DNA of 54,732 nucleotides from positions 1-54,732 of the forward strand of contig JACQZR010000056.1 of assembly GCA_016213775.1 (NCBI GenBank), written 5' to 3'. The stretch is from Acidobacteriota bacterium (GTDB lineage: Bacteria; Acidobacteriota; Terriglobia; Bryobacterales; Bryobacteraceae). The notes beneath the pieces are model-generated. The model searched no databases. It saw nothing but the letters and a program-made list of their open reading frames with translations, and was not told the origin of the DNA. Made by a program: the position numbers and the translations under genes. Shown here in pieces: positions 1-54,732 of the stretch (within the stretch, counting starts at the first letter, position 1; every line of letters starts with the position of its first letter).

Positions 1-36
1 GCAGCTTTCCACGGGAGATTCACTCAGCACCATCTG

Positions 37-1050
37 CTAGTGCTCCTGCGAATAGTACCCGGCCCGAGCACCAGCACTCCATCGCACCTCTCCCGCAACC
101 GCGGGCAGTTGGTTCAACAGGGCCCGGAATAGCGTGGTCTTTCCGCATCCGTTTGGTCCGGTGACACTCCAGCGCTCGTAGCGATGAACCGCGATGTCCA
201 CAGGGCCCATCACTGGTGATCCAGGATGGCCAAACCGCAGTCCGGAAGCGTGCACGACGATTGCGGGCACGGAAGGAACATGCGCGAAATCCAAATGCGA
301 AATCGCCTGCTCCTCCCAGGGCTTCGCCACGGTGGCTTCTAATTGGCGGCGCTCCCGCAGGATGCGTCCGGTACGTGCCACCTTCGCGGCTTTCCTGCGG
401 TAGAAATCATGGGACAGCTTCGCTCCGGGTGGGGCTTTGGCCACCTTCGCGGACAACCGGTCCCTTTGCTCAGCAGCCCGTTCCGCCGCGGCAATGCGCC
501 GCTGTTGCGTGTCGAAGGATTCCCTCTGCCGCGATTCCGCGTCGTCATGCTCGTCCATGGCAAAGTCATAGTTGCCCTCATGCATCACCGCGCGCCCTCG
601 CTCCAGCAGGAGCGTCCGTGTGGTCACGCGGTTGAGGAACGCGCGGTCATGCGAAACGATGATGCACGAGATCTGCCTGCGCATCAGCCAGTGAGCCAGC
701 CAGTCTCGCGCGGCCACGTCCAGATGGTTGGTTGGTTCGTCCAGCAGATATACGTCCGCCTCTTCGCGCATGGCGCCGGCAAGTGCTTCGCGTGTCTGCT
801 GTCCGCTGGATAAGCCTGCCGGCTCCGGACGATGTAGCATGCGGATCCTGATCCCGTTGCGGCGAATGATCTTTCCCGATCCAGGCTCCAACTCGCCGGC
901 CAGCAGTCGCAAAAAAGTCGTCTTGCCGCAGCCGTTCGCGCCCGCGAGACCGATACGATCGCCGGGGTTGATGGCCATCGTGATTCCCTGGAACAGATTG
1001 ATCCCAGGATGGTGGGCGAAACTCAACTGGTGAGTGGAAAGGTAAGACAT
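37..1050 (-). CDS. ABC-F family ATPase, second ABC domain cut by an amber stop
   Basis: Soluble ABC-F type ATPase without membrane segments; the family acts on ribosomes (translation factor or antibiotic protection) or is annotated as Uup-like. Seen: first ABC domain with Walker A GANGCGKTT (about residues 37-45), signature LSSGQ, Walker B and D-loop YLLDEPTNHLD and H-switch IIVSHDR; a charged helical linker; a second Walker A GPNGCGKTT near residue 298. The frame then meets TAG after 337 residues (GYYSQEH-stop), before the second signature and Walker B. ABC-F proteins usually exceed 480 residues. Beyond the TAG the same frame stays open to the window edge and encodes QMVLSESPVESC, the kind of sequence expected there. 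A strong ribosome site (GGAGG) precedes the ATG. Either a pseudogene by one C-to-T change, a sequencing error, or amber readthrough. Confidence 0.85.
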   Translation of the reverse strand: MSYLSTHQLSFAHHPGINLFQGITMAINPGDRIGLAGANGCGKTTFLRLLAGELEPGSGKIIRRNGIRIRMLHRPEPAGLSSGQQTREALAGAMREEADVYLLDEPTNHLDVAARDWLAHWLMRRQISCIIVSHDRAFLNRVTTRTLLLERGRAVMHEGNYDFAMDEHDDAESRQRESFDTQQRRIAAAERAAEQRDRLSAKVAKAPPGAKLSHDFYRRKAAKVARTGRILRERRQLEATVAKPWEEQAISHLDFAHVPSVPAIVVHASGLRFGHPGSPVMGPVDIAVHRYERWSVTGPNGCGKTTLFRALLNQLPAVAGEVRWSAGARAGYYSQEH

Positions 1051-1198
1051 GATTTCCTCCGGCCAGGGCGGCCATTTGCGTCTTGAAGCAGCGTGGAAAT
1101 GTGTCTTAGAGAATCATCGGTGTACTTTTCTCAGCTTACAGCAGGTGCTTTGAAATTGGCAAGAGTGAATTTGCCCTCCAAGAGAAAAATCACACGGC

Positions 1199-1207
1199 TG
1201 CTAGAAT
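1199..1207 (+). promoter_or_regulatory. Putative extended -10 promoter (TGCTAGAAT)
   Basis: TG-C-TAGAAT matches an extended -10 element, with five of six bases of TATAAT. It lies 40 bases before the ATG of the small gene at 1248, leaving about 34 bases of leader that contain the ribosome site AAGGGGAGA. No good -35 is visible, as is usual for extended -10 promoters. Similar TGCTA-type elements occur at 9831, 42885 and 50451. The rest of 1051-1247 shows nothing else recognisable. Confidence 0.4.
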
Positions 1208-1247
1208 TGCCGCCCTGTTTCGCGCATGAGCATAGTAAGGGGAGAAT

Positions 1248-1511
1248 ATGACCCGCAGACAATCACTCATGCTGACCGCGCTGACGCCGATGGCGGCCGC
1301 AGCCTATGAGCCAATGGAGAACAACAACATGTTTGACGACATCTTCAAAGCCGCGATGGAAGCCAAGCGCGGATTGACGTTCTATGTGAAGGGCCAGACG
1401 ATTGGGGGAGGTATCACCAAGATCGGTAACGGCTTTGTGGAAGTGCGCAGCCAGGCCGCATCACGCATCGTGATTCGCATCGACAGCATCGACGCTGTTT
1501 CGATGATCTAG
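1248..1511 (+). CDS. Small exported or membrane-associated hypothetical protein, possible Sm-like fold
   Basis: I do not recognise a named family. The 87-residue product starts with MTRRQSLMLTALTPMAAAA, which could be a short Tat- or Sec-like leader, followed by a helix (MFDDIFKAAMEAKRG) and a beta-rich half (LTFYVKGQTIGGG, GFVEVRSQAASRIVIRIDSI). The beta half resembles the short strand pattern of small SH3/Sm-like barrels, in which a bulky-residue strand is followed by a G-rich turn and a strand ending in an acidic residue; this is only a pattern impression. ATG is preceded by AAGGGGAGA at good spacing. An internal ATG (MENNNMFDD) could start a cytoplasmic form of about 69 residues. The gene converges on the HupE-like gene, the stop codons overlapping. 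Confidence 0.6.
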   Translation: MTRRQSLMLTALTPMAAAAYEPMENNNMFDDIFKAAMEAKRGLTFYVKGQTIGGGITKIGNGFVEVRSQAASRIVIRIDSIDAVSMI

Positions 1512-2479
1512 CTTCGCAGCCGCCAGGCGAACCACGCCAAGCCCACAATCAGCAGGCAGAACGAAGCGACGCGGTGTGCCACCGGCGCGATAGCGGAGAA
1601 GATCTTCGCGCCGCGTGACAGCAGCAGCGCGAAGATGAGGACCGCCAGGATCTCGGCAATCGCCATTCCCGAGAGAACCGCCAGCGCGTCGTAGCCCGTG
1701 CTTGTGAGGTATAACGCGTACGAAAGCCCATGGAAGCCGCCGAGCACAAACGAGACGGCCCATCGCTGGCCCGCTTGGGGGAGTGTGAGAATCTCCACCG
1801 CGAGATAGGCAACCGTCAACGCCAGTGCCGCTTCGACGAAGCGTGGCTGCGGATTCCACGGCGTCCTGGGCACGATGAGTGCCGAGAGAACCTCGCCCGC
1901 GAGAAACATTGCTGTGATGAGCACCAGTTCCCTGCGACTGCGCGCGGCGAGCGCCAGGCATCCGAGGAACAGAACCGCGGCGCCACTCGAGAAGGCCCGC
2001 GCGAAGCCCGATCCCCATCCCACGACAAACAGTTCGAATGCGGTGGGTGGACGGAACCGCACCTGAGCCTTCGTTTGCGAAAAATCAAAAACGGCTTGAT
2101 CTGTTTTATCGTCGCGATAGGCGCGCAACAAGTGAACGTGGTTGGGGACCGTCACGGAATGGAATGTGCAGACCACCTCCAACTCCTCCACCGGTTCCGG
2201 CCACTCATAGATCACCGTGCAGCGGAACGAGGCGTCCTTTTGATCCTCTCCGCATTTCTTTTCAGCGATCCTGCCCGCCACTCCGCGGCTGGAGAATCGA
2301 ATATTCTCGAACAGCGCCTTCTCCGGACCGGTGACATGCTGGATCTCATACAGCGGCATCCGCAATTCATAAATGCCGCGGTTGGCCGACACCCGCAGAT
2401 CCCCGTTGCTCATGCTGATGACATGGCCTTCCGCGCATGCGGCCAGCAGGATGATCAGAGCAAGCGCGCGCGGTATCAT
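1508..2479 (-). CDS. HupE/UreJ-like membrane protein
   Basis: Predicted integral membrane protein of the HupE/UreJ_2 type (323 residues), a family linked in some cases to nickel or other metal uptake but often of unknown role. Seen: a cleavable leader (MIPRALALIILLAACAEG), an extracytoplasmic region of about 140 residues rich in beta strands, then about six hydrophobic segments, including the family-like stretch VEAALALTVAYLAVEI followed by FVLGGFHGLSYA, where HG is conserved. The usual GxDH motif of the first helix is degenerate here (VVGWGSGFARAF), so metal transport is doubtful. The start was chosen because ATG overlaps the TGA of the upstream permease gene (ATGA), implying translational coupling; a longer frame upstream is the shadow of that gene. 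Confidence 0.65.
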   Translation of the reverse strand: MIPRALALIILLAACAEGHVISMSNGDLRVSANRGIYELRMPLYEIQHVTGPEKALFENIRFSSRGVAGRIAEKKCGEDQKDASFRCTVIYEWPEPVEELEVVCTFHSVTVPNHVHLLRAYRDDKTDQAVFDFSQTKAQVRFRPPTAFELFVVGWGSGFARAFSSGAAVLFLGCLALAARSRRELVLITAMFLAGEVLSALIVPRTPWNPQPRFVEAALALTVAYLAVEILTLPQAGQRWAVSFVLGGFHGLSYALYLTSTGYDALAVLSGMAIAEILAVLIFALLLSRGAKIFSAIAPVAHRVASFCLLIVGLAWFAWRLRS

Positions 2480-3510
2480 TCCAGCCGGCGCCTGGTGCGC
2501 ACGTAGATCAGCCGCAGCGCGGCCAGCACTGGAGCGGAAAAGAACATGCCGGGAATGCCGGCAATCTGTTCTCCAGCCAGTGCTCCGAAGATCACGAGCA
2601 ATGGATGCAACGCCAATCCCGACCCCATGAGGAATGGAGTGAGTACATAGTCTTGAAAGATCCGGTAAGCGACAAAGAACGCCACCATCCATCCGACGCC
2701 GCTGCCATAGCCACTGATCAGCGCCACAACGCAGGCGCATACGGCGGCTGCCAGTGGGCCCAGCACCGGGATGAACTCCAGTAGCGCGGCGATGGTGGCC
2801 AGCAAGGAAGCGTACGGCACTCCGGCGATAGAAAAGTATCCCGCATAGACCAGGAACGTGGCAAAACTCAGACCGAAAAGCGCCCGCACGTAATAGCCGA
2901 GCATGACGTGAATATCCGTCATCAGTCCGTCGAAGAATTCCTGATCCTTGAGCGAACCCACGAGGTCGAGAATGGAATTGCGAAGCATCTGCCCGTCCTT
3001 GAGAAAGAAGAAGCCCAGAATCGGAACAAGCAACGCAAATCCCAGATTGCTGATAGCGGCCACCAACTGGCCGATGGCCCCGCGCAGTATGGGCAGCGCC
3101 CGTTCCAACCCGCCTTCCACTTGCTCCTGCAGAACAATGAGAATCTTGCCGCGGAGAAACTCCAGCCATTCCGGCAACGGGGCCGTCGACATTTTCCCGG
3201 CCGTCTTCGCCAAGTCCGGCATGCGGCTGATCAGATTCGCCGCTTCGGCGCTCGCCCGGCTTCCGATAGCTGTCACCGTGGTGATGAGGACAGCGATGAG
3301 GACGGCGTATACAAGGGCCAACGTCAACGTCCTGCGCACCTTGGCGAACCGGTCGACGAGGGAAACGACGGGCGACAGGAGGTAGGCGAAGAATATTGCC
3401 AGAACAAAGATGAGGATTGTTCGCCGGGCCGTGTATAGGAAGGCTACGGCACCCACGGTCAACAACACGGACCAGGTGATGCGGACTGCCCTTGGTTCAA
3501 TCCCCAGCAT
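2476..3510 (-). CDS. AI-2E family (TqsA/PerM-type) membrane permease
   Basis: Polytopic inner membrane protein of 344 residues, the normal length for the AI-2E transporter family, whose members export autoinducer-2 or act as sodium/proton antiporters; the substrate cannot be told here. Seen: two to three N-terminal helices (SVLLTVGAVAFLYTARRTILIFVLAIFFAYLLSP split across two segments), a central amphipathic region with predicted helices around residues 60-150, and C-terminal helices including FAYLLSP and the family-like LEFIPVLGPLAAAV and FLMGSGLALHPLLVI motifs. It is the promoter-proximal member of a pair with the HupE-like gene, sharing an ATGA overlap. The zinc-ribbon gene ends only 10 bases upstream of its start, so the run probably continues from there. 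Confidence 0.85.
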   Translation of the reverse strand: MLGIEPRAVRITWSVLLTVGAVAFLYTARRTILIFVLAIFFAYLLSPVVSLVDRFAKVRRTLTLALVYAVLIAVLITTVTAIGSRASAEAANLISRMPDLAKTAGKMSTAPLPEWLEFLRGKILIVLQEQVEGGLERALPILRGAIGQLVAAISNLGFALLVPILGFFFLKDGQMLRNSILDLVGSLKDQEFFDGLMTDIHVMLGYYVRALFGLSFATFLVYAGYFSIAGVPYASLLATIAALLEFIPVLGPLAAAVCACVVALISGYGSGVGWMVAFFVAYRIFQDYVLTPFLMGSGLALHPLLVIFGALAGEQIAGIPGMFFSAPVLAALRLIYVRTRRRLE

Positions 3511-3520
3511 GCATCAGCCG

Positions 3521-4252
3521 TCAGTTGCCGGAGTCGACTGCCACCGGCGGGTTGTAGTAGAGAATTCGTTTACAGGACTCGCAGAATAGGAGGCCCTCGT
3601 CGCTGGTCCTGAGGTCTTGCATCACCTGCGGCCGGAGAATCATGTTGCAGGCATTGCAGCGGCCATCGACAGCTTCCGCCACTGCCACGCCGCGACGGTT
3701 CTTGCGGATCCGCTCGTAATTAGCCAGAAGGTCTTTGCGCGCCACCCCTGCCTTCTCCTGCCGTTCGGCTCGCATGTCGGCGAGCGCTTTCTGCGTGGAT
3801 GCGGTCTTTTCACGGGCAGCTTGCTTTTCAGCATCTACCTGTTTCGCCTCCACGGCCAGCGCTGCCTCGGCTGTCTTGACGTTATCCGCCAGCTTCTCGG
3901 ATTCGGTCATGAGTTCGAGAATGCGGTCCTCGTACTTGCGAATCTCTTTTTCGCAAAACTCGATCTCGTGCTGAAACGCGCGGTACTGCTCGTTGGTCTT
4001 CGCGCCGGTCATCTGATCCTTGAGCTTGGAGATCTTCTGTTGCTGGATCTGGACCTCGCCATCCAGTCGCTTCCGTTCCTTCTGGTTGCCGGCAAGCGCG
4101 GCGCGATCCATCTCCAACCGGCGCTTGTGAGAGTCGAGCTGCTTCTCGATTTCCTGGATGCGTTTTGGGAGAGCCGCGATTTCCCGCTCCAACTCCGCCG
4201 TGCGCAAATCCAGGCTTTGAATTCTCAGGACAAGGGAAAGATCAGGACTCAT
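3521..4252 (-). CDS. Coiled-coil protein with C-terminal C4 zinc ribbon
   Basis: Cytoplasmic 243-residue protein of the zf-RING_7 (C4-type zinc ribbon) family, of uncertain function although widespread and sometimes linked to nucleic-acid binding. Seen: a long antiparallel coiled coil through residues 1-180, rich in Glu, Lys and Arg with a central turn (KEIRKYEDRILELMTE), then a zinc ribbon with CNAC and CESC pairs about 25 residues apart (GRCNACNMILRP, LLFCESCKRILYY). Length fits the family. It follows murJ by 6 bases and precedes the AI-2E permease by 10, in one leftward run. There is no signal peptide. Confidence 0.85.
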   Translation of the reverse strand: MSPDLSLVLRIQSLDLRTAELEREIAALPKRIQEIEKQLDSHKRRLEMDRAALAGNQKERKRLDGEVQIQQQKISKLKDQMTGAKTNEQYRAFQHEIEFCEKEIRKYEDRILELMTESEKLADNVKTAEAALAVEAKQVDAEKQAAREKTASTQKALADMRAERQEKAGVARKDLLANYERIRKNRRGVAVAEAVDGRCNACNMILRPQVMQDLRTSDEGLLFCESCKRILYYNPPVAVDSGN

Positions 4253-4258
4253 TGGAAG

Positions 4259-5935
4259 CTATTGGATTGTACCACGCTGCCGCCGCAGACTTCGCAGGAT
4301 CGGGCCTCCGAGGGCGCGCATCGCCGGTTCCAGTTCCGGTATTTTGAGCCATTGGCTGGCCCGGTAGAACACCAGTAACCCAATCGGGATGGAGAACACA
4401 AGATTGATGAGATGTGCCTTCCGGGATACTCCGAGACCATGCATGACCGCCCAGTTGGTGAGGGCGACTGCAAGGCCCATCGCGCCCGCCGCAACGCCCA
4501 CCTTCCAAAGGCTGGAAACCAGCAGCCGTCCGTAGATTCCGCCGAGCCGCCCACGTAGAATCACAAACTGAAACAGGAAAGTGAACAGTGCCACCACCGA
4601 GGTGCATAGCGCCAACCCGGCGTGGCCCAACCCCGCGTACCTGGTCAACGCAATTGCCGCCGCATAGTTGATGAGAATCGACGATAGCGAGACGAGCATC
4701 GGAGTTCGAGAGTCATTCAACGCGTAGAACGCCGGTGTCAGGATCTTTACGCCGGAGTATCCAAGCAAGCCAACGGCAAAGAATGACAGCGCATTCGCCG
4801 TCTGCTGCGTATCGTACGGTTCGAACTTGAGTCCTTCGTAGACAGCACCAATGATCGACTGGCCCAGGACCATCAGGCCCACTGACGAGGGCAGAGTGAG
4901 CAGGAACACCGTCGACAATGACCGCGACAGCGTTCGCCGGAACTCATCAAAGTTGCCCGCGGCCGCACTGCGCGAAATGGACGGCAGTGTTGCGGTGGCC
5001 ATAGCCACTCCGAACAAACCCAGGGGCAGTTGCATGAAGCGGAAAGCGTAGGCAAGCCAGCTCACCGGTCCGTCCGCACCGCGTACCGGGTCAATTATGG
5101 ACGAAGCGAAATTGGTGTTCACCATCACGTTGATCTGAACGGCGGCGTTGCCGAGAATCGCCGGGCCCATCATGTTGATGATCCGGCGCAGTCCCGGGTC
5201 GGACCAGTTGAACATGGGGCGAAATCGAAAGCCCGCTCGAAACAGACTCGGCATTTGCCACAACAACTGCAGTGCCCCGCCAAGCACGACACCATATGCC
5301 ATCCCCTCAATCGGGCTGAGTCCGATGTAGGGCCCGGCGACAAAGCCCAGCAGCAGACCGAAGCCAACAGACCCGATATTAAACATGGTGGACGCGGTGG
5401 CGGGCACGCCGAACACATTGTTCGCGTTCAAAACGCCCATGGCCTGTGCAGCGAGTGCCACCAGAAGCAGGAAGGGGAACATGATGCGTGTCATAGTGAC
5501 GGCGAGTTCGAACTTGCCGGCGTTCTCATGAAAGCCCGGTGCGAGCAGTTCCACGAGAAGCGGTGCTCCGATAGCGCCGATCAGGCAAATGGCTCCAACG
5601 AACAGGATGAGGGCCGTGGCCACGCGATTGGCGAGTAGCGCCGCTTCTTCCTTGCTTCTTGTTGCGAGATACTCCGTAAACACAGGGACAAAGGCCGACG
5701 ACAGCGCCCCTTCGGCGAAAAGATCCCGAGTCAGGTTGGGGATACGGAAGCCCAGCAGAAACGCATCGTAGGCCTGTCCTGCGCCAAACAGCCTCGCCAT
5801 GACGATTTCGCGCACCAAGCCTGTTATGCGGCTCATCCCGATCGCGATCGAGGCCACACCCGCGGAACGGACAACACTTTCCTGTGCTGTCACCGGCGGC
5901 TGCTTTGGTTCAGTCAAAGTAGAAATATCCGTCAA
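4259..5935 (-). CDS. murJ: Lipid II flippase MurJ
   Basis: Inner membrane flippase that moves lipid II, the peptidoglycan precursor, to the periplasm. Seen: 558 residues with about 14 hydrophobic segments and the MurJ/MviN hallmarks RSAGVASIAIGMSRITGLVRE near the N terminus (split after the start), FRIPNLTRDLFAEGALSSAF, and FNIGSVGFG in the sixth segment. Length fits the family. The start is TTG, whose last two bases lie in the TGA stop of the peptidase gene (TTGA overlap), so translation is probably coupled; a GTG 14 codons on is a weaker alternative. Followed closely by the zinc-ribbon gene. Confidence 0.93.
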   Translation of the reverse strand: MTDISTLTEPKQPPVTAQESVVRSAGVASIAIGMSRITGLVREIVMARLFGAGQAYDAFLLGFRIPNLTRDLFAEGALSSAFVPVFTEYLATRSKEEAALLANRVATALILFVGAICLIGAIGAPLLVELLAPGFHENAGKFELAVTMTRIMFPFLLLVALAAQAMGVLNANNVFGVPATASTMFNIGSVGFGLLLGFVAGPYIGLSPIEGMAYGVVLGGALQLLWQMPSLFRAGFRFRPMFNWSDPGLRRIINMMGPAILGNAAVQINVMVNTNFASSIIDPVRGADGPVSWLAYAFRFMQLPLGLFGVAMATATLPSISRSAAAGNFDEFRRTLSRSLSTVFLLTLPSSVGLMVLGQSIIGAVYEGLKFEPYDTQQTANALSFFAVGLLGYSGVKILTPAFYALNDSRTPMLVSLSSILINYAAAIALTRYAGLGHAGLALCTSVVALFTFLFQFVILRGRLGGIYGRLLVSSLWKVGVAAGAMGLAVALTNWAVMHGLGVSRKAHLINLVFSIPIGLLVFYRASQWLKIPELEPAMRALGGPILRSLRRQRGTIQ

Positions 5936-7302
5936 ACTCCGTATTGCTCAAAGAACCGTGCGATGGTGCGAATGCCCGTATAGTAGTTATCCAGCTTGTA
6001 CTTCTCGTTCGGCGAGTGCAATCCGTCATCCGGCAGTCCGAACCCCATCAGCACGGTGGGAATCCCAAGGTGCGACGCAAAATCGCCCACGATCGGAATG
6101 GATCCTCCGGAACGTGTCAACACGGTGGGCCGCCCCAATGTTTCGGCGAAGACTCGCGCGGCCACCGAAATCGCGGGATGATCCGGATTGACTACGATGG
6201 CTGGTCCGCCACTCAAGACACGGAGCGTCATCTTTGTCCCGGCGGGCGTGTTCTCGCGAATGAACTTCTCGAATCCGGCTATGACCTTCTCTGGCACCAT
6301 GCCAGGCACCAGGCGGAAGCTGACTTTCGCCGTGGCTTTGGCCGGGATCACCGTCTTCGCTCCCGCCCCAGTGAACCCGCCGGCAATTCCGTGGACCTCC
6401 ATCGTGGGGCGGGCCCAGACGCGCTCCAACACCGAATAGCCGGGCTCTCCCGTAAGCGCCGAGGAGCCCACCTCGTTGGCAAGGAACTCCTCTTCAGAGA
6501 ACGGCAGGTTCTTCCAACTATCCAATTCCGCTGCCGCCGGCGCCTGCACATCGTCGTAGATTCCCGGCACCTGAATGATACCTGCAGCGTTCTTGGCCTT
6601 GGACAACATCTCCACTAGCGCGAAAACCGCATTGGGAGCAGCGCCGCCATACAGACCGGAGTGCAGGTCGCGCGACGGCGCGGAACATTCGACCTCGGTG
6701 TAGATGAGGCCGCGAAGACCGATGCACAACGTCGGGATCCCTTCCTTGTACAACGCAGTGTCGGAAACCAGCGCCACATCGGCCTGCAGCTTCGCTGGAT
6801 TGGCGGCGACATATTTGGCAATGGATTCGCCTCCGACCTCTTCCTCGCCTTCAATAAGGAACTTCACGTTGACCGGGAGCTTTCCGTGCAAGGCCAGCAG
6901 CGTTTCCACCGCCTTGATGTGCATGTACATCTGGCCCTTGTCATCGGCGGAGCCACGCGCGTATATGTTGCCGTCGCGGAGCGTGGGTTCAAAAGGCGGA
7001 GTGTTCCATAGCTCAAGCGGATCGGGAGGCTGCACATCATAGTGCCCGTAGCACAGAACAGTCGGCTTGCCCGGCGCATGCAGCCAATCGGCGTAGACCA
7101 GCGGATGCCTGGCTGTGGGAATGATCTCCACATTCTCCATGCCCGCGGTGTTCAGCTTGGCCGCAACGAAAGCGGCAGCGCGTGCCACATCGCTGTTGTG
7201 CTCCGGTAGTGTACTGATGCTGGCAATGCGCAGCAGCTCATACAACTCGTCTAGAAAGCGCGTTTGGTTGTCGCGCACGTAGGATTCAATGGTGGAAGCC
7301 AT
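5932..7302 (-). CDS. M20 family metallopeptidase (dipeptidase/carnosinase-like)
   Basis: Cytoplasmic di-zinc peptidase that hydrolyses dipeptides or related amides; the exact substrate is unknown. Seen: metal-ligand motifs in family order, YGHYDVQPP (His, Asp), RGSADDKGQ (bridging Asp), EGEEEVGG (general base Glu and ligand Glu), SDT (Asp) and GLHSPNEKY (His), plus a dimerisation lid domain in the middle beginning near GLRGLIYTEVE with the conserved DLHSGLYGG. About 456 residues, usual for this clade. I chose the ATG of MASTIESYV because upstream in-frame GTG and ATG lack a ribosome site and add non-homologous residues; the start is uncertain by up to 12 codons. Its stop overlaps the murJ start. 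Confidence 0.88.
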   Translation of the reverse strand: MASTIESYVRDNQTRFLDELYELLRIASISTLPEHNSDVARAAAFVAAKLNTAGMENVEIIPTARHPLVYADWLHAPGKPTVLCYGHYDVQPPDPLELWNTPPFEPTLRDGNIYARGSADDKGQMYMHIKAVETLLALHGKLPVNVKFLIEGEEEVGGESIAKYVAANPAKLQADVALVSDTALYKEGIPTLCIGLRGLIYTEVECSAPSRDLHSGLYGGAAPNAVFALVEMLSKAKNAAGIIQVPGIYDDVQAPAAAELDSWKNLPFSEEEFLANEVGSSALTGEPGYSVLERVWARPTMEVHGIAGGFTGAGAKTVIPAKATAKVSFRLVPGMVPEKVIAGFEKFIRENTPAGTKMTLRVLSGGPAIVVNPDHPAISVAARVFAETLGRPTVLTRSGGSIPIVGDFASHLGIPTVLMGFGLPDDGLHSPNEKYKLDNYYTGIRTIARFFEQYGV

Positions 7303-7364
7303 GTTTTGAGACGTTGCCCCCATTATAGGAAACTGCACACGACTCCAGTTCGGTTACACTGTCC

Positions 7365-8957
7365 ATGATGAACGTACCCCTCACGCCGATCCGTTTTCTA
7401 TACCGGGCCATGGATCTGTTTTCCCGCAAAGTGGGCATTGTCTCCGGCGACAAGACCTACACGTATGGAGAGTTCGGCGACCGCGCACTGCGGCTGGCGA
7501 GCGCGCTGCGAAAGCACGGCATAGGCAAGGGGGATCGTGTTGCATTCCTCAGCTTCAACAACAATCAGCTTGTGGAGGGCTACTACGGCGCGCCGTTGTG
7601 CCGCGCCATCGCGATGCCGCTCAACGTGCGGTTGTCCATCCAGGAGTTGGTACCCATCCTCAATCACTCCGGCGCGCGCATGCTTTGCTTCGAGAATGAT
7701 TTTCTTCCCGTGGTGGAGCAGTTGAAAGCAGCGTGCGGTGAAATCGAGAGGTTTGTTTCGCTTGATGCCAAGTCCGGTCCGGCGGACATGAGCTACGAGG
7801 AACTGCTCGCCGGCGGCACGCCGGACTACATCGACTACATGTCGTTCGACGAGAACGAAGTGGCGGAACTCTTCTACACCAGCGGCAGCACGGGCACCCC
7901 CAAAGGCGTCATGCTGACACACCGTTCGCTCTACCTGCATGCGCTGTCCGTGTCGACGGTTGGTGGTGATGCGAAGGACCTCGTCGATCTGCACACCATT
8001 CCGCTGTTCCACGCCAATGGCTGGGGCCGTCCGCAGTCTTCCACTATGTTGGGCTCGCGCCAGGTGATGGTTCGGCGCTTTGAACCAACCGGTGTGTTCC
8101 GGCTGATACAGGAGCATCGCGCCACCGAAATGAGTCTCGTGCCCACCATGGCAAATGCTCTGTTGAATGCGCCCGATCGCGGCGCGTATGACCTCACGAG
8201 CATGCGCCGCATCATGTTGGGGGGCGCGGCTGCTTCTCCGGATCTGGTGGCTCGGATGGAAGCGGCTTTCGGATGCGACATCGTCTCCGGATACGGGATG
8301 ACGGAGACATCCCCGGTGCTAACTACGGCGCGTGCGAAGGGAACCGTCGATGAATCCGATCCGGCTGAGCGCCATCGCCGGCGGGCCATGGCTGGGTGGA
8401 GTGTGCCAGGCGTGGAATTGCGCGTCGCCGACGTGAATCTCAATCCCGTGCCCCGCGATGCGGAGACGATCGGCGAGGTGATCGCGCGCGGCGATCATGT
8501 GATGGAAGGCTACTACAAAGACCCCGCCACCACTGCCGCCACCATCGAGAACGGTTGGATTCATACCGGCGACATGGCTGTGTGGGACGAGGAGGGCTAC
8601 ATCCAGATCGTCGACCGGAAAAAGGAAATCATCATCAGCGGCGGTGAGAACATTTCGTCCATTGAAGTGGAGAAGGCTATCTCCTCGCATCCTGCCGTGT
8701 ATGAATGCGCAGTGGTGGCTGCGCCCGATGAACGTTGGGGCGAGGTCCCCGCCGCGGTGGTTGTCTGCAAGCCCGGCATGAGTGTGACAGCGGAGGAGCT
8801 TGCGGCCCACGCCGGCGAGCGGCTCGGCCGGTTTAAGGTCCCCAGGATTTTCGAATTTCGCGAAGAACAGCTTCCCAAAACCGGGACGGGGAAGATCCGC
8901 AAAATGGTGCTCAAGGAGCACTTCTGGGCCGGCAAAGAAAAACGAGTGCAGGGCTGA
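7365..8957 (+). CDS. AMP-dependent acyl-CoA synthetase
   Basis: ANL-superfamily ligase that activates a carboxylic acid, most likely a short- or medium-chain fatty acid, as acyl-AMP and then the CoA thioester. Seen: P-loop-like AMP motif FYTSGSTGTPKGVMLTHRS (A3), GYGMTETSP (A5), GWIHTGDMAVWDEEGYIQI (A7), VDRKKEIIISGGENISS hinge (A8) and the catalytic C-terminal lysine in PKTGTGKIRK (A10). 530 residues, typical. The substrate pocket cannot be read by eye. Divergent from the peptidase gene with about 60 bases between, and followed 8 bases later by prmA, so a bicistronic unit is likely. The start could be the first or second of two adjacent ATG codons. Confidence 0.9.
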   Translation: MMNVPLTPIRFLYRAMDLFSRKVGIVSGDKTYTYGEFGDRALRLASALRKHGIGKGDRVAFLSFNNNQLVEGYYGAPLCRAIAMPLNVRLSIQELVPILNHSGARMLCFENDFLPVVEQLKAACGEIERFVSLDAKSGPADMSYEELLAGGTPDYIDYMSFDENEVAELFYTSGSTGTPKGVMLTHRSLYLHALSVSTVGGDAKDLVDLHTIPLFHANGWGRPQSSTMLGSRQVMVRRFEPTGVFRLIQEHRATEMSLVPTMANALLNAPDRGAYDLTSMRRIMLGGAAASPDLVARMEAAFGCDIVSGYGMTETSPVLTTARAKGTVDESDPAERHRRRAMAGWSVPGVELRVADVNLNPVPRDAETIGEVIARGDHVMEGYYKDPATTAATIENGWIHTGDMAVWDEEGYIQIVDRKKEIIISGGENISSIEVEKAISSHPAVYECAVVAAPDERWGEVPAAVVVCKPGMSVTAEELAAHAGERLGRFKVPRIFEFREEQLPKTGTGKIRKMVLKEHFWAGKEKRVQG

Positions 8958-8964
8958 GAGGCCG

Positions 8965-9747
8965 ATGTCACTCCTTTCGCTTCGTCTCCAATGTGACATC
9001 GACGCCAAGGATTCGCTGATCGCTGAGTTGTACGGCTTGGGTACTACGGGCATCGTCGAGCGTGAAGAGTTGGGAGGCGAGTGCTTTCTCGAAGCTTTCT
9101 TCGGCACACAGGACGAGGTGGAGCTTGCTGCGTCCCTACTCGCCGCTCTTCAGCCGGAGTTGGTCGACCACGGCGCCCGCGACTACGTGCGTGAATTCCA
9201 GGATCACTGGCAGCCGCTAGCCGTGGGAAAGCGGTTGTGGCTCGCCCCGCCCTGGGATGCGAGCCCGGCACCCGATGACCGTCTGCGCGTGGAATACCAG
9301 GCGGGCATGGCTTGCGGCAGCGGCGCCCATCCCTGCACCCAGCTCTGTCTGGAGGCGTTGGAAGAGGCTGTGGCTCCCGGTGCGCGCGTGGTGGACGTAG
9401 GCGTAGGGTCGGGGATCCTGTTGATGGCTTCGAAGGCCCTGGGCGCCGGCCTGGTGGCGGGCTGCGACATTGATCACGACGCGGTAGCGATCGCGCGCGA
9501 GGCGACCGGCGAGACGCGGCTGTTCACCGGGTCAGCGCGGTCATTGCGTTCGGCGGCATTCGACGTCGTGGTAGCCAACATCAGCGCGGAGGCCGTGGAG
9601 ACGATGTTGGGGGAGCTGCGGCGGATTGCCGCTCCGGGCGCGCGGGTGATTGTGTCGGGATTTCGGGAGGGGGATTTGCCGGGGGGTCTTGGGGTGAGTG
9701 AAGTCCATCAGCGCGACGGCTGGGCCTGCGCGGTTCTGCAACTCTAG
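8965..9747 (+). CDS. prmA: Ribosomal protein L11 methyltransferase-like (PrmA)
   Basis: SAM-dependent methyltransferase that trimethylates ribosomal protein L11, in the cytoplasm. Seen: N-terminal substrate domain (residues 1-75), the conserved linker with FQDHWQPLAVGKRLWLAPPW, the family signature AGMACGSGAHPCTQLCLEAL (the usual F of AFGTG is changed, but H and T are kept), motif I VVDVGVGSGILLMAS, CDIDHDAVAIA and VVANISAEAVE, which corresponds to the NI substrate-binding motif. About 260 residues, slightly short of the usual 290. The start was taken at the ATG preceded by GAGAGG just after the upstream stop; a longer frame running back into the acyl-CoA synthetase gene is spurious. Confidence 0.85.
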   Translation: MSLLSLRLQCDIDAKDSLIAELYGLGTTGIVEREELGGECFLEAFFGTQDEVELAASLLAALQPELVDHGARDYVREFQDHWQPLAVGKRLWLAPPWDASPAPDDRLRVEYQAGMACGSGAHPCTQLCLEALEEAVAPGARVVDVGVGSGILLMASKALGAGLVAGCDIDHDAVAIAREATGETRLFTGSARSLRSAAFDVVVANISAEAVETMLGELRRIAAPGARVIVSGFREGDLPGGLGVSEVHQRDGWACAVLQL

Positions 9748-9770
9748 TGCGTACATTCCTTCAAGTTAAT

Positions 9771-9829
9771 TGCGGATTTTCCGCAGTTGAATTGCGGATA
9801 TTCCGCAGTTAAGTTACGGATCTTCCGAA
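9771..9829. promoter_or_regulatory. Three tandem palindromes at 22-bp spacing, probable operator array
   Basis: Three 15-bp inverted repeats, TGCGGATTTTCCGCA (9771-9785), TGCGGATATTCCGCA (9793-9807) and the degenerate TACGGATCTTCCGAA (9815-9829), begin at an exact 22-bp period, about two helical turns. The spacers are also alike (GTTGAAT, GTTAAGT), so the array is a tandem repeat of a whole 22-bp unit. A half site (TATCCGCA) follows at 9845. The last palindrome abuts the putative -10 at 9831, so a bound protein would block the promoter of the DUF4143 ATPase. The binding protein is unknown. Confidence 0.6.
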
Positions 9830-9830
9830 G

Positions 9831-9839
9831 TGCTATAGT
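9831..9839 (+). promoter_or_regulatory. Putative extended -10 promoter of the DUF4143 ATPase gene
   Basis: TG-C-TATAGT is an extended -10 element with five of six TATAAT bases. It sits directly downstream of the palindrome array and 27 bases before the ATG, leaving a leader of about 20 bases with the ribosome site AGGAG. No -35 consensus is visible, as the region is occupied by the third palindrome. Confidence 0.5.
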
Positions 9840-9865
9840 AGAACTATCCGCAGGAGAAGTGATGT

Positions 9866-11071
9866 ATGAGTCCCGGTGTCATCCAGAGAAGCGCCGTTCC
9901 GCAAACCCGCGCCGCCGCCGCCGAGCGCCCCGTCGTCCTCGTCACCGGACCGCGCCAGGCCGGTAAAACCACACTCCTGCGCCAGGCATTCCCTCATCTT
10001 CCCTATATCTCCCTCGATCTGCCTCACCTCGCCGAGCAGGCCGAGGAGTCAGGTCTGGAGTTCCTGCGCCCCTATCATTCGCTGATTCTCGACGAGGTGC
10101 AATACGCCCCGAAAATGTTCCGCTATCTCAAACACCGCGTCGACCAGGACCGCGCCCGCAACGGCCAGTTCCTGTTGACCGGATCGCAGAAGTTCGGGCT
10201 GATGGCCGGTGTTTCCGAGAGCCTCGCCGGACGCGTGGCGGTGCTGGAGCTGCAGACGCTCTCCCTGCGTGAGTTGGAGCACCACACCGGGAAACGCGCC
10301 GAGGGCGATCAATTGCTGGAGTGGATGGTGCAGGGCGGCTATCCGGAGATTCATGCACGCGGGCTCGACCCCTATCGTTTCTACGCCGATTATGTGGCTA
10401 CCTACCTGGAGCGCGATGTGCGTCAAGTGATCGAGGTGCGTAATCTGCGCGACTTTGACCGTTTCCTGCGGCTGGCCGCCTCGCGCACAGGGCAGTTGGT
10501 TTCGTATCAGGGAATGGCCGGTGAGTTGGGCCTGAGCCCCAATACGCTAAAGGCATGGCTCGGTGTTCTGGAGGCGTCCTCCATCATCCGGCTGGTGGAG
10601 CCCTACTATCAGAACTTCGGCAAGCGCATGACCAAGACGCCCAAACTGTACTTCATGGACACCGGCTTGGCCTGTTTCCTCACAGGACTGCACTCCCCGG
10701 ACGTGCTCCACAAGAGCACGTTTCTCGGTCCGATGTTCGAGACGCTGGTGCTCGGGCAGATGGTCCGCGCCGGATGGAATCAGGGTCGCCCGCGCCAGAT
10801 CTACTTCTATCGCGATTACTACGGGACCGAGGTGGACTTTGTCATTCCGGAGGGCGAGAAACTGCGGCTCTACGAGTGCAAATGGTCGGAGATGGTCTCG
10901 CGCGAGTCCAAGGGATTTCACGCCCTGCGCGAGCTCGCGGGGAAGGAGAACATTCTCTCCGCCACCTACGTCACTCCGCTGCGCGGCAAGCGCAGGCGCG
11001 GGTCTTTCACGATCGCCGATTGTGTGGACCTGCTGTGGGAGAAACCCGGCCGCAGACGCGCCGGCTCCTAA
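9866..11071 (+). CDS. AAA-type ATPase with C-terminal DUF4143 domain
   Basis: Predicted soluble P-loop ATPase of the AAA_14/DUF4143 family (401 residues), common as stand-alone accessory genes; the role is not established. Seen: Walker A TGPRQAGKTTLLRQ (about residues 27-40), Walker B SLILDEVQYAP (72-82), sensor LLTGSQKFGLM (103-113), then a winged-helix-like part (YQGMAGELGLSPNTLKAWL) and a PD-(D/E)XK-like fold with TEVDFVIPEG and the ECK motif LYECKWSE, in which D, E and K are all kept. ATG has AGGAG nine bases upstream. Its stop overlaps that of the convergent CPBP gene. The palindrome array in front suggests tight regulation, possibly by its own product (inference). Confidence 0.85.
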   Translation: MSPGVIQRSAVPQTRAAAAERPVVLVTGPRQAGKTTLLRQAFPHLPYISLDLPHLAEQAEESGLEFLRPYHSLILDEVQYAPKMFRYLKHRVDQDRARNGQFLLTGSQKFGLMAGVSESLAGRVAVLELQTLSLRELEHHTGKRAEGDQLLEWMVQGGYPEIHARGLDPYRFYADYVATYLERDVRQVIEVRNLRDFDRFLRLAASRTGQLVSYQGMAGELGLSPNTLKAWLGVLEASSIIRLVEPYYQNFGKRMTKTPKLYFMDTGLACFLTGLHSPDVLHKSTFLGPMFETLVLGQMVRAGWNQGRPRQIYFYRDYYGTEVDFVIPEGEKLRLYECKWSEMVSRESKGFHALRELAGKENILSATYVTPLRGKRRRGSFTIADCVDLLWEKPGRRRAGS

Positions 11072-14000
11072 GTGATGTGGCGCTGGTTGTAACGGCGGAT
11101 GATCCACACGCCAACGATCAGCGCTACCGCGCATGCGAGTCCGCCATTCCAGCGCAAAAATGGCATCGGCTGTGTAAGCATAGCCGCTACTTCACCCGCT
11201 ATGACGGCCCAGAACAAGCCGACCCCGACGGAGACAGCGTCCAGCGTACAAGTCAACAAAATCAAGACCAGTGCTCCCAGGCTGAGCAGCGTGCAGACGA
11301 CCGCGAACGGCGTTTGCAGCGGCTCAGCAACGCGCGCCAATGATAACGCGAGTACTGTGGCCGTAGTTGCGATCAGGAGGCCCTTACGCCGCAGAAGAAT
11401 CAGAGATCCGCAAACGAGTGCGCCGATCAGGCAAACCGCCAGAGCAGACTGTAGTGCGGCTTCAATCAAAGAGTCGAGAGCAGGAAGTAACGTGTCCATG
11501 TCCGGCGTGGAGGCGGTGCGCCATTCCAGGTGCTGTCCGGGAGCATGCTGCCACAGCCATGCGAGCAGGGAATTCATGCTGCCTGCCAACACTGCCACCG
11601 CCGCTGCCCTCGCCAGTGACGCCTCCGGAAGGGAGAAGAGCGGAATAGCCGCTTGACGAAAAGTGTCCACCGCCAGAACCGCAGCAAACACGCCCGCGCT
11701 TGTAAGCAGGACGCCCACCGCGAGACTGGTTCCCAATCGCCCGTAATAGTTCGTCAGAGGTGTGGAAGTGTCGTAGCCGGAAAGCCATGTAGGCGCGTCG
11801 CTGAGGTGCGACACGATGGCCAGCAGCAGCGCGGCAATCGCGGCTATCGTATATGCTCTCCAGTGAAATCGCTGTTCGCGAGCGCCCAGACGACGGAAGA
11901 AAGCAGCCGTCAACGGAACGCCTATGATGCCCAACACCGCGGAAGGCAGAAACGACGTGAGGCGCGTCTTGTGGAATTCGCGCGACCAGGCTTCCGGAAG
12001 TTTGAAGAACGGACGGAATTGGCAGGGTTCGTCGCCGATCATTTGCAGCGATACACGCAGGCGCGCTTCACCGGCCGTGAATGCGGTGCTTTCCCAGACG
12101 AAAGTGTGATCGGTGCGGTTCTCGCGTTTCTCTTCCTGTGCATCCATCAGCTTGTACTGGTGAACCGCCAGCCCCTGTGCGGCAAGGTAAAGCTCACCGA
12201 TGCGTTGGGCCTCCTCCAAAGAAGGCTTCGCGCCCGGCGCCTTTTCGTCGAGAGTGTGATCCCAGCGATACACCTTGCCTTTGGCGTTCACATAGAATCG
12301 CCACTCCTCGGCATTGAGCGGTTGGAAGAAACGCACCTGCCACACGGCATGCATCAAGTGCTCCGCGATGAGTTGATTCGCGCGTTCCGGGCCGGCCTGC
12401 TGGCGCAGGTACTCGAATTCGACGGACTGCAGGTTTCCAGAGAAGTCACTTACGATGCGCCATGCGGCAGGGTCCAGCTTGCGAGCGCGCATTTCCGCTC
12501 GCGCGGCATCCTCGGCCTGCTCCCGCGTGACGTTGATGGTTAGGAATTCGCCGAATGTGCTGGGCCGCAGTAGCAGGGCCAAAACTGCAACAACGCCTGT
12601 GGCAAGGAATAGCCGGCTGGGTGGCCAAAGCATCGGGATTGGCGGCCGTTCCACTGCCGCTGGAAGCTCGGCCTCGGACGGAGTTTCCTTTTCCGGCGCC
12701 CCCTCGGATGTGACCTGCGGCCCCTTCGCGAAGCCCCCATTGCACCGGTACAGATACACGACGGCCAGCAACGGAGCCGCAATGGCCACTGCCACGATGG
12801 CGCCGTGCGCGCGATATGTCCAGCTCTCTGCCCGGAACAGCGACAGCCCAATGAGAAACGCGTCGATCATGTAGTGCCACACCAGCGTGGCAACAATGCC
12901 GTAGCGGCTCATGACAAAGCCCGCCGCCACGCCGATGATCCCCACCTCGACCCCGCGCACGTACCCTGGCTGTTGCGGATAGTTGGCATGAAGAAAGCCC
13001 CAGGTGAAGGCGGGAATCACAATTGCGAGCCACCGCAGGCGCACCAGTTTCTGCAGCATCGGTATCGCAAGATAGCGAAACCAGAACTCTTCCGCGGTTG
13101 ACGCCATAAGCGCAATGGCGAGCGGATACACCCATGGCAGCGGAGTCGCGAGCATGTCCGAATACTGAACGTCCTGCGGGCTCCAGACACCAAACTTCGC
13201 GCCGTACAGATAGAACGCCGTCAGGAAGATCAGATGCCCGGCGAACATCGTCACACCAGCCAGGGTGGCGCGGAAGAACGTGCGCGTGCCCATTTGCGCA
13301 GGCAGGAAGGCCGTATCCGGAGCGAGGTGCTGCGGCCATCCGCGGCGGTATAGCAGATAGCCCGCGGCCAGCGGCGCCGCCACATAGATCAGCACACCAG
13401 ACCCCGAGCCTAACGCCTGCAACACACCCAGCACGATCATCTCCAGCAATGTCGAAGTCGTGGACATACTGTCGATTGTGAAGGGCAAGGAATTGAGCCC
13501 GCTCAACAGATTGAAACCCGCCACTACAAGGCTCAGGATCAGCAGCGGACGCCAGGGGATGAGCCGCTTGCGCAATCCATCGAAGAGGAAGAACAGCGCC
13601 CCGGCCCCCAGCAACGCGTAGAGGCCCTGTGCAATGGACGCATACAGCTCATTGCTGGAACGAAGCTTCGAGAAGTCGCGCTGCCACTGGTCCGGGATGA
13701 AGAGATACTCGCGATAGCGGCCCACTTTATCGCCGTGGACTTCTATGACGCGCCGTATGGTGGCGTCCTTGGCGCGGAACCCTTGCTGCTCCCAGGTGAA
13801 CGAATGATCGCCTCGGTTGGGACGCGATTCCGACTCCTCTCCCACGAGTTTGTGCGGCAACGAAGTCTGGCCTTCCAGGAACGCCTGCGCGAGCAAGCGC
13901 GCGGACAACCGGTCCAGGCGCTGGCCGGGATCGGTCTCGGGAATGCGATGTTGAAAGCCGGATAGCTTTCCATCCGGCCGCAGCCACACGACGAGCTCTT

Positions 14001-14346
14001 CCTTCTCCGGCGGTTTGAACCAGCGCGCACGCCAGCGCCAGACAGGGGCGTCGCTCTGCATCAGCCGGTTCGCAGCCTCCAGGCCCAGTTCCCGCTCCAG
14101 ATACAGGCGTGCGTCGTCGTCAGGATCGAAGAGCGTAATGTTGTAGAACTTCGAGGTCGCCAGTGCGCGTGTTTTGAGGAACTCCTCAGCCTGCCGCGTG
14201 ATCTGATCGCGGGAAAGCGGTAACTTGAGCGAGGCCTGTGGAAACGCCGCATCGTAGTTGTACGACACGTATGCCGCGCTCGCCACCAATGCGAGAGCGG
14301 TACATGCGATGAAGCGTTTATCAGATACCTCTAATCTCGACCCCAT
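11068..14346 (-). CDS. Large CPBP family intramembrane metalloprotease with duplicated flanking domain
   Basis: CPBP (Rce1-like) membrane protease of 1092 residues, far longer than the usual 200-350. Seen: one N-terminal helix (about 13-30); an extracytoplasmic domain (about 45-232); membrane helices; the protease core with the catalytic EExxxR (E419, E420, R424), FLHANY (H453) and WHYMID (H491); further helices to about 595; then a second extracytoplasmic domain (606-799) clearly related to the first (NRGDHSFTWEQQGF against NRTDHTFVWESTAF, WQRDFSKLRS against WSREFHKTRL); and about seven more helices at the C terminus without protease motifs. All catalytic residues are present, so activity is likely; the substrate is unknown. 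ATG is preceded by GGTGGGA. It lies just after a terminator-like hairpin, so it probably has its own promoter. Confidence 0.85.
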   Translation of the reverse strand: MGSRLEVSDKRFIACTALALVASAAYVSYNYDAAFPQASLKLPLSRDQITRQAEEFLKTRALATSKFYNITLFDPDDDARLYLERELGLEAANRLMQSDAPVWRWRARWFKPPEKEELVVWLRPDGKLSGFQHRIPETDPGQRLDRLSARLLAQAFLEGQTSLPHKLVGEESESRPNRGDHSFTWEQQGFRAKDATIRRVIEVHGDKVGRYREYLFIPDQWQRDFSKLRSSNELYASIAQGLYALLGAGALFFLFDGLRKRLIPWRPLLILSLVVAGFNLLSGLNSLPFTIDSMSTTSTLLEMIVLGVLQALGSGSGVLIYVAAPLAAGYLLYRRGWPQHLAPDTAFLPAQMGTRTFFRATLAGVTMFAGHLIFLTAFYLYGAKFGVWSPQDVQYSDMLATPLPWVYPLAIALMASTAEEFWFRYLAIPMLQKLVRLRWLAIVIPAFTWGFLHANYPQQPGYVRGVEVGIIGVAAGFVMSRYGIVATLVWHYMIDAFLIGLSLFRAESWTYRAHGAIVAVAIAAPLLAVVYLYRCNGGFAKGPQVTSEGAPEKETPSEAELPAAVERPPIPMLWPPSRLFLATGVVAVLALLLRPSTFGEFLTINVTREQAEDAARAEMRARKLDPAAWRIVSDFSGNLQSVEFEYLRQQAGPERANQLIAEHLMHAVWQVRFFQPLNAEEWRFYVNAKGKVYRWDHTLDEKAPGAKPSLEEAQRIGELYLAAQGLAVHQYKLMDAQEEKRENRTDHTFVWESTAFTAGEARLRVSLQMIGDEPCQFRPFFKLPEAWSREFHKTRLTSFLPSAVLGIIGVPLTAAFFRRLGAREQRFHWRAYTIAAIAALLLAIVSHLSDAPTWLSGYDTSTPLTNYYGRLGTSLAVGVLLTSAGVFAAVLAVDTFRQAAIPLFSLPEASLARAAAVAVLAGSMNSLLAWLWQHAPGQHLEWRTASTPDMDTLLPALDSLIEAALQSALAVCLIGALVCGSLILLRRKGLLIATTATVLALSLARVAEPLQTPFAVVCTLLSLGALVLILLTCTLDAVSVGVGLFWAVIAGEVAAMLTQPMPFLRWNGGLACAVALIVGVWIIRRYNQRHIT

Positions 14347-14367
14347 TCATTCCCACCGAAACACGAA

Positions 14368-14407
14368 GGGCCGCCATTGCCGGACTGATGTACAACAATG
14401 ACGGCCC
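14368..14407 (-). terminator. Hairpin after the peroxiredoxin gene, probable terminator
   Basis: Read on the minus strand, GGGCCGTCATTG pairs with CAATGGCGGCCC over 12 base pairs (one G-U), with a 16-base loop, 22 bases after the peroxiredoxin stop. The following sequence (TTCGTGTTTC) is only moderately T-rich, so efficiency is uncertain. Confidence 0.5.
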
Positions 14408-14429
14408 GCTCAACTGAAGCGATTCGCTG

Positions 14430-14966
14430 TTACTTCTTCTTCACACGGCTGCAGGCCATTTCGGCGCCGCTGATGTCCACTGCGCTCCCCCCCTCTTCGA
14501 TGTAGGCGATCTTGCCTTCCATGTCGACGAGGAATGTGGCGCGGTTGGCGATTCCACGTTCTTCCATCAGCACTCCGTAGGCCTTGGCCACGCTGCGTTT
14601 TGAGAAATCGCTGAGCAGCGGGAAGGACGCTTCGGTTTGCTTGGCAAAGACTCCTAAGCTCGGCGTGTTATCCGTGCTTATACCGAACACCTGGGTGTCC
14701 ATGCCTTCGAACTTTTGGATACCAGCCTGGTACCCTTTCATTTCCTTCGTTCAGCCACCTGTGAAGGCCGCGGGAAAGAATGCCAGAATGACGTTCTTCT
14801 TTCCGCGGTAGTCGGAGAGTTTCACAGGCTTATTGGCCGTCGAGGGGAGAGTGAAGTCCGGCGCTACATCCCCGACTTTGAGATGGGTCTTGGGGGGCGC
14901 GTTTTGCGCGTGCATGCTTGCGGCCGCGAGACTGCCGGCAGCGAACAGAAATTTTCCTCGGGTCAT
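14430..14966 (-). CDS. Exported selenocysteine-containing peroxiredoxin (UGA at residue 72)
   Basis: Thioredoxin-fold peroxiredoxin (AhpC/TSA, BCP-like) predicted to reduce peroxides outside the cytoplasm. The frame runs 178 codons with one internal TGA (14751-14753) exactly where the peroxidatic cysteine belongs: PAAFTGG-U-TKEM fits the family's PxxxTxxC. Both sides are intact: [12 protein letters not shown] before, and [45 protein letters not shown] after. A 7-bp hairpin with a G in the loop lies 15 bases past the TGA, as in bacterial SECIS elements. Residues 1-21 form a signal peptide ([20 protein letters not shown]) and GGAGG precedes the ATG. C172 near the C terminus may be the resolving thiol. 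The alternative, a pseudogene with a nonsense mutation, is less likely given the codon's position and the hairpin. No selA, selB, selC or selD lies in this window. Confidence 0.85.
14717..14735 (-). promoter_or_regulatory. Bacterial SECIS-like hairpin
   Basis: On the mRNA, GGGUACC pairs with GGUAUCC (7 bp, one G-U) around the loop AGGCU. It begins 15 bases after the in-frame UGA, and the loop starts 22 bases after it. A short stem inside the coding region just 3' of UGA with a G in the first two loop positions is what SelB recognises in bacteria. No cofold calculation was run. Confidence 0.75.
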
Positions 14967-15012
14967 AAAGCCTCCAGAGTTGAAGGTATCAGTGGCCCGA
15001 TGGGTTGCGCAA

Positions 15013-16458
15013 CTACGCCACGACTTGCGGAATCGGCACGCCGTATACATCGGTGAGCCGCATGTTGCGGCCTTGATAGGCGTAGGTCAGCCGCGTGTGA
15101 TCCATGCCCAGCAGATGCAGAATGGTCGCGTGCAGATCATGGACCGTGATCGGCTGCACCTCGGCTTTGTACCCGAAATCATCGCTCGCGCCGATGGCCT
15201 GGCCGCCCTTGACCTTCGCGCCGGCCATGAAGATGGTCATCGTGCCGGGGTTGTGATCGCGCCCCACGCCGCGTTGAGAAATCGGCATGCGGCCAAACTC
15301 GCTCTGCCAGATGACAAGCGTATCGTCCAGCATCCCGCGTCCTTTCAGATCAGCAATGAGACCCGCGATGGGTGTGTCCACCTCAGCCGCATGGCGCGTG
15401 TGGTTGTCCTTCACGTTCTCGTGAGCATCCCACGTGTCGGTGTTCTGATTGCCCAAACCGCCGTGATAAAGCTGAATAAACCGAACGCCGCGTTCCACCA
15501 GTCGCCGCGCCATCAAACACTGACGCCCGAACGGCGCTGTAACGTCGTTGTCCAATCCGTAGAGCTTCTTTGTTACGTCCGATTCGTGATCCATGTCGAC
15601 GGCTTCGGGGGCGCAACTTTGCATACGGTAGGCGAGCTCGTAGGAGTTGATGCGCGCCGCCAGATCGGAGTTCGCCGGATTGCGCCGTTCGTCAAGAGAG
15701 TTCAGTTTCCCGAGCAAGTCGAGCCGTGCGCGCTGCTGCTCGGCGGTCACTGACGCGGGCGGTGTCAGATCGACGATCGGATCGCCTGCCGAACGGAAGA
15801 TGGTTCCTTGAAAGACGGCGGGCATGTACCCCGCGGTCCAATTGGACGGCCCACCGAATGGCCCGCCGCGCGCGTCATAGATGACCACATACGCGGGCAG
15901 ATTCTGATTCTCTGAACCGAGTCCGTAGGTGACCCACGCGCCCACGCTCGGCGCACCCATACGAATACTTCCGGTGGCGAGCTCGTAGCTCGCCATCACA
16001 TGATCGTTCGATCGCCCGATGACAGAACGAATGAACGCCATGTCATCCACGTGACGGGCGACATTAGGGAAGATCTCCGACACCGGCATGCCGGACTTGC
16101 CGTATTGCTTGAAGGTGAAAGGCGACGGCATCAATGGCCCGGGATGCCCCTGCCTCACCACAATCTCGCCCTTCCCGGAAAGCGGCTGTCCCGCGTACTT
16201 GTCCAACATCGGCTTGGGATCGAAGGTGTCCATCTGGCCGACGCCGCCGCTCATGAACAGCGAAATCACCGCCTTGGCGCGCGCCGCGAAATGCGGCTTC
16301 TTTGGCGTGAACGGAGTCTCAATGGAACCAGCCGACGGGCAGCCCTTCTCACCAGCCAGTAGCCCCTGCTGGTTCAGCAGCGCCGCCAGTCCAAGCAAGC
16401 CCATCCCGTTACCGGATTCAGAAAGAAACTGGCGCCGTGAACCGAATCCTCTCTTCAT
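15013..16458 (-). CDS. DUF1501 domain protein, Tat-exported
   Basis: Alkaline-phosphatase/sulfatase-fold protein of the DUF1501 family (481 residues), of unknown function, typical of Planctomycetes, Verrucomicrobia and Acidobacteria. Seen: Tat signal [10 protein letters not shown] followed by a hydrophobic stretch (residues 7-32), then [20 protein letters not shown], which corresponds to the conserved GG.sQ.DtfDpKP segment, [11 protein letters not shown] in the middle, and [12 protein letters not shown] with [15 protein letters not shown] near the C terminus, all family hallmarks with possible metal-binding His and Asp. It starts 3 bases after the PSD1 gene stop, so the two form the usual operon and probably work as a complex at or outside the cell surface (inference from constant pairing). 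Confidence 0.92.
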
Positions 16459-16461
16459 TGC

Positions 16462-19065
16462 TTACCTCATGTACAGGAATTCGCTCAGATTGAGAAGCAC
16501 GTGCGTGAAGTCCTCGACGGTGTTCTTTTCCAGGAATGCCATCGCCAACTGCTTCTCCTCGGCTGTGGGCGGACGGTTCAACGCCAGCTCGTAAGCGAGA
16601 TTCACCTGCTCGCTCCTGTCCTGCGGCGAGAGCTTCTTCACCCTGTCCGCAAAGTGGCGCGAGTGCTCCAACACGAAATCATTGTTGAGCAGTGTCAGGG
16701 CCTGCGTGGCAACCGTGGAGATGTTCCGGCGGCCGCAAGTGATGGTTTGATCGGGCAGATCGAAAACTTCAAAGAAGGGGAAGGGCAGTCCGCGCTTGCG
16801 ATACACGTAGACGCTCCTGCGCCAGGTTTGCGGGCCGTTCTCCTGAACCTTCCAAATCCCCTTATTCATCGAGTGCAACGTTTCCTGCGGCAGCTTTGGG
16901 AAGACCGGCGGGCCTTCCATTTTCGCGTTCAAGGTGCCTGCCGTAGCGAGGATACTGTCGCGCACGATTTCCGCTTCCAGCCGCTGTTGGCGGAAGCGCC
17001 ACAGCCACGCATTCTCCGGATCTTTCCGCACATTCTCTTCGTTCCCATACGCCGATGCCATGGTGTACGCCTGGCTGTTCATGATCAGCCGGTGCATCTT
17101 CTTGATGCTCCAGCCCTGCGCGCGAAACTCAACCGCGAGCCAGTCCAGAAGCTCGGGATGCGTCGGCGCTTCGCCCGTCTTTCCGAAGTTATCCAGCGTG
17201 GGCACAATACCGCGCCCGAAATGATGATGCCAGATGCGGTTCACCATGACGCGCGAGGTGAGAGGATGATCCGGTGAGGCGAACCATTCGGCCAGCGCAC
17301 GGCGGCGGCCTGATGTCTTCCCGTTTGCCGGAGGCAGCTCAGCGGGCACTTCGCGATTGGTGAGTACCGTCACAAAGCCCGGCTTCATTAGCGACCCGCG
17401 GCTGTACATGTCGCCGCCGTACAGGAAGTAAGAAGGAGGCGCGATGTACTTGCCGGGTCCCTTGTGGAGGAACGAACCCTCAGTCACTTCCTGCTTAATG
17501 CCTTTCCCAGGCGCGGGTTCATCGCCTGCACCATCGGGCGTGAAACGGTAGTCGCCGTCGGTGATGCCCATAGCCATCGGGATCGGCTTTGGACGTTGTT
17601 TGTCGAGGGCCGCGATTTCCGAGCGCAGCTTACGCACCTGGGCCAGTTCCTCCGGCTTCAGATGCCGCGCCACCTCTTCGCTGCTCACGCGCGTCGTGCG
17701 GATCACCTGATTTGCCAGCAGGGCCTGACCCGGCGTCCGCTTTTCTTCCGGCGTATTGATTGCCTCCTGTACGTTCTGCGGATACTTCTTATATTTGTTG
17801 CCAACCAGCCGCAGCTTGTAAGGATCTTCAATCTCGGCGATGCGCCGCTTGAGGGGCGACTGCTGCGCTTCCACATCCTCGATCTGTTTGTAATAGGCAT
17901 CGGCCTGTTCTTTGGGAACCAGCGGATGGTCCACTTCCACAAAGCCATTGAGCGAGGACTGCAGCTTGTAGTAATCGCGCTGCAGCACGGGATCGAACTT
18001 GTGGTTGTGGCAGCGGGCGCAGTGCACGGTGAGCCCCATCACCCCGCGCCCCAGCGTGGCAATCATGTCATCGAGGTATTCAAAGCGGAACTGGGGATTG
18101 TCCTTTTCGCGGAAGCCGACTTTCGCGTAGTTCCGCAGGAAGCCAGTAGCGGTCAACGTGTCATACGTAACGTTGTCCACCTCATCGCCGGCAAGCTGTT
18201 CCATCAGGAATCTGTCGAAGGGGATGTCCTGGTTAAACGCGCGAATGACATAGTCTCGATAGCGCCATGCATTGGGACGATCGAAGTCGTGCTCGTAGCC
18301 GTTGGAATCGGCGTAACGCGCCACATCCATCCAGTGACGCCCCCAACGCTCGCCATAGTGCGGAGATTCGAGCAGCCTGTCCACCAACAGGCTCCAGGCA
18401 TCGGGACGCGTGTCAGTCAGGAAAGTGCGAACGTCATCGGGAGTTGGCGGCAGACCCGTGAGATCCAGATACGCCCGCCGAACCAGGGTACGTTGATCCG
18501 CGGCAGGCGCGGGAGTCAATCCACGTGAGTCGAGTTGCTTGCGCAAGAAGGCGTCAATGGGGTTCCTGGACCATGCTTTGTCAGCCACGGCCGGAACAGC
18601 CGGACGCACGGGCACTTTGAACGACCACCATTGCTTCGCACCGGCGGGAAGCGGCGAATCCTCTAATTCTTTCAACGGATTCTTCGCAACCACTGCGCCG
18701 ATCTCGCCATCCCAAGCCGCTCCCTGCTCGATCCACATCTTCACCGCGTTCACTTCCGCATCCGTCAACTTGCCGCCCATCGGCATGGCGGGCTTTTCCA
18801 CTCCGGAGATGCGCTTGAACAGGATGCTTTGCGCGGGGTTCCCTGGTGTGATGGCCGGGCCTTTTTCTCCGCCCTTGATAGCCGCGGCGCGATTCCGCAG
18901 ATCCAGCTTCCCCATCTGCATCGCAGTGCCGTGACATTTCACGCATTGTGCTTCTAGAATAGGTCTGATCTCTTTGTCAAAGGAAACGGGAGCGGCCGGC
19001 AGCGCTGCCCCCACGCACAGAAGCAGGGAGAGATTTGCGACACACATTGTCCTTGGCACGCTCAT
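16462..19065 (-). CDS. PSD1 and cytochrome c domain protein (DUF1549/DUF1553)
   Basis: Exported protein of about 867 residues with a planctomycete-type cytochrome c domain followed by DUF1549 and DUF1553; function unknown, with degradation of complex carbon often suggested. Seen: signal peptide (residues 1-25), one haem motif CVKCH (41-45) with a likely distal Met in the PAMPMGG segment, DUF1549 (PIDAFLRKQLDSRGL onward, ending with VHCARCHNHKFDP, a second CxxCH), a coiled-coil linker, and DUF1553 (GRRRALAEWFASPDHPLTSRVMVNRIW onward). I chose the ATG of MSVPRTMCV; an upstream in-frame start would overlap the divergent gene. The second CxxCH (CARCH) suggests two haems. Transcribed with the DUF1501 gene. 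Confidence 0.92.
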   Translation of the reverse strand: MSVPRTMCVANLSLLLCVGAALPAAPVSFDKEIRPILEAQCVKCHGTAMQMGKLDLRNRAAAIKGGEKGPAITPGNPAQSILFKRISGVEKPAMPMGGKLTDAEVNAVKMWIEQGAAWDGEIGAVVAKNPLKELEDSPLPAGAKQWWSFKVPVRPAVPAVADKAWSRNPIDAFLRKQLDSRGLTPAPAADQRTLVRRAYLDLTGLPPTPDDVRTFLTDTRPDAWSLLVDRLLESPHYGERWGRHWMDVARYADSNGYEHDFDRPNAWRYRDYVIRAFNQDIPFDRFLMEQLAGDEVDNVTYDTLTATGFLRNYAKVGFREKDNPQFRFEYLDDMIATLGRGVMGLTVHCARCHNHKFDPVLQRDYYKLQSSLNGFVEVDHPLVPKEQADAYYKQIEDVEAQQSPLKRRIAEIEDPYKLRLVGNKYKKYPQNVQEAINTPEEKRTPGQALLANQVIRTTRVSSEEVARHLKPEELAQVRKLRSEIAALDKQRPKPIPMAMGITDGDYRFTPDGAGDEPAPGKGIKQEVTEGSFLHKGPGKYIAPPSYFLYGGDMYSRGSLMKPGFVTVLTNREVPAELPPANGKTSGRRRALAEWFASPDHPLTSRVMVNRIWHHHFGRGIVPTLDNFGKTGEAPTHPELLDWLAVEFRAQGWSIKKMHRLIMNSQAYTMASAYGNEENVRKDPENAWLWRFRQQRLEAEIVRDSILATAGTLNAKMEGPPVFPKLPQETLHSMNKGIWKVQENGPQTWRRSVYVYRKRGLPFPFFEVFDLPDQTITCGRRNISTVATQALTLLNNDFVLEHSRHFADRVKKLSPQDRSEQVNLAYELALNRPPTAEEKQLAMAFLEKNTVEDFTHVLLNLSEFLYMR

Positions 19066-19101
19066 AGCCTTGTCAAGGATTATATGCCGAAAGAGGGCCG
19101 G

Positions 19102-19572
19102 ATGCCACAACGCGAGTTTTCCAGCGTCGCCGAACTGCAGAGTTATGCAGGCCAGGAGGTCGCCATCAGCGATTGGTTGGAGATCACCCAGGAACGAATC
19201 AACTCGTTCGCCGACGCCACCTCAGACCATCAATGGATCCACGTCGACACAGAGCGCTGCAAGAGGGAATCGCCTTTCGGAACCACGATCGCGCACGGGT
19301 TCCTTACGTTGTCGCTGCTCCCGATGTTCTCCTATTCCACCATCACCATCCGCGAGAGCTTCCGCCTGACGCTGAACTATGGGTGCAACAAGGTGCGTTT
19401 CATGTCACCGGTGAAGTGCGGAGTTCGCATCCGCGCACGGTACACACTTCTGGACGTGACCTCCGTGGAGGGGGGCTGGCAGTCGCGCTGGCAAGTCGCT
19501 ATCGAGATTGAAGGTCAAGAAAAGCCCGCCTGCGTTGCCGAAACGATCTCGCGCTATTATGCCGCGAGCTAA
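19102..19572 (+). CDS. MaoC-like (R)-specific enoyl-CoA hydratase/dehydratase
   Basis: Hot-dog fold hydratase (about 156 residues) of the MaoC/NodN group, acting on enoyl-CoA or enoyl thioesters in the cytoplasm. Seen: the hydratase motif FADATSDHQWIHVDTERC with the catalytic Asp and His, followed by SPFGTTIAHGFLTLSLLP, both in the expected spacing. Complete domain, usual length. Start: the ATG at 19102 has AGAGGG upstream; another ATG at 19084 adds six residues and lies 18 bases from the divergent PSD1 start. No other lipid genes are adjacent, so the pathway cannot be told. It converges on the small coiled-coil gene, stops overlapping. Confidence 0.85.
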   Translation: MPQREFSSVAELQSYAGQEVAISDWLEITQERINSFADATSDHQWIHVDTERCKRESPFGTTIAHGFLTLSLLPMFSYSTITIRESFRLTLNYGCNKVRFMSPVKCGVRIRARYTLLDVTSVEGGWQSRWQVAIEIEGQEKPACVAETISRYYAAS

Positions 19573-19820
19573 GCTTCCTTTTTCTTCAGTTGCGAATCGT
19601 TGTCAGCGATGAACTTGCGCAGTTCCTCGCTCCGTTCCAGCAGTTTCTCCCACTGTTCCTTGTAGAGAGTGACTGGGAAACGGCCCAAACCGTACACGGA
19701 GACGGCTCCTTTGTCGCTTACCTTGAAGGTGATCGACCCCCGTGCGGCCGGCTTCTTTAGGGCCTCGTTCTCCGCCTTCAGTCTCGCAAGTTCTGCAAGA
19801 AGTTCGTCTTGGTTGCTCAT
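19569..19820 (-). CDS. Small coiled-coil hypothetical protein
   Basis: I do not recognise a named family. The 83-residue soluble product has an N-terminal leucine-heptad helix (ELLAELARLKAENEALKK), a short beta hairpin region (GSITFKVSDKGAVSVYGLGRFPVTLY) and a C-terminal amphipathic, Lys/Glu-rich helix. The VSVYGLGRFPVTLYKEQWEKL stretch has the feel of a conserved small domain that may oligomerise through the helix. No ribosome site is visible; a TAGAAT -10-like element sits within a palindrome nine bases before the ATG, so the mRNA may be leaderless. The end overlaps the MaoC gene's stop. Confidence 0.6.
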   Translation of the reverse strand: MSNQDELLAELARLKAENEALKKPAARGSITFKVSDKGAVSVYGLGRFPVTLYKEQWEKLLERSEELRKFIADNDSQLKKKEA

Positions 19821-19824
19821 ATCT

Positions 19825-19839
19825 GGGTTATTCTAACCC
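19825..19839. promoter_or_regulatory. Perfect palindrome GGGTTA-GAA-TAACCC over a -10-like element
   Basis: A 15-bp perfect inverted repeat (6-bp arms) lies 4 bases upstream of the small gene's ATG. On the minus strand its centre reads TAGAAT, a good -10 match. If used, transcription would begin at or next to the ATG. It could be an operator or chance; no -35 is evident. Confidence 0.35.
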
Positions 19840-19894
19840 TTCCCGCGGGTAATTTCCAGCGTGGCACGACGAATCTTACAAGAAACTGTAACCG

Positions 19895-20299
19895 CTACAC
19901 GCTGGCGATATGCTTTGCGGTATCCAGATAATGGCGCAGGCGGCAGATCTTGCCTTCGCCGTCGAAGGTCCAAAGATGCATCTCCTGATCGCGATATCGC
20001 TTGCCGCCCGGAGGCGTCGCATCGATTTCGAATTCCGCCGCTACCTGCCGCTCCCCCGCCATGATGTTGAGTACGCGGAAGTCGTGGATCTCGAAGCGCG
20101 CGATGAGCGAGAAGAACTCGCCAACCGCTTCCCTTCCCGTTCGCGCGGTCATCCAAGGCACGCCGGCCTTTTGGGCCGAGTTGTCGGCCCACGACTCCCA
20201 AGCTACGTCTTCAGAAAGGTGGCCAAGAATGGCTGCGATGTCTCCCCGCGCGAACGCGGCATATACCTGCTGTACCGTTTCCAGAGGGCTCATAGCCAT
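19895..20299 (-). CDS. Nuclear transport factor 2 (SnoaL-like) family protein
   Basis: Small alpha+beta barrel protein (about 134 residues), a fold used for hydrolases, isomerases and scaffolds; the activity is not predictable. Seen: MSPLETVQQVYAAFARGDIAAILGHLSEDVAWE, the standard N-terminal helix-helix-strand of NTF2-like proteins, then VGEFFSLIARFEIHDFRVLNIMAGERQVAAEFEID and EMHLWTFDGEGKICRLRHYLDT, the family-typical ending. The start is uncertain: the ATG at 20299 or 20293 fits the fold, and neither has a clear ribosome site. A longer frame upstream overlaps the terminator and the STAS gene and is not credible. Confidence 0.75.
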   Translation of the reverse strand: MAMSPLETVQQVYAAFARGDIAAILGHLSEDVAWESWADNSAQKAGVPWMTARTGREAVGEFFSLIARFEIHDFRVLNIMAGERQVAAEFEIDATPPGGKRYRDQEMHLWTFDGEGKICRLRHYLDTAKHIASV

Positions 20300-20331
20300 T
20301 AGTACGCGAACCCGGCCACCGTTGGATTCCC

Positions 20332-20375
20332 AAAAAAGAAAATCCCGCTCCCGCGCAATCGGCGGAAGCAGGATT
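20332..20375 (-). terminator. Rho-independent terminator of the rsbW-like/STAS unit
   Basis: On the minus strand AATCCTGCTTCCG pairs with CGGGAGCGGGATT over 13 base pairs (two G-U), followed by TTCTTTTTT. It starts 27 bases after the STAS gene's stop and is the strongest terminator in the window. Confidence 0.85.
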
Positions 20376-20402
20376 TGGATGCGGTCGCTCGCGGGCGATT
20401 GT

Positions 20403-20747
20403 TTACGTGAAACTGCGGATGGCCGCTGCTTCGTCATCATGGCATTCAAACACCGTATACAGCTTGGTGATCTGCAGCAGATCCTGAATGCGCTTGTTCA
20501 ACGACAGCAGCTTCAACTGCCCGCCCTGATTTGTCACAGTGGTGAATGCGGAAACCAACTCACCGATGCCGGAACTGTCGATGTAGTTGACTTCGCCAAG
20601 GTTCAACAGAACTTTCTTGTGGCCGGCGTTCACCGTCTCACGGATGGAATCGCGTAGGGCGCTCGTGCCTTCGCCCAATGTCACGCGACCAGCCGCGTCG
20701 ATCACGGTGATGTCGCCTACCTGCCGGGTGCTCAATTTCAAACTCAC
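20403..20747 (-). CDS. STAS-domain anti-sigma factor antagonist
   Basis: Partner-switch protein of the SpoIIAA/RsbV type (114 residues): unphosphorylated, it binds and removes an anti-sigma kinase. Seen: ITVIDAAGRVTLGEGTSALRDSI, then KKVLLNLGEVNYIDSSGIGELV, in which the first serine of DSSG (about S58) is the usual phosphorylation site, and NQGGQLKLLSLNKRIQDLLQITKL, the family's C-terminal half. Complete domain, normal length. It lies 76 bases downstream of the HATPase partner gene and is closed by a strong terminator. No matching phosphatase or sigma factor is adjacent. Confidence 0.9.
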   Translation of the reverse strand: MSLKLSTRQVGDITVIDAAGRVTLGEGTSALRDSIRETVNAGHKKVLLNLGEVNYIDSSGIGELVSAFTTVTNQGGQLKLLSLNKRIQDLLQITKLYTVFECHDDEAAAIRSFT

Positions 20748-20823
20748 AGTCTTCCTTCCTCCTCGAACTGAAAAATCTTCAGCGATCTGTCTTGTGGCCC
20801 GCGGGCCGAAACTCTTAGGGCCG

Positions 20824-21270
20824 CTACGGTGACAGGTGTTTCACCATAGTCACTTCCGTGCCGTTCGGACTGAGACGGCGGACCTGAAAATCGTCAACGA
20901 ATGCCTGCATCAGAAGGATACCTCTTCCAGACTCCTTGAGCAGGTTCTCCTTCGCCAGCGGATCGGGCACCTTGGTCATCTCAAAGCCGCCACCTTCATC
21001 GGATATGACGATTTTGAGGCTGGTATCCTCCATCCCTGCGGACAGCCGCACTTTCTTATGCGCGTTGTATTTGTTTCCATGGACCACGGCGTTCACCATT
21101 GCCTCGCGCAAAGCAATGCCGATCCGGTGCATGGAGTCCTCGTCAAAGCCTGCCCGGCCCGCGATTGCCATCACCGCTTCTTCCGCCGCGTCTACGCTTT
21201 CCAATGCGGAATCATAGACGGCATCGAGACGCTCACCACCCACTGGGAGCTCAGTGCCAGGATTGCTCAT
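20824..21270 (-). CDS. Anti-sigma regulatory factor (RsbW-like HATPase)
   Basis: GHKL-type ATPase/serine kinase (148 residues) that phosphorylates the STAS partner and may hold a sigma factor. Seen: N box GIALREAMVNAVVHGNKYN, G1 box VISDEGGGFEM, then KESGRGILLMQAFVDDFQV, the family's G2 region, and VTMVKHL at the end. All ATP-site motifs are present. ATG has GGAG at good spacing. A promoter candidate sits about 43-72 bases upstream. Transcribed with the STAS gene, forming a two-gene partner switch; the divergent neighbour is the 1950-residue exoprotein. Confidence 0.88.
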   Translation of the reverse strand: MSNPGTELPVGGERLDAVYDSALESVDAAEEAVMAIAGRAGFDEDSMHRIGIALREAMVNAVVHGNKYNAHKKVRLSAGMEDTSLKIVISDEGGGFEMTKVPDPLAKENLLKESGRGILLMQAFVDDFQVRRLSPNGTEVTMVKHLSP

Positions 21271-21312
21271 GCCATCTCCGCCGCTGGATCATGTTCAAAA
21301 AGACGAACTTGC

Positions 21313-21342
21313 ACAATAGAATAGGTACGGTTGAAAAGTCAA
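21313..21342 (-). promoter_or_regulatory. Putative sigma-70 promoter of the RsbW-like/STAS unit
   Basis: On the minus strand TTGACT (-35, five of six) is followed after 18 bases by TATTGT (-10, four of six). The predicted start of transcription lies about 36 bases before the RsbW-like ATG. The rest of the 200-base divergent region (21271-21470) shows only the ribosome site of the exoprotein gene. Confidence 0.45.
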
Positions 21343-21470
21343 GCCGCTTCGCCGGGGCGAGTGCTCCCTGTTCCTCTAGATAGCTCATTCCCAGGGGGAA
21401 ATCCGATCACACAGAAATCTCAGAATAATCTCAGACGAACGCCGCGGAACTTGAACGATGATGGAGCGGT

Positions 21471-24400
21471 ATGTCAATGTTCCGAGGCATCGGTTTCCTT
21501 CTTGTCGTCACCGCGTCTGCGTCCGCGCAACTTCCCATCCCGCTCACCCCGGCCGCGCCACGCGTTGTGAACGTGAACGACCTGAGTCCAGGAGATGGCG
21601 CGACTCTTACCTCCACTCCCAACGCCGATGGCTCACTCGCGGTCACACTATCCCGCCCTGGGCAGACTGGATCCGGTTCATTCAAGATTGCGCCACCCGC
21701 ATCGGCAACGGGTATCGATGGCTCGACTGTCGTTTCGTTTTCTCCGGCGGCAGAATTCAATATTAGCGGCACTTGGAGCGGCCAGAGCACCAGCGCAGCC
21801 ATGGACGTTTACGCCGGCGGCACCCAACTCACGGCATGCCGGACTACCTTCGCGGCCACCCTCCGCACCAACATCTGCCGCCTGTCATCTGTCCCCACCG
21901 AGACAGTGAATGGGACCAGGTTCGCCTACATCGAGACCGTGATCACGGTGGTATTCGGAATTGGCGCAGTCGAGAAAGCCCTGCTCGTCCGCTTCTATTT
22001 CACTCTGGCAAGTGATGGCTGTCCCGCGGCGAATGCAGATTCTGCTGCCAATTCCAAACCTGGACCTCGCGCCACCACTACCCCGAGTTGTACCCCACAG
22101 GACTTGGCAGTCGACAACATTGTAGTCGTACAGTCAGTACAGCGATTCGACCTTGGAAATCCTCTCCCGCTGGTTCCGGGCAAAGCGACGCTGGTGCGTG
22201 TCTTTCTGAAGAGTCTCGGGGAAAACGCGAAGAACATCGGCCTGGTGACGGGGACGCTCTCCGCCGCCGGGTTCAACAGCCCAGTGTCCGCACTGAACGA
22301 CGGCGTTGCCGTAGCTCCTCCGCGGCCAAGTCCGGATGAGCAATATCACTCGCTCAACTTCCTGCTTCCGGAGGAATGGACCAAGGTGCGTTCGTTGGAT
22401 CTCTCGGCGACGGTCAAGTTCGACGGGCCGGCGGAGATCCACACGGATAACAACACCAAGAGATTTAGTATCAGCTTCGACCCTTCGCTCGATGAATACC
22501 TCATCGTGGATGTGTTCGATATCTGTTTCCAGGGCAAAGACGGGCAGGAATGCCCCGAGGCTGCCTACGCGGCTGACGCCATCACCCGTTCGGCCTTCCC
22601 CATTGCGGAGGACAAGTTGGAGTTTATTGCATGGGGGTTTCTCGGAGGCCGGATTGAGTGGCCCGGGCCCATCCCGAAGGATGAGTCTTACGAAGACCAG
22701 AAGTTGTGGAATCTCGCCGATGTCTACCGGACGATCCTAAAGAAGGCCCGGAAGAACTCCAGGAACCACCACGTCTTTTTCGCTCTTCCCGGCAGACTGC
22801 AGACCTTGGATGCCGGCACCATCTCTTCCATCTTTTTCGACGACGATTGCCCTTCCGTGACGGGTAACTGCCTCGAAAGAACGCAGCGATACCTGGCCCA
22901 GAGTCTGGGGGAGACCTTGGTTAGCGACTATTTTTCAATACTACGAGGGTCGATCGACGCTTATGGTTGGGACTCCGGGAATCCCAACTCCATCGTGAGA
23001 TCCACTTCCCCGCTGCGAATTGACTCAGATCGAGGCTGGTTCAGCCCGGAATTTTACGAGCGCTTCGCGAAAGCCATCCGCCCTTCCCCTGTCCAGCCGG
23101 CTCGACTGCGAGAAGCTACCGATTCTCCCGACACGCTGGTAGTGAGTGGGAGACTGGCGGACTTCGGCAATCAGGGGCAGTTGGATCCCGCGCTGCGGAT
23201 TCCGGGTGCAGGGGCGGAGATGGGCACCAGCGGAACTTTTTGTGTGCGTCTACAGCGTGCCACGGGCGAAGACGTCGATTCCTGTTTTGACATGCGGGAT
23301 CCCGCCAAAAGCTCTAGCCCCTTTACGGTTGAACTGCCTTACTACGCGGACGCTACGCGTCTCTCCTTGATCCGCCGCGACAGTCCCTCGAATGAGCTTG
23401 CCTTCTACACCGGCGGCGAGGCGCCCGTGGTGTCGTTCGCCGCCCCGCGCAAAGGTGATGTTTGGCAGGGCAAGCAAACCCTCGTCTGGTCCGGCTCTGA
23501 TCCGAGCGGCAAGGAAATCACCTACACACTCCTGTATTCGAGCGATGGTGGTGTGAACTGGCTTCCCCTGGGTATCCCGACGACTCAAGGCAGCTACCTG
23601 CTCGACACAACTCGCATCAAGGGCGGAACGGATGTGTATTTCCGCGTCGCCGCATCGAGCGGTCTGGCAACCTCGATTACAGACGTAGGGCCCGTGGAGA
23701 TCCGCCAGAATCCGCGCCTTGAAGTAGACACTCCCACGGTCGACTTCAGCAATCAAACGATAGGCGGTATCGGAGTTACGGGAATTCGTCTCCGAAACAC
23801 GGGAACGGGCCCTTTGACTGTCACGCCTACATTGCCGCCTGACTCGCCGTTCAGCATCTTTGGCTCCCCGCGGCAGATTACGATTGGCTCCGGCGGTTCG
23901 GCGGAGATTGCCGTGCGCTTCCGTCCCGGCACAGCCGGACAGCATGAGGTCCCGCTCACCCTCACCGCTCCCGATTCCACCACCACTGGGATCAGTCTCC
24001 GCGGGTCGGCGTTCAGCTCGCCTGTGCCGGCAATTGTGACCCCCGCGAGTTTCGACTTTGGCCGCGTTCCCATGAACACGTCACGCGATGTTCCGATCAC
24101 CGTCCGCAATGATGGCCGGGCGCAACTACGGATTCAATCGGTAACCAGCAGCAGCACCGCTTTCCAGGCGGATCCCCTGAACGTCGATCCGGAGAATCAG
24201 GCCCAACTGTTGGTCCGTGTGCGGCCGGCCTCCGCCGGGGTGATTGCCGGGCGGCTAACGCTGCGCACGAACGACCCCACCCGTGGCACGGTCACCATCG
24301 ACGTCACCGTGACTGGAGATGCGCCGGCGGGTCCGGCGATTGCGCTGAACCCGGCGCCTCCGTACAACTTCGGCAACGTTACTGTGGGTGCTACCGGGAG

Positions 24401-27323
24401 TATCAACGTCACCCTTACCAATTCGGGTACCTCGGCGCTCACGATCAATTCACTCACGAAATCGAATACCGCTTTCACGCTCGCCGATGGGTTGCCTCTG
24501 ACCATCAATCCCGGACAACCTCGCACCATCACGCTGCGTTTCTCGCCCACCGCCGCTAGCACGATCACTGACAACTGGACGTTCGTCACCAACCCGGCCA
24601 ATGGACTACCTTCGTTTACGGTATCGGGTACCGGTGTGGCCGGCGGAAGTTCCACGGTTCTCGAAGTGCGCGCGGGCAATCCGTTGGCCCCCATCACGTC
24701 CTGGGATTTCGGCAGTGTTGCCGCGAACAGCCAGGGTTCGGTGACGTTCCAGGTGAACAATCGAGGGACCTCGTCCGTCATCGTGAGCACCAGTTTCAGT
24801 AATTCGCGATTCAGCCTGGGCGCACCGATTACGTCATCGTTCGCAATCGGCGCCGGGTCGTTTGAGAACGCACAGATCCTCTTCAAGCCGGTGGACGCTT
24901 CCGCGCAGACAGGGACTGTCACCTTCACGGCCGGTAGCCAGATTGTGCGCATCGAGTTGCGTGGCAACAGCGCGGGTGGGACCGGTGGGGGCACAACCAG
25001 CGCCACCCTCTCCGTCGATAAAGGTGACTTCGAAATCACTGCGGGCTTCCCCGCTGGCGGGGTCACCGGATCCTTTGTCAATCGCCTGACGCCGCCCAGC
25101 TACCCTGCAACATTGCGAAGCGTTCTCGTCTTCTTCCCGGCCGGCGAGTTGCCGCTGAACACACCAGTCACGATTCTCTCCGCGGCCAACTTGAGCGGCG
25201 CCGGCGGTCCGCAACTGACAGGGATGAGCTTCACACGCACCAACTCCACCATCACCGCACAGGAAAGCTACGTCGAGATCCCGGTGACACCGGTGACCAT
25301 CAGCAGCGGCGATTTCGTAGTGGGATTCTCGGCCGTGAATCCACCCAACGTCTTCCCAGTGGTGGTCGACACAGTCGCCTCCAAACAGCGGTCTTACATC
25401 AGCCAGGATGGGGCCCTCTTCCGTCTGGTTGATTCCACCAACATCGGGGCAGGCAACTTCGGTATCCGTGCCCGCGTCGATCTCGGCTCGGGCACAGCGC
25501 CCACCACTTCGATCACAGCATCGCCATCCAGCGTCGACTTCGGCCCAGTGGCGCAAGGGACGACCTCGCAGCCCAGCCAGATTCTCATCACGAATACTGG
25601 CGCCACAACCGTCAACCTGACACTGAGCACCGCGCCGCCTTACGCGGCAAGTCCCGCGTCCGTTTCCAGTCTCGCCGCGGGCGGCACGAGCACCGTGTTC
25701 GTCACCTTCAGCCCATTCAGCGCTACTCCCTCCACGCAGCCAGGAACGCTGACAATTGCGTCCGCCGGAACCGCCCTTGCCACGGTGTCACTCTCCGGTT
25801 CGGTCACCACTAGCGGTGGTGGAGGGACCCCTGGGGCCGGATGTGTTCCCGCCCCGGCGAATCAAGTCAGTTGGTTCTCCGGTGACGGTAGCGCATCCGA
25901 CCTCGGTGGGGGGAATAACGCCACGCTCGTTGGTGGCGCCACTTTCGCACCCGGCCGTGTCGGCCAGGCCTTCCAGTTTGACGGAACCACCGGCTACGCC
26001 CGAATCGGCAACCCTGCCAATCTGCGCTTCACCAACGCCGTGTCGATCGAGGCGTGGATCAATCCGCGCGCCACGCGTACTGGGGTTCTCTCCGCTATCA
26101 CCACGAAGTGGGCGCAGATCTTCGCCGACACCCCCGACTCCGATTCCTACGGGCTCTGGCTGAACACCACCAGCGCCGGCGTGCGCCTGTTCAGCGCGCT
26201 GCATCTCACCGGCGCCCGCGAGCCCAACGTGGAAGGTGGGACAATCCCACTCAACACCTGGAGCCACGTCGCCATGACCTACGACGGCGCTTCCGGCCGA
26301 TACACGCTGTATGTCAACGGGCAGCAAGTGGCCGCGCAGACTGTTCCCGGCCAGATCTTCGCCAGCAATCGCAATGTTCTCATCGGACGCGAGGATTCCT
26401 TCCTGACACGCAACTTCGATGGCCTGATCGACGAGGTTGGTCTCTACGGCCGTGAATTGTCCGCCGCGGAAATACAATCGGTGTTCAACGCCGGCACAAG
26501 CGGGAAATGCAAGACTGGTAGTGGCGGCGGCGGGAGTGGCGGAGGCACGCCAGGCGCAGGTTGCCCCAACGGAATCGGAACCAGTGCCATCCCCGGCCTC
26601 CCGGCGCGGCCCACCTGCGCCGCCTTCGACACTACAAGCCCGCTCGCTGCCAGCCTCGCCGGATTGTTCCTCATGAACGAAGGGTCCGGTGCGGTCACCA
26701 GCAACCTGGTAAATGGAAATACCGCGTTTTTCTCCGGAAGTGCTATCCCTGCATGGAACCCAGCCGATCCCTCCATTACCTTTCGCGGGGGCGCGTCAGG
26801 CAACAGCTTCCTCAACGCAGGCACAGACGCCGTGTTCGACCGCATGCCCGTCAACAGGTTCACCATCGTCGCCAAAATCAACGTAGCCACTCCCGGCGCC
26901 TACGGCATCGCCGAAAAGAATGACGGCAACTCCGCGGACGGTTTCCTCTTCGGGATGGAAGCGTCCGGCGATCTCAAGCTGACAGTGGAGAAGTCTTCCA
27001 ATATACGTGTCCTCGCTACGGGCGGCGCTATCCGTACCGGGCAGTGGATGCAGGTCGCCGTGACGTGGGACGGCAATGTGGGAACCGCAGCGGCCGGCCG
27101 GCTCTATGTCAACGGTGTCGAGCAGTCGAAGGTTGTGAACAACAATGGCAGCGGTACTCTCGGGTTTGCCGCCGCCACCAATCAGCCTTTCAGAATCGGA
27201 AGCGGCAGTTTCGACAGCCTCGGCTCCATGAACGGCAAGATGGCCTATCTCGCCGTGTACAACGGCCGCATCCTCAGCTCGGCGGAGATGACCCAACTCG
27301 ATGCCCGTCTGCCCATCCGTTGA
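21471..27323 (+). CDS. 1950-residue exoprotein with choice-of-anchor D repeats and two LamG domains
   Basis: Secreted or surface protein; the function is not established, but the LamG domains suggest carbohydrate or matrix binding. Seen in order: signal peptide (1-20); an N-terminal beta domain to about 210; a region of about 210-700 whose layout recalls exported zinc-peptidase-like proteins, but with the HExxH position read as QSLGE (477-481), so probably inactive; an Ig-like segment (WSGSDPSGKEITYTLLYSSD); choice-of-anchor-D/ASPM-like domains starting near 746, 853, 953, 1060 and 1342; a distinct beta domain at 1176-1340; LamG 1 (about 1463-1680), a Gly-rich linker and LamG 2 (about 1707-1950). 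GGAG lies before the ATG. No cell-wall anchor or type IX sorting domain is visible. Confidence 0.9.
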   Translation: MSMFRGIGFLLVVTASASAQLPIPLTPAAPRVVNVNDLSPGDGATLTSTPNADGSLAVTLSRPGQTGSGSFKIAPPASATGIDGSTVVSFSPAAEFNISGTWSGQSTSAAMDVYAGGTQLTACRTTFAATLRTNICRLSSVPTETVNGTRFAYIETVITVVFGIGAVEKALLVRFYFTLASDGCPAANADSAANSKPGPRATTTPSCTPQDLAVDNIVVVQSVQRFDLGNPLPLVPGKATLVRVFLKSLGENAKNIGLVTGTLSAAGFNSPVSALNDGVAVAPPRPSPDEQYHSLNFLLPEEWTKVRSLDLSATVKFDGPAEIHTDNNTKRFSISFDPSLDEYLIVDVFDICFQGKDGQECPEAAYAADAITRSAFPIAEDKLEFIAWGFLGGRIEWPGPIPKDESYEDQKLWNLADVYRTILKKARKNSRNHHVFFALPGRLQTLDAGTISSIFFDDDCPSVTGNCLERTQRYLAQSLGETLVSDYFSILRGSIDAYGWDSGNPNSIVRSTSPLRIDSDRGWFSPEFYERFAKAIRPSPVQPARLREATDSPDTLVVSGRLADFGNQGQLDPALRIPGAGAEMGTSGTFCVRLQRATGEDVDSCFDMRDPAKSSSPFTVELPYYADATRLSLIRRDSPSNELAFYTGGEAPVVSFAAPRKGDVWQGKQTLVWSGSDPSGKEITYTLLYSSDGGVNWLPLGIPTTQGSYLLDTTRIKGGTDVYFRVAASSGLATSITDVGPVEIRQNPRLEVDTPTVDFSNQTIGGIGVTGIRLRNTGTGPLTVTPTLPPDSPFSIFGSPRQITIGSGGSAEIAVRFRPGTAGQHEVPLTLTAPDSTTTGISLRGSAFSSPVPAIVTPASFDFGRVPMNTSRDVPITVRNDGRAQLRIQSVTSSSTAFQADPLNVDPENQAQLLVRVRPASAGVIAGRLTLRTNDPTRGTVTIDVTVTGDAPAGPAIALNPAPPYNFGNVTVGATGSINVTLTNSGTSALTINSLTKSNTAFTLADGLPLTINPGQPRTITLRFSPTAASTITDNWTFVTNPANGLPSFTVSGTGVAGGSSTVLEVRAGNPLAPITSWDFGSVAANSQGSVTFQVNNRGTSSVIVSTSFSNSRFSLGAPITSSFAIGAGSFENAQILFKPVDASAQTGTVTFTAGSQIVRIELRGNSAGGTGGGTTSATLSVDKGDFEITAGFPAGGVTGSFVNRLTPPSYPATLRSVLVFFPAGELPLNTPVTILSAANLSGAGGPQLTGMSFTRTNSTITAQESYVEIPVTPVTISSGDFVVGFSAVNPPNVFPVVVDTVASKQRSYISQDGALFRLVDSTNIGAGNFGIRARVDLGSGTAPTTSITASPSSVDFGPVAQGTTSQPSQILITNTGATTVNLTLSTAPPYAASPASVSSLAAGGTSTVFVTFSPFSATPSTQPGTLTIASAGTALATVSLSGSVTTSGGGGTPGAGCVPAPANQVSWFSGDGSASDLGGGNNATLVGGATFAPGRVGQAFQFDGTTGYARIGNPANLRFTNAVSIEAWINPRATRTGVLSAITTKWAQIFADTPDSDSYGLWLNTTSAGVRLFSALHLTGAREPNVEGGTIPLNTWSHVAMTYDGASGRYTLYVNGQQVAAQTVPGQIFASNRNVLIGREDSFLTRNFDGLIDEVGLYGRELSAAEIQSVFNAGTSGKCKTGSGGGGSGGGTPGAGCPNGIGTSAIPGLPARPTCAAFDTTSPLAASLAGLFLMNEGSGAVTSNLVNGNTAFFSGSAIPAWNPADPSITFRGGASGNSFLNAGTDAVFDRMPVNRFTIVAKINVATPGAYGIAEKNDGNSADGFLFGMEASGDLKLTVEKSSNIRVLATGGAIRTGQWMQVAVTWDGNVGTAAAGRLYVNGVEQSKVVNNNGSGTLGFAAATNQPFRIGSGSFDSLGSMNGKMAYLAVYNGRILSSAEMTQLDARLPIR

Positions 27324-27328
27324 TCGCT

Positions 27329-28165
27329 CTATTGTTGGGTTTCGGCGGTGGAGACGATCTTCGATTCGCTCTGGAACTTCCGGAAGCTGTCGAAGCGCAC
27401 ATCCACGTCGCCCTGCAGCTTCTTGATCAGCCCCAGCCGCGCGTCCAAAGTCACCTGCACCGTCTTCGGCATCCAGACTTCGTCATTCACCCGCGTCTGC
27501 TCCAGGAAGAACTTTGTTCCCTTCCCTATGCGCGCGAGCACCAGTCCGAAACTCACCGTGTCGATCGCCTCGGCATCAATGCGCACGAGCTGATACTCGG
27601 ATTTGTCCACCCAGAGTCTGCCGCGGAACTTCTTCAGAATATTCGCCCGCGGCACCGAGGAATGGAACCCCTCGCGGGGCGTCGCTTCGATCATCCATGC
27701 GGGCCGGCCACCAACAGCTTCCTCACCCAGCAATCGGAAGTTGTACGCGTTCGGAATCTCCTGCGCAAACTCGCGCTGCCTGCGTCGATCCTTTTCGTGC
27801 CCGGCCAGTCGTTTGTTCCGCTCCGCTTCCGACTCCTTTTGCCGTTTGGCCACGAGCTTATCGAGTTTTTCCTGCTCCTTGCGAAGCTTGTCTCCTGTGA
27901 GTTGTTTCCCGTCCTTCTCGATGAGTTTCTCGTAGCTTTGCCCGAACAGGATCAGAACTTCATGCGCTTCCTGTTCGGTCTTCCTGATGTTGCCCTTGGA
28001 ATCTTTCTCGCGCACAGTGGCACGGCTGATGTAGGTGTAATTCTTCGATTTCTCCCAGTTCGACTGATCGTGCGATACAGCGCGCTTCATGATCTGGTGC
28101 GGGTCCAGTGTCTGCGCGCCCGCGGTGGAAAGCAGCGTCAACGGCCCGAGCAGTGCGAACAGCAT
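27329..28165 (-). CDS. Exported LolA-like (outer membrane lipoprotein-sorting) protein
   Basis: Secreted protein of 278 residues resembling the LolA/LolB or outer-membrane-lipoprotein-sorting fold by its strand pattern; no named member is recognised. Seen: signal peptide (MLFALLGPLTLLSTAGAQ), a YTYISRATVREKDSKGNI strand pair, a long charged helix (about 80-130, rich in Lys, Glu and Arg), and a second half with AWMIEATPREGF, GRLWVDKSEYQLVRIDAEA, EVWMPKTVQVTLDAR, the usual cadence of these half-barrel proteins, in which 'GRLWVDKSEYQLVRID' corresponds to the reading of a lipid-binding sheet. It ends 5 bases from the convergent exoprotein gene. Confidence 0.65.
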   Translation of the reverse strand: MLFALLGPLTLLSTAGAQTLDPHQIMKRAVSHDQSNWEKSKNYTYISRATVREKDSKGNIRKTEQEAHEVLILFGQSYEKLIEKDGKQLTGDKLRKEQEKLDKLVAKRQKESEAERNKRLAGHEKDRRRQREFAQEIPNAYNFRLLGEEAVGGRPAWMIEATPREGFHSSVPRANILKKFRGRLWVDKSEYQLVRIDAEAIDTVSFGLVLARIGKGTKFFLEQTRVNDEVWMPKTVQVTLDARLGLIKKLQGDVDVRFDSFRKFQSESKIVSTAETQQ

Positions 28166-28222
28166 ATACGGACTAGACGCAACCGTACGTGGTCAGTTCC
28201 AAAAACGTCGTCAAGAGACAGA

Positions 28223-28984
28223 CTATTTCCAGAATTGAAACCACTTTCGCGAAGCCTCTGGATGAGGCATCGGTGGTAGCGGGTCTCCGGTGAGGGTGGC
28301 CAACGGATTCTCTACGCACAGCAGCCCCGCATAGTTGGGGCTGTACTTCCTGGACAACCACTCAAAGGCTACATCCATCACCGGAGGCCGGTGCTCGGTG
28401 TCATGCCCGTCGCTGGCAATGAAATGCACAAGGTTGCGTTTCAGCAGCTCCAGCGAGAATTGCCTCGCTGTGTTTCCAAACCGCCCATTCAACGATTGGG
28501 CTGTAACTTGAAGGTAACAGCCCTCCGCTACCCATTGCTCGAGTTGCGGCAGCCGCATCTGAAGCAATTGATTCCGTTCCGGATGCGTGATCACCGGGTG
28601 GATGCCGGCCTCTTCGCGCATGCGGCGGAAAATCTCACTGGTCTCATTGAAGATCAGCAAGTCCGAAAACTCGACCAGCAAGTAGTTCTTGTGGTTGATC
28701 GTATACTTGCTTGGGTTCGCGATGGCGTCCTGAATATTGTCGAAGGTGAGATGAAAATCGCACCCTTCAAAGATTCGCGGTTTCCCGTTGGTGGCCTTGG
28801 CAAGGGTGACCACCCGCTCGCGGATCAGCTCCGGCTGGAACTTGTATGTAAGATCCGCATGTGGTGTCGCGACAATATCCGTAGTCCCCGCCGCTGCCGC
28901 CATCTCAAGCATCGCCACGCTCTGCTCCAGGCTCTTGGACCCGTCGTCCAGGCCATAGAGGATGTGGCTGTGGATGTCGATCAG
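28223..28984 (-). CDS. CpsB/CapC-type tyrosine phosphatase (PHP domain), CTG start
   Basis: Manganese-dependent phosphatase of the PHP fold that acts on tyrosine kinases controlling exopolysaccharide synthesis in the cytoplasm. Seen: metal motifs DIHSHIL, VATPHAD, FEGCDFH, VITHPERN and ASDGHD, all kept. No ATG, GTG or TTG lies ahead of DIHSH. The first conventional start (28918, GTG) would remove the essential HxH, so the start is taken as CTG at 28984 (MIDIHSHILYGLDDG), eight bases after AGGAG and overlapping the TGA of the upstream gene (CTGA). That gives 253 residues, the normal family length. Transcribed after the YtxH and DUF948-like genes. No kinase or capsule genes are in the window. 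Confidence 0.85.
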   Translation of the reverse strand: MIDIHSHILYGLDDGSKSLEQSVAMLEMAAAAGTTDIVATPHADLTYKFQPELIRERVVTLAKATNGKPRIFEGCDFHLTFDNIQDAIANPSKYTINHKNYLLVEFSDLLIFNETSEIFRRMREEAGIHPVITHPERNQLLQMRLPQLEQWVAEGCYLQVTAQSLNGRFGNTARQFSLELLKRNLVHFIASDGHDTEHRPPVMDVAFEWLSRKYSPNYAGLLCVENPLATLTGDPLPPMPHPEASRKWFQFWK

Positions 28985-29487
28985 ATGAACATCTCCTCGT
29001 CGCTGGTAGCTTGTGCCACGCTCGGACGTCCACCTTTCAGCAACTGACCCAAAGCCGCGCGAATGCCCGCCGAAATGCCGGTGATTTCCTTGAGGGGCCT
29101 CATGACCCCGTTATGCACAGTGGCCACGGTCTCCTGAACCCGGCCCATGGTATCGTCGAGCACCATCTCCGCGCGATCCAACTGCACTTTGGCGCGAGAG
29201 GAAAAGTCAGTGAGCAGCGCTTCCACCGTCGCTAACTGAGCTCTGGTGGCATCCAACACAACGTTGGCTTTCTCCGTGACTTCGGTCAATTGTTTTCGGC
29301 TCTGTTGCAGTGTCATTTCCGCGTCTTCCAGCACCGCTTGTGCGCGCGGCAGGAACGCCGCCACCTGCTGTTGCAGCAGTTCAGCGCTTCGACGCATCTT
29401 CATCACAGCTATTCCCTGCAGCAACTGGCCCACTGCCACCATTCCAACAAAGATGGTCAGGAGGATAATCACGGTATCCTGCGACAT
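28981..29487 (-). CDS. DUF948-like membrane protein with long helix
   Basis: Bitopic membrane protein of 168 residues: one N-terminal membrane helix (VIILLTIFVGMVAVGQLLQGIAV), then a long alpha-helical cytoplasmic part with regular heptads (about 35-135) and a short C-terminal tail (LKEITGISAGIRAALGQLLKGGRPS). The pattern matches DUF948-type general-stress proteins, of unknown mechanism. The stop codon overlaps the CTG start of the phosphatase gene. The YtxH gene ends 26 bases upstream. Grouping with YtxH, another envelope/stress family, is common in bacteria. Confidence 0.7.
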   Translation of the reverse strand: MSQDTVIILLTIFVGMVAVGQLLQGIAVMKMRRSAELLQQQVAAFLPRAQAVLEDAEMTLQQSRKQLTEVTEKANVVLDATRAQLATVEALLTDFSSRAKVQLDRAEMVLDDTMGRVQETVATVHNGVMRPLKEITGISAGIRAALGQLLKGGRPSVAQATSDEEMFI

Positions 29488-29513
29488 GTACGATCGGTAC
29501 CCTTCGTTAAGTG

Positions 29514-29807
29514 TTAGCCTTCGCTCCCGGTCGCAGTGGTCTCACGGTAGGCTTGTTTGCCGGCCTCAACCGCTGCCTTCAACTGCTCCCGCTGGCTTTG
29601 TACGGCGCTCTTGCCTTTGTCGATCAGTTCTGTTGCTGATTCTTTCAGCTCCTCACTGCGGCGGCGCAGGTAATCCTTGCCTTCACCAGCTTTGGAGCGG
29701 ATGATGTCGCGAGTCTCCTCCCCCGATTTCGGGGCAAACAAAATCCCCACGGCCACTCCGATACCAAGGCCCAGGAAAAAATACGATAGCTTCTTATCTT
29801 CGTCCAT
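29514..29807 (-). CDS. YtxH domain protein
   Basis: Small general-stress type membrane protein (97 residues). Seen: a Gly-rich transmembrane helix directly followed by the YtxH motif (FFLGLGIGVAVGILFAPKSGEETR), then an amphipathic Lys/Glu/Ala-rich helix. The ATG at 29807 is preceded by AGGAAG with eight-base spacing; an in-frame ATG eight codons upstream lacks a ribosome site. First gene of a leftward unit with the DUF948-like and phosphatase genes; divergent from recX. Confidence 0.85.
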   Translation of the reverse strand: MDEDKKLSYFFLGLGIGVAVGILFAPKSGEETRDIIRSKAGEGKDYLRRRSEELKESATELIDKGKSAVQSQREQLKAAVEAGKQAYRETTATGSEG

Positions 29808-29873
29808 TGCGTTACTTCCTTTGCTGCCCATAGTGTACCATTTGATCGAAGCGGCCCATTAGCAGAACATGCC

Positions 29874-30422
29874 ATGCGAGTCAGGAAGAAATTGTCCGAA
29901 GCCGAGTTGTTTGACTATGCTCTGAAGGCGCTCAGCGCCCGCGCCAACTCCGCCGGCGAGTTGCGCGAAAAGCTCCGCCAGCGCGCCGAGAGAATGGCAG
30001 ACATCGACCCTATTCTCGCGCGCCTCAAGGAATACGGCTACCTCAACGACAAGCAGTTCGCCGAGAACTACGCGGCGCGCCGGCTGGAGAATGAGGGCTT
30101 TGGAAAATCCCGTGTGCTTTCGGATTTGCGTGCGCGCCGCGTTGCGCCGGCGCTTGCCGAACACGCGGTGAACTCCACTTTCACGGGCGTCGATGAGATC
30201 ACGCTCATTGAGCAGTATCTCGCTCGAAAGTACCGCAAACAGCCGCTCGGTGAAATCTTGTCCGAGCAGAAAGGACTGGCTTCCGCCTTTCGCCGGTTGC
30301 GCGGCGCGGGCTTCTCGGCGGGCAATGCACTGAAGGTGCTGAAGCGCTACTCCAAGGACCATGAGGCCATGGAGGCGCTTGAATCGTCCGGCGCCGATGA
30401 GCCAGTGGAGCCGACCGATTAG
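29874..30422 (+). CDS. recX: RecX family regulator of RecA
   Basis: Cytoplasmic protein (182 residues) that caps RecA filaments and limits recombination. Seen: three tandem three-helix repeats with ALKALSARANSAGELREKLRQRA, the typical first RecX repeat, followed by ILARLKEYGYLNDKQFAENYAARRL and FRRLRGAGFSAGNALKVLKRY in the third. The C-terminal tail is acidic (SSGADEPVEPTD). Length is usual. The ATG has no clear ribosome site. recA is not adjacent. Convergent with the VOC gene, one base between the stop codons. Confidence 0.9.
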   Translation: MRVRKKLSEAELFDYALKALSARANSAGELREKLRQRAERMADIDPILARLKEYGYLNDKQFAENYAARRLENEGFGKSRVLSDLRARRVAPALAEHAVNSTFTGVDEITLIEQYLARKYRKQPLGEILSEQKGLASAFRRLRGAGFSAGNALKVLKRYSKDHEAMEALESSGADEPVEPTD

Positions 30423-30423
30423 G

Positions 30424-30849
30424 TTACTTCGGGCCCAGCAGAGTCAACTTGTGCCCATCGGGATCCGTGAACGTGGCTCCCCATGTAGATGGAAACAACT
30501 CGCGAGGCTGCGTCAGGAACCGGCATCCCCTATCCGTGTAAACCTTGTGCGCGGCCGTAACGCTTTCCACCGGGAAGATGACCTCCAGCGCGCCAACCAC
30601 ATTGTCACCGGAAGCTCTTCCCAGGGGTTGATTCAACGCGATCATGATCTCGCCGGCACGAAACAGAGTCACTTCGCCGGGCTTGCCGCTGATTGGCAAA
30701 CCCAGGGTCTCTCCATAGAACAGAATCGAGCGCGCCATGTCTCTGACACCCAGAGAGACCATGGACACGCGTAATCCAGGCGCCGGTTGATGCATTGCAA
30801 AACCGGCGAGGGCAAGCAGAAAGGATGTGATCATGAAGTCAGTGTGCAT
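30424..30849 (-). CDS. Exported VOC (glyoxalase/bleomycin-resistance fold) protein
   Basis: One-domain VOC-superfamily protein of about 141 residues; the activity is unknown. Seen: hydrophobic N terminus MITSFLLALAGFAMHQPAPG, a probable signal peptide that is odd for this mostly cytoplasmic fold, then VSMVSLGVRDMARSILFYGETLGLP, the classical first beta-alpha-beta unit, and GATFTDPDGHKLTLLGPK with the usual C-terminal metal Glu/His region altered (no Glu). The start at 30849 has GGAGG with seven-base spacing; the ATG at 30834, overlapping the TGA of the upstream regulator gene (ATGA), is the alternative. Cotranscribed with the AraC regulator. Confidence 0.8.
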   Translation of the reverse strand: MHTDFMITSFLLALAGFAMHQPAPGLRVSMVSLGVRDMARSILFYGETLGLPISGKPGEVTLFRAGEIMIALNQPLGRASGDNVVGALEVIFPVESVTAAHKVYTDRGCRFLTQPRELFPSTWGATFTDPDGHKLTLLGPK

Positions 30850-31754
30850 GACTCCGCCTCCGCGTTCTTGCCCGATCTTGCGAATTTGCGGCGTACTGCT
30901 GAGGGGGGCTCCCCAAAGTGGGAACGGAACAGTCTGGTGAATGCGGACGTACTCGAGAATCCCGCGGCCAGGCACGCCTCCAGCACGCTGGCGCCACTTT
31001 CCAATTGCCTTCTCGCTCCTTCCAGCCGAACAGCCGTCAGGTAGGCATGCGGCGTCCTGCCGAATGCATGCGCGAAACCTCGATGAAAATGATAAGGCGA
31101 TAGGCACGCCTCCCTCGCGACGCTCAAAAGCGACACCCCGCCAGAGCTGTGGGCGTGGAGATAATCCCTGCCTGTAAGCAGCCGGCGGTAAAGCTCCTGG
31201 CGTGTGCTCTCTTTGGCCACGGGCAGTTGCGCCGCCTCTCTTCGCACTCGCTCATAGAACTGAAGAAGATTTTCCCCCAAGACGAGAAAATCTTCTTCGA
31301 ATCCGCTGGGTGCCAACTCGCCCTTGCAGCGCGGCGCCAGATCTCGAACGTGGCCCGCCAAGGACCGGTCCTGAACCGAATGCATCGCTGACAAATATGG
31401 CAACCCCGCTGGCATGCGGTACGGTTCGTCCAACGCAGACTGGACGGGGGACGTCATGTCACGGGCAATACTTTCTACAAAGCCCGCCGCGAAAAACGCG
31501 CAGCACGTCTCCACTGGCTGCTCCGAGTCGATATTCATCGAGTACAGTTCACCGGCCGCGATGATCAGGAAACTCGACGGGTCCACGACCAGCCGCCGTC
31601 CGCCCACGATCCACGCAACTTCCCCTTTGAGCACCGTCTTGATGGAAAGCGGCCCCGCGTAATTGTCCACGCGATGTCGTCTCGACCGTGCACGCAGAAC
31701 CACGTTGTCTTCGCCGAGTCGTGCTCCCAGGGGAAACAGGTAAGGTGTCTGCAT
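30831..31754 (-). CDS. AraC family transcriptional regulator
   Basis: DNA-binding regulator of about 307 residues. Seen: N-terminal cupin-like sensor region (about 1-110: VVDPSSFLIIAAGELYSMNID), a variable middle part, and a C-terminal double helix-turn-helix (LLSVAREACLSPYHFHRGFAHAFGRTPHAYL, then SVLEACLAAGFSSTSAFTRLFRSHFGEPPSAVRR) with all the AraC hallmarks. The start was set at the ATG of MQTPYLFPL because a strong terminator of the upstream FecR gene lies just before it; an upstream in-frame GTG is inside the hairpin. It overlaps the VOC gene, which is its likely target (inference). Confidence 0.88.
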   Translation of the reverse strand: MQTPYLFPLGARLGEDNVVLRARSRRHRVDNYAGPLSIKTVLKGEVAWIVGGRRLVVDPSSFLIIAAGELYSMNIDSEQPVETCCAFFAAGFVESIARDMTSPVQSALDEPYRMPAGLPYLSAMHSVQDRSLAGHVRDLAPRCKGELAPSGFEEDFLVLGENLLQFYERVRREAAQLPVAKESTRQELYRRLLTGRDYLHAHSSGGVSLLSVAREACLSPYHFHRGFAHAFGRTPHAYLTAVRLEGARRQLESGASVLEACLAAGFSSTSAFTRLFRSHFGEPPSAVRRKFARSGKNAEAESCTLTS

Positions 31755-31758
31755 ACAC

Positions 31759-31791
31759 AAGAAAAATGGCCGCCCCCATCTGGGAGCGGCC
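31759..31791 (-). terminator. Rho-independent terminator of the fecR-like gene
   Basis: On the minus strand GGCCGCTCCC pairs with GGGGGCGGCC (10 bp, one U-G) around the loop AGAT, followed by ATTTTTCTT. It lies 32 bases after the FecR gene stop and 4 bases before the AraC ATG, so the regulator needs its own promoter or readthrough. Confidence 0.85.
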
Positions 31792-31823
31792 ACTGCAAAC
31801 TTTCGTTTGGGGCTCTGCCGGGC

Positions 31824-32786
31824 TTACCGTCCGCGACCGCCGGCCGGTGCCGAAACTGCCGGAGCCGACGCGCTTACCGACGCGCGGCCGGAATCGCTCA
31901 TCACAGGAGCGGAGTAACCGCTGCTGGAGCTGTTGTAGCTGGGCGAGTTCGACATGCCGGACCACGACGACTGGCTGCCGCCATAGTTGCCGCCGCCGCT
32001 GTTATACCCGCCGTAATTCGAATAAGCCTGCCAGATGGTGGAGGGCGAGTAGTAGTAGTAGCCGAAAGCGCTGTGATACGCACCCGAGCGCGGAATGTAG
32101 GTGACCAGCCCGTATGCGGGGTTCCACAACCACATGTTGCTCAGTGATCGTGAAGATCCAGTGGACCGGAGCGACCGTGCTGCTACCATGTTCGCCTGGG
32201 CGACGCTGGCCGCCCGCGCCTTGCTCCAGACGTAAAGTTCATCATAGTCCTTGGTGCTGAACTTGGCCGCCATTAACACAGCGGTATCCACGGTTTCTTT
32301 TCCGCGGGTCAACGGGAGAGATTCCTTGCCCTGCGTCACCTCCGCGCGTCCGTCAAACACCCGAACCCGCGCCGGGCTGGCATCAAACCGGTAGAGGCCC
32401 GGTTTCACCAACTCCGTCGAAAGCCCGCCTACCCTCACCGTCACGCGATGCTCCTTCTCAAGGCCGGCAACTTCTACAAGCGCCGCGCCGGAACTCACTT
32501 CCACCAGCGTATCGGAGAGCTTGCCTGAGACCATCTTCACCGCAGTGTTATTGTCCATGCGGAGAAATGCCCCCGGGGTCAGCAACAGTTCCACGCGCCC
32601 GGTAGCTGTCCTGAGGACCGCTCCGTCCTTCATGATGGGATAGGCACCGAACCGCAGGTTCACCGGGGTGCCATCGAGCGTGGCTTTCCCTTCTGCGAGA
32701 TGCACAAGGCCGGAACGGACCGATATGGCCTGTTGGCCAAAAAGGCTGGCCGAAGCCGCCAGGCAGACGATCATTGTGCGGAGCAT
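31824..32786 (-). CDS. Exported FecR-domain protein with low-complexity tail
   Basis: Secreted protein of 320 residues. Seen: signal peptide (1-18), a FecR-type beta domain (about 20-170: GAVLRTATGRVELLLTPGAFLRMDNNTAV, LVEVSSGAALVEVAG, ARVRVFDGRAEVTQG), a charged helix (KFSTKDYDELYVWSKARAASVAQANM) and a C-terminal region rich in Tyr, Ser, Gly and Ala (about 215-320) that is probably disordered or surface-interacting. FecR in this role is not a sigma regulator: no membrane helix and no sigma factor adjoins. ATG has AGGAGGG upstream. The gene is monocistronic with a strong terminator. Confidence 0.85.
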   Translation of the reverse strand: MLRTMIVCLAASASLFGQQAISVRSGLVHLAEGKATLDGTPVNLRFGAYPIMKDGAVLRTATGRVELLLTPGAFLRMDNNTAVKMVSGKLSDTLVEVSSGAALVEVAGLEKEHRVTVRVGGLSTELVKPGLYRFDASPARVRVFDGRAEVTQGKESLPLTRGKETVDTAVLMAAKFSTKDYDELYVWSKARAASVAQANMVAARSLRSTGSSRSLSNMWLWNPAYGLVTYIPRSGAYHSAFGYYYYSPSTIWQAYSNYGGYNSGGGNYGGSQSSWSGMSNSPSYNSSSSGYSAPVMSDSGRASVSASAPAVSAPAGGRGR

Positions 32787-32849
32787 GGAACTATCCCTCC
32801 TGGCTAATCATCGGCGGAATGCCTGCCGAAGTCAAGCCCAACAAGTTCA

Positions 32850-34142
32850 TTACTTTTCACGGTAAGCTTCGTCTAACAACTCCACGACGTGCGCCACGCG
32901 CTGACCGTTACCGTGTTTTTCCACTCCAGCCCGTAATTGCAGCATGCAACCGGTGTTTGCCGTCGCGATCACCTGCGTTGCCGCGGAATTCGCCAACTCC
33001 ATCTTCCGCTCCAGGATTTGCATCGACAGCTCCGTCTGCAGAACGTTGTAGATTCCAGCACTCCCACAGCACAGGTCCGATAGCGGCATTTCCTTGAATT
33101 GAAGCCCCGGTATTGCCTGCAGCAGTTTCCGGGGTGCCGCTCGTATCTTCTGCCCGTGCGCCAGGTGGCAGGAATCCTGATAGGTGACTGTCAACGGCAA
33201 CTGCCGCATCGCCGGATTCAACGGAATGGATGCCAGGAACTCATTGATATCCTTAATCTTCTCGGAGAACTGCCTCGACTTCTCCGCGTACTCCGGCTCA
33301 TGTTCAAACAGTTCGTGATATTCCTTGAGCGTCGACCCGCAGCCGGCTGAGTTCGTGAGGATAGCGTCAAACCCGCCCTTTGCCAGTGCGTCGATGTTGC
33401 GGCGCGCCAACCGCCGCGCCTCGGCCCGGATCCCGGAATGCAAGTGCAGTGCCCCGCAACAGGTTTGATCCGCCGGTACGTGCACCTCGCAGGCGTTCTT
33501 CTGTAGCACACGCACAGTGGCTTCATTCAGTCGTGCGAAACTCACGTTCGCAATGCAGCCGCCCAATAACGCCACCTTGTACTTCCGGTCGCCCTCGGCC
33601 GGGAAAACCTTCCCGTAGGCAGCAAAGAACGTCGGCAACTGGGCTGGCGGCGACAGTTTCTCCAACTCGGCCAATTTCCCGAACAAACCCAATAAGCCAG
33701 TCGCCCGCACGACAGCCTGCAGTCCCGATTTCTGGTAGAGCCACAACAAGGTCGCCGCCGTCCGCAGCAGAAAAGGCGACGGCAGCAGATCCGTGAACAC
33801 GAAATCACGCAGCGCCTGAGCCGTCCAGTGCCGCTGTGTGTTCGCCTCCAACTCGGCCCGCGCGGCTTCCACCAGGCGTCCATACTGCACACCGGATGGA
33901 CAAGCCGATTCACACCCCCGGCAGGCCAGGCACAGGCCAATGTGTTCCCGGTAGGATTCGCTCAACGCCGCCCCGTTCTGCACCTGGACCATCTGGTAGA
34001 TCCGCCCGCGGGGCGAGTCCATTTCGATCCCCAACACACGGTAGGTTGGACAGGAATTCAAACACAGACCGCAATGGACGCACTTGTCCAGATCCCGCTG
34101 TTGCGGTTTGTCGAATTGCGGGAGGATATCAAATCCTGCCAT
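32850..34142 (-). CDS. glcF: Glycolate oxidase iron-sulfur subunit GlcF
   Basis: Iron-sulfur subunit (430 residues) of the membrane-associated glycolate dehydrogenase, passing electrons from the flavin subunits to the quinone pool. Seen: two 4Fe-4S motifs, CVHCGLCLNSCPTYR (C21, C24, C27, C31) and CLACRGCESACPSG, then the CCG-type cysteine-rich repeats (QTCCGALHLHSG and LCCGSAGIYN) of the heterodisulfide-reductase fold. All cysteines are present. The start overlaps the end of glcE by 14 bases, so the two are cotranslated. glcD is not in the window. A separate FMN hydroxy-acid oxidase lies nearby on the other strand. Confidence 0.92.
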   Translation of the reverse strand: MAGFDILPQFDKPQQRDLDKCVHCGLCLNSCPTYRVLGIEMDSPRGRIYQMVQVQNGAALSESYREHIGLCLACRGCESACPSGVQYGRLVEAARAELEANTQRHWTAQALRDFVFTDLLPSPFLLRTAATLLWLYQKSGLQAVVRATGLLGLFGKLAELEKLSPPAQLPTFFAAYGKVFPAEGDRKYKVALLGGCIANVSFARLNEATVRVLQKNACEVHVPADQTCCGALHLHSGIRAEARRLARRNIDALAKGGFDAILTNSAGCGSTLKEYHELFEHEPEYAEKSRQFSEKIKDINEFLASIPLNPAMRQLPLTVTYQDSCHLAHGQKIRAAPRKLLQAIPGLQFKEMPLSDLCCGSAGIYNVLQTELSMQILERKMELANSAATQVIATANTGCMLQLRAGVEKHGNGQRVAHVVELLDEAYREK

Positions 34143-35256
34143 AGAGCCTGCCGCGGTTGAGTAGATTCTTCGAATCGAACATTTCCTTCACTTGCTGCAT
34201 CACCCGGAACGCGTCGCCGGTGCCGGGCCACATTTCGAGCGTCCCATCGCGATCAGCCGGGCCAAACTCCATCACCGCTTTCCCGATCCCCATCGCCTCA
34301 CGCGCCTGTTGCACCGAATCCAGATGAGCGTAGCAGACACCGTTACCGGCTCTCGCCACTACCGCTCCCGGCAGTTTCGACATCGACTCGCCCAGCGCCT
34401 GCAACGTCACCGAGCACCGGACCACCACAGCCTCCGGACTCGCGAGCATCCGCTCCGTTAGATTCTGGACACTATTCCAGAAGGAAGCTTCCTGTTCCCC
34501 CTCCAGAGGTTGCCCGCCAGCCAGTTCCTTCTGATAACGATCCAGCACCGCTGCGTTCCCTTGCGCTCCGATTGCCAGGAGCCACCCACTGTGGCCTACC
34601 ATTCCCGCCGCCACCGGATTCAGCAGGTCTATCGAAACGGGGTGCAGAACGCTTTGCAGGATGCGGTCACGCAGCGTCATTGCGTCCTTGAGCTCCGGGT
34701 ATTCAAACAGAAACGTCCGCGTTCCAGCAGGCTTTGGAATCAGTTTGAAGTTCACCACGGCAATCGCCGCCAGCGTGCCCAACGATCCAATGAGCAGCTT
34801 CGCCATATCGAGTCCAGCGACGTTCTTCACCACCATGCCGCCCGATTGCACCAGCTTGCCTTCCATGGTCGCGAAGCGAATGCCGATCACCAGATCCCGC
34901 GCGGTCCCAAAACCGCGCCGCCGCGGCCCGCTGGAATTCGCCGCCAGAATCCCGCCCAGTGTCGCGGTTTCCGCGAAAGGCGGATCGAGCGGAACCATGT
35001 ATCCATCGGCTGCCAGCATGTCGCGAAACTTAGCGTAGGTCATGCCTGCGCCGACGCTCACGGTAAGATCCTTGGGTTCGTATTGATACACCTGATCCAG
35101 GCCTATTGTGCAGATCCGCAGGTCCGCTTTCGCAATTGGCCCGCCGGCGCGTAGTTTGCTGCCATTCCCGATCAGTTCGACGCTGCGGTCCGACGAGGAG
35201 GCTTCGGCCAAGAGCGCGGCTAGTTCTTCCGGGCTGGCCGGTTTGCGCAAGTCCAT
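34129..35256 (-). CDS. glcE: Glycolate oxidase FAD-binding subunit GlcE
   Basis: FAD-linked subunit (375 residues) of glycolate dehydrogenase, of the PCMH/VAO fold. Seen: VELIGNGSKLRAGGP, TVSVGAGMTYAKFRDMLAADGYMVPLDPPFAETATLGGILAANSSGP and RDLVIGIRFATMEGKLVQSGG, the FAD-binding-4 core with the glycine run and the 'GG' loop, then VVKNVAGLDMAKLLIGSLGTL and a short cap domain. Slightly shorter than GlcD, as expected for GlcE. It starts 8 bases after the stop of a small exported protein gene and overlaps glcF. Confidence 0.9.
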   Translation of the reverse strand: MDLRKPASPEELAALLAEASSSDRSVELIGNGSKLRAGGPIAKADLRICTIGLDQVYQYEPKDLTVSVGAGMTYAKFRDMLAADGYMVPLDPPFAETATLGGILAANSSGPRRRGFGTARDLVIGIRFATMEGKLVQSGGMVVKNVAGLDMAKLLIGSLGTLAAIAVVNFKLIPKPAGTRTFLFEYPELKDAMTLRDRILQSVLHPVSIDLLNPVAAGMVGHSGWLLAIGAQGNAAVLDRYQKELAGGQPLEGEQEASFWNSVQNLTERMLASPEAVVVRCSVTLQALGESMSKLPGAVVARAGNGVCYAHLDSVQQAREAMGIGKAVMEFGPADRDGTLEMWPGTGDAFRVMQQVKEMFDSKNLLNRGRLYGRI

Positions 35257-35263
35257 TCTTTGA

Positions 35264-35623
35264 TTATTTCTTTTTTGCGGTCCAAGTGCCGGAAGCCAGG
35301 GTGCCCAGCGTCACATTGCCCTTCATTGTCCCGTCGGCTTGTACCTGACCGGCATACTTCACGGAAATCGAATCCCCCCCTTGCGAGATGCTAAACCCGA
35401 ACTCGACATCACTGCCCTTCACCGTTCCAGTGAGCTTCGACTCGCCGAGTTGGCCCGAGTAGGTTCCGCTCAGCTTGTCGCCTTCCTGTTTAAGAACAAA
35501 TGTGGGTGTGCCGCTGCCTGCGTCGGTCTGCACATCGCCGAGCCATGTCCCTGTCAAATCAGCGGCTGCTCCGCTCCATGCCAACAGGAGCAAAATAAAG
35601 ATGGATGCCAATGCAGTTCGCAT
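35264..35623 (-). CDS. Small exported beta-rich protein
   Basis: Hypothetical secreted protein of about 119 residues; no family name is certain. Seen: signal peptide (MRTALASIFILLLLAWSGAAA) and a beta repeat pattern DLTGTWLGDVQTD, LKQEGDKLSGTYSGQLGESKLTGTVKGSDVEFGFSI, VQADGTMKGNVTLGTLASGTWTAKK, which resembles small lipocalin-like or META-like barrels that often occur as periplasmic proteins in this phylum. The start at 35623 or 35635 cannot be decided, no ribosome site being clear. Leads the glcE/glcF run by 8 bases and is divergent from the hydroxy-acid oxidase gene, whose start lies about 42 bases away. Confidence 0.75.
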   Translation of the reverse strand: MRTALASIFILLLLAWSGAAADLTGTWLGDVQTDAGSGTPTFVLKQEGDKLSGTYSGQLGESKLTGTVKGSDVEFGFSISQGGDSISVKYAGQVQADGTMKGNVTLGTLASGTWTAKKK

Positions 35624-35664
35624 GCGAATGAGCATACCATGGATGGCTGGAGATCTCCTTGCTG

Positions 35665-36837
35665 ATGAACAGGCTTTCCCGCTCCCGCCGCGACGCGATT
35701 CGCAACCTCGCCGGTCTTGTCGCCGGCTCCCCCCTCCTGCACGCGCAAAAAGATCTCCCTGACACTGGATCTCGCCAACCGTCCATCGACGAAATCGCGA
35801 ACATCTTCGAGATGGAAGCCATCGCCAAGGAGCGAATCCCACGCGCCAACTGGGACTACATCGCCGGTGGCGTCGACAATGAGTGGACGCTGCGGCGCAA
35901 TCGCGAAATGTTCGACAAAATCATCTTCCGCCCGCGAATGCTGGTGAACACCGAGAAGATGGACCTCTCCACGACGCTGTTCGGCACAAGAATCGCTACG
36001 CCCATCCTGACCGCGCCCTCCGCGGGCCATCAACAAGCACATCCGGATGGCGAGATCGCCACGGCGAAAGCCGCCGCCGCCAAGGGCACCATCATGTGTC
36101 TGAGCATCAACTCCAGCATTCCGCCGGAAAAAGTTGCTGCGTCCACCGAGGCTGTGAAATGGTGGCAGCTCTACATGCGTGAGGATCTTGATTCCTCGCG
36201 TGAGCGCGTGGACAAAGCGATCGCCGCGGGGTTCAAGGCAATCGTGCTCACCGTCGACGGTCCCTACAATTCCCACCGCGAACGCCTGCTGCGCGGCCGC
36301 ATCCGGTCCACCGCGCCACCCGGCATGACCACCCGCCGCCGTACGACCGAGCCCCATCCATATGGTTTGGAGCCCGTGCTTGTCCACAAACTCGACTGGG
36401 CTTTTCTCGCGACCTTGAAACAGTGGGCCAAAGTGCCGGTTCTCGTCAAAGGCATCCTTACCGCCGAAGATGCCGTGCTGGCGGTGAAGCATGGCGCCGA
36501 TGGCATCGTGGTGAGCAACCACGGGGGACGCTATCTCGATTACGCGCCATCGTCCATTGAGGTGCTGCCCGAAATCGTTCAGGCTGTCGGCGGCAAGTTG
36601 CCTATCCTTGCTGACAGCGGATTCCGGCGCGGTAGCGACGTGTTGAAAGCACTGGCGATCGGGGCAAAGGCAGTGCTCATAGGCAGACCGCTCTTCTGGG
36701 GCCTTGGTGCGTTCGGACAGGCGGGCGTGGAAAAGGTCCTGCAACTGATGACCACCGAACTCGCTCTCGCCATGGGACTCAGCGGCAAGCCCACCATCGC
36801 GTCCATCGACAAGTCCCTGGTCAGGATCGAAAAATGA
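35665..36837 (+). CDS. Tat-exported FMN-dependent alpha-hydroxy-acid oxidase
   Basis: TIM-barrel flavoenzyme (390 residues) of the glycolate oxidase/L-lactate dehydrogenase family, oxidising a 2-hydroxy acid to the keto acid. Seen: an N-terminal Tat-like leader (SRSRRDAIRNLAGLVAG, about 6-24), WDYIAGGVDNEWTLRRN (substrate Tyr), PILTAPSAGHQQAHPDGE, QLYMRE (second Tyr), LVKGILTAEDA (catalytic Lys), VVSNHGGRYLD with the catalytic His and substrate Arg, and ILADSGFRRGSDVLKALAIGAKAVLIGRP, the phosphate site for FMN. All catalytic residues are kept. Chosen start ATG 35665 with GGAG upstream; a TTG two codons earlier is possible. Its end overlaps the PPOX gene by ATGA. The leader is unusual for this enzyme class. 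Confidence 0.88.
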   Translation: MNRLSRSRRDAIRNLAGLVAGSPLLHAQKDLPDTGSRQPSIDEIANIFEMEAIAKERIPRANWDYIAGGVDNEWTLRRNREMFDKIIFRPRMLVNTEKMDLSTTLFGTRIATPILTAPSAGHQQAHPDGEIATAKAAAAKGTIMCLSINSSIPPEKVAASTEAVKWWQLYMREDLDSSRERVDKAIAAGFKAIVLTVDGPYNSHRERLLRGRIRSTAPPGMTTRRRTTEPHPYGLEPVLVHKLDWAFLATLKQWAKVPVLVKGILTAEDAVLAVKHGADGIVVSNHGGRYLDYAPSSIEVLPEIVQAVGGKLPILADSGFRRGSDVLKALAIGAKAVLIGRPLFWGLGAFGQAGVEKVLQLMTTELALAMGLSGKPTIASIDKSLVRIEK

Positions 36838-37364
36838 AACTGTTCGTGCTGGCCCTGGCGGCAACCACACTCGCGGGACAAACCGCGAGCGTGGCCCAGA
36901 CACTCGACGCAGCGCGGGCGGCCATGGCATCGGCGAGGTTCTGTTTTCTCATCACCGTCGATGAATCCGGACAGCCGCGTGCGCGCCTGATGGAAGCCTT
37001 TGCGCCCGACGAAAAGATGACCATCTGGTTCGGCACCAACCCGGCCACGCGCAAAGTGGGCCAGATTCGCAAGAACCAGCGTGTGACCGTTGCCTACTAC
37101 GATCCCGCGGGACCCAACACGGTGACGCTCGCCGGCAAAGCGCGCGTTGTGGACAACGCCGCGGAGAAGAAGAAGCATTGGCGAGACGGCTGGGACACGT
37201 TCTTCCCAGGCGGCCCGTCGGGCGCCAATTACACAGTGATCGAGTTCGTCCCCGATCAACTGGAACTGATTAGCAACTCGAAGAACATCGGCAACGCTCC
37301 AGCCACGCTGTTGCCGGCGATTCTGATCCGCAGCGGCAACGGATGGAAGCCGGCGGCTAAATAA
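36834..37364 (+). CDS. Exported pyridoxamine 5'-phosphate oxidase-fold flavoprotein
   Basis: Split-barrel FMN-binding protein (176 residues), probably a flavin reductase- or general-stress-type member; the reaction is unknown. Seen: signal peptide (MKLFVLALAATTLAGQ), then ARAAMASARFCFLITVDESGQPRARLM, the first strand of the PPOX barrel, IWFGTNPATRKVGQIRKNQRVTVAYYDP and VTLAGKARVVDN. It starts within the stop of the hydroxy-acid oxidase gene (ATGA), so translation is coupled. Both products look exported, which suggests a periplasmic flavin pair (inference). Convergent with the kinase gene. Confidence 0.85.
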   Translation: MKLFVLALAATTLAGQTASVAQTLDAARAAMASARFCFLITVDESGQPRARLMEAFAPDEKMTIWFGTNPATRKVGQIRKNQRVTVAYYDPAGPNTVTLAGKARVVDNAAEKKKHWRDGWDTFFPGGPSGANYTVIEFVPDQLELISNSKNIGNAPATLLPAILIRSGNGWKPAAK

Positions 37365-38952
37365 TGCCGAGAATCCGCTCCAGCGTTTCCGTTTCCTGAT
37401 CCGCCCGCCGGTACGCAGTCTTGGCCGCGTCCACGTTATTCGATCGCAACGCGTTCTCGGTCTCATCCATGTAGTAGGTCATCCGGCTCAACCCCGAAGA
37501 AACGTCGGCACGCACGCCGAGCCCTTGTGCGCGTAGCGACGATTCCAGCGATCGGGCCTTTGCCTGCACCGCGCCAACACGGGCAGCAAGCTTCATCAGC
37601 CGCTCGCGCACGGCGTTCAACTCCGCTGTGTTGACCACTGGCGCAGGCGGTGTTACTTGCTGCTGAGGCTGCTGTACCACGGGCGCAGGAACTCGCACCG
37701 GCTGCTCCTGCGCTGCCGGAGCCGGTTGCGACTCTACCGGCACAGGGTTGCTCGGCGCGGGTTTCCCAACCGATGGCCGCGGAGCGGAAGCGGCCGGGGT
37801 CTGTGGCACATCGGACACGCGAGTTTGTTTTTCGGGTGTCAGCGACGTGGCCGGTGGACTCGCCACATCTGCAACAGGCTTGGCTACATCGGCCGCCGCG
37901 GGTTGCGCAGGCGCCTGTGTCTGTTCATCCGCGCGCGCTCCCAAGAACTTTGGTAACTGCAGCGCCCCAATCACGATCACTGCCACCGTAACCAAGGACC
38001 CCACTGCCATATAGAGAGCCCGGTTCGATTTACGAGCGGCGGCCATGGCGGGCGCCGGTTGAGCGGCCCCTACTGGCTTTGTCTTTGCGGGGGGTGGCAC
38101 TGGGGAACCCTGCAATGCGGTGGCGGCGCCGGGCTCGCGCAGCATGTTGGTCAACGCCACCCCGAACGCCTCGGCAGTCTGGAAGCGCCGCGCCGCATCG
38201 CGCGAGGCAGCCATCAGAATGATGTCGTTCAACACCGGCGGCAGAGTCGGGTCATGTTGGATCGGCGGGACCGGATCCTGATGCAGGTGCGCGGCCATGA
38301 TCGAAAAATCGCTGGTGGCGTCGAACGGGCGCTTCCCCGTCACCATCTCGTACAAGGCAATTCCCAGCGAGTATAGGTCCGACCGGCCATCCAGTTCCGC
38401 GCCTTGAATCTGCTCCGGCGACATGTAGTACAGCGAGCCCAGGGTGACGCCGGTCTGCGTCAGCCGCCGGTCCGCCTTCATCCGTGCGATGCCGAAGTCG
38501 AGCAGTTTCGCCTTACCCTCCGCGGTCACGATGATGTTAGCCGGCTTGATGTCGCGATGCACTACGCCGCGCGAATGCGCGTAGCTCAACGCCTGCAGCA
38601 CCTGGATCGCAATTCCCGCTGCCTTCGCGGCGGCGAGCGGACCCTGCTTGAGCATCTGATCCACCGACGTGCCTTCGACAAATTCCATCAGCATCAACAA
38701 CTCGTTGTTGTTTCGCATTGCCGTATGCAATTGGGCAATGTTCGGGTGCGACAGGCTGCCCTGCACCTTGATCTCGCGAATGAAACGGTCTGCCAGTTCG
38801 GGGTTTTCCTGAAAGTCCGGAAGCAGAACCTTCATCGCTTCCATGCGATCGGAGATCACGTTGCGGACTTTGTACACCTTGCCCATGCCGCCCGCGCCCA
38901 GTACGGACACGACTTCGTAGTCGCCGACTCGTTCGCCCGGCTGATATGCCAT
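37357..38952 (-). CDS. Transmembrane serine/threonine protein kinase
   Basis: Eukaryote-like kinase of 531 residues. Seen: kinase domain about 10-270 with GAGGMGKVY (20-28), invariant Lys about 41 (EAMKVL), catalytic loop HRDIKPAN (D134), DFG (152-154) and the APE-like MSPEQIQG; one membrane helix (about 312-334, ALYMAVGSLVTVAVIVIGAL); then a Pro/Ala-rich linker (340-430) and a C-terminal helical region (about 435-531) of possible outer-side sensor. All catalytic residues are present. It lies 7 bases after the CsgG-like gene, so the two probably form a unit; the divergent ECF sigma factor may be part of the same signal path (inference). Confidence 0.9.
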   Translation of the reverse strand: MAYQPGERVGDYEVVSVLGAGGMGKVYKVRNVISDRMEAMKVLLPDFQENPELADRFIREIKVQGSLSHPNIAQLHTAMRNNNELLMLMEFVEGTSVDQMLKQGPLAAAKAAGIAIQVLQALSYAHSRGVVHRDIKPANIIVTAEGKAKLLDFGIARMKADRRLTQTGVTLGSLYYMSPEQIQGAELDGRSDLYSLGIALYEMVTGKRPFDATSDFSIMAAHLHQDPVPPIQHDPTLPPVLNDIILMAASRDAARRFQTAEAFGVALTNMLREPGAATALQGSPVPPPAKTKPVGAAQPAPAMAAARKSNRALYMAVGSLVTVAVIVIGALQLPKFLGARADEQTQAPAQPAAADVAKPVADVASPPATSLTPEKQTRVSDVPQTPAASAPRPSVGKPAPSNPVPVESQPAPAAQEQPVRVPAPVVQQPQQQVTPPAPVVNTAELNAVRERLMKLAARVGAVQAKARSLESSLRAQGLGVRADVSSGLSRMTYYMDETENALRSNNVDAAKTAYRRADQETETLERILGII

Positions 38953-38959
38953 GCTGCAC

Positions 38960-39931
38960 CTACTTGTCGATTGTTTTCACCAGGTCGCCAACCTTCGGCT
39001 GGCCCGGGCCCGAGAACTTGCCGGTGGCGGACAGATCGTCCACCTCAGTGATTGTCACTTCGCCGATTCGATCGGTGATCTTTCGAATGACGCGTCCAGT
39101 GGCGGGGTCCGTGATCTCCCGTCCGGCACGCGAAACTTCGAGTTTGTCGCCCACCTTCACGCCGGCCTTGGCGCCAATGTTGAGCACCAGAGATCCGCCG
39201 CTCGCATCGGCCACCAATCCCTGTAGGCGAATGGTTCGCATCGAGACCTTGCCGGCTTGCGTGTCCAACAGCTTCGCCGTCGCATCTGTCGCCTTGGCCA
39301 CAGCCTCACCCAGAATCGTCGATTGGAAGTTGCTGCTGCCCATGTCGTAGAAGCCGCCACCCGACGCGGTCGATCCGCCGCCCGATCCCAACAGCGCCGC
39401 GCCGGAACGAGTAGATTCACCCGTGCCGCTCGCAGTGGCCATCACCTCGGCAGTATCTACATTGACGATACGCGCACTCAAAGCCACCACCGCCTTCGAC
39501 TGTTTCTTTCCCACGCCCGTGATGCCATACCGCGAAGTCACGCGGCCAACCGCGCCTACCTCTGTCGTCTTGTCATCGCGTCCGAATTGGGTGATGCTCC
39601 CCAGGATAATCGCATCGACGCCGATCAACTGACCGATTCGCGCCGCCGTGGCAACGTTGGCACGATCGCTATTGGAGAAATTTTGTTCCTGCAGGATCTT
39701 CTCCAGAGCTTTCCGTTCGTACACCTGGTACGCCCCAGTGGTGACCAGCTTGTCCACCAGGATGTCCGCCACCCCCTTCCCGATATCCACATTCGAGTTG
39801 AAGATGTGCCAGACGGAACTGCTCACCGTCGAGTAATCGAAGTTCATTACGGCCACACGACGTTTCCGTTCCTGCGCCACGGCGCCCGTGGCCATCAGGA
39901 GAACAATAGAAAGACTCAGCAACCGTTTCAT
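38960..39931 (-). CDS. CsgG/HfaB-like exported protein
   Basis: Exported protein (323 residues) of the CsgG-like family, which forms curli secretion pores or, in other lines, periplasmic assembly factors. Seen: signal peptide (1-19), RVAVMNFDYSTVSSSVWHIFNSNVDIGKGVADILVDKL, the start of the CsgG core, YQVYERKALEKILQEQNFSNS and VDAIILGSITQFG, both family-like, and a C-terminal FlgT-like barrel (LVADASGGSLVLNIGAKAGVKVGDKLEVSR). No lipobox Cys after the signal, unlike CsgG proper, so an outer membrane lipoprotein is unlikely. Upstream of and probably cotranscribed with the kinase gene. Confidence 0.85.
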   Translation of the reverse strand: MKRLLSLSIVLLMATGAVAQERKRRVAVMNFDYSTVSSSVWHIFNSNVDIGKGVADILVDKLVTTGAYQVYERKALEKILQEQNFSNSDRANVATAARIGQLIGVDAIILGSITQFGRDDKTTEVGAVGRVTSRYGITGVGKKQSKAVVALSARIVNVDTAEVMATASGTGESTRSGAALLGSGGGSTASGGGFYDMGSSNFQSTILGEAVAKATDATAKLLDTQAGKVSMRTIRLQGLVADASGGSLVLNIGAKAGVKVGDKLEVSRAGREITDPATGRVIRKITDRIGEVTITEVDDLSATGKFSGPGQPKVGDLVKTIDK

Positions 39932-40113
39932 GTTGAACCACCTCTGTCGGAACTCTTTCAGTAACGTGCAAACCAGCCACCGGTTCCATCATTCGGACTC
40001 GGAGCGCAGGGGAGAGTTGCGCCAATCCAGGCCGCTTACTCTCAATTATAGACCTCGTGCCGTCCACCGAGTGAGATAAGATAAGCGCTGAGAGGTGACT
40101 TCCCAGAGCGAGT

Positions 40114-40698
40114 ATGACGCCACAGCCAGAAAAGCAGATTACGCGATTGCTGGTCCAATGGAAGACCGGCAATAAGGATGCGCTCGATGTCCTGATGCCG
40201 CTTGTTTATCAGGAACTGCGCAAACTCGCCGACAGCTACCTCAAACGCGAAAGGCCCGATCACACGCTCCAGCCCACCGCGCTCATCCACGAGGCCTACA
40301 TGCGCCTCGCCGATCAGCGCCTGCCCGAATGGCAGAACCGCGCACATTTCTTCGGTGTTGCCGCCCAGATCATGCGGCAGGTCCTGGTCGATGCCGCCCG
40401 CAAGCACAAAGCAGCCAAACGCGGTAGCGGTTCCAAAACGAGTCTCGAAGAGTCGGTACTTGTCTCGGCCTCCCGCGCTCCCGACCTTGTCGCCCTCGAC
40501 GACGCGCTCCTGGAACTGGCCAAGTTCGACGAACGCAAGGTCCGCGTCATCGAGCTCAAATATTTCGGCGGACTCACTATTGAGGAAACAGCGGAGGCCC
40601 TCTCTGTTTCCGCCGCCACCATATCCCGCGACCTTCGTGCCGCCGAAGCCTGGCTCCGCCGCTACCTCGCCGAAAATCCACAGTCCGATGGCGATTAG
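40114..40698 (+). CDS. ECF-type sigma factor (TIGR02999-like)
   Basis: RNA polymerase sigma factor (194 residues) of the group common in Acidobacteria and Planctomycetes next to kinases. Seen: region 2 YQELRKLADSYLKRERPDHTLQPTALIHEAYMRLADQR, the extended linker WQNRAHFFGVAAQIMRQVLVDAARKHKAAKRG, and region 4 VRVIELKYFGGLTIEETAEALSVSAATISRDLRAAEAWLRR. Full length. No ribosome site is obvious. Divergent from the CsgG/kinase pair across 182 bases (39932-40113), which otherwise hold nothing I recognise; no anti-sigma gene is adjacent, so control may act by phosphorylation or transcription. Confidence 0.92.
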   Translation: MTPQPEKQITRLLVQWKTGNKDALDVLMPLVYQELRKLADSYLKRERPDHTLQPTALIHEAYMRLADQRLPEWQNRAHFFGVAAQIMRQVLVDAARKHKAAKRGSGSKTSLEESVLVSASRAPDLVALDDALLELAKFDERKVRVIELKYFGGLTIEETAEALSVSAATISRDLRAAEAWLRRYLAENPQSDGD

Positions 40699-41850
40699 CT
40701 AAACTTCGTTGAAGCTGACCTTGCGCCCTTTCAGTAATGCCTGATTCGCCAGGTGCGGTCCCGCCACCGCCGCCGCTGCGATCTCCACCGTGCAATTCGG
40801 GTCCTTCCTCGACTTGATGCAGTCAAAGAAATTCTGCACGTGGCTCTCTACTGGAACCGCGGCTTTCTCCTGATAAATGGGTTCGTTCGTCCGTTTCCAC
40901 GGTTCGGCGTATACCTGGTATCCCGCATCGTCCAGGATCATCGTGGCCTTATCCCCCATGAACGTGATGGACCAGCCGTTCTGATACGAATTGGCGTAAT
41001 CCAACGTCCAGGTGACCATCATGTCCGGATACTCGAACACCGCCGAAAACACGTCTGGATGTTCCGCACCCGTCATCTTCGCGACATATCCATGGCAGAT
41101 CGCCGATTTCGGCGGACCCTGTTTGGTGAACCATTGCACTACGTCCATCAGGTGCGTTCCCTGATCGGTCATGTTGCCGCCCGCGTAGTCCCAGAAGTAG
41201 CGCCAGTAGCGGAATCGCATTGGCTCCAAGTCCCGTTTTGGCGCGCTGCCAAGGAAACGGTCCCAGTGCAGCTTGCCCGGTAGCGGCGAATTGTTCAGCG
41301 GCTTGGAGATGTTCCAATTCCATTGCGGCTTCACCAGCGTTACCCGTCCCAGAACTCCATCGTCCACCAGTTGTTTGGCTTTGATCACCGCCTCGGCGCT
41401 GCGCCTCTGCATGCCGATCTGCACCACCTTCTTCGACTTCCGCACCCCGTCGATCATCAGCTTGCTTTCCTGCAGACTCTTGGAGAGCGGTTTCTCCGAG
41501 TACGCGTCCTTACCGGCGGCGATGGAATCGAGTAGCATGCGGCAATGCCAGTGGTCCGGCGATGCGATCAGCACAGCATCGATGTCCTTGCGGTCAAGCA
41601 GCGCGCGGTAGTCGACATACCCCTTCGCTTCTGGTGAGTCCTTCTTGGCCAGTTCGATATTGGGCTCATAGGCGTCGCACACGGCAACGCACTCCGCCCC
41701 CAGCTTCGAAAAGATCTTGCTGACATACCGGCCACGGCCGCCGGCGGCGATCAAGCCGTAGCGGATACGATCATTGGCGCCAGGAACAGTTTGTGAAATC
41801 ACCGGCACTGCGGCCAGTGTAGAGAGAAGATTGCGGCGAGTGGAATCCAC
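40699..41850 (-). CDS. Tat-exported Gfo/Idh/MocA oxidoreductase
   Basis: NAD(P)-binding sugar or polyol oxidoreductase of 383 residues. Seen: Tat leader (STRRNLLSTLAAVPV), the Rossmann motif GLIAAGGRGRYVSKIFSKL, CDAYEPNIELA, IDAVLIASPDHWHCRMLLDSIAAGKDAYSEKPLSKS, the consensus EKP catalytic loop, then QIGMQRRSAEAVIKAKQLVDDG and MTDQGTHLMDVVQWF with the conserved H. All motifs are present. The leader is usual for this clade in the phylum. Its stop lies directly against that of the sigma factor gene; the LacI/TonB region lies beyond the Rpn gene. Confidence 0.9.
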   Translation of the reverse strand: MDSTRRNLLSTLAAVPVISQTVPGANDRIRYGLIAAGGRGRYVSKIFSKLGAECVAVCDAYEPNIELAKKDSPEAKGYVDYRALLDRKDIDAVLIASPDHWHCRMLLDSIAAGKDAYSEKPLSKSLQESKLMIDGVRKSKKVVQIGMQRRSAEAVIKAKQLVDDGVLGRVTLVKPQWNWNISKPLNNSPLPGKLHWDRFLGSAPKRDLEPMRFRYWRYFWDYAGGNMTDQGTHLMDVVQWFTKQGPPKSAICHGYVAKMTGAEHPDVFSAVFEYPDMMVTWTLDYANSYQNGWSITFMGDKATMILDDAGYQVYAEPWKRTNEPIYQEKAAVPVESHVQNFFDCIKSRKDPNCTVEIAAAAVAGPHLANQALLKGRKVSFNEV

Positions 41851-41906
41851 GAAAAATGGGCCTCCTGCCGCAAATCATATCATTTGGGTGCATGCCCGGT
41901 GACATC

Positions 41907-42848
41907 CTATCTGGCGACCTGACGCTTGCCCAGGACCCCTTCCAGCGTATCGGCGGTGAGGATCTTGCGAGCCCATCGCTCCACCTGTGCGGGCTTGGGG
42001 GACTTCAACTTCTCCCTCGCCCACGACGGAAGCGGGCCAAACTTGGCGGCGAGCAGTTCGCGAATCAGTTTCAACTCCCCTTCCGCACGCCCTTCCTCAC
42101 GCCCTTCCGCACGCCCTTCCTCACGCCCTTCCTCACGCCCTTCCTCACGCCCTTCCTCACGCCCTTTGGCACGACCCTCCGCGAGCCCTTCCGCGATAGC
42201 ATCCTTCCGCCACTGTTGCACGATCACATTCTTTGAAATGTCGATGACCATACCAACCTTCCTCAACTCCAATTGTATCCTGCCCGAGAGCTTTCTCAAT
42301 CCAGCCAGCAGTGCAAGTTGAATCAGAGCCTTGTCGCGCTGCGACCGGGGCAATCGAGCTAATCGCCGTACCACTGCACCCACATCGGGCGTTCCGCTCT
42401 GCGCCAGCAACGAGAGCACAACGTCAGCCGGAACATTGCTCTTCAGCAATGCCCCAGCGTCCTCTTCCCGGATATCCCGCAGCTCGTAATGGCATTCCGT
42501 GCACAGCGTCTTCAGCATATCCGGCATGTTCATCGGAGGCTGCCCCATATACAGGACAACATGACGTAACGGTTTGCCATAGCGAAGATCCAACAGCGCG
42601 TCCATGATCACGATGCGATGCGCCATGGTCTTGTCATTGCTGCTTTGAAACTCAATGTGCAGAATCGTGCCGTCTTCCAGGAGCATCACCAGATCGGCCC
42701 GGCGCTCAAAAACATCCGGCAGTTCCACGTTCAGGAATTCCTTGACAGGAATCCCATTGGTCATGCGCGCCAGAGGCGTTGGCGTGTCATCCATGAACAT
42801 CGTTTTCACTACCGCGTCGAACCGGCTGTCCGCTTCTTTCTTCCACAT
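41907..42848 (-). CDS. Rpn/PD-(D/E)XK nuclease family protein with a charged repeat
   Basis: Recombination-promoting-nuclease/transposase-like protein (313 residues). Seen: the N-terminal half with FDAVVKTMFMDDTPTPLARMT and RADLVMLLEDGTILHIEFQSSND, which carries the Asp-(spacer)-Glu-Phe-Gln of the PD-(D/E)XK fold (Q in place of K as usual for Rpn), then helices and a charged stretch of EGRxEGREEGRE repeats (about residues 225-255), and a C-terminal helical part. Start at ATG 42848 (MWKKEADSRFD), the usual N terminus of the family; a longer frame exists upstream. Rpn proteins promote RecA-independent recombination in E. coli; the role here is unknown. Confidence 0.8.
   Translation of the reverse strand: MWKKEADSRFDAVVKTMFMDDTPTPLARMTNGIPVKEFLNVELPDVFERRADLVMLLEDGTILHIEFQSSNDKTMAHRIVIMDALLDLRYGKPLRHVVLYMGQPPMNMPDMLKTLCTECHYELRDIREEDAGALLKSNVPADVVLSLLAQSGTPDVGAVVRRLARLPRSQRDKALIQLALLAGLRKLSGRIQLELRKVGMVIDISKNVIVQQWRKDAIAEGLAEGRAKGREEGREEGREEGREEGRAEGREEGRAEGELKLIRELLAAKFGPLPSWAREKLKSPKPAQVERWARKILTADTLEGVLGKRQVAR
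42079..42186. repeat. 12-bp tandem repeat within the Rpn gene
   Basis: About seven near-perfect copies of CCTTCCTCACGC (42079-42162) plus two degenerate units encode the EGRE repeat on the minus strand. Being a multiple of three, copy-number change keeps the frame. Confidence 0.9.
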
Positions 42849-42884
42849 GTCCTCATTCTGGCGCAAGACAACCCGCCGCGCGCA

Positions 42885-42893
42885 TGCTACTAT
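42885..42893 (+). promoter_or_regulatory. Putative extended -10 promoter (TGCTACTAT)
   Basis: TG-C-TACTAT with AAGACA (-35-like) 17 bases upstream of TACTAT. The surrounding 23 bases (42883-42905) match 50449-50471 at 21 positions. If active it would give the LacI gene a leader of about 170 bases. The rest of 42849-43067 has a short inverted repeat (ACGATAAC at 42899, GTTATCGT at 42970) and nothing else recognised. Confidence 0.35.
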
Positions 42894-43067
42894 CAGCGAC
42901 GATAACGACATCCGCACCGAACGTACTCTCCTCCTGCTGTCTCCGTCCCTGCCACCAGCTTCGCCTGAAGTTATCGTTACAGTGATAATAAATCCTGCGC
43001 TGTGATGTACATATGACTCCCGTAGAGTCCATTGACGTTAACGGTGTCCGACGGTAAGCTGGTACTC

Positions 43068-44078
43068 GTGGCTAGCAGAATGAAGGACATTGCACGGGAT
43101 CTTGGGGTTTCGGTAATCACGGTTTCCAAGGTGCTCCGCAATCACCCCGACATCAGCCAGGAAACACGGCAGCGCGTCATGAAGCGGATGGAGGAGGTGA
43201 ACTATCAGCCTAATCCAGCGGCGCGGGCTCTGGTTACCGGCCGTACCTATAGTGTCGGATTGATCGTTCCCGACTTGGTCCATTCGTTTTTCGCCGAATT
43301 GGCTGTAGGTCTGTCGCGCGTGTTGCGAGCGAAAGGCTACGGGCTCTTCATCTCGTCCTCGGAAGAGAACGTCGAGCTCGAACGCAAAGAAATTGAGGAG
43401 TTGCTCACCCGGAGGGCAGACGCATTGCTCGTCGCCTCGGCGCAGTGGACGGTTGAAAGTTTCCGCCGCATCGAGGAGCGCAAGACGCCGTACGTCTTGC
43501 TCGACCGCCAGTTCATCGGCCTTCCCGCCAATTTCGTGGGGATCGACGACGAGCAGGCGGGCATCCTCGCAACCAGTCACCTGATCGCCGCTGGCTGCCG
43601 CCGGATCGCTCATATCCGGGGACCTGAAGTCAGCACGGCGATGGGGAGGCTCAACGGGTACCGGGTTGAACTGCGCCGCAATTCACTGGAGGCGCCGGCC
43701 GGCTATGTCGTCCAGGAAGAAACCGGTGATAAGGCGGGAAACGCCAGCGGATATCGCGCCATGAACATGTTACTCCATCTCGATCCGAAACCCGACGGCG
43801 TCTTCTGCTATAACGATCCATCCGCTATGGGTGCGATGCAGGCCATCCTTGAGGCGGGCCTCAGGATTCCTCAAGACGTCGCCGTCATCGGCTGCGGGAA
43901 TGTGGTCTACGCGCCATTCCTGCGCATTCCATTATCTTCTGTGGACCAGAACAGCGTGGACATGGGAGCCCGCGCGGGGGAACTCGCGATCATGCTGATC
44001 GAATCCAAGACGCCGCCGAAACCGCAATCTATCCTGCTCCAACCTCGAGTGGTGCCGAGGGCGTCGACGGCGCGTTAG
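43068..44078 (+). CDS. LacI family transcriptional regulator
   Basis: DNA-binding regulator of about 336 residues. Seen: N-terminal helix-turn-helix MKDIARDLGVSVITVSKVLRNHPDIS and hinge helix YQPNPAARALVTGRTYSVGLIVPDL, then a periplasmic-binding-protein-like effector domain (FAELAVGLSRVLRAKGYGLFISSSEE, HIRGPEVSTAMGRLNGYR, DGVFCYNDPSAMGAMQAILEAG, IGCGNVVYAPFLRIPLSSVDQ). Complete domain. Start chosen as GTG of VASRMKDIA; the following ATG (43080) is possible, and an upstream TTG is unlikely. Convergent with the TonB receptor gene. Sugar-type effector probable (family), target probably nearby (inference). Confidence 0.88.
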   Translation: MASRMKDIARDLGVSVITVSKVLRNHPDISQETRQRVMKRMEEVNYQPNPAARALVTGRTYSVGLIVPDLVHSFFAELAVGLSRVLRAKGYGLFISSSEENVELERKEIEELLTRRADALLVASAQWTVESFRRIEERKTPYVLLDRQFIGLPANFVGIDDEQAGILATSHLIAAGCRRIAHIRGPEVSTAMGRLNGYRVELRRNSLEAPAGYVVQEETGDKAGNASGYRAMNMLLHLDPKPDGVFCYNDPSAMGAMQAILEAGLRIPQDVAVIGCGNVVYAPFLRIPLSSVDQNSVDMGARAGELAIMLIESKTPPKPQSILLQPRVVPRASTAR

Positions 44079-44170
44079 ACCGTACCCTCGACCTTGAAGC
44101 CGACGGCGTGCTCGGCACGCTTTCTGTCTGGCAACTCGATCTTGGGGCTGTTGGCCGACTGCTGCCAAAG

Positions 44171-44195
44171 GGGGGCGTGGAGCGCCCGCGCCCCC
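44171..44195. terminator. GC-rich hairpin between convergent lacI-type and TonB receptor genes
   Basis: GGGGGCG and CGCCCCC pair across an 11-base loop, 15 bases from the TonB receptor stop. There is no T-tract on either side, so it is at best a weak bidirectional terminator. Confidence 0.35.
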
Positions 44196-44209
44196 TGGGT
44201 TTACGAGCG

Positions 44210-47200
44210 TCAGAAGCGATAGCGCAGGCTGAACTGAATCTGCCGCGAGCTGACTCGCTGGCTGGTGACTGTGCCGAACGCGCTGCCGGTATTGATGTTT
44301 CCCTGCGGGTCGCCGAAACTCGTTGTGTTCGGGAAGTTGTAGAACTCGCAACGGAGCTCGAGTCCATGTCCTTCCCGTATCCGGAACTCCTTCTGGAGCA
44401 CCACATCCATGCCGATGATGCCGTCAGCGTTGGTGACATAGGGCGAGACATTCCCGAAGCTATACTGCTGCGGCCGCACGAAAGCGCCGGTATTAAACCA
44501 TTGCTCGGCCGTCTTCGGTCCAGCGTTGGGATTCGGGTTGCCGGCCACGTAGTTGAGACGCTGCGTCTTACGGCCTGTATTCGCGATGTCCTCGCTGGTG
44601 AATACCATGAACGGCGGGCCGGACTCAAAGCGGGATATTCCTTCGAGTGACCAGCCGCCGGCGATCAACTCCGCCGCGCGGCTCATGTTGCCGCCAAAGC
44701 GGCGGTTGCGGCCGAAGGGAAGTTCGTACACGTAAGAGAACACCAGAACGTGGTTGATGTCCCAGCTCGACCGGCTCCAATCGGGACGGCGATTGAAAGG
44801 ATCCTGCGTCTTCTGGTTCTCGGCAAGTGAAGACTGATTGTCGAGCGACTTCTGCCAGGTGTAGTTCAGGTTGAACTGCGACCCTCGAGAGAACCGCTTC
44901 TTGAGCGAAGTCTGCAGCCCGTTGTACGAACCGCTGAACTGGTTCGATCCGCCGTCCAGGTCTCCGAAGTTGGTTAACAGGCGGCGCGGCTGGATGGCGC
45001 CCGGACCGGGGGTGAGGGCGTTGTTGAACGGCGAATAGCCGATCTGTTTGCGGCTGGCCGACCCCACGTAGCCGATCTCGAACGACAGATCGTCCTGGAG
45101 TTGGCGCTGAACAAACAGATTCCACTGTGTGGAGTACGGCGAGCGGTTGTCCGGATTCTGCGGCCAGCCGCCGATCGCCGAAGTGTTGGAGAACGCCGGA
45201 CCCGGTGCGCTGATCGACTGATCCAGCACGCCACCGCGGTTGGGGCTGAACACCTGCTGCACCGTGAACGGCCAGAACTTCCGCAGATCCTGCAACTCCT
45301 GAACGAACGTCGAGTTGTAGAACATGCCAACGCCGGTTCGCACCACGGTCTTGTCGTTAACTTTGTAGGCGATTCCCAGGCGCGGGGCCCAGTCGTTCTT
45401 ATCGCTCCGGATGAGCGCGCGTCCGAACCCGTCGGTGCGCGCGGGCGAATTCGCCTGACCGGTGTCGGGATTGGGTTGTGGATTCGTCGTGGCCCACAGC
45501 AGCCTTCCGCTATAGACGCCCGTTTGCGGATCCCGCTGTACGTACAGGTTGCCCAGCCGGTCCGTCGAATCGTACGGACGGCTGCCAAACTGATACATCA
45601 AACCAAGATTGATTGTGAGTTTCTTGGTGACCCGCCAGTCGTCCTGGACGTGGGCCAGCACGAAGTGCCCGATGCCATCGGTGAGAGTGTTCCCTTCGCC
45701 GCGCCGCACTTCACCGGGGTATCCGAGCAACGCGTCGGCCATGGGGAAGCCGGTCACGCCGCCGAGGAACAGCGCGTCTCCGTTCATGGGGTTGGAGCCA
45801 TTGGTGAAGAACTGCCGGTGGTGATACTGCCCGCCGAATTTGAACGAATGCTTCCCCACGATCTTCGTAACGTTCCCTCGCCACTGCCAGATGTTGTCGC
45901 CGATCACCTGTCCCCCGACTCCCGGGATGCTATATGAACCGATCGAGATATTGACAAGCGGATCGCCGAAGACGTCCTTCTGATACATCTGCATTCCGGT
46001 CTTGGCCAGATAGTCGGCGCGAGTGAGGGATCCTTTGTCCGTTATGCCGGGGCTGATGGGCTGATTGGTGCCGAAGCCTACCTCCAGCGTCGTTGTGGGA
46101 CTGAAAATATGGATCCACGAGGCGCCGAAGTTCACTACGTCGAATTCGCTGCGGCTTTTGAAGATCGGCTGCAGTTGCGGGCTCAGCAAGTCCGCATTCT
46201 GATAGCTGTAGCGGAAGTAGAACGAGTTCTTCTCGTTGATGTTGTAGTCATAGCGCCAGTGCAGACCGTCCCGGTTGATGCCTTGGCTGCCGCTGGCAAT
46301 GTAGTTCTGCGTCAATCCGGCGCGATTGGGCAGCGGCGTAGTGAGTTCGAGCGCCGTCGGAATCGCCTTGTTGATTTGCGAGGCTGGAATCACGTTGTTC
46401 GGATAGGGAGCATTGCTGGAAAACGGGTTGGTGATAACCGTGCGGCTCGCGCCGCCGAGCAGCGCCGAAAAATCGCCAGCGCGGAAATCCGCTATGGGTA
46501 CGCTGCCGATTTGCGTGGAACTGCGGCGGCTGCGGAATCCTTCCCAACTGGCAAACCAAAACATCTTGCCTCTGGCCAGTTTCGGAATCGGCCCGCCGAT
46601 ACTTGCCCCATATTGATTCAGCTTGAACGGAACTTTGGGGAGCGAACTCCGGTTGGCGAAGAACTCGTTGGCGTCGAACACATTGTTGCGGAGGTATTCG
46701 TAGACCGTGCCATGAATCTTGCTGGTGCCCGATTTGATGACCATGGAAACGTTCGCACCCATGGAGCGGCCGAACTCCGAACCCGTGTTGGTGGCAATCT
46801 TAAACTCTTGCATCGCGTCCATGGGCGGCGAAATGCCGGGCGAGTTCATCATCTGGAAGTTCGAGTCGAATCCGTCGAGAGTGAAGTTGTTGTCCTGCGG
46901 CCGTCCGCCGTTCACCGAAAACAACGATGTGCCGGATTGTGCCGTACCCTGCGACTGACTGCGCGTCACCGAACTGGTGCCCGGCATTAGCAGGATCAGG
47001 CGCGTATAGTTGCGCCCGTTCACGGGTAGCCGTTCCAGGTCCTTGGCCGCCACGACGTTACCCACCGAAGCCTCCTCGGTTTGCAGCACGGGTGCGGCGC
47101 CGGCCACCTCCACAGTCTCTGTCACCGCCCCAAGTGCCATGGTGAAGTCCACTTCCAGTACCGCGCTCACCTGGAGCACAACACCGTTTCGCAACTGGCT

Positions 47201-47467
47201 CTTGAACCCCTGCGCTTTCACTTCAATGTTGTAGGTGCCAGGGTTGAGGGGGGTAACGCGGTACTGGCCCGCCATGTTGGTCGCGACGGTGCGCGCATAC
47301 CCGGTACCCTCACTGATAACCGTTACCGCGGCGCCTGGAATGTAATTCCCGCTGGGATCGAACACGTCGCCTACCAGCGTCGCAGTGGTTTGCGCAAGCC
47401 CGGCGAGGGACACGAAGTGCATCGCTACAGTTAACGGAAAAGTCAACGATCGGAGTGGCTTTTGCAT
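44210..47467 (-). CDS. TonB-dependent receptor, Oar-like with carboxypeptidase regulatory-like domain
   Basis: Outer membrane receptor of 1085 residues for uptake of large nutrients, energised through TonB. Seen: signal peptide (1-25), a carboxypeptidase-regulatory-like beta domain (about 28-105: TLVGDVFDPSGNYIPGAAVTV through GQYRVTPLNPGTYNIEV), the plug (VEVAGAAPVLQTEEASVGNVV, LPVNGRNYTRLILLMPG, FSVNGGRPQDNNFTLDGFDSN), and a long barrel ending in the usual aromatic SLRYRF. The start ATG has AGGAG with eight-base spacing; longer frame upstream is not credible. A sigma-70 promoter and a palindrome lie upstream. Divergent from the CRTAC1/TPR pair and convergent with the LacI gene. Confidence 0.92.
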   Translation of the reverse strand: MQKPLRSLTFPLTVAMHFVSLAGLAQTTATLVGDVFDPSGNYIPGAAVTVISEGTGYARTVATNMAGQYRVTPLNPGTYNIEVKAQGFKSQLRNGVVLQVSAVLEVDFTMALGAVTETVEVAGAAPVLQTEEASVGNVVAAKDLERLPVNGRNYTRLILLMPGTSSVTRSQSQGTAQSGTSLFSVNGGRPQDNNFTLDGFDSNFQMMNSPGISPPMDAMQEFKIATNTGSEFGRSMGANVSMVIKSGTSKIHGTVYEYLRNNVFDANEFFANRSSLPKVPFKLNQYGASIGGPIPKLARGKMFWFASWEGFRSRRSSTQIGSVPIADFRAGDFSALLGGASRTVITNPFSSNAPYPNNVIPASQINKAIPTALELTTPLPNRAGLTQNYIASGSQGINRDGLHWRYDYNINEKNSFYFRYSYQNADLLSPQLQPIFKSRSEFDVVNFGASWIHIFSPTTTLEVGFGTNQPISPGITDKGSLTRADYLAKTGMQMYQKDVFGDPLVNISIGSYSIPGVGGQVIGDNIWQWRGNVTKIVGKHSFKFGGQYHHRQFFTNGSNPMNGDALFLGGVTGFPMADALLGYPGEVRRGEGNTLTDGIGHFVLAHVQDDWRVTKKLTINLGLMYQFGSRPYDSTDRLGNLYVQRDPQTGVYSGRLLWATTNPQPNPDTGQANSPARTDGFGRALIRSDKNDWAPRLGIAYKVNDKTVVRTGVGMFYNSTFVQELQDLRKFWPFTVQQVFSPNRGGVLDQSISAPGPAFSNTSAIGGWPQNPDNRSPYSTQWNLFVQRQLQDDLSFEIGYVGSASRKQIGYSPFNNALTPGPGAIQPRRLLTNFGDLDGGSNQFSGSYNGLQTSLKKRFSRGSQFNLNYTWQKSLDNQSSLAENQKTQDPFNRRPDWSRSSWDINHVLVFSYVYELPFGRNRRFGGNMSRAAELIAGGWSLEGISRFESGPPFMVFTSEDIANTGRKTQRLNYVAGNPNPNAGPKTAEQWFNTGAFVRPQQYSFGNVSPYVTNADGIIGMDVVLQKEFRIREGHGLELRCEFYNFPNTTSFGDPQGNINTGSAFGTVTSQRVSSRQIQFSLRYRF

Positions 47468-47495
47468 CGAGGAAGCTCCTTTGGTTTTTGGGGAC

Positions 47496-47508
47496 CCAGA
47501 TAGTCTGG
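47496..47508. promoter_or_regulatory. Palindrome CCAGA-TAG-TCTGG at the predicted transcription start
   Basis: A 13-bp inverted repeat (5-bp arms) lies a few bases downstream of the -10 of the TonB receptor promoter, where repressor operators often sit. It could be the site of the nearby LacI-type regulator; no second copy was seen near that gene. Confidence 0.4.
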
Positions 47509-47513
47509 ATGCA

Positions 47514-47542
47514 AGTATACCTTCGAGATTATCGCAATGCAA
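47514..47542 (-). promoter_or_regulatory. Sigma-70 promoter of the TonB receptor gene
   Basis: On the minus strand TTGCAT (-35, four of six) is followed after exactly 17 bases by TATACT (-10, five of six). Predicted leader about 40 bases. On the other strand, the 160 bases up to 47699 may hold the CRTAC1 promoter: TGGACA at 47641 with a TGCTACCCT 17 bases on, which is weak. Confidence 0.6.
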
Positions 47543-47699
47543 CCCCCTTTTCAGAAGCGCTGCGGATCTGCTGGCAGCCGGCCGCTCATCACCGCTGTAG
47601 TTACCGATACTGGCAGCACAGTACATCCCCCGCTGCGACCTGGACACTTCACCTTGACAATGCTACCCTGACATTGAATTCTCCTGACGGGCCAGATTG

Positions 47700-49442
47700 A
47701 TGGGGCATAAACCAGTTCGCGTATTCCTTCTGTTTCTGCTCTTCTGCGCCGCCGGCCGGCTTTTGTCGCAGGGTGTGGCGACGCGGAATGCCCCTGCAGC
47801 GCCACGCGGGGCGCCTTCTGGACGGCCTTTCGCGGCGACATTCGATGACATCGGAACCAAAGCGGGTCTAACGTCGCCGGTCATCGTCGGCAATGCCGCC
47901 GCCAAGAAATACATCATCGAGGCCAACGGCACCGGACTGGCGGCGATCGATTTCGACCGCGACGGATGGGTCGATCTCTTTGTGGTGAACTCGTCACGCC
48001 TGGAGGGATTCGGCAATACCACGCCGCCCACGAATCGCCTCTATCGCAACACGGGCAAGGGCGCCTTCACGGACGTAACCAAAACCGCCGGCCTGGACAG
48101 AGCGGGCTGGGGCAACGGTGTCTGCGTGGCCGACATCGACAACGATGGAGACGACGATATTTTTGTGACCTACTGGGGGCCGAATCTGCTCTTTCTCAAT
48201 AGCGGCAAGGGTACCTTCGAGGAAGCCGGCGCGCGCCTGGGCGTGGCGGGCCCGCCGAAGGAGTGGAGTTCTGGCTGCACTTTCCTCGACTACGACCGTG
48301 ACGGCCGGTTGGACCTCTTCGTGACCAGCTATCAGCAATTCGATCCCGCCACAACTCCAGCGCCGGGGAAGACGTCCAACTGCGAGTGGAAGGGGATGCC
48401 CGTGTTTTGCGGCCCGCGCGGATTGCCCTTCGGCCGCGCAACACTGTTTCATCAACGTAGCGACGGAACCTTCGAAGATGTAACCCAAGCCTCCGGTATT
48501 GGCGCCATCCAGGGTTTCTACGCCTTCACGGCGGTTGCCGCCGACTTCAACGGCGACGGATGGATAGATATCTACATCGCTTGCGATTCCACGCCGAGCA
48601 TGCTGTTCCGCAACGAGAAGAACGGACGCTTTCGCGAGTTCGGCGTCGAGACCGGCGTTGCTTTCAATGAGCATGGTTTCGAGCAGGGAGGCATGGGGGT
48701 TGGCGTGGGAGACTACAATCGCGACGGCCTGCTCGACATCGTGAAGACCAACTTCGCCGGCGACCATCCCAACCTCTTTCGCAATATAGGTGGTGGCATC
48801 TTTGAAGACTCTGTGCTTTCTGCAGGCTTGGCCGTGAACCCGCAATACGTCGGCTGGGGCGTGGCGCTTCTGGATCTGGACAACGATGGCTGGCAGGACA
48901 TTTTTCAGGTGAACGGTCATGTCTATCCGGAACTGGATCGCGGGGGCCGTAATGAGACCTATCGCCAGCCGTGGCTGGCCTATCGCAATCTCGGCGACGG
49001 CCGGTTTGAGGACGTCAGCGTCGTGGCCGGCAGCGGCATCGGCGTCAAGCACTCCAGCCGTGGCGCAGCCTTTGCGGATTTCGATAACGACGGAAACATC
49101 GATGTCGCCGTTATGAACATGGGTGAACCGCCCTCGCTGCTGCGAAACGCTCTCACGGGATCCATGCGCTGGATCAAGGTGGCGCTGGAGGGAGTACTCT
49201 CTAACCGCTCAGCCATCGGCGCAGTGGTTACGATCGAAGCCGGCGGCGTCCGCCAGACGCTGCCCGTCTTGTGCCAATCGAGCTTCCTGTCGCAAAACGA
49301 GCGTAGACTGCATTTCGGTTTGGGGCAGGCGGCGAGAGTGGACCTCGTGCGCGTGCAGTGGCCATCCGGCAAGACCGAGACCTTTGACGGCGGGACCGCG
49401 GGTACCACGCTCAACTTGAAGGAGGGCGCTGGCAGGAAATGA
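47700..49442 (+). CDS. CRTAC1 family protein (FG-GAP/VCBS propeller with ASPIC/UnbV domain)
   Basis: Exported beta-propeller protein of 580 residues. Seen: leader (1-22), then at least seven calcium-loop repeats of the form DxDxDGxxDLF (DFDRDGWVDLFV, DIDNDGDDDIFV, DYDRDGRLDLFV, DFNGDGWIDIYI, DYNRDGLLDIVK, DLDNDGWQDIFQ, DFDNDGNIDVAV), and a C-terminal ASPIC/UnbV domain (VALEGVLSNRSAIGAVVTIEAGGVRQ and LHFGLGQAARVDLVRVQWPSGKTE). Function unknown, possibly binding or scaffold at the cell surface; such genes commonly neighbour TonB receptors and TPR genes in this phylum. The TPR gene starts within its stop codon (ATGA). Confidence 0.9.
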   Translation: MGHKPVRVFLLFLLFCAAGRLLSQGVATRNAPAAPRGAPSGRPFAATFDDIGTKAGLTSPVIVGNAAAKKYIIEANGTGLAAIDFDRDGWVDLFVVNSSRLEGFGNTTPPTNRLYRNTGKGAFTDVTKTAGLDRAGWGNGVCVADIDNDGDDDIFVTYWGPNLLFLNSGKGTFEEAGARLGVAGPPKEWSSGCTFLDYDRDGRLDLFVTSYQQFDPATTPAPGKTSNCEWKGMPVFCGPRGLPFGRATLFHQRSDGTFEDVTQASGIGAIQGFYAFTAVAADFNGDGWIDIYIACDSTPSMLFRNEKNGRFREFGVETGVAFNEHGFEQGGMGVGVGDYNRDGLLDIVKTNFAGDHPNLFRNIGGGIFEDSVLSAGLAVNPQYVGWGVALLDLDNDGWQDIFQVNGHVYPELDRGGRNETYRQPWLAYRNLGDGRFEDVSVVAGSGIGVKHSSRGAAFADFDNDGNIDVAVMNMGEPPSLLRNALTGSMRWIKVALEGVLSNRSAIGAVVTIEAGGVRQTLPVLCQSSFLSQNERRLHFGLGQAARVDLVRVQWPSGKTETFDGGTAGTTLNLKEGAGRK

Positions 49443-50443
49443 CCCGGCTGCTACTGGCGGCACTCCTGATGCAGTCTCCCGCGGATCCGCTGGCCGATCG
49501 GGCGCTGGCTGCGGCGCAACAGGGCGATGGGCCGGCGGCCGCGCGCTTGTGGCAGCAGGCAATTGCCCAGGATCCCAGACACTACGATTCGCTGTTCAAC
49601 TATGGCGTGTATCTGCATCGCAATGGTGCCCAGAGGGAAGCGGTGGCGCTCCTCGATCGCGCGGCAGCGGTTCGACCGGGCTATCAGGTTCACCTGATCC
49701 GCGGCATGAACTTTCAGCAACTGGAGCGGCGCGAGGAGGCGATTCGCGCCTGGAGACAAGCACTCCCGTTCCAACCGCGCAACGTGAAGTTGATGCAAGT
49801 GCTCAGCGTCGAATACAGCCGCGGGCGCTATTTTCAGGAAGCGGCGGCGATCGCGCGGGAGGCCTTGAAGGTCGCCCCGGACGACGAGAATCTATACCTG
49901 CTCGCCATCAAGGCCCATCACGATGCCGGGGATCTGCCGGCCGCTGCCGAACTCGCTGCCGGCGCCGTGCGGCGCTTCCCAAATTCGGCCCGGGCCCAAT
50001 TCGAACATGGTTACTACTTACAAAAGCGCGGCGTCACCGAAACCGCTCTGCAGCATCTGCACCTGGCGATGGACTTGGACCCGCGCTACGAAGAGCCCTT
50101 CTTCTTCTATGGCGACTTGTTGGTGAAGTTGTCGCAATGGGAAAAGGCCCTGGCGCCGTTGCGCAAAGCTCTGGAGATCCGGCCGGATTATTCGCCGGCC
50201 CGGGTTGCGCTCTCGCGCGCGTTGATGAACCTTGGACAGTTGCCGGCGGCGCTGGACGAACTTAAGCAGGCCGCCAGGCTCGATCCGAACAACGCGCAGC
50301 CCTGGGTCATGCTCTCCCAAATCTACTTTCGGATGGGACAGGAAGATGAAGCTCGAATCGCGAAAGAGACGTCACTGCGCTTGCGCCGCGAGAATCCGGG
50401 AGTGCTTGAAGCCGCACAGCCGCGGCCGTTTCCGGAGCGGTGA
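49439..50443 (+). CDS. Exported tetratricopeptide repeat protein
   Basis: Repeat protein of 334 residues, probably periplasmic. Seen: short hydrophobic leader (MTRLLLAALLMQSPA), then about eight TPR units, for example DSLFNYGVYLHRNGAQREAVALLDRAAAVRPG, FQQLERREEAIRAWRQALPFQP, FEHGYYLQKRGVTETALQHLHLAMDLDP, VALSRALMNLGQLPAALDELKQAARLDP and VMLSQIYFRMGQEDEARIAKETSLRL (each under 34 residues). Scaffolding or binding is the family role. Coupled by ATGA to the CRTAC1 gene, so the two are likely partners; the exact interaction is unknown. Confidence 0.88.
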   Translation: MTRLLLAALLMQSPADPLADRALAAAQQGDGPAAARLWQQAIAQDPRHYDSLFNYGVYLHRNGAQREAVALLDRAAAVRPGYQVHLIRGMNFQQLERREEAIRAWRQALPFQPRNVKLMQVLSVEYSRGRYFQEAAAIAREALKVAPDDENLYLLAIKAHHDAGDLPAAAELAAGAVRRFPNSARAQFEHGYYLQKRGVTETALQHLHLAMDLDPRYEEPFFFYGDLLVKLSQWEKALAPLRKALEIRPDYSPARVALSRALMNLGQLPAALDELKQAARLDPNNAQPWVMLSQIYFRMGQEDEARIAKETSLRLRRENPGVLEAAQPRPFPER

Positions 50444-50450
50444 CCCATCA

Positions 50451-50459
50451 TGCTAACAT
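50451..50459 (+). promoter_or_regulatory. Putative extended -10 promoter (TGCTAACAT)
   Basis: TG-C-TAACAT lies 8 bases after the TPR gene stop and 18 bases before the ATG at 50477. If used, the leader is only about 10 bases and the ATG at 50450 falls outside the mRNA. The 23-base block around it recurs at 42883. Confidence 0.35.
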
Positions 50460-50476
50460 CAGCGACGATAAATACA

Positions 50477-51739
50477 ATGTTCCCCGCATACTCATTACTT
50501 CTGAGTTTCGCCACTTTGGCCACCTGCTTCGCCCAACCGCAGCCCGTTCCCGCGCCGCGCCCCGCCGCTGCAGCGCTGGCCCCGGATCGTCTCTCCCGCA
50601 TCGACCGCAACCTGCAGCAATTCGTCGATCAGGACAAGGTCGCCGGCGCTGTGGCGCTTGTCCTGCGCGATGGAAAACCTGTGTACGAAAAGGCCTTCGG
50701 TTGGACCGACAAGGAAGCCGGCCGCAAGATGACCACCGACACCCTTTTCCGCATCGCCTCACAGACCAAGGCCATTACGAGCGCCGCGATTATGGCTCTG
50801 ATTGAAGAGGGCAAGATCGGTATAAACGAGCCCGCCGGCAACTTTATTCCCACTTTCAAGAAGACCACGGTTGCGCTCAAGAACGAATCCGGCGCGGCTC
50901 CCGCAAGACGGGCCATCACCATCGCTGATTTACTTACTCACACCGCCGGTATCTCCTATGGCCGCGAACCCCACATCGCCTCACTCTACGAGGCCAAAGG
51001 ACTCGGACCCGCCGCCGGAAACGGCTGGTACACGGCGGACAAAGACGAGCCTGTCTGCGACACCATGGAGCGTCTCGGCACGTTGCCTTTCGTCTCCCAA
51101 CCCGGCGAAGCTTTCGTCTACGGCTACAATACCGACATCCTCGGCTGCATCGTCGAAAAGGCCTCCGGCATGCCACTCGATCAGTTCATTCGCACTCGAA
51201 TCACCGGCCCGTTGGGAATGAAAGACACCCGATTCTTCGTTCCCACCGCTGAGCGCGAACGGCTCGCCACAGTCTATTACAGTGGTCCCAACGGAAGAAT
51301 TGTCCGCGCCGCAGAAGGCTCCAAAGGACAAGGCCATTACGTCGACGGCCCGCGCAAAAGTTTTGCCGGTGGAGCCGGCCTCACCTCCACGGCGCGCGAC
51401 TATGCCCGCTTCCTCGAAATGATCCGCAACGGTGGAGCCCTCGGTGGTATCCGCATCCTCGGCCCCCGCGCCACGGCACTCATGACCACCAATCAATCCG
51501 GCACGCTTCACTCCGCAACCGGACTTGGATTCGGATTCGGCTTCCAAACCATCGATCGCTACGGAGCCAGCGGTATGGCCAGCGTCGGCTCATTCGGATG
51601 GGGCGGCGCCTACGGGACCACCTATCAGGTCGACCGCCAGGCGCGCCTCGTTGTTGTGCTGATGATTCAGTTGATGCCCAACTCCACGGACATCCAACCA
51701 AAGTTCATGACTTCCGTCTATCAGGCCTTGACCGAGTAG
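50477..51739 (+). CDS. Exported serine hydrolase of the beta-lactamase/penicillin-binding fold
   Basis: Secreted class C-type serine hydrolase/esterase of about 420 residues. Seen: signal peptide (MFPAYSLLLSFATLATCFAQ), the nucleophile motif SQTK (FRIASQTKAITSAAI), the YGYN motif (FVYGYNTDILGCIVEKASGMPLDQFI) with the usual spacing, and an atypical third motif region (GWGGAYGTTYQVD) near the C terminus, where H/K-T/S-G is expected as HxG; this is not clear here. Complete domain. The start at 50477 was preferred over 50450 because it begins the signal peptide and lies after a possible -10; neither has a strong ribosome site. Confidence 0.85.
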   Translation: MFPAYSLLLSFATLATCFAQPQPVPAPRPAAAALAPDRLSRIDRNLQQFVDQDKVAGAVALVLRDGKPVYEKAFGWTDKEAGRKMTTDTLFRIASQTKAITSAAIMALIEEGKIGINEPAGNFIPTFKKTTVALKNESGAAPARRAITIADLLTHTAGISYGREPHIASLYEAKGLGPAAGNGWYTADKDEPVCDTMERLGTLPFVSQPGEAFVYGYNTDILGCIVEKASGMPLDQFIRTRITGPLGMKDTRFFVPTAERERLATVYYSGPNGRIVRAAEGSKGQGHYVDGPRKSFAGGAGLTSTARDYARFLEMIRNGGALGGIRILGPRATALMTTNQSGTLHSATGLGFGFGFQTIDRYGASGMASVGSFGWGGAYGTTYQVDRQARLVVVLMIQLMPNSTDIQPKFMTSVYQALTE

Positions 51740-51740
51740 T

Positions 51741-52427
51741 CTACTTACGCGCCGACATCACCCGCGAAGGGTAGAACGACTGCCTGACCATCTGGTCCGT
51801 CACAATGTTGAACTTGTGCGCCGACAGGAACTCCGGTACCTGCTGCTCAATCTGCCTTCCCCAAAACGCGGGAACGATGCTGCTGACAACCCGGTAACAC
51901 ATATTGAACAGCTTCGTGTTCTCCCCGATCATCACCAGCGTCAAGCTCCCCCTCGGGCGCAAAACACGGCGGATCTCCGATAGTGTCAAATGCACATCTT
52001 CCGAGGAGAGCAATTCCAACAGGTAGCAGCACACTACCGCGTCGAACGACTCGCTGCGGAACGGCAGGTACCGCGCATCCACCGCTTGGCAGCGTGCGTT
52101 CGCCGAGGGAAACTCCTCCCGTACCTGCTTCTGTGTGCGCGCCGCCATGTTCGGCGACAGGTCCAAACCAATTGTCGTGCCTGACGGGTTCGCCTTCACC
52201 AGCCGCCGGAACATCTCGCCGCTTCCCGTGGCGATTTCCAGAACCTGCCTGCCGTCGCGAATCTCCGATTCAGCCAGCGCAGCCTTGTGCGCTTTGGAAT
52301 GAAAGAACATCGTGGAGAGTGGATACACCGCCGACACCCGGTCGTAGACGCGGCGTGTCCTCTCAGCGATGGTCACTGGAAGCCTGTCTTCAAGCTGCAA
52401 GGCTGAAGTCTTTAACAGATTCTGCAT
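51741..52427 (-). CDS. SAM-dependent methyltransferase (UbiE/class I type)
   Basis: Class I methyltransferase of about 228 residues; substrate unknown. Seen: motif I VLEIATGSGEMFRRLV, GLDLSPNMAARTQKQV (ribose-binding Asp), QAVDARYLPFRSESFDAVVCCYLLELL and VLRPRGSLTLVMIGENTKL, the Methyltransf_11 order. The C-terminal part differs from menaquinone UbiE enzymes. Start ATG 52427 with AGGG upstream; it follows the histidine kinase gene by 10 bases and is probably cotranscribed, an odd pairing. Its stop lies one base from the serine hydrolase stop. Confidence 0.85.
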   Translation of the reverse strand: MQNLLKTSALQLEDRLPVTIAERTRRVYDRVSAVYPLSTMFFHSKAHKAALAESEIRDGRQVLEIATGSGEMFRRLVKANPSGTTIGLDLSPNMAARTQKQVREEFPSANARCQAVDARYLPFRSESFDAVVCCYLLELLSSEDVHLTLSEIRRVLRPRGSLTLVMIGENTKLFNMCYRVVSSIVPAFWGRQIEQQVPEFLSAHKFNIVTDQMVRQSFYPSRVMSARK

Positions 52428-52437
52428 ATAAGCCCTA

Positions 52438-53754
52438 TTAGGATACCGCCGCAAGCGTGGCTGTGAGTTGTGGGATCTCAATCTCGGTCCGCGTCCCTTT
52501 CCCCGGGTTGCTGATCACGCTAAACCGGAAATCATCGCCGTAGAGTACTTTCAACCGTTCGTTCACGTTGCTCACCCCAATCCCTCTCTCAAACAGGTTT
52601 CCGAGTTTTTCCTCGTCAATCCCCACGCCATCGTCTTCAATGATAAGCAGAAGACGGCTGCCCAGTGGCTGGCTGGCGATCCGTATCGTGCCGCCCTCCA
52701 CTTTGCTACTCAATCCATGTTTGATGCTGTTCTCGACAATCGGCTGTAGAACCATCGTCGGCGCCATCATGTCCAACGTGCGCGGGTCCACGTCTTTCTC
52801 CACCTTCAGCTTCTCTCCGAAACGCACCATCTCGATCGCAAGATAATCATCGATGAACTTCATCTCCTCGCGCAGCATCGAGATGTTCTCCTGTTTGCGC
52901 AACAACCGCCGCAGAATGTTCGACAGCTTGATGATCATCGTCCGCGCCTGCTCGGGATTTGTCCGGATCAATGACGACACCGAATTCAGAGTATTGAAGA
53001 GGAAGTGTGGATTGATCTGGCGCGTCAATGCCGCCAGCCTCGCCTCCGTCAACAGGACCTGCTGCGCTTCCAGCTTTCGTTCGTTGCGCGTGTTGTTCCA
53101 CACCTTCAGCGGTAGCGTAACGGCAAACAGAGTCGCGCTGTAGGTTGCAACGGAAAGCAAAGTGGTGGCCGATTCCTTGTCCGGCCAGATTACAAATAGA
53201 TACCTTGCACCGAAGGACCGCGACATATTCAGACGGATGAACTCCGCGAAGAAGACGCACATCAGGAACGCCAGATGGAACATCACCCGCGGCGGATCGA
53301 TCCTCTGCCGCAGCATCCTATAGATCTTCAGATCGAGAAACGGAGAGAATCTCCAGACTTCTTCCTTCTCCGGCGCAAGGTCGCGCAACAAACCACCTGC
53401 CACGCCCAAACCCGCGAATAGGGGCATGGTGAGCAACTCTCCGTTCAGCATCGCCGGCACAGAAATCAGGATCCCCGACGACAACCCGCAAACATAGCCT
53501 CCTACCAGGCCGCTCAACAACGCGCCTTCCAACCCGAGGTCCACCGCCTGGTAAACATTCCGGCTGATCACTCGCGTAGCCACGCTCGTGCCAAACACAA
53601 TGGAGAACCCCAGCGCCAGTTGCAGCCGCTTCTGCAACGACCGCTCTTCCTCCAGCAACATCCTTTGTACGGTGGTCGGGCGCGCGAGGATCGTCGCCAG
53701 CGATGCTGAGACCGCCAGCTTCACAAACAGGATCACGAGGTATTGTTCCAGCAT
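52438..53754 (-). CDS. LytS-type membrane sensor histidine kinase
   Basis: Sensor kinase of 438 residues. Seen: about six membrane helices in the first 215 residues with a pattern like 5TMR-LYT (GLVGGYVCGLSSGILISVPAML), then a coiled-coil and the His_kinase (PF06580) domain with the phosphoacceptor H250 in LTRQINPHFLFNTLNSVSS, and a GHKL ATP domain (PTMVLQPIVENSIKHGL, IIEDDGVGI, GIGVSNVNERLKVLYG). All motifs are present. No LytTR response regulator lies in the window, so it is an orphan here. The methyltransferase gene follows. Divergent from ribA. Confidence 0.9.
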   Translation of the reverse strand: MLEQYLVILFVKLAVSASLATILARPTTVQRMLLEEERSLQKRLQLALGFSIVFGTSVATRVISRNVYQAVDLGLEGALLSGLVGGYVCGLSSGILISVPAMLNGELLTMPLFAGLGVAGGLLRDLAPEKEEVWRFSPFLDLKIYRMLRQRIDPPRVMFHLAFLMCVFFAEFIRLNMSRSFGARYLFVIWPDKESATTLLSVATYSATLFAVTLPLKVWNNTRNERKLEAQQVLLTEARLAALTRQINPHFLFNTLNSVSSLIRTNPEQARTMIIKLSNILRRLLRKQENISMLREEMKFIDDYLAIEMVRFGEKLKVEKDVDPRTLDMMAPTMVLQPIVENSIKHGLSSKVEGGTIRIASQPLGSRLLLIIEDDGVGIDEEKLGNLFERGIGVSNVNERLKVLYGDDFRFSVISNPGKGTRTEIEIPQLTATLAAVS

Positions 53755-53817
53755 CGTCCCGCGATGCCCATTATAATTGAGAAGAGACCTTCCTTTCGTA
53801 CGATCGCCGTTCTCCGA

Positions 53818-54432
53818 ATGCTCCCATCCTCACCATTTCGCCTGAAGAAGAAGGCCGAGGCGGACCTCCCCACCCGGTTTGGCCATTTCCGCATCCACGG
53901 TTACGAGGGGCACTTTGCCAATCGCGTGGAAGAAGCCGCCGTGCTCGTCATGGGGGACCTCAGCGGTCCACCGCCCCTCGTCCGAATCCACTCCCAGTGT
54001 CTCACCGGCGACGTGTTTCACAGTCTCCGCTGCGATTGCCGATCGCAACTCGAACTGTCGGTGCGCATGATCGCCGCCGAACGTCGGGGCGTTCTCCTGT
54101 ACGAAATGCAGGAAGGCCGCGGCATCGGTCTGATGAATAAACTCCGCGCCTACGCCCTCCAGGATGACGGCGCCGACACTGTCGAGGCCAACGAGCAGCT
54201 AGGCTTTGAAGCCGACCTCCGTAATTATGAAATCCCCGGGGCCATCCTCCGCGACCTCGGCCTCCAAAGCGTCCGCCTGATCTCCAACAACCCTGAAAAA
54301 ATAGAAGCCCTGGAGCGCGCCGGAGTCCGTGTCGCGGAACGTGTTCCCTGCATCGTGCCGCCTCAGGAAACTACGGAGGACTACCTCAGGACAAAACGAG
54401 AAAAGCTCGGCCACCTGCTCGATGTCTTTTGA
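53818..54432 (+). CDS. ribA: GTP cyclohydrolase II (RibA-type)
   Basis: First enzyme of riboflavin synthesis, opening GTP to the diaminopyrimidine; about 204 residues, the stand-alone length. Seen: the zinc-binding cysteines in RIHSQCLTGDVFHSLRCDC (C61, C72, C74), the catalytic region LLYEMQEGRGIGLMNKLRAY, and VRLISNNPEKIEALERAG, near-perfect for the family; the usual LPTRFG opener is present (LPTRFGHF). Start at ATG 53818 gives about 17 residues ahead of LPT, as in the E. coli enzyme; ATG 53764 is the alternative. A TATAAT at 53772-53777 may be the -10 (no fitting -35), favouring 53818. No other rib genes are adjacent. Divergent from the histidine kinase gene. Confidence 0.92.
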   Translation: MLPSSPFRLKKKAEADLPTRFGHFRIHGYEGHFANRVEEAAVLVMGDLSGPPPLVRIHSQCLTGDVFHSLRCDCRSQLELSVRMIAAERRGVLLYEMQEGRGIGLMNKLRAYALQDDGADTVEANEQLGFEADLRNYEIPGAILRDLGLQSVRLISNNPEKIEALERAGVRVAERVPCIVPPQETTEDYLRTKREKLGHLLDVF

Positions 54433-54467
54433 AGAGACGCACGCAACGGCGTGCGGCGCGGCGAAGG

Positions 54468-54594
54468 GATTGGCTTCGTTCCGGACGCGGGAACGGCGAC
54501 GGGAAATTGGAAATTGTGTTCAGAAGTGTTCAGTTGGCCAGCGGAGATTGGCTTCGTTCCGGACGCGGGAACGGCGACGCGAAATCGGAAATTG
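54468..54594. repeat. 49-bp direct repeat, two copies 78 bp apart
   Basis: Two copies of a 49-bp block (54468-54516 and 54546-54594) match at about 47 of 49 positions. Each begins GATTGGCTTCGTTCC and includes the inverted repeat CGTTCC-GGACGCG-GGAACG, so each could form a short hairpin. Reading frames through the repeats (both strands) look like by-products rather than genes. The whole stretch 54433-54732, downstream of ribA, is otherwise without a recognised gene. Confidence 0.75.
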
Positions 54595-54732
54595 GAGTGG
54601 TCCCCATAGTTGAGACAATCAGTTAAGACACTAACCGCCAACCGATGGAATTTCATTGTACGGCATGATCGTCGGGATTCAAAATTGTTTCCGTGAATGA
54701 CCACGGTTTCTTTCTCACCCTCCAGGCCATAC

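Follow-up and report, generated by a model that had tools for sequence, protein, structure and literature searches.

A leader-bearing, AhpE-like peroxiredoxin of Acidobacteria with a predicted selenocysteine at its peroxidatic position

The stretch of acidobacterial DNA analysed here (the window, 54,732 nucleotides) carries a peroxiredoxin gene whose frame, read on the minus strand from 14966 to a terminal TAA at 14430, is open except for a single in-frame TGA at 14753-14751 (Table 1). An earlier note on this DNA had given these coordinates correctly, without a strand, and had described a frame intact on both sides of a TGA located where the peroxidatic cysteine belongs; both points hold, the codon being that of residue 72. 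As that note also foresaw for automatic annotation, a conventional ORF listing breaks the gene into two ORFs of 99 and 103 amino acids. Read through the TGA, the protein matches the AhpC-TSA domain in a profile search with 124.6 bits against a curated cut-off of 26. The residues around the UGA, P65-AAF-T69-GG-U72, conform to the peroxiredoxin motif (PxxxTxxU), and the conserved arginine is found at R142, invariant across 57 aligned rows. The motif is usually given as conserved in peroxiredoxins; in L057, L070-L078, L099, L168 and other loci from our search, its proline is replaced by V, I, K or T, as in YVLAFTGGU, YIFAFTGGU and FKEALTGGU.

Table 1. Positions in the window of the peroxiredoxin gene, its predicted elements and the adjoining gene.
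Feature	Position	Strand	Remarks
AhpE-like peroxiredoxin gene with leader, predicted selenoprotein	14430..14966	-	178 codons and a TAA stop; one in-frame UGA read through
Shine-Dalgarno-like GGAGG	14971..14975	-	identified by eye; precedes the ATG at 14966
Signal-peptide-like leader, residues 1-20	14907..14966	-	hydrophobicity tests; cleavage place guessed by eye
UGA codon for predicted selenocysteine 72 (peroxidatic residue)	14751..14753	-	frame; codon in relatives
Hairpin resembling a bacterial SECIS (stem of 7 bp, loop AGGCU)	14717..14735	-	starts 15 nt past the UGA
Codon of Cys172, proposed resolving residue	14451..14453	-	sole Cys of the protein; predicted helix 166-174
Downstream gene, 1092-aa protein with CPBP/Rce1-like protease domain	11068..14346	-	adjoins the peroxiredoxin in several relatives

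Homologues were sought at E <= 1e-20 in 61 genomes, namely the source genome and 60 relatives mostly from the same genus, family and order. A peroxiredoxin match was detected in 55 of them; counted from the match rows, 52 have the TGA form, and G025, G027 and G053 yielded solely matches without an internal stop. The best match or more was retrieved from each of the 52 genomes, nine weaker match rows being left out, and the loci named here represent the best 80 of the 239 that were confirmed. The TGA occupies the same codon in the retrieved loci of all 52, including G058, whose retrieved copy (L172) falls in a different branch and has no leader. Such recurrence of the TGA greatly exceeds what chance would give. 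At the 157 aligned places in the retrieved loci, a tally that includes the paralogues of the source genome and counts twice any gene retrieved twice, the codon is TGA in 106, TGC in 42, TGT in 8 and CGC in one, the latter belonging to a second, fragmentary match in L145. With the exception of this fragment, homologues carry TGA or a cysteine codon, as the earlier note had expected, and the hallmark of selenoproteins, an in-frame UGA with cysteine at the same place in homologues, is present. In a phylum-wide sample, 21 of 149 genomes (the source genome included) match at E <= 1e-30, and 20 of these 21 have a TGA somewhere inside the match. The peroxiredoxin family is thus widespread in the phylum, yet far from universal. 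The earlier note saw the possible novelty in a Sec-peroxiredoxin exported by an acidobacterium; the gene is no single oddity, as it belongs to a family that is widespread among acidobacteria.

A tree was computed from 129 distinct rows (92 TGA, 37 Cys) after rows below 38% identity and the CGC row had been dropped. Phylogenetic analysis grouped together 94 distinct acidobacterial rows, 83 with TGA (hereafter Sec rows) and 11 with Cys, with a support of 91/93, which is not that of a starred branch. At least seven Sec/Cys changes are required within this acidobacterial clade. This count gives no direction; the scattering of Cys rows among Sec rows suggests that the switches went from Sec to Cys. 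Tandem Sec and Cys copies, 166 bases apart in one genome, were found in L140 (G003:C135:15732-17759), and the Cys copy of this pair is devoid of the conserved hairpin described below.

The members of the clade share two features at the ends of the protein. A permissive rule, which is not a signal-peptide predictor and takes the best possible start codon with a 10-residue mean hydrophobicity of at least 1.5 before the domain, detects a hydrophobic leader in 94/94 clade rows vs 0/35 outgroup rows. A single-start rule retains the leader in 89 of the 94, with L091, L103, L117, L119 and L120 below the 1.5 mark, and 24 clade leaders contain a twin arginine. Based on this leader, the protein is probably exported. 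At the other end, the C-terminal cysteine pointed out in the earlier note is indeed there (C172), and a cysteine within the last 30 residues is found in 94/94 clade rows vs 1/35 outgroup rows. It is located 98 to 108 residues past the Sec/Cys site in the 94 clade rows and is the sole other cysteine of the domain in 91 of them, the remaining three having one more at +84. A predicted model of the window protein (pLDDT 90.8, pTM 0.84) puts Cys172 in the last helix, residues 166-174. Prx5-type peroxiredoxins, another subfamily that relies on Cys and not Sec, have their resolving cysteine about 100 residues beyond the peroxidatic one, in the last helix.

In the PDB, AhpE structures are the top fold matches of the model (TM up to 0.92 by target length, 40-42% identity), and AhpE also ranks first by sequence among the solved structures (3.4e-29), so that by both sequence and fold the closest solved relative is AhpE of Mycobacterium tuberculosis (Rv2238c). 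AhpE has a peroxidatic Cys and is described as a 1-Cys enzyme, whereas the window protein combines a predicted Sec with a C-terminal Cys; the actinobacterial relatives in the outgroup have no leader and, one outgroup row of 35 apart, no cysteine among the last 30 residues, whereas the acidobacterial clade has both. This kinship raises an alternative for the last catalytic step alone, in which the enzyme would behave as a 1-Cys-like Sec peroxiredoxin resolved by an outside thiol instead of Cys172. The nearest fold is titled 1-Cys peroxiredoxin, and the portion of PMC8945050 available to us describes AhpE as having one Cys and being reduced by mycothiol or mycoredoxin. Yet a C-terminal cysteine kept in every clade row and nearly absent from the outgroup speaks against such chemistry, which we hold to be rather unlikely. 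Resolution by Cys172 is, in our estimation, the likely course, with appreciable room for doubt.

How the UGA would be decoded was approached through the Sec machinery. The source genome is a draft of 10.96 Mb in 314 contigs, 98.48% complete. The earlier note had made its case depend on selA, selB, selC and selD, and all four are encoded: a tRNA-Sec with anticodon TCA (77.6 bits), selB (379.6 bits), selA (493.9 bits) and selD (349.7 bits), each above its curated cut-off, selD itself containing one TGA. Among the 61 genomes, SelB is above cut-off in 51 and tRNA-Sec in 53, and 50 of the 52 TGA-form genomes have one or the other. The two with neither are G017 (80% complete) and G039 (64% complete). 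Both components are also missing from G035 (99% complete), which has no peroxiredoxin copy, and from G027 (62% complete), which has a Cys form; G053 has Cys forms, no SelB, and a tRNA-Sec match of 49.5 bits, just above the cut-off of 47. Running counter to a strict link, G009, G013, G021, G026 and G031 possess SelB but no copy at E <= 1e-20, and G025 possesses SelB and tRNA-Sec yet a Cys form.

The frame would be just as open if TGA had been reassigned throughout the genome, or if a suppressor inserted a residue other than Sec at it. However, several orthologues (for example L056, L147, L154, L165 and L167) use TGA both inside the frame and as the final stop; moreover, homologues have Cys at the site and none has Trp, and the source genome is equipped for Sec. 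We consider such recoding highly improbable.

The 7-bp hairpin with loop AGGCU proposed in the earlier note, 15 bases past the TGA, was recovered when the mRNA around the TGA was folded (GGGUACC-AGGCU-GGUAUCC, 14735-14717); RNAfold additionally pairs the A with the U of its loop. A stretch of 57 nt containing the hairpin folds at -14 kcal/mol, with a z of -2.25 vs dinucleotide shuffles, 5 of 200 of which were equally stable. PMC1088965 describes bacterial SECIS elements as having a guanosine in a small apical loop, and the AGGCU loop agrees with this. Consistent with a selenoprotein gene, a SECIS-like stem-loop with an early loop G directly follows the UGA, 13 rows of the clade having a different stem-loop. 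A search of the window against Rfam gave no match above gathering scores.

To compare this region between forms, 100 synonymous-codon shuffles were generated for each of 94 distinct TGA and 40 distinct Cys sequences, outgroup included, and the hairpin region had a mean z of -1.87 in TGA sequences vs -0.59 in Cys sequences. Pairs were counted using custom scripts. For the proposed seven pairs, 68.2% of the cells pair across the 80 distinct TGA sequences of the clade vs 19.5-47.7% when the register is slid by 1 to 3, while the 11 Cys sequences reach 29.9%, within the 20.8-42.9% of their slid registers. The lower pairs fare badly when the register is fixed in this way, and the folds of many sequences include a bulged base. 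At one inner pair, 70 Sec rows show C-G (49), U-A (19) or U-G (2), the 13 Sec rows with another hairpin being left out. On the tree, about six independent pairs can be drawn for this inner pair, of which 4.8 show a joint change and 0 an opposite one (median p 0.0625). One side of the change is, in most rows, a silent change of a Tyr codon, and the other replaces Gly by Asp (YQAG/YQAD); at this place the protein sequence thus appears to follow the pairing of the RNA. All four inner pairs are complete in 57/83 Sec rows vs 1/11 Cys rows, and over seven independent pairs contrasting Sec with Cys, 4.2 differ the same way in stem completeness, 0 the opposite way and 2.8 not at all (median p 0.125). 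Neither sign test on independent pairs reaches 0.05. A generic bSECIS rule does not discriminate, as it is passed by 92/94 TGA but also 35/40 Cys sequences; requiring that one of the first two loop bases be G brings this to 85/94 vs 18/40. The Sec forms have a hairpin with paired changes that is mostly absent from the Cys forms. The 13 rows set apart above (L099, L109, L117, L119, L123 and similar) constitute a subclade with the stem CUUCCAG/CUGGAAG and a loop of about 13-15 bases, predicted to be a different SECIS shape in the same gene.

Coding constraint was estimated from the window gene and 12 same-genus copies, one of them a Cys form, with duplicates dropped and without gaps. Downstream of the TGA, nine of the 12 comparisons gave a dN of 0.05-0.18 vs a dS of 1.3-4.0; the other three had a dN of 0.49-0.63, for which the ungapped comparison of chains differing in length may be responsible. 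The dS is saturated or undefined in many of the 12 comparisons, and undefined upstream of the site in seven. Were the TGA a true stop in a broken gene, the 99- and 103-aa fragments of conventional ORF calling would be the remains of a pseudogene; the same TGA in 52 of 61 searched genomes, the low dN past it in those nine comparisons and its replacement by nothing but Cys codons, one fragment aside, make this scarcely credible. A sequencing or assembly error turning TGC or TGT into TGA, for which the draft state of the genome in 314 contigs might speak, is equally hard to believe, since many other genomes show the same TGA, and the hairpin, with its paired changes, is retained in TGA forms and mostly absent from Cys forms.

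We thus consider it very probable that the gene encodes a Sec-decoded peroxiredoxin bearing this leader, an assessment that does not extend to the part played by Cys172. SelB and Sec-tRNA(UCA) would decode the UGA at 14753-14751 under the direction of the adjacent downstream hairpin, and this insertion step is strongly supported by the sequence data: the frame and the position of the UGA, the paired changes of the hairpin, the Sec machinery and the Sec/Cys exchange. The leader and the C-terminal cysteine are conserved as well; the subsequent steps are inferred. The leader would send the peroxiredoxin out of the cytoplasm, where Sec72 would reduce peroxide and become a selenenic acid; the lone Cys172 of the same chain or of a partner subunit may then resolve it into a selenenylsulfide, presumably reduced in turn by an extracytoplasmic thiol system.

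Selenocysteine peroxiredoxins with a TxxU motif are long known, from the Eubacterium acidaminophilum enzyme and the first surveys of selenoproteomes onward (PMC1794560, PMC1088965, PMC9312934, PMC13188914). The window protein resembles the Sec-peroxiredoxin family (COG1225/PF00578) in its TxxU, its AhpC/TSA domain and its Sec at the peroxidatic place; in the parts of PMC9312934, PMC13188914 and PMC1088965 at hand, COG1225 is named Bcp, with no mention of export or of a C-terminal Cys. The earlier note named PrxU of E. acidaminophilum as an example of the established Sec-peroxiredoxins; the nearest solved relative of the window protein is AhpE. PrxU (NF040737) is a homologous peroxiredoxin, and an assignment to it was rejected, the 67.4 bits of the window protein being far below the cut-off of 270. 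In total, 15 NCBIfam models match the window protein and none does so at its cut-off. Acidobacteria were credited in 2006 with four selenoproteins of three families (PMC1794560, in part), and one acidobacterium in 2025 with three known selenoprotein genes (PMC12013277, in part). Among the papers listed in literature searches, which extended neither to supplementary files nor to most subscription journals, no title or abstract opening describes an exported Sec-peroxiredoxin or a Sec enzyme of the AhpE type that carries a C-terminal Cys. As TxxU Sec-peroxiredoxins have long been known, the novelty is a variant of a known enzyme and not a new kind of system: what appears to be new is the AhpE-like, leader-bearing combination of one Sec and one C-terminal Cys. 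It would add a sizeable branch to the selenoproteome of bacteria from soil and groundwater, a branch that is split in standard ORF calling and that no listed NCBIfam model reaches above cut-off. With the repeated Sec/Cys switches accompanied by loss of the hairpin, including the L140 pair, the reason why a peroxidase that is probably exported retains Sec becomes directly testable.

Other redoxin genes of the source genome contain an in-frame TGA as well. L020 (1471-1911, G000:C177) holds a second TGA-containing peroxiredoxin, PrxQ-like, with the sequence YPADDTPTURKQLCEL. L022 (1501-2043, plus strand, G000:C292) and L025 (1441-1971, minus strand, G000:C84) hold redoxins of the UxxC type with the sequence SADWUP[YF]CKTQLVEL, the former with a leader-like start; their NCBIfam relatives, all below cut-off, include SelL-related ones. 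We tentatively propose, as a possibility to which we would not yet commit ourselves, that Acidobacteria have an extracytoplasmic selenium redox system comprising the exported AhpE-type Sec72-Cys172 selenenylsulfide peroxiredoxin and other exported-looking SADWUPxC Sec redoxins of the same genome, with at least seven Sec/Cys exchanges in the peroxiredoxin family. If so, each of these exchanges would be a natural test of the benefit of Sec outside the cytoplasm.

Partner genes were sought by tblastn of three neighbouring proteins against the retrieved loci, many of which have only about 400 bases of flank. The upstream genes were rejected as kept partners: DUF1501 was found only in the source locus and in two distant-redoxin loci of the same genome (L021, L029), and PSD1/PSCyt2 nowhere in the retrieved loci, a weak negative given that flanks of about 400 bases are common and even 1500 may be too short. 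Of the 11 same-genus genomes that have the peroxiredoxin, the source genome included, 9 (not G001 and G004) carry a relative of the downstream CPBP/Rce1-like gene next to it, as do G020, G030 and G034. The two halves of this 1092-aa protein match the same stretches of its relatives, which suggests an internal duplication.
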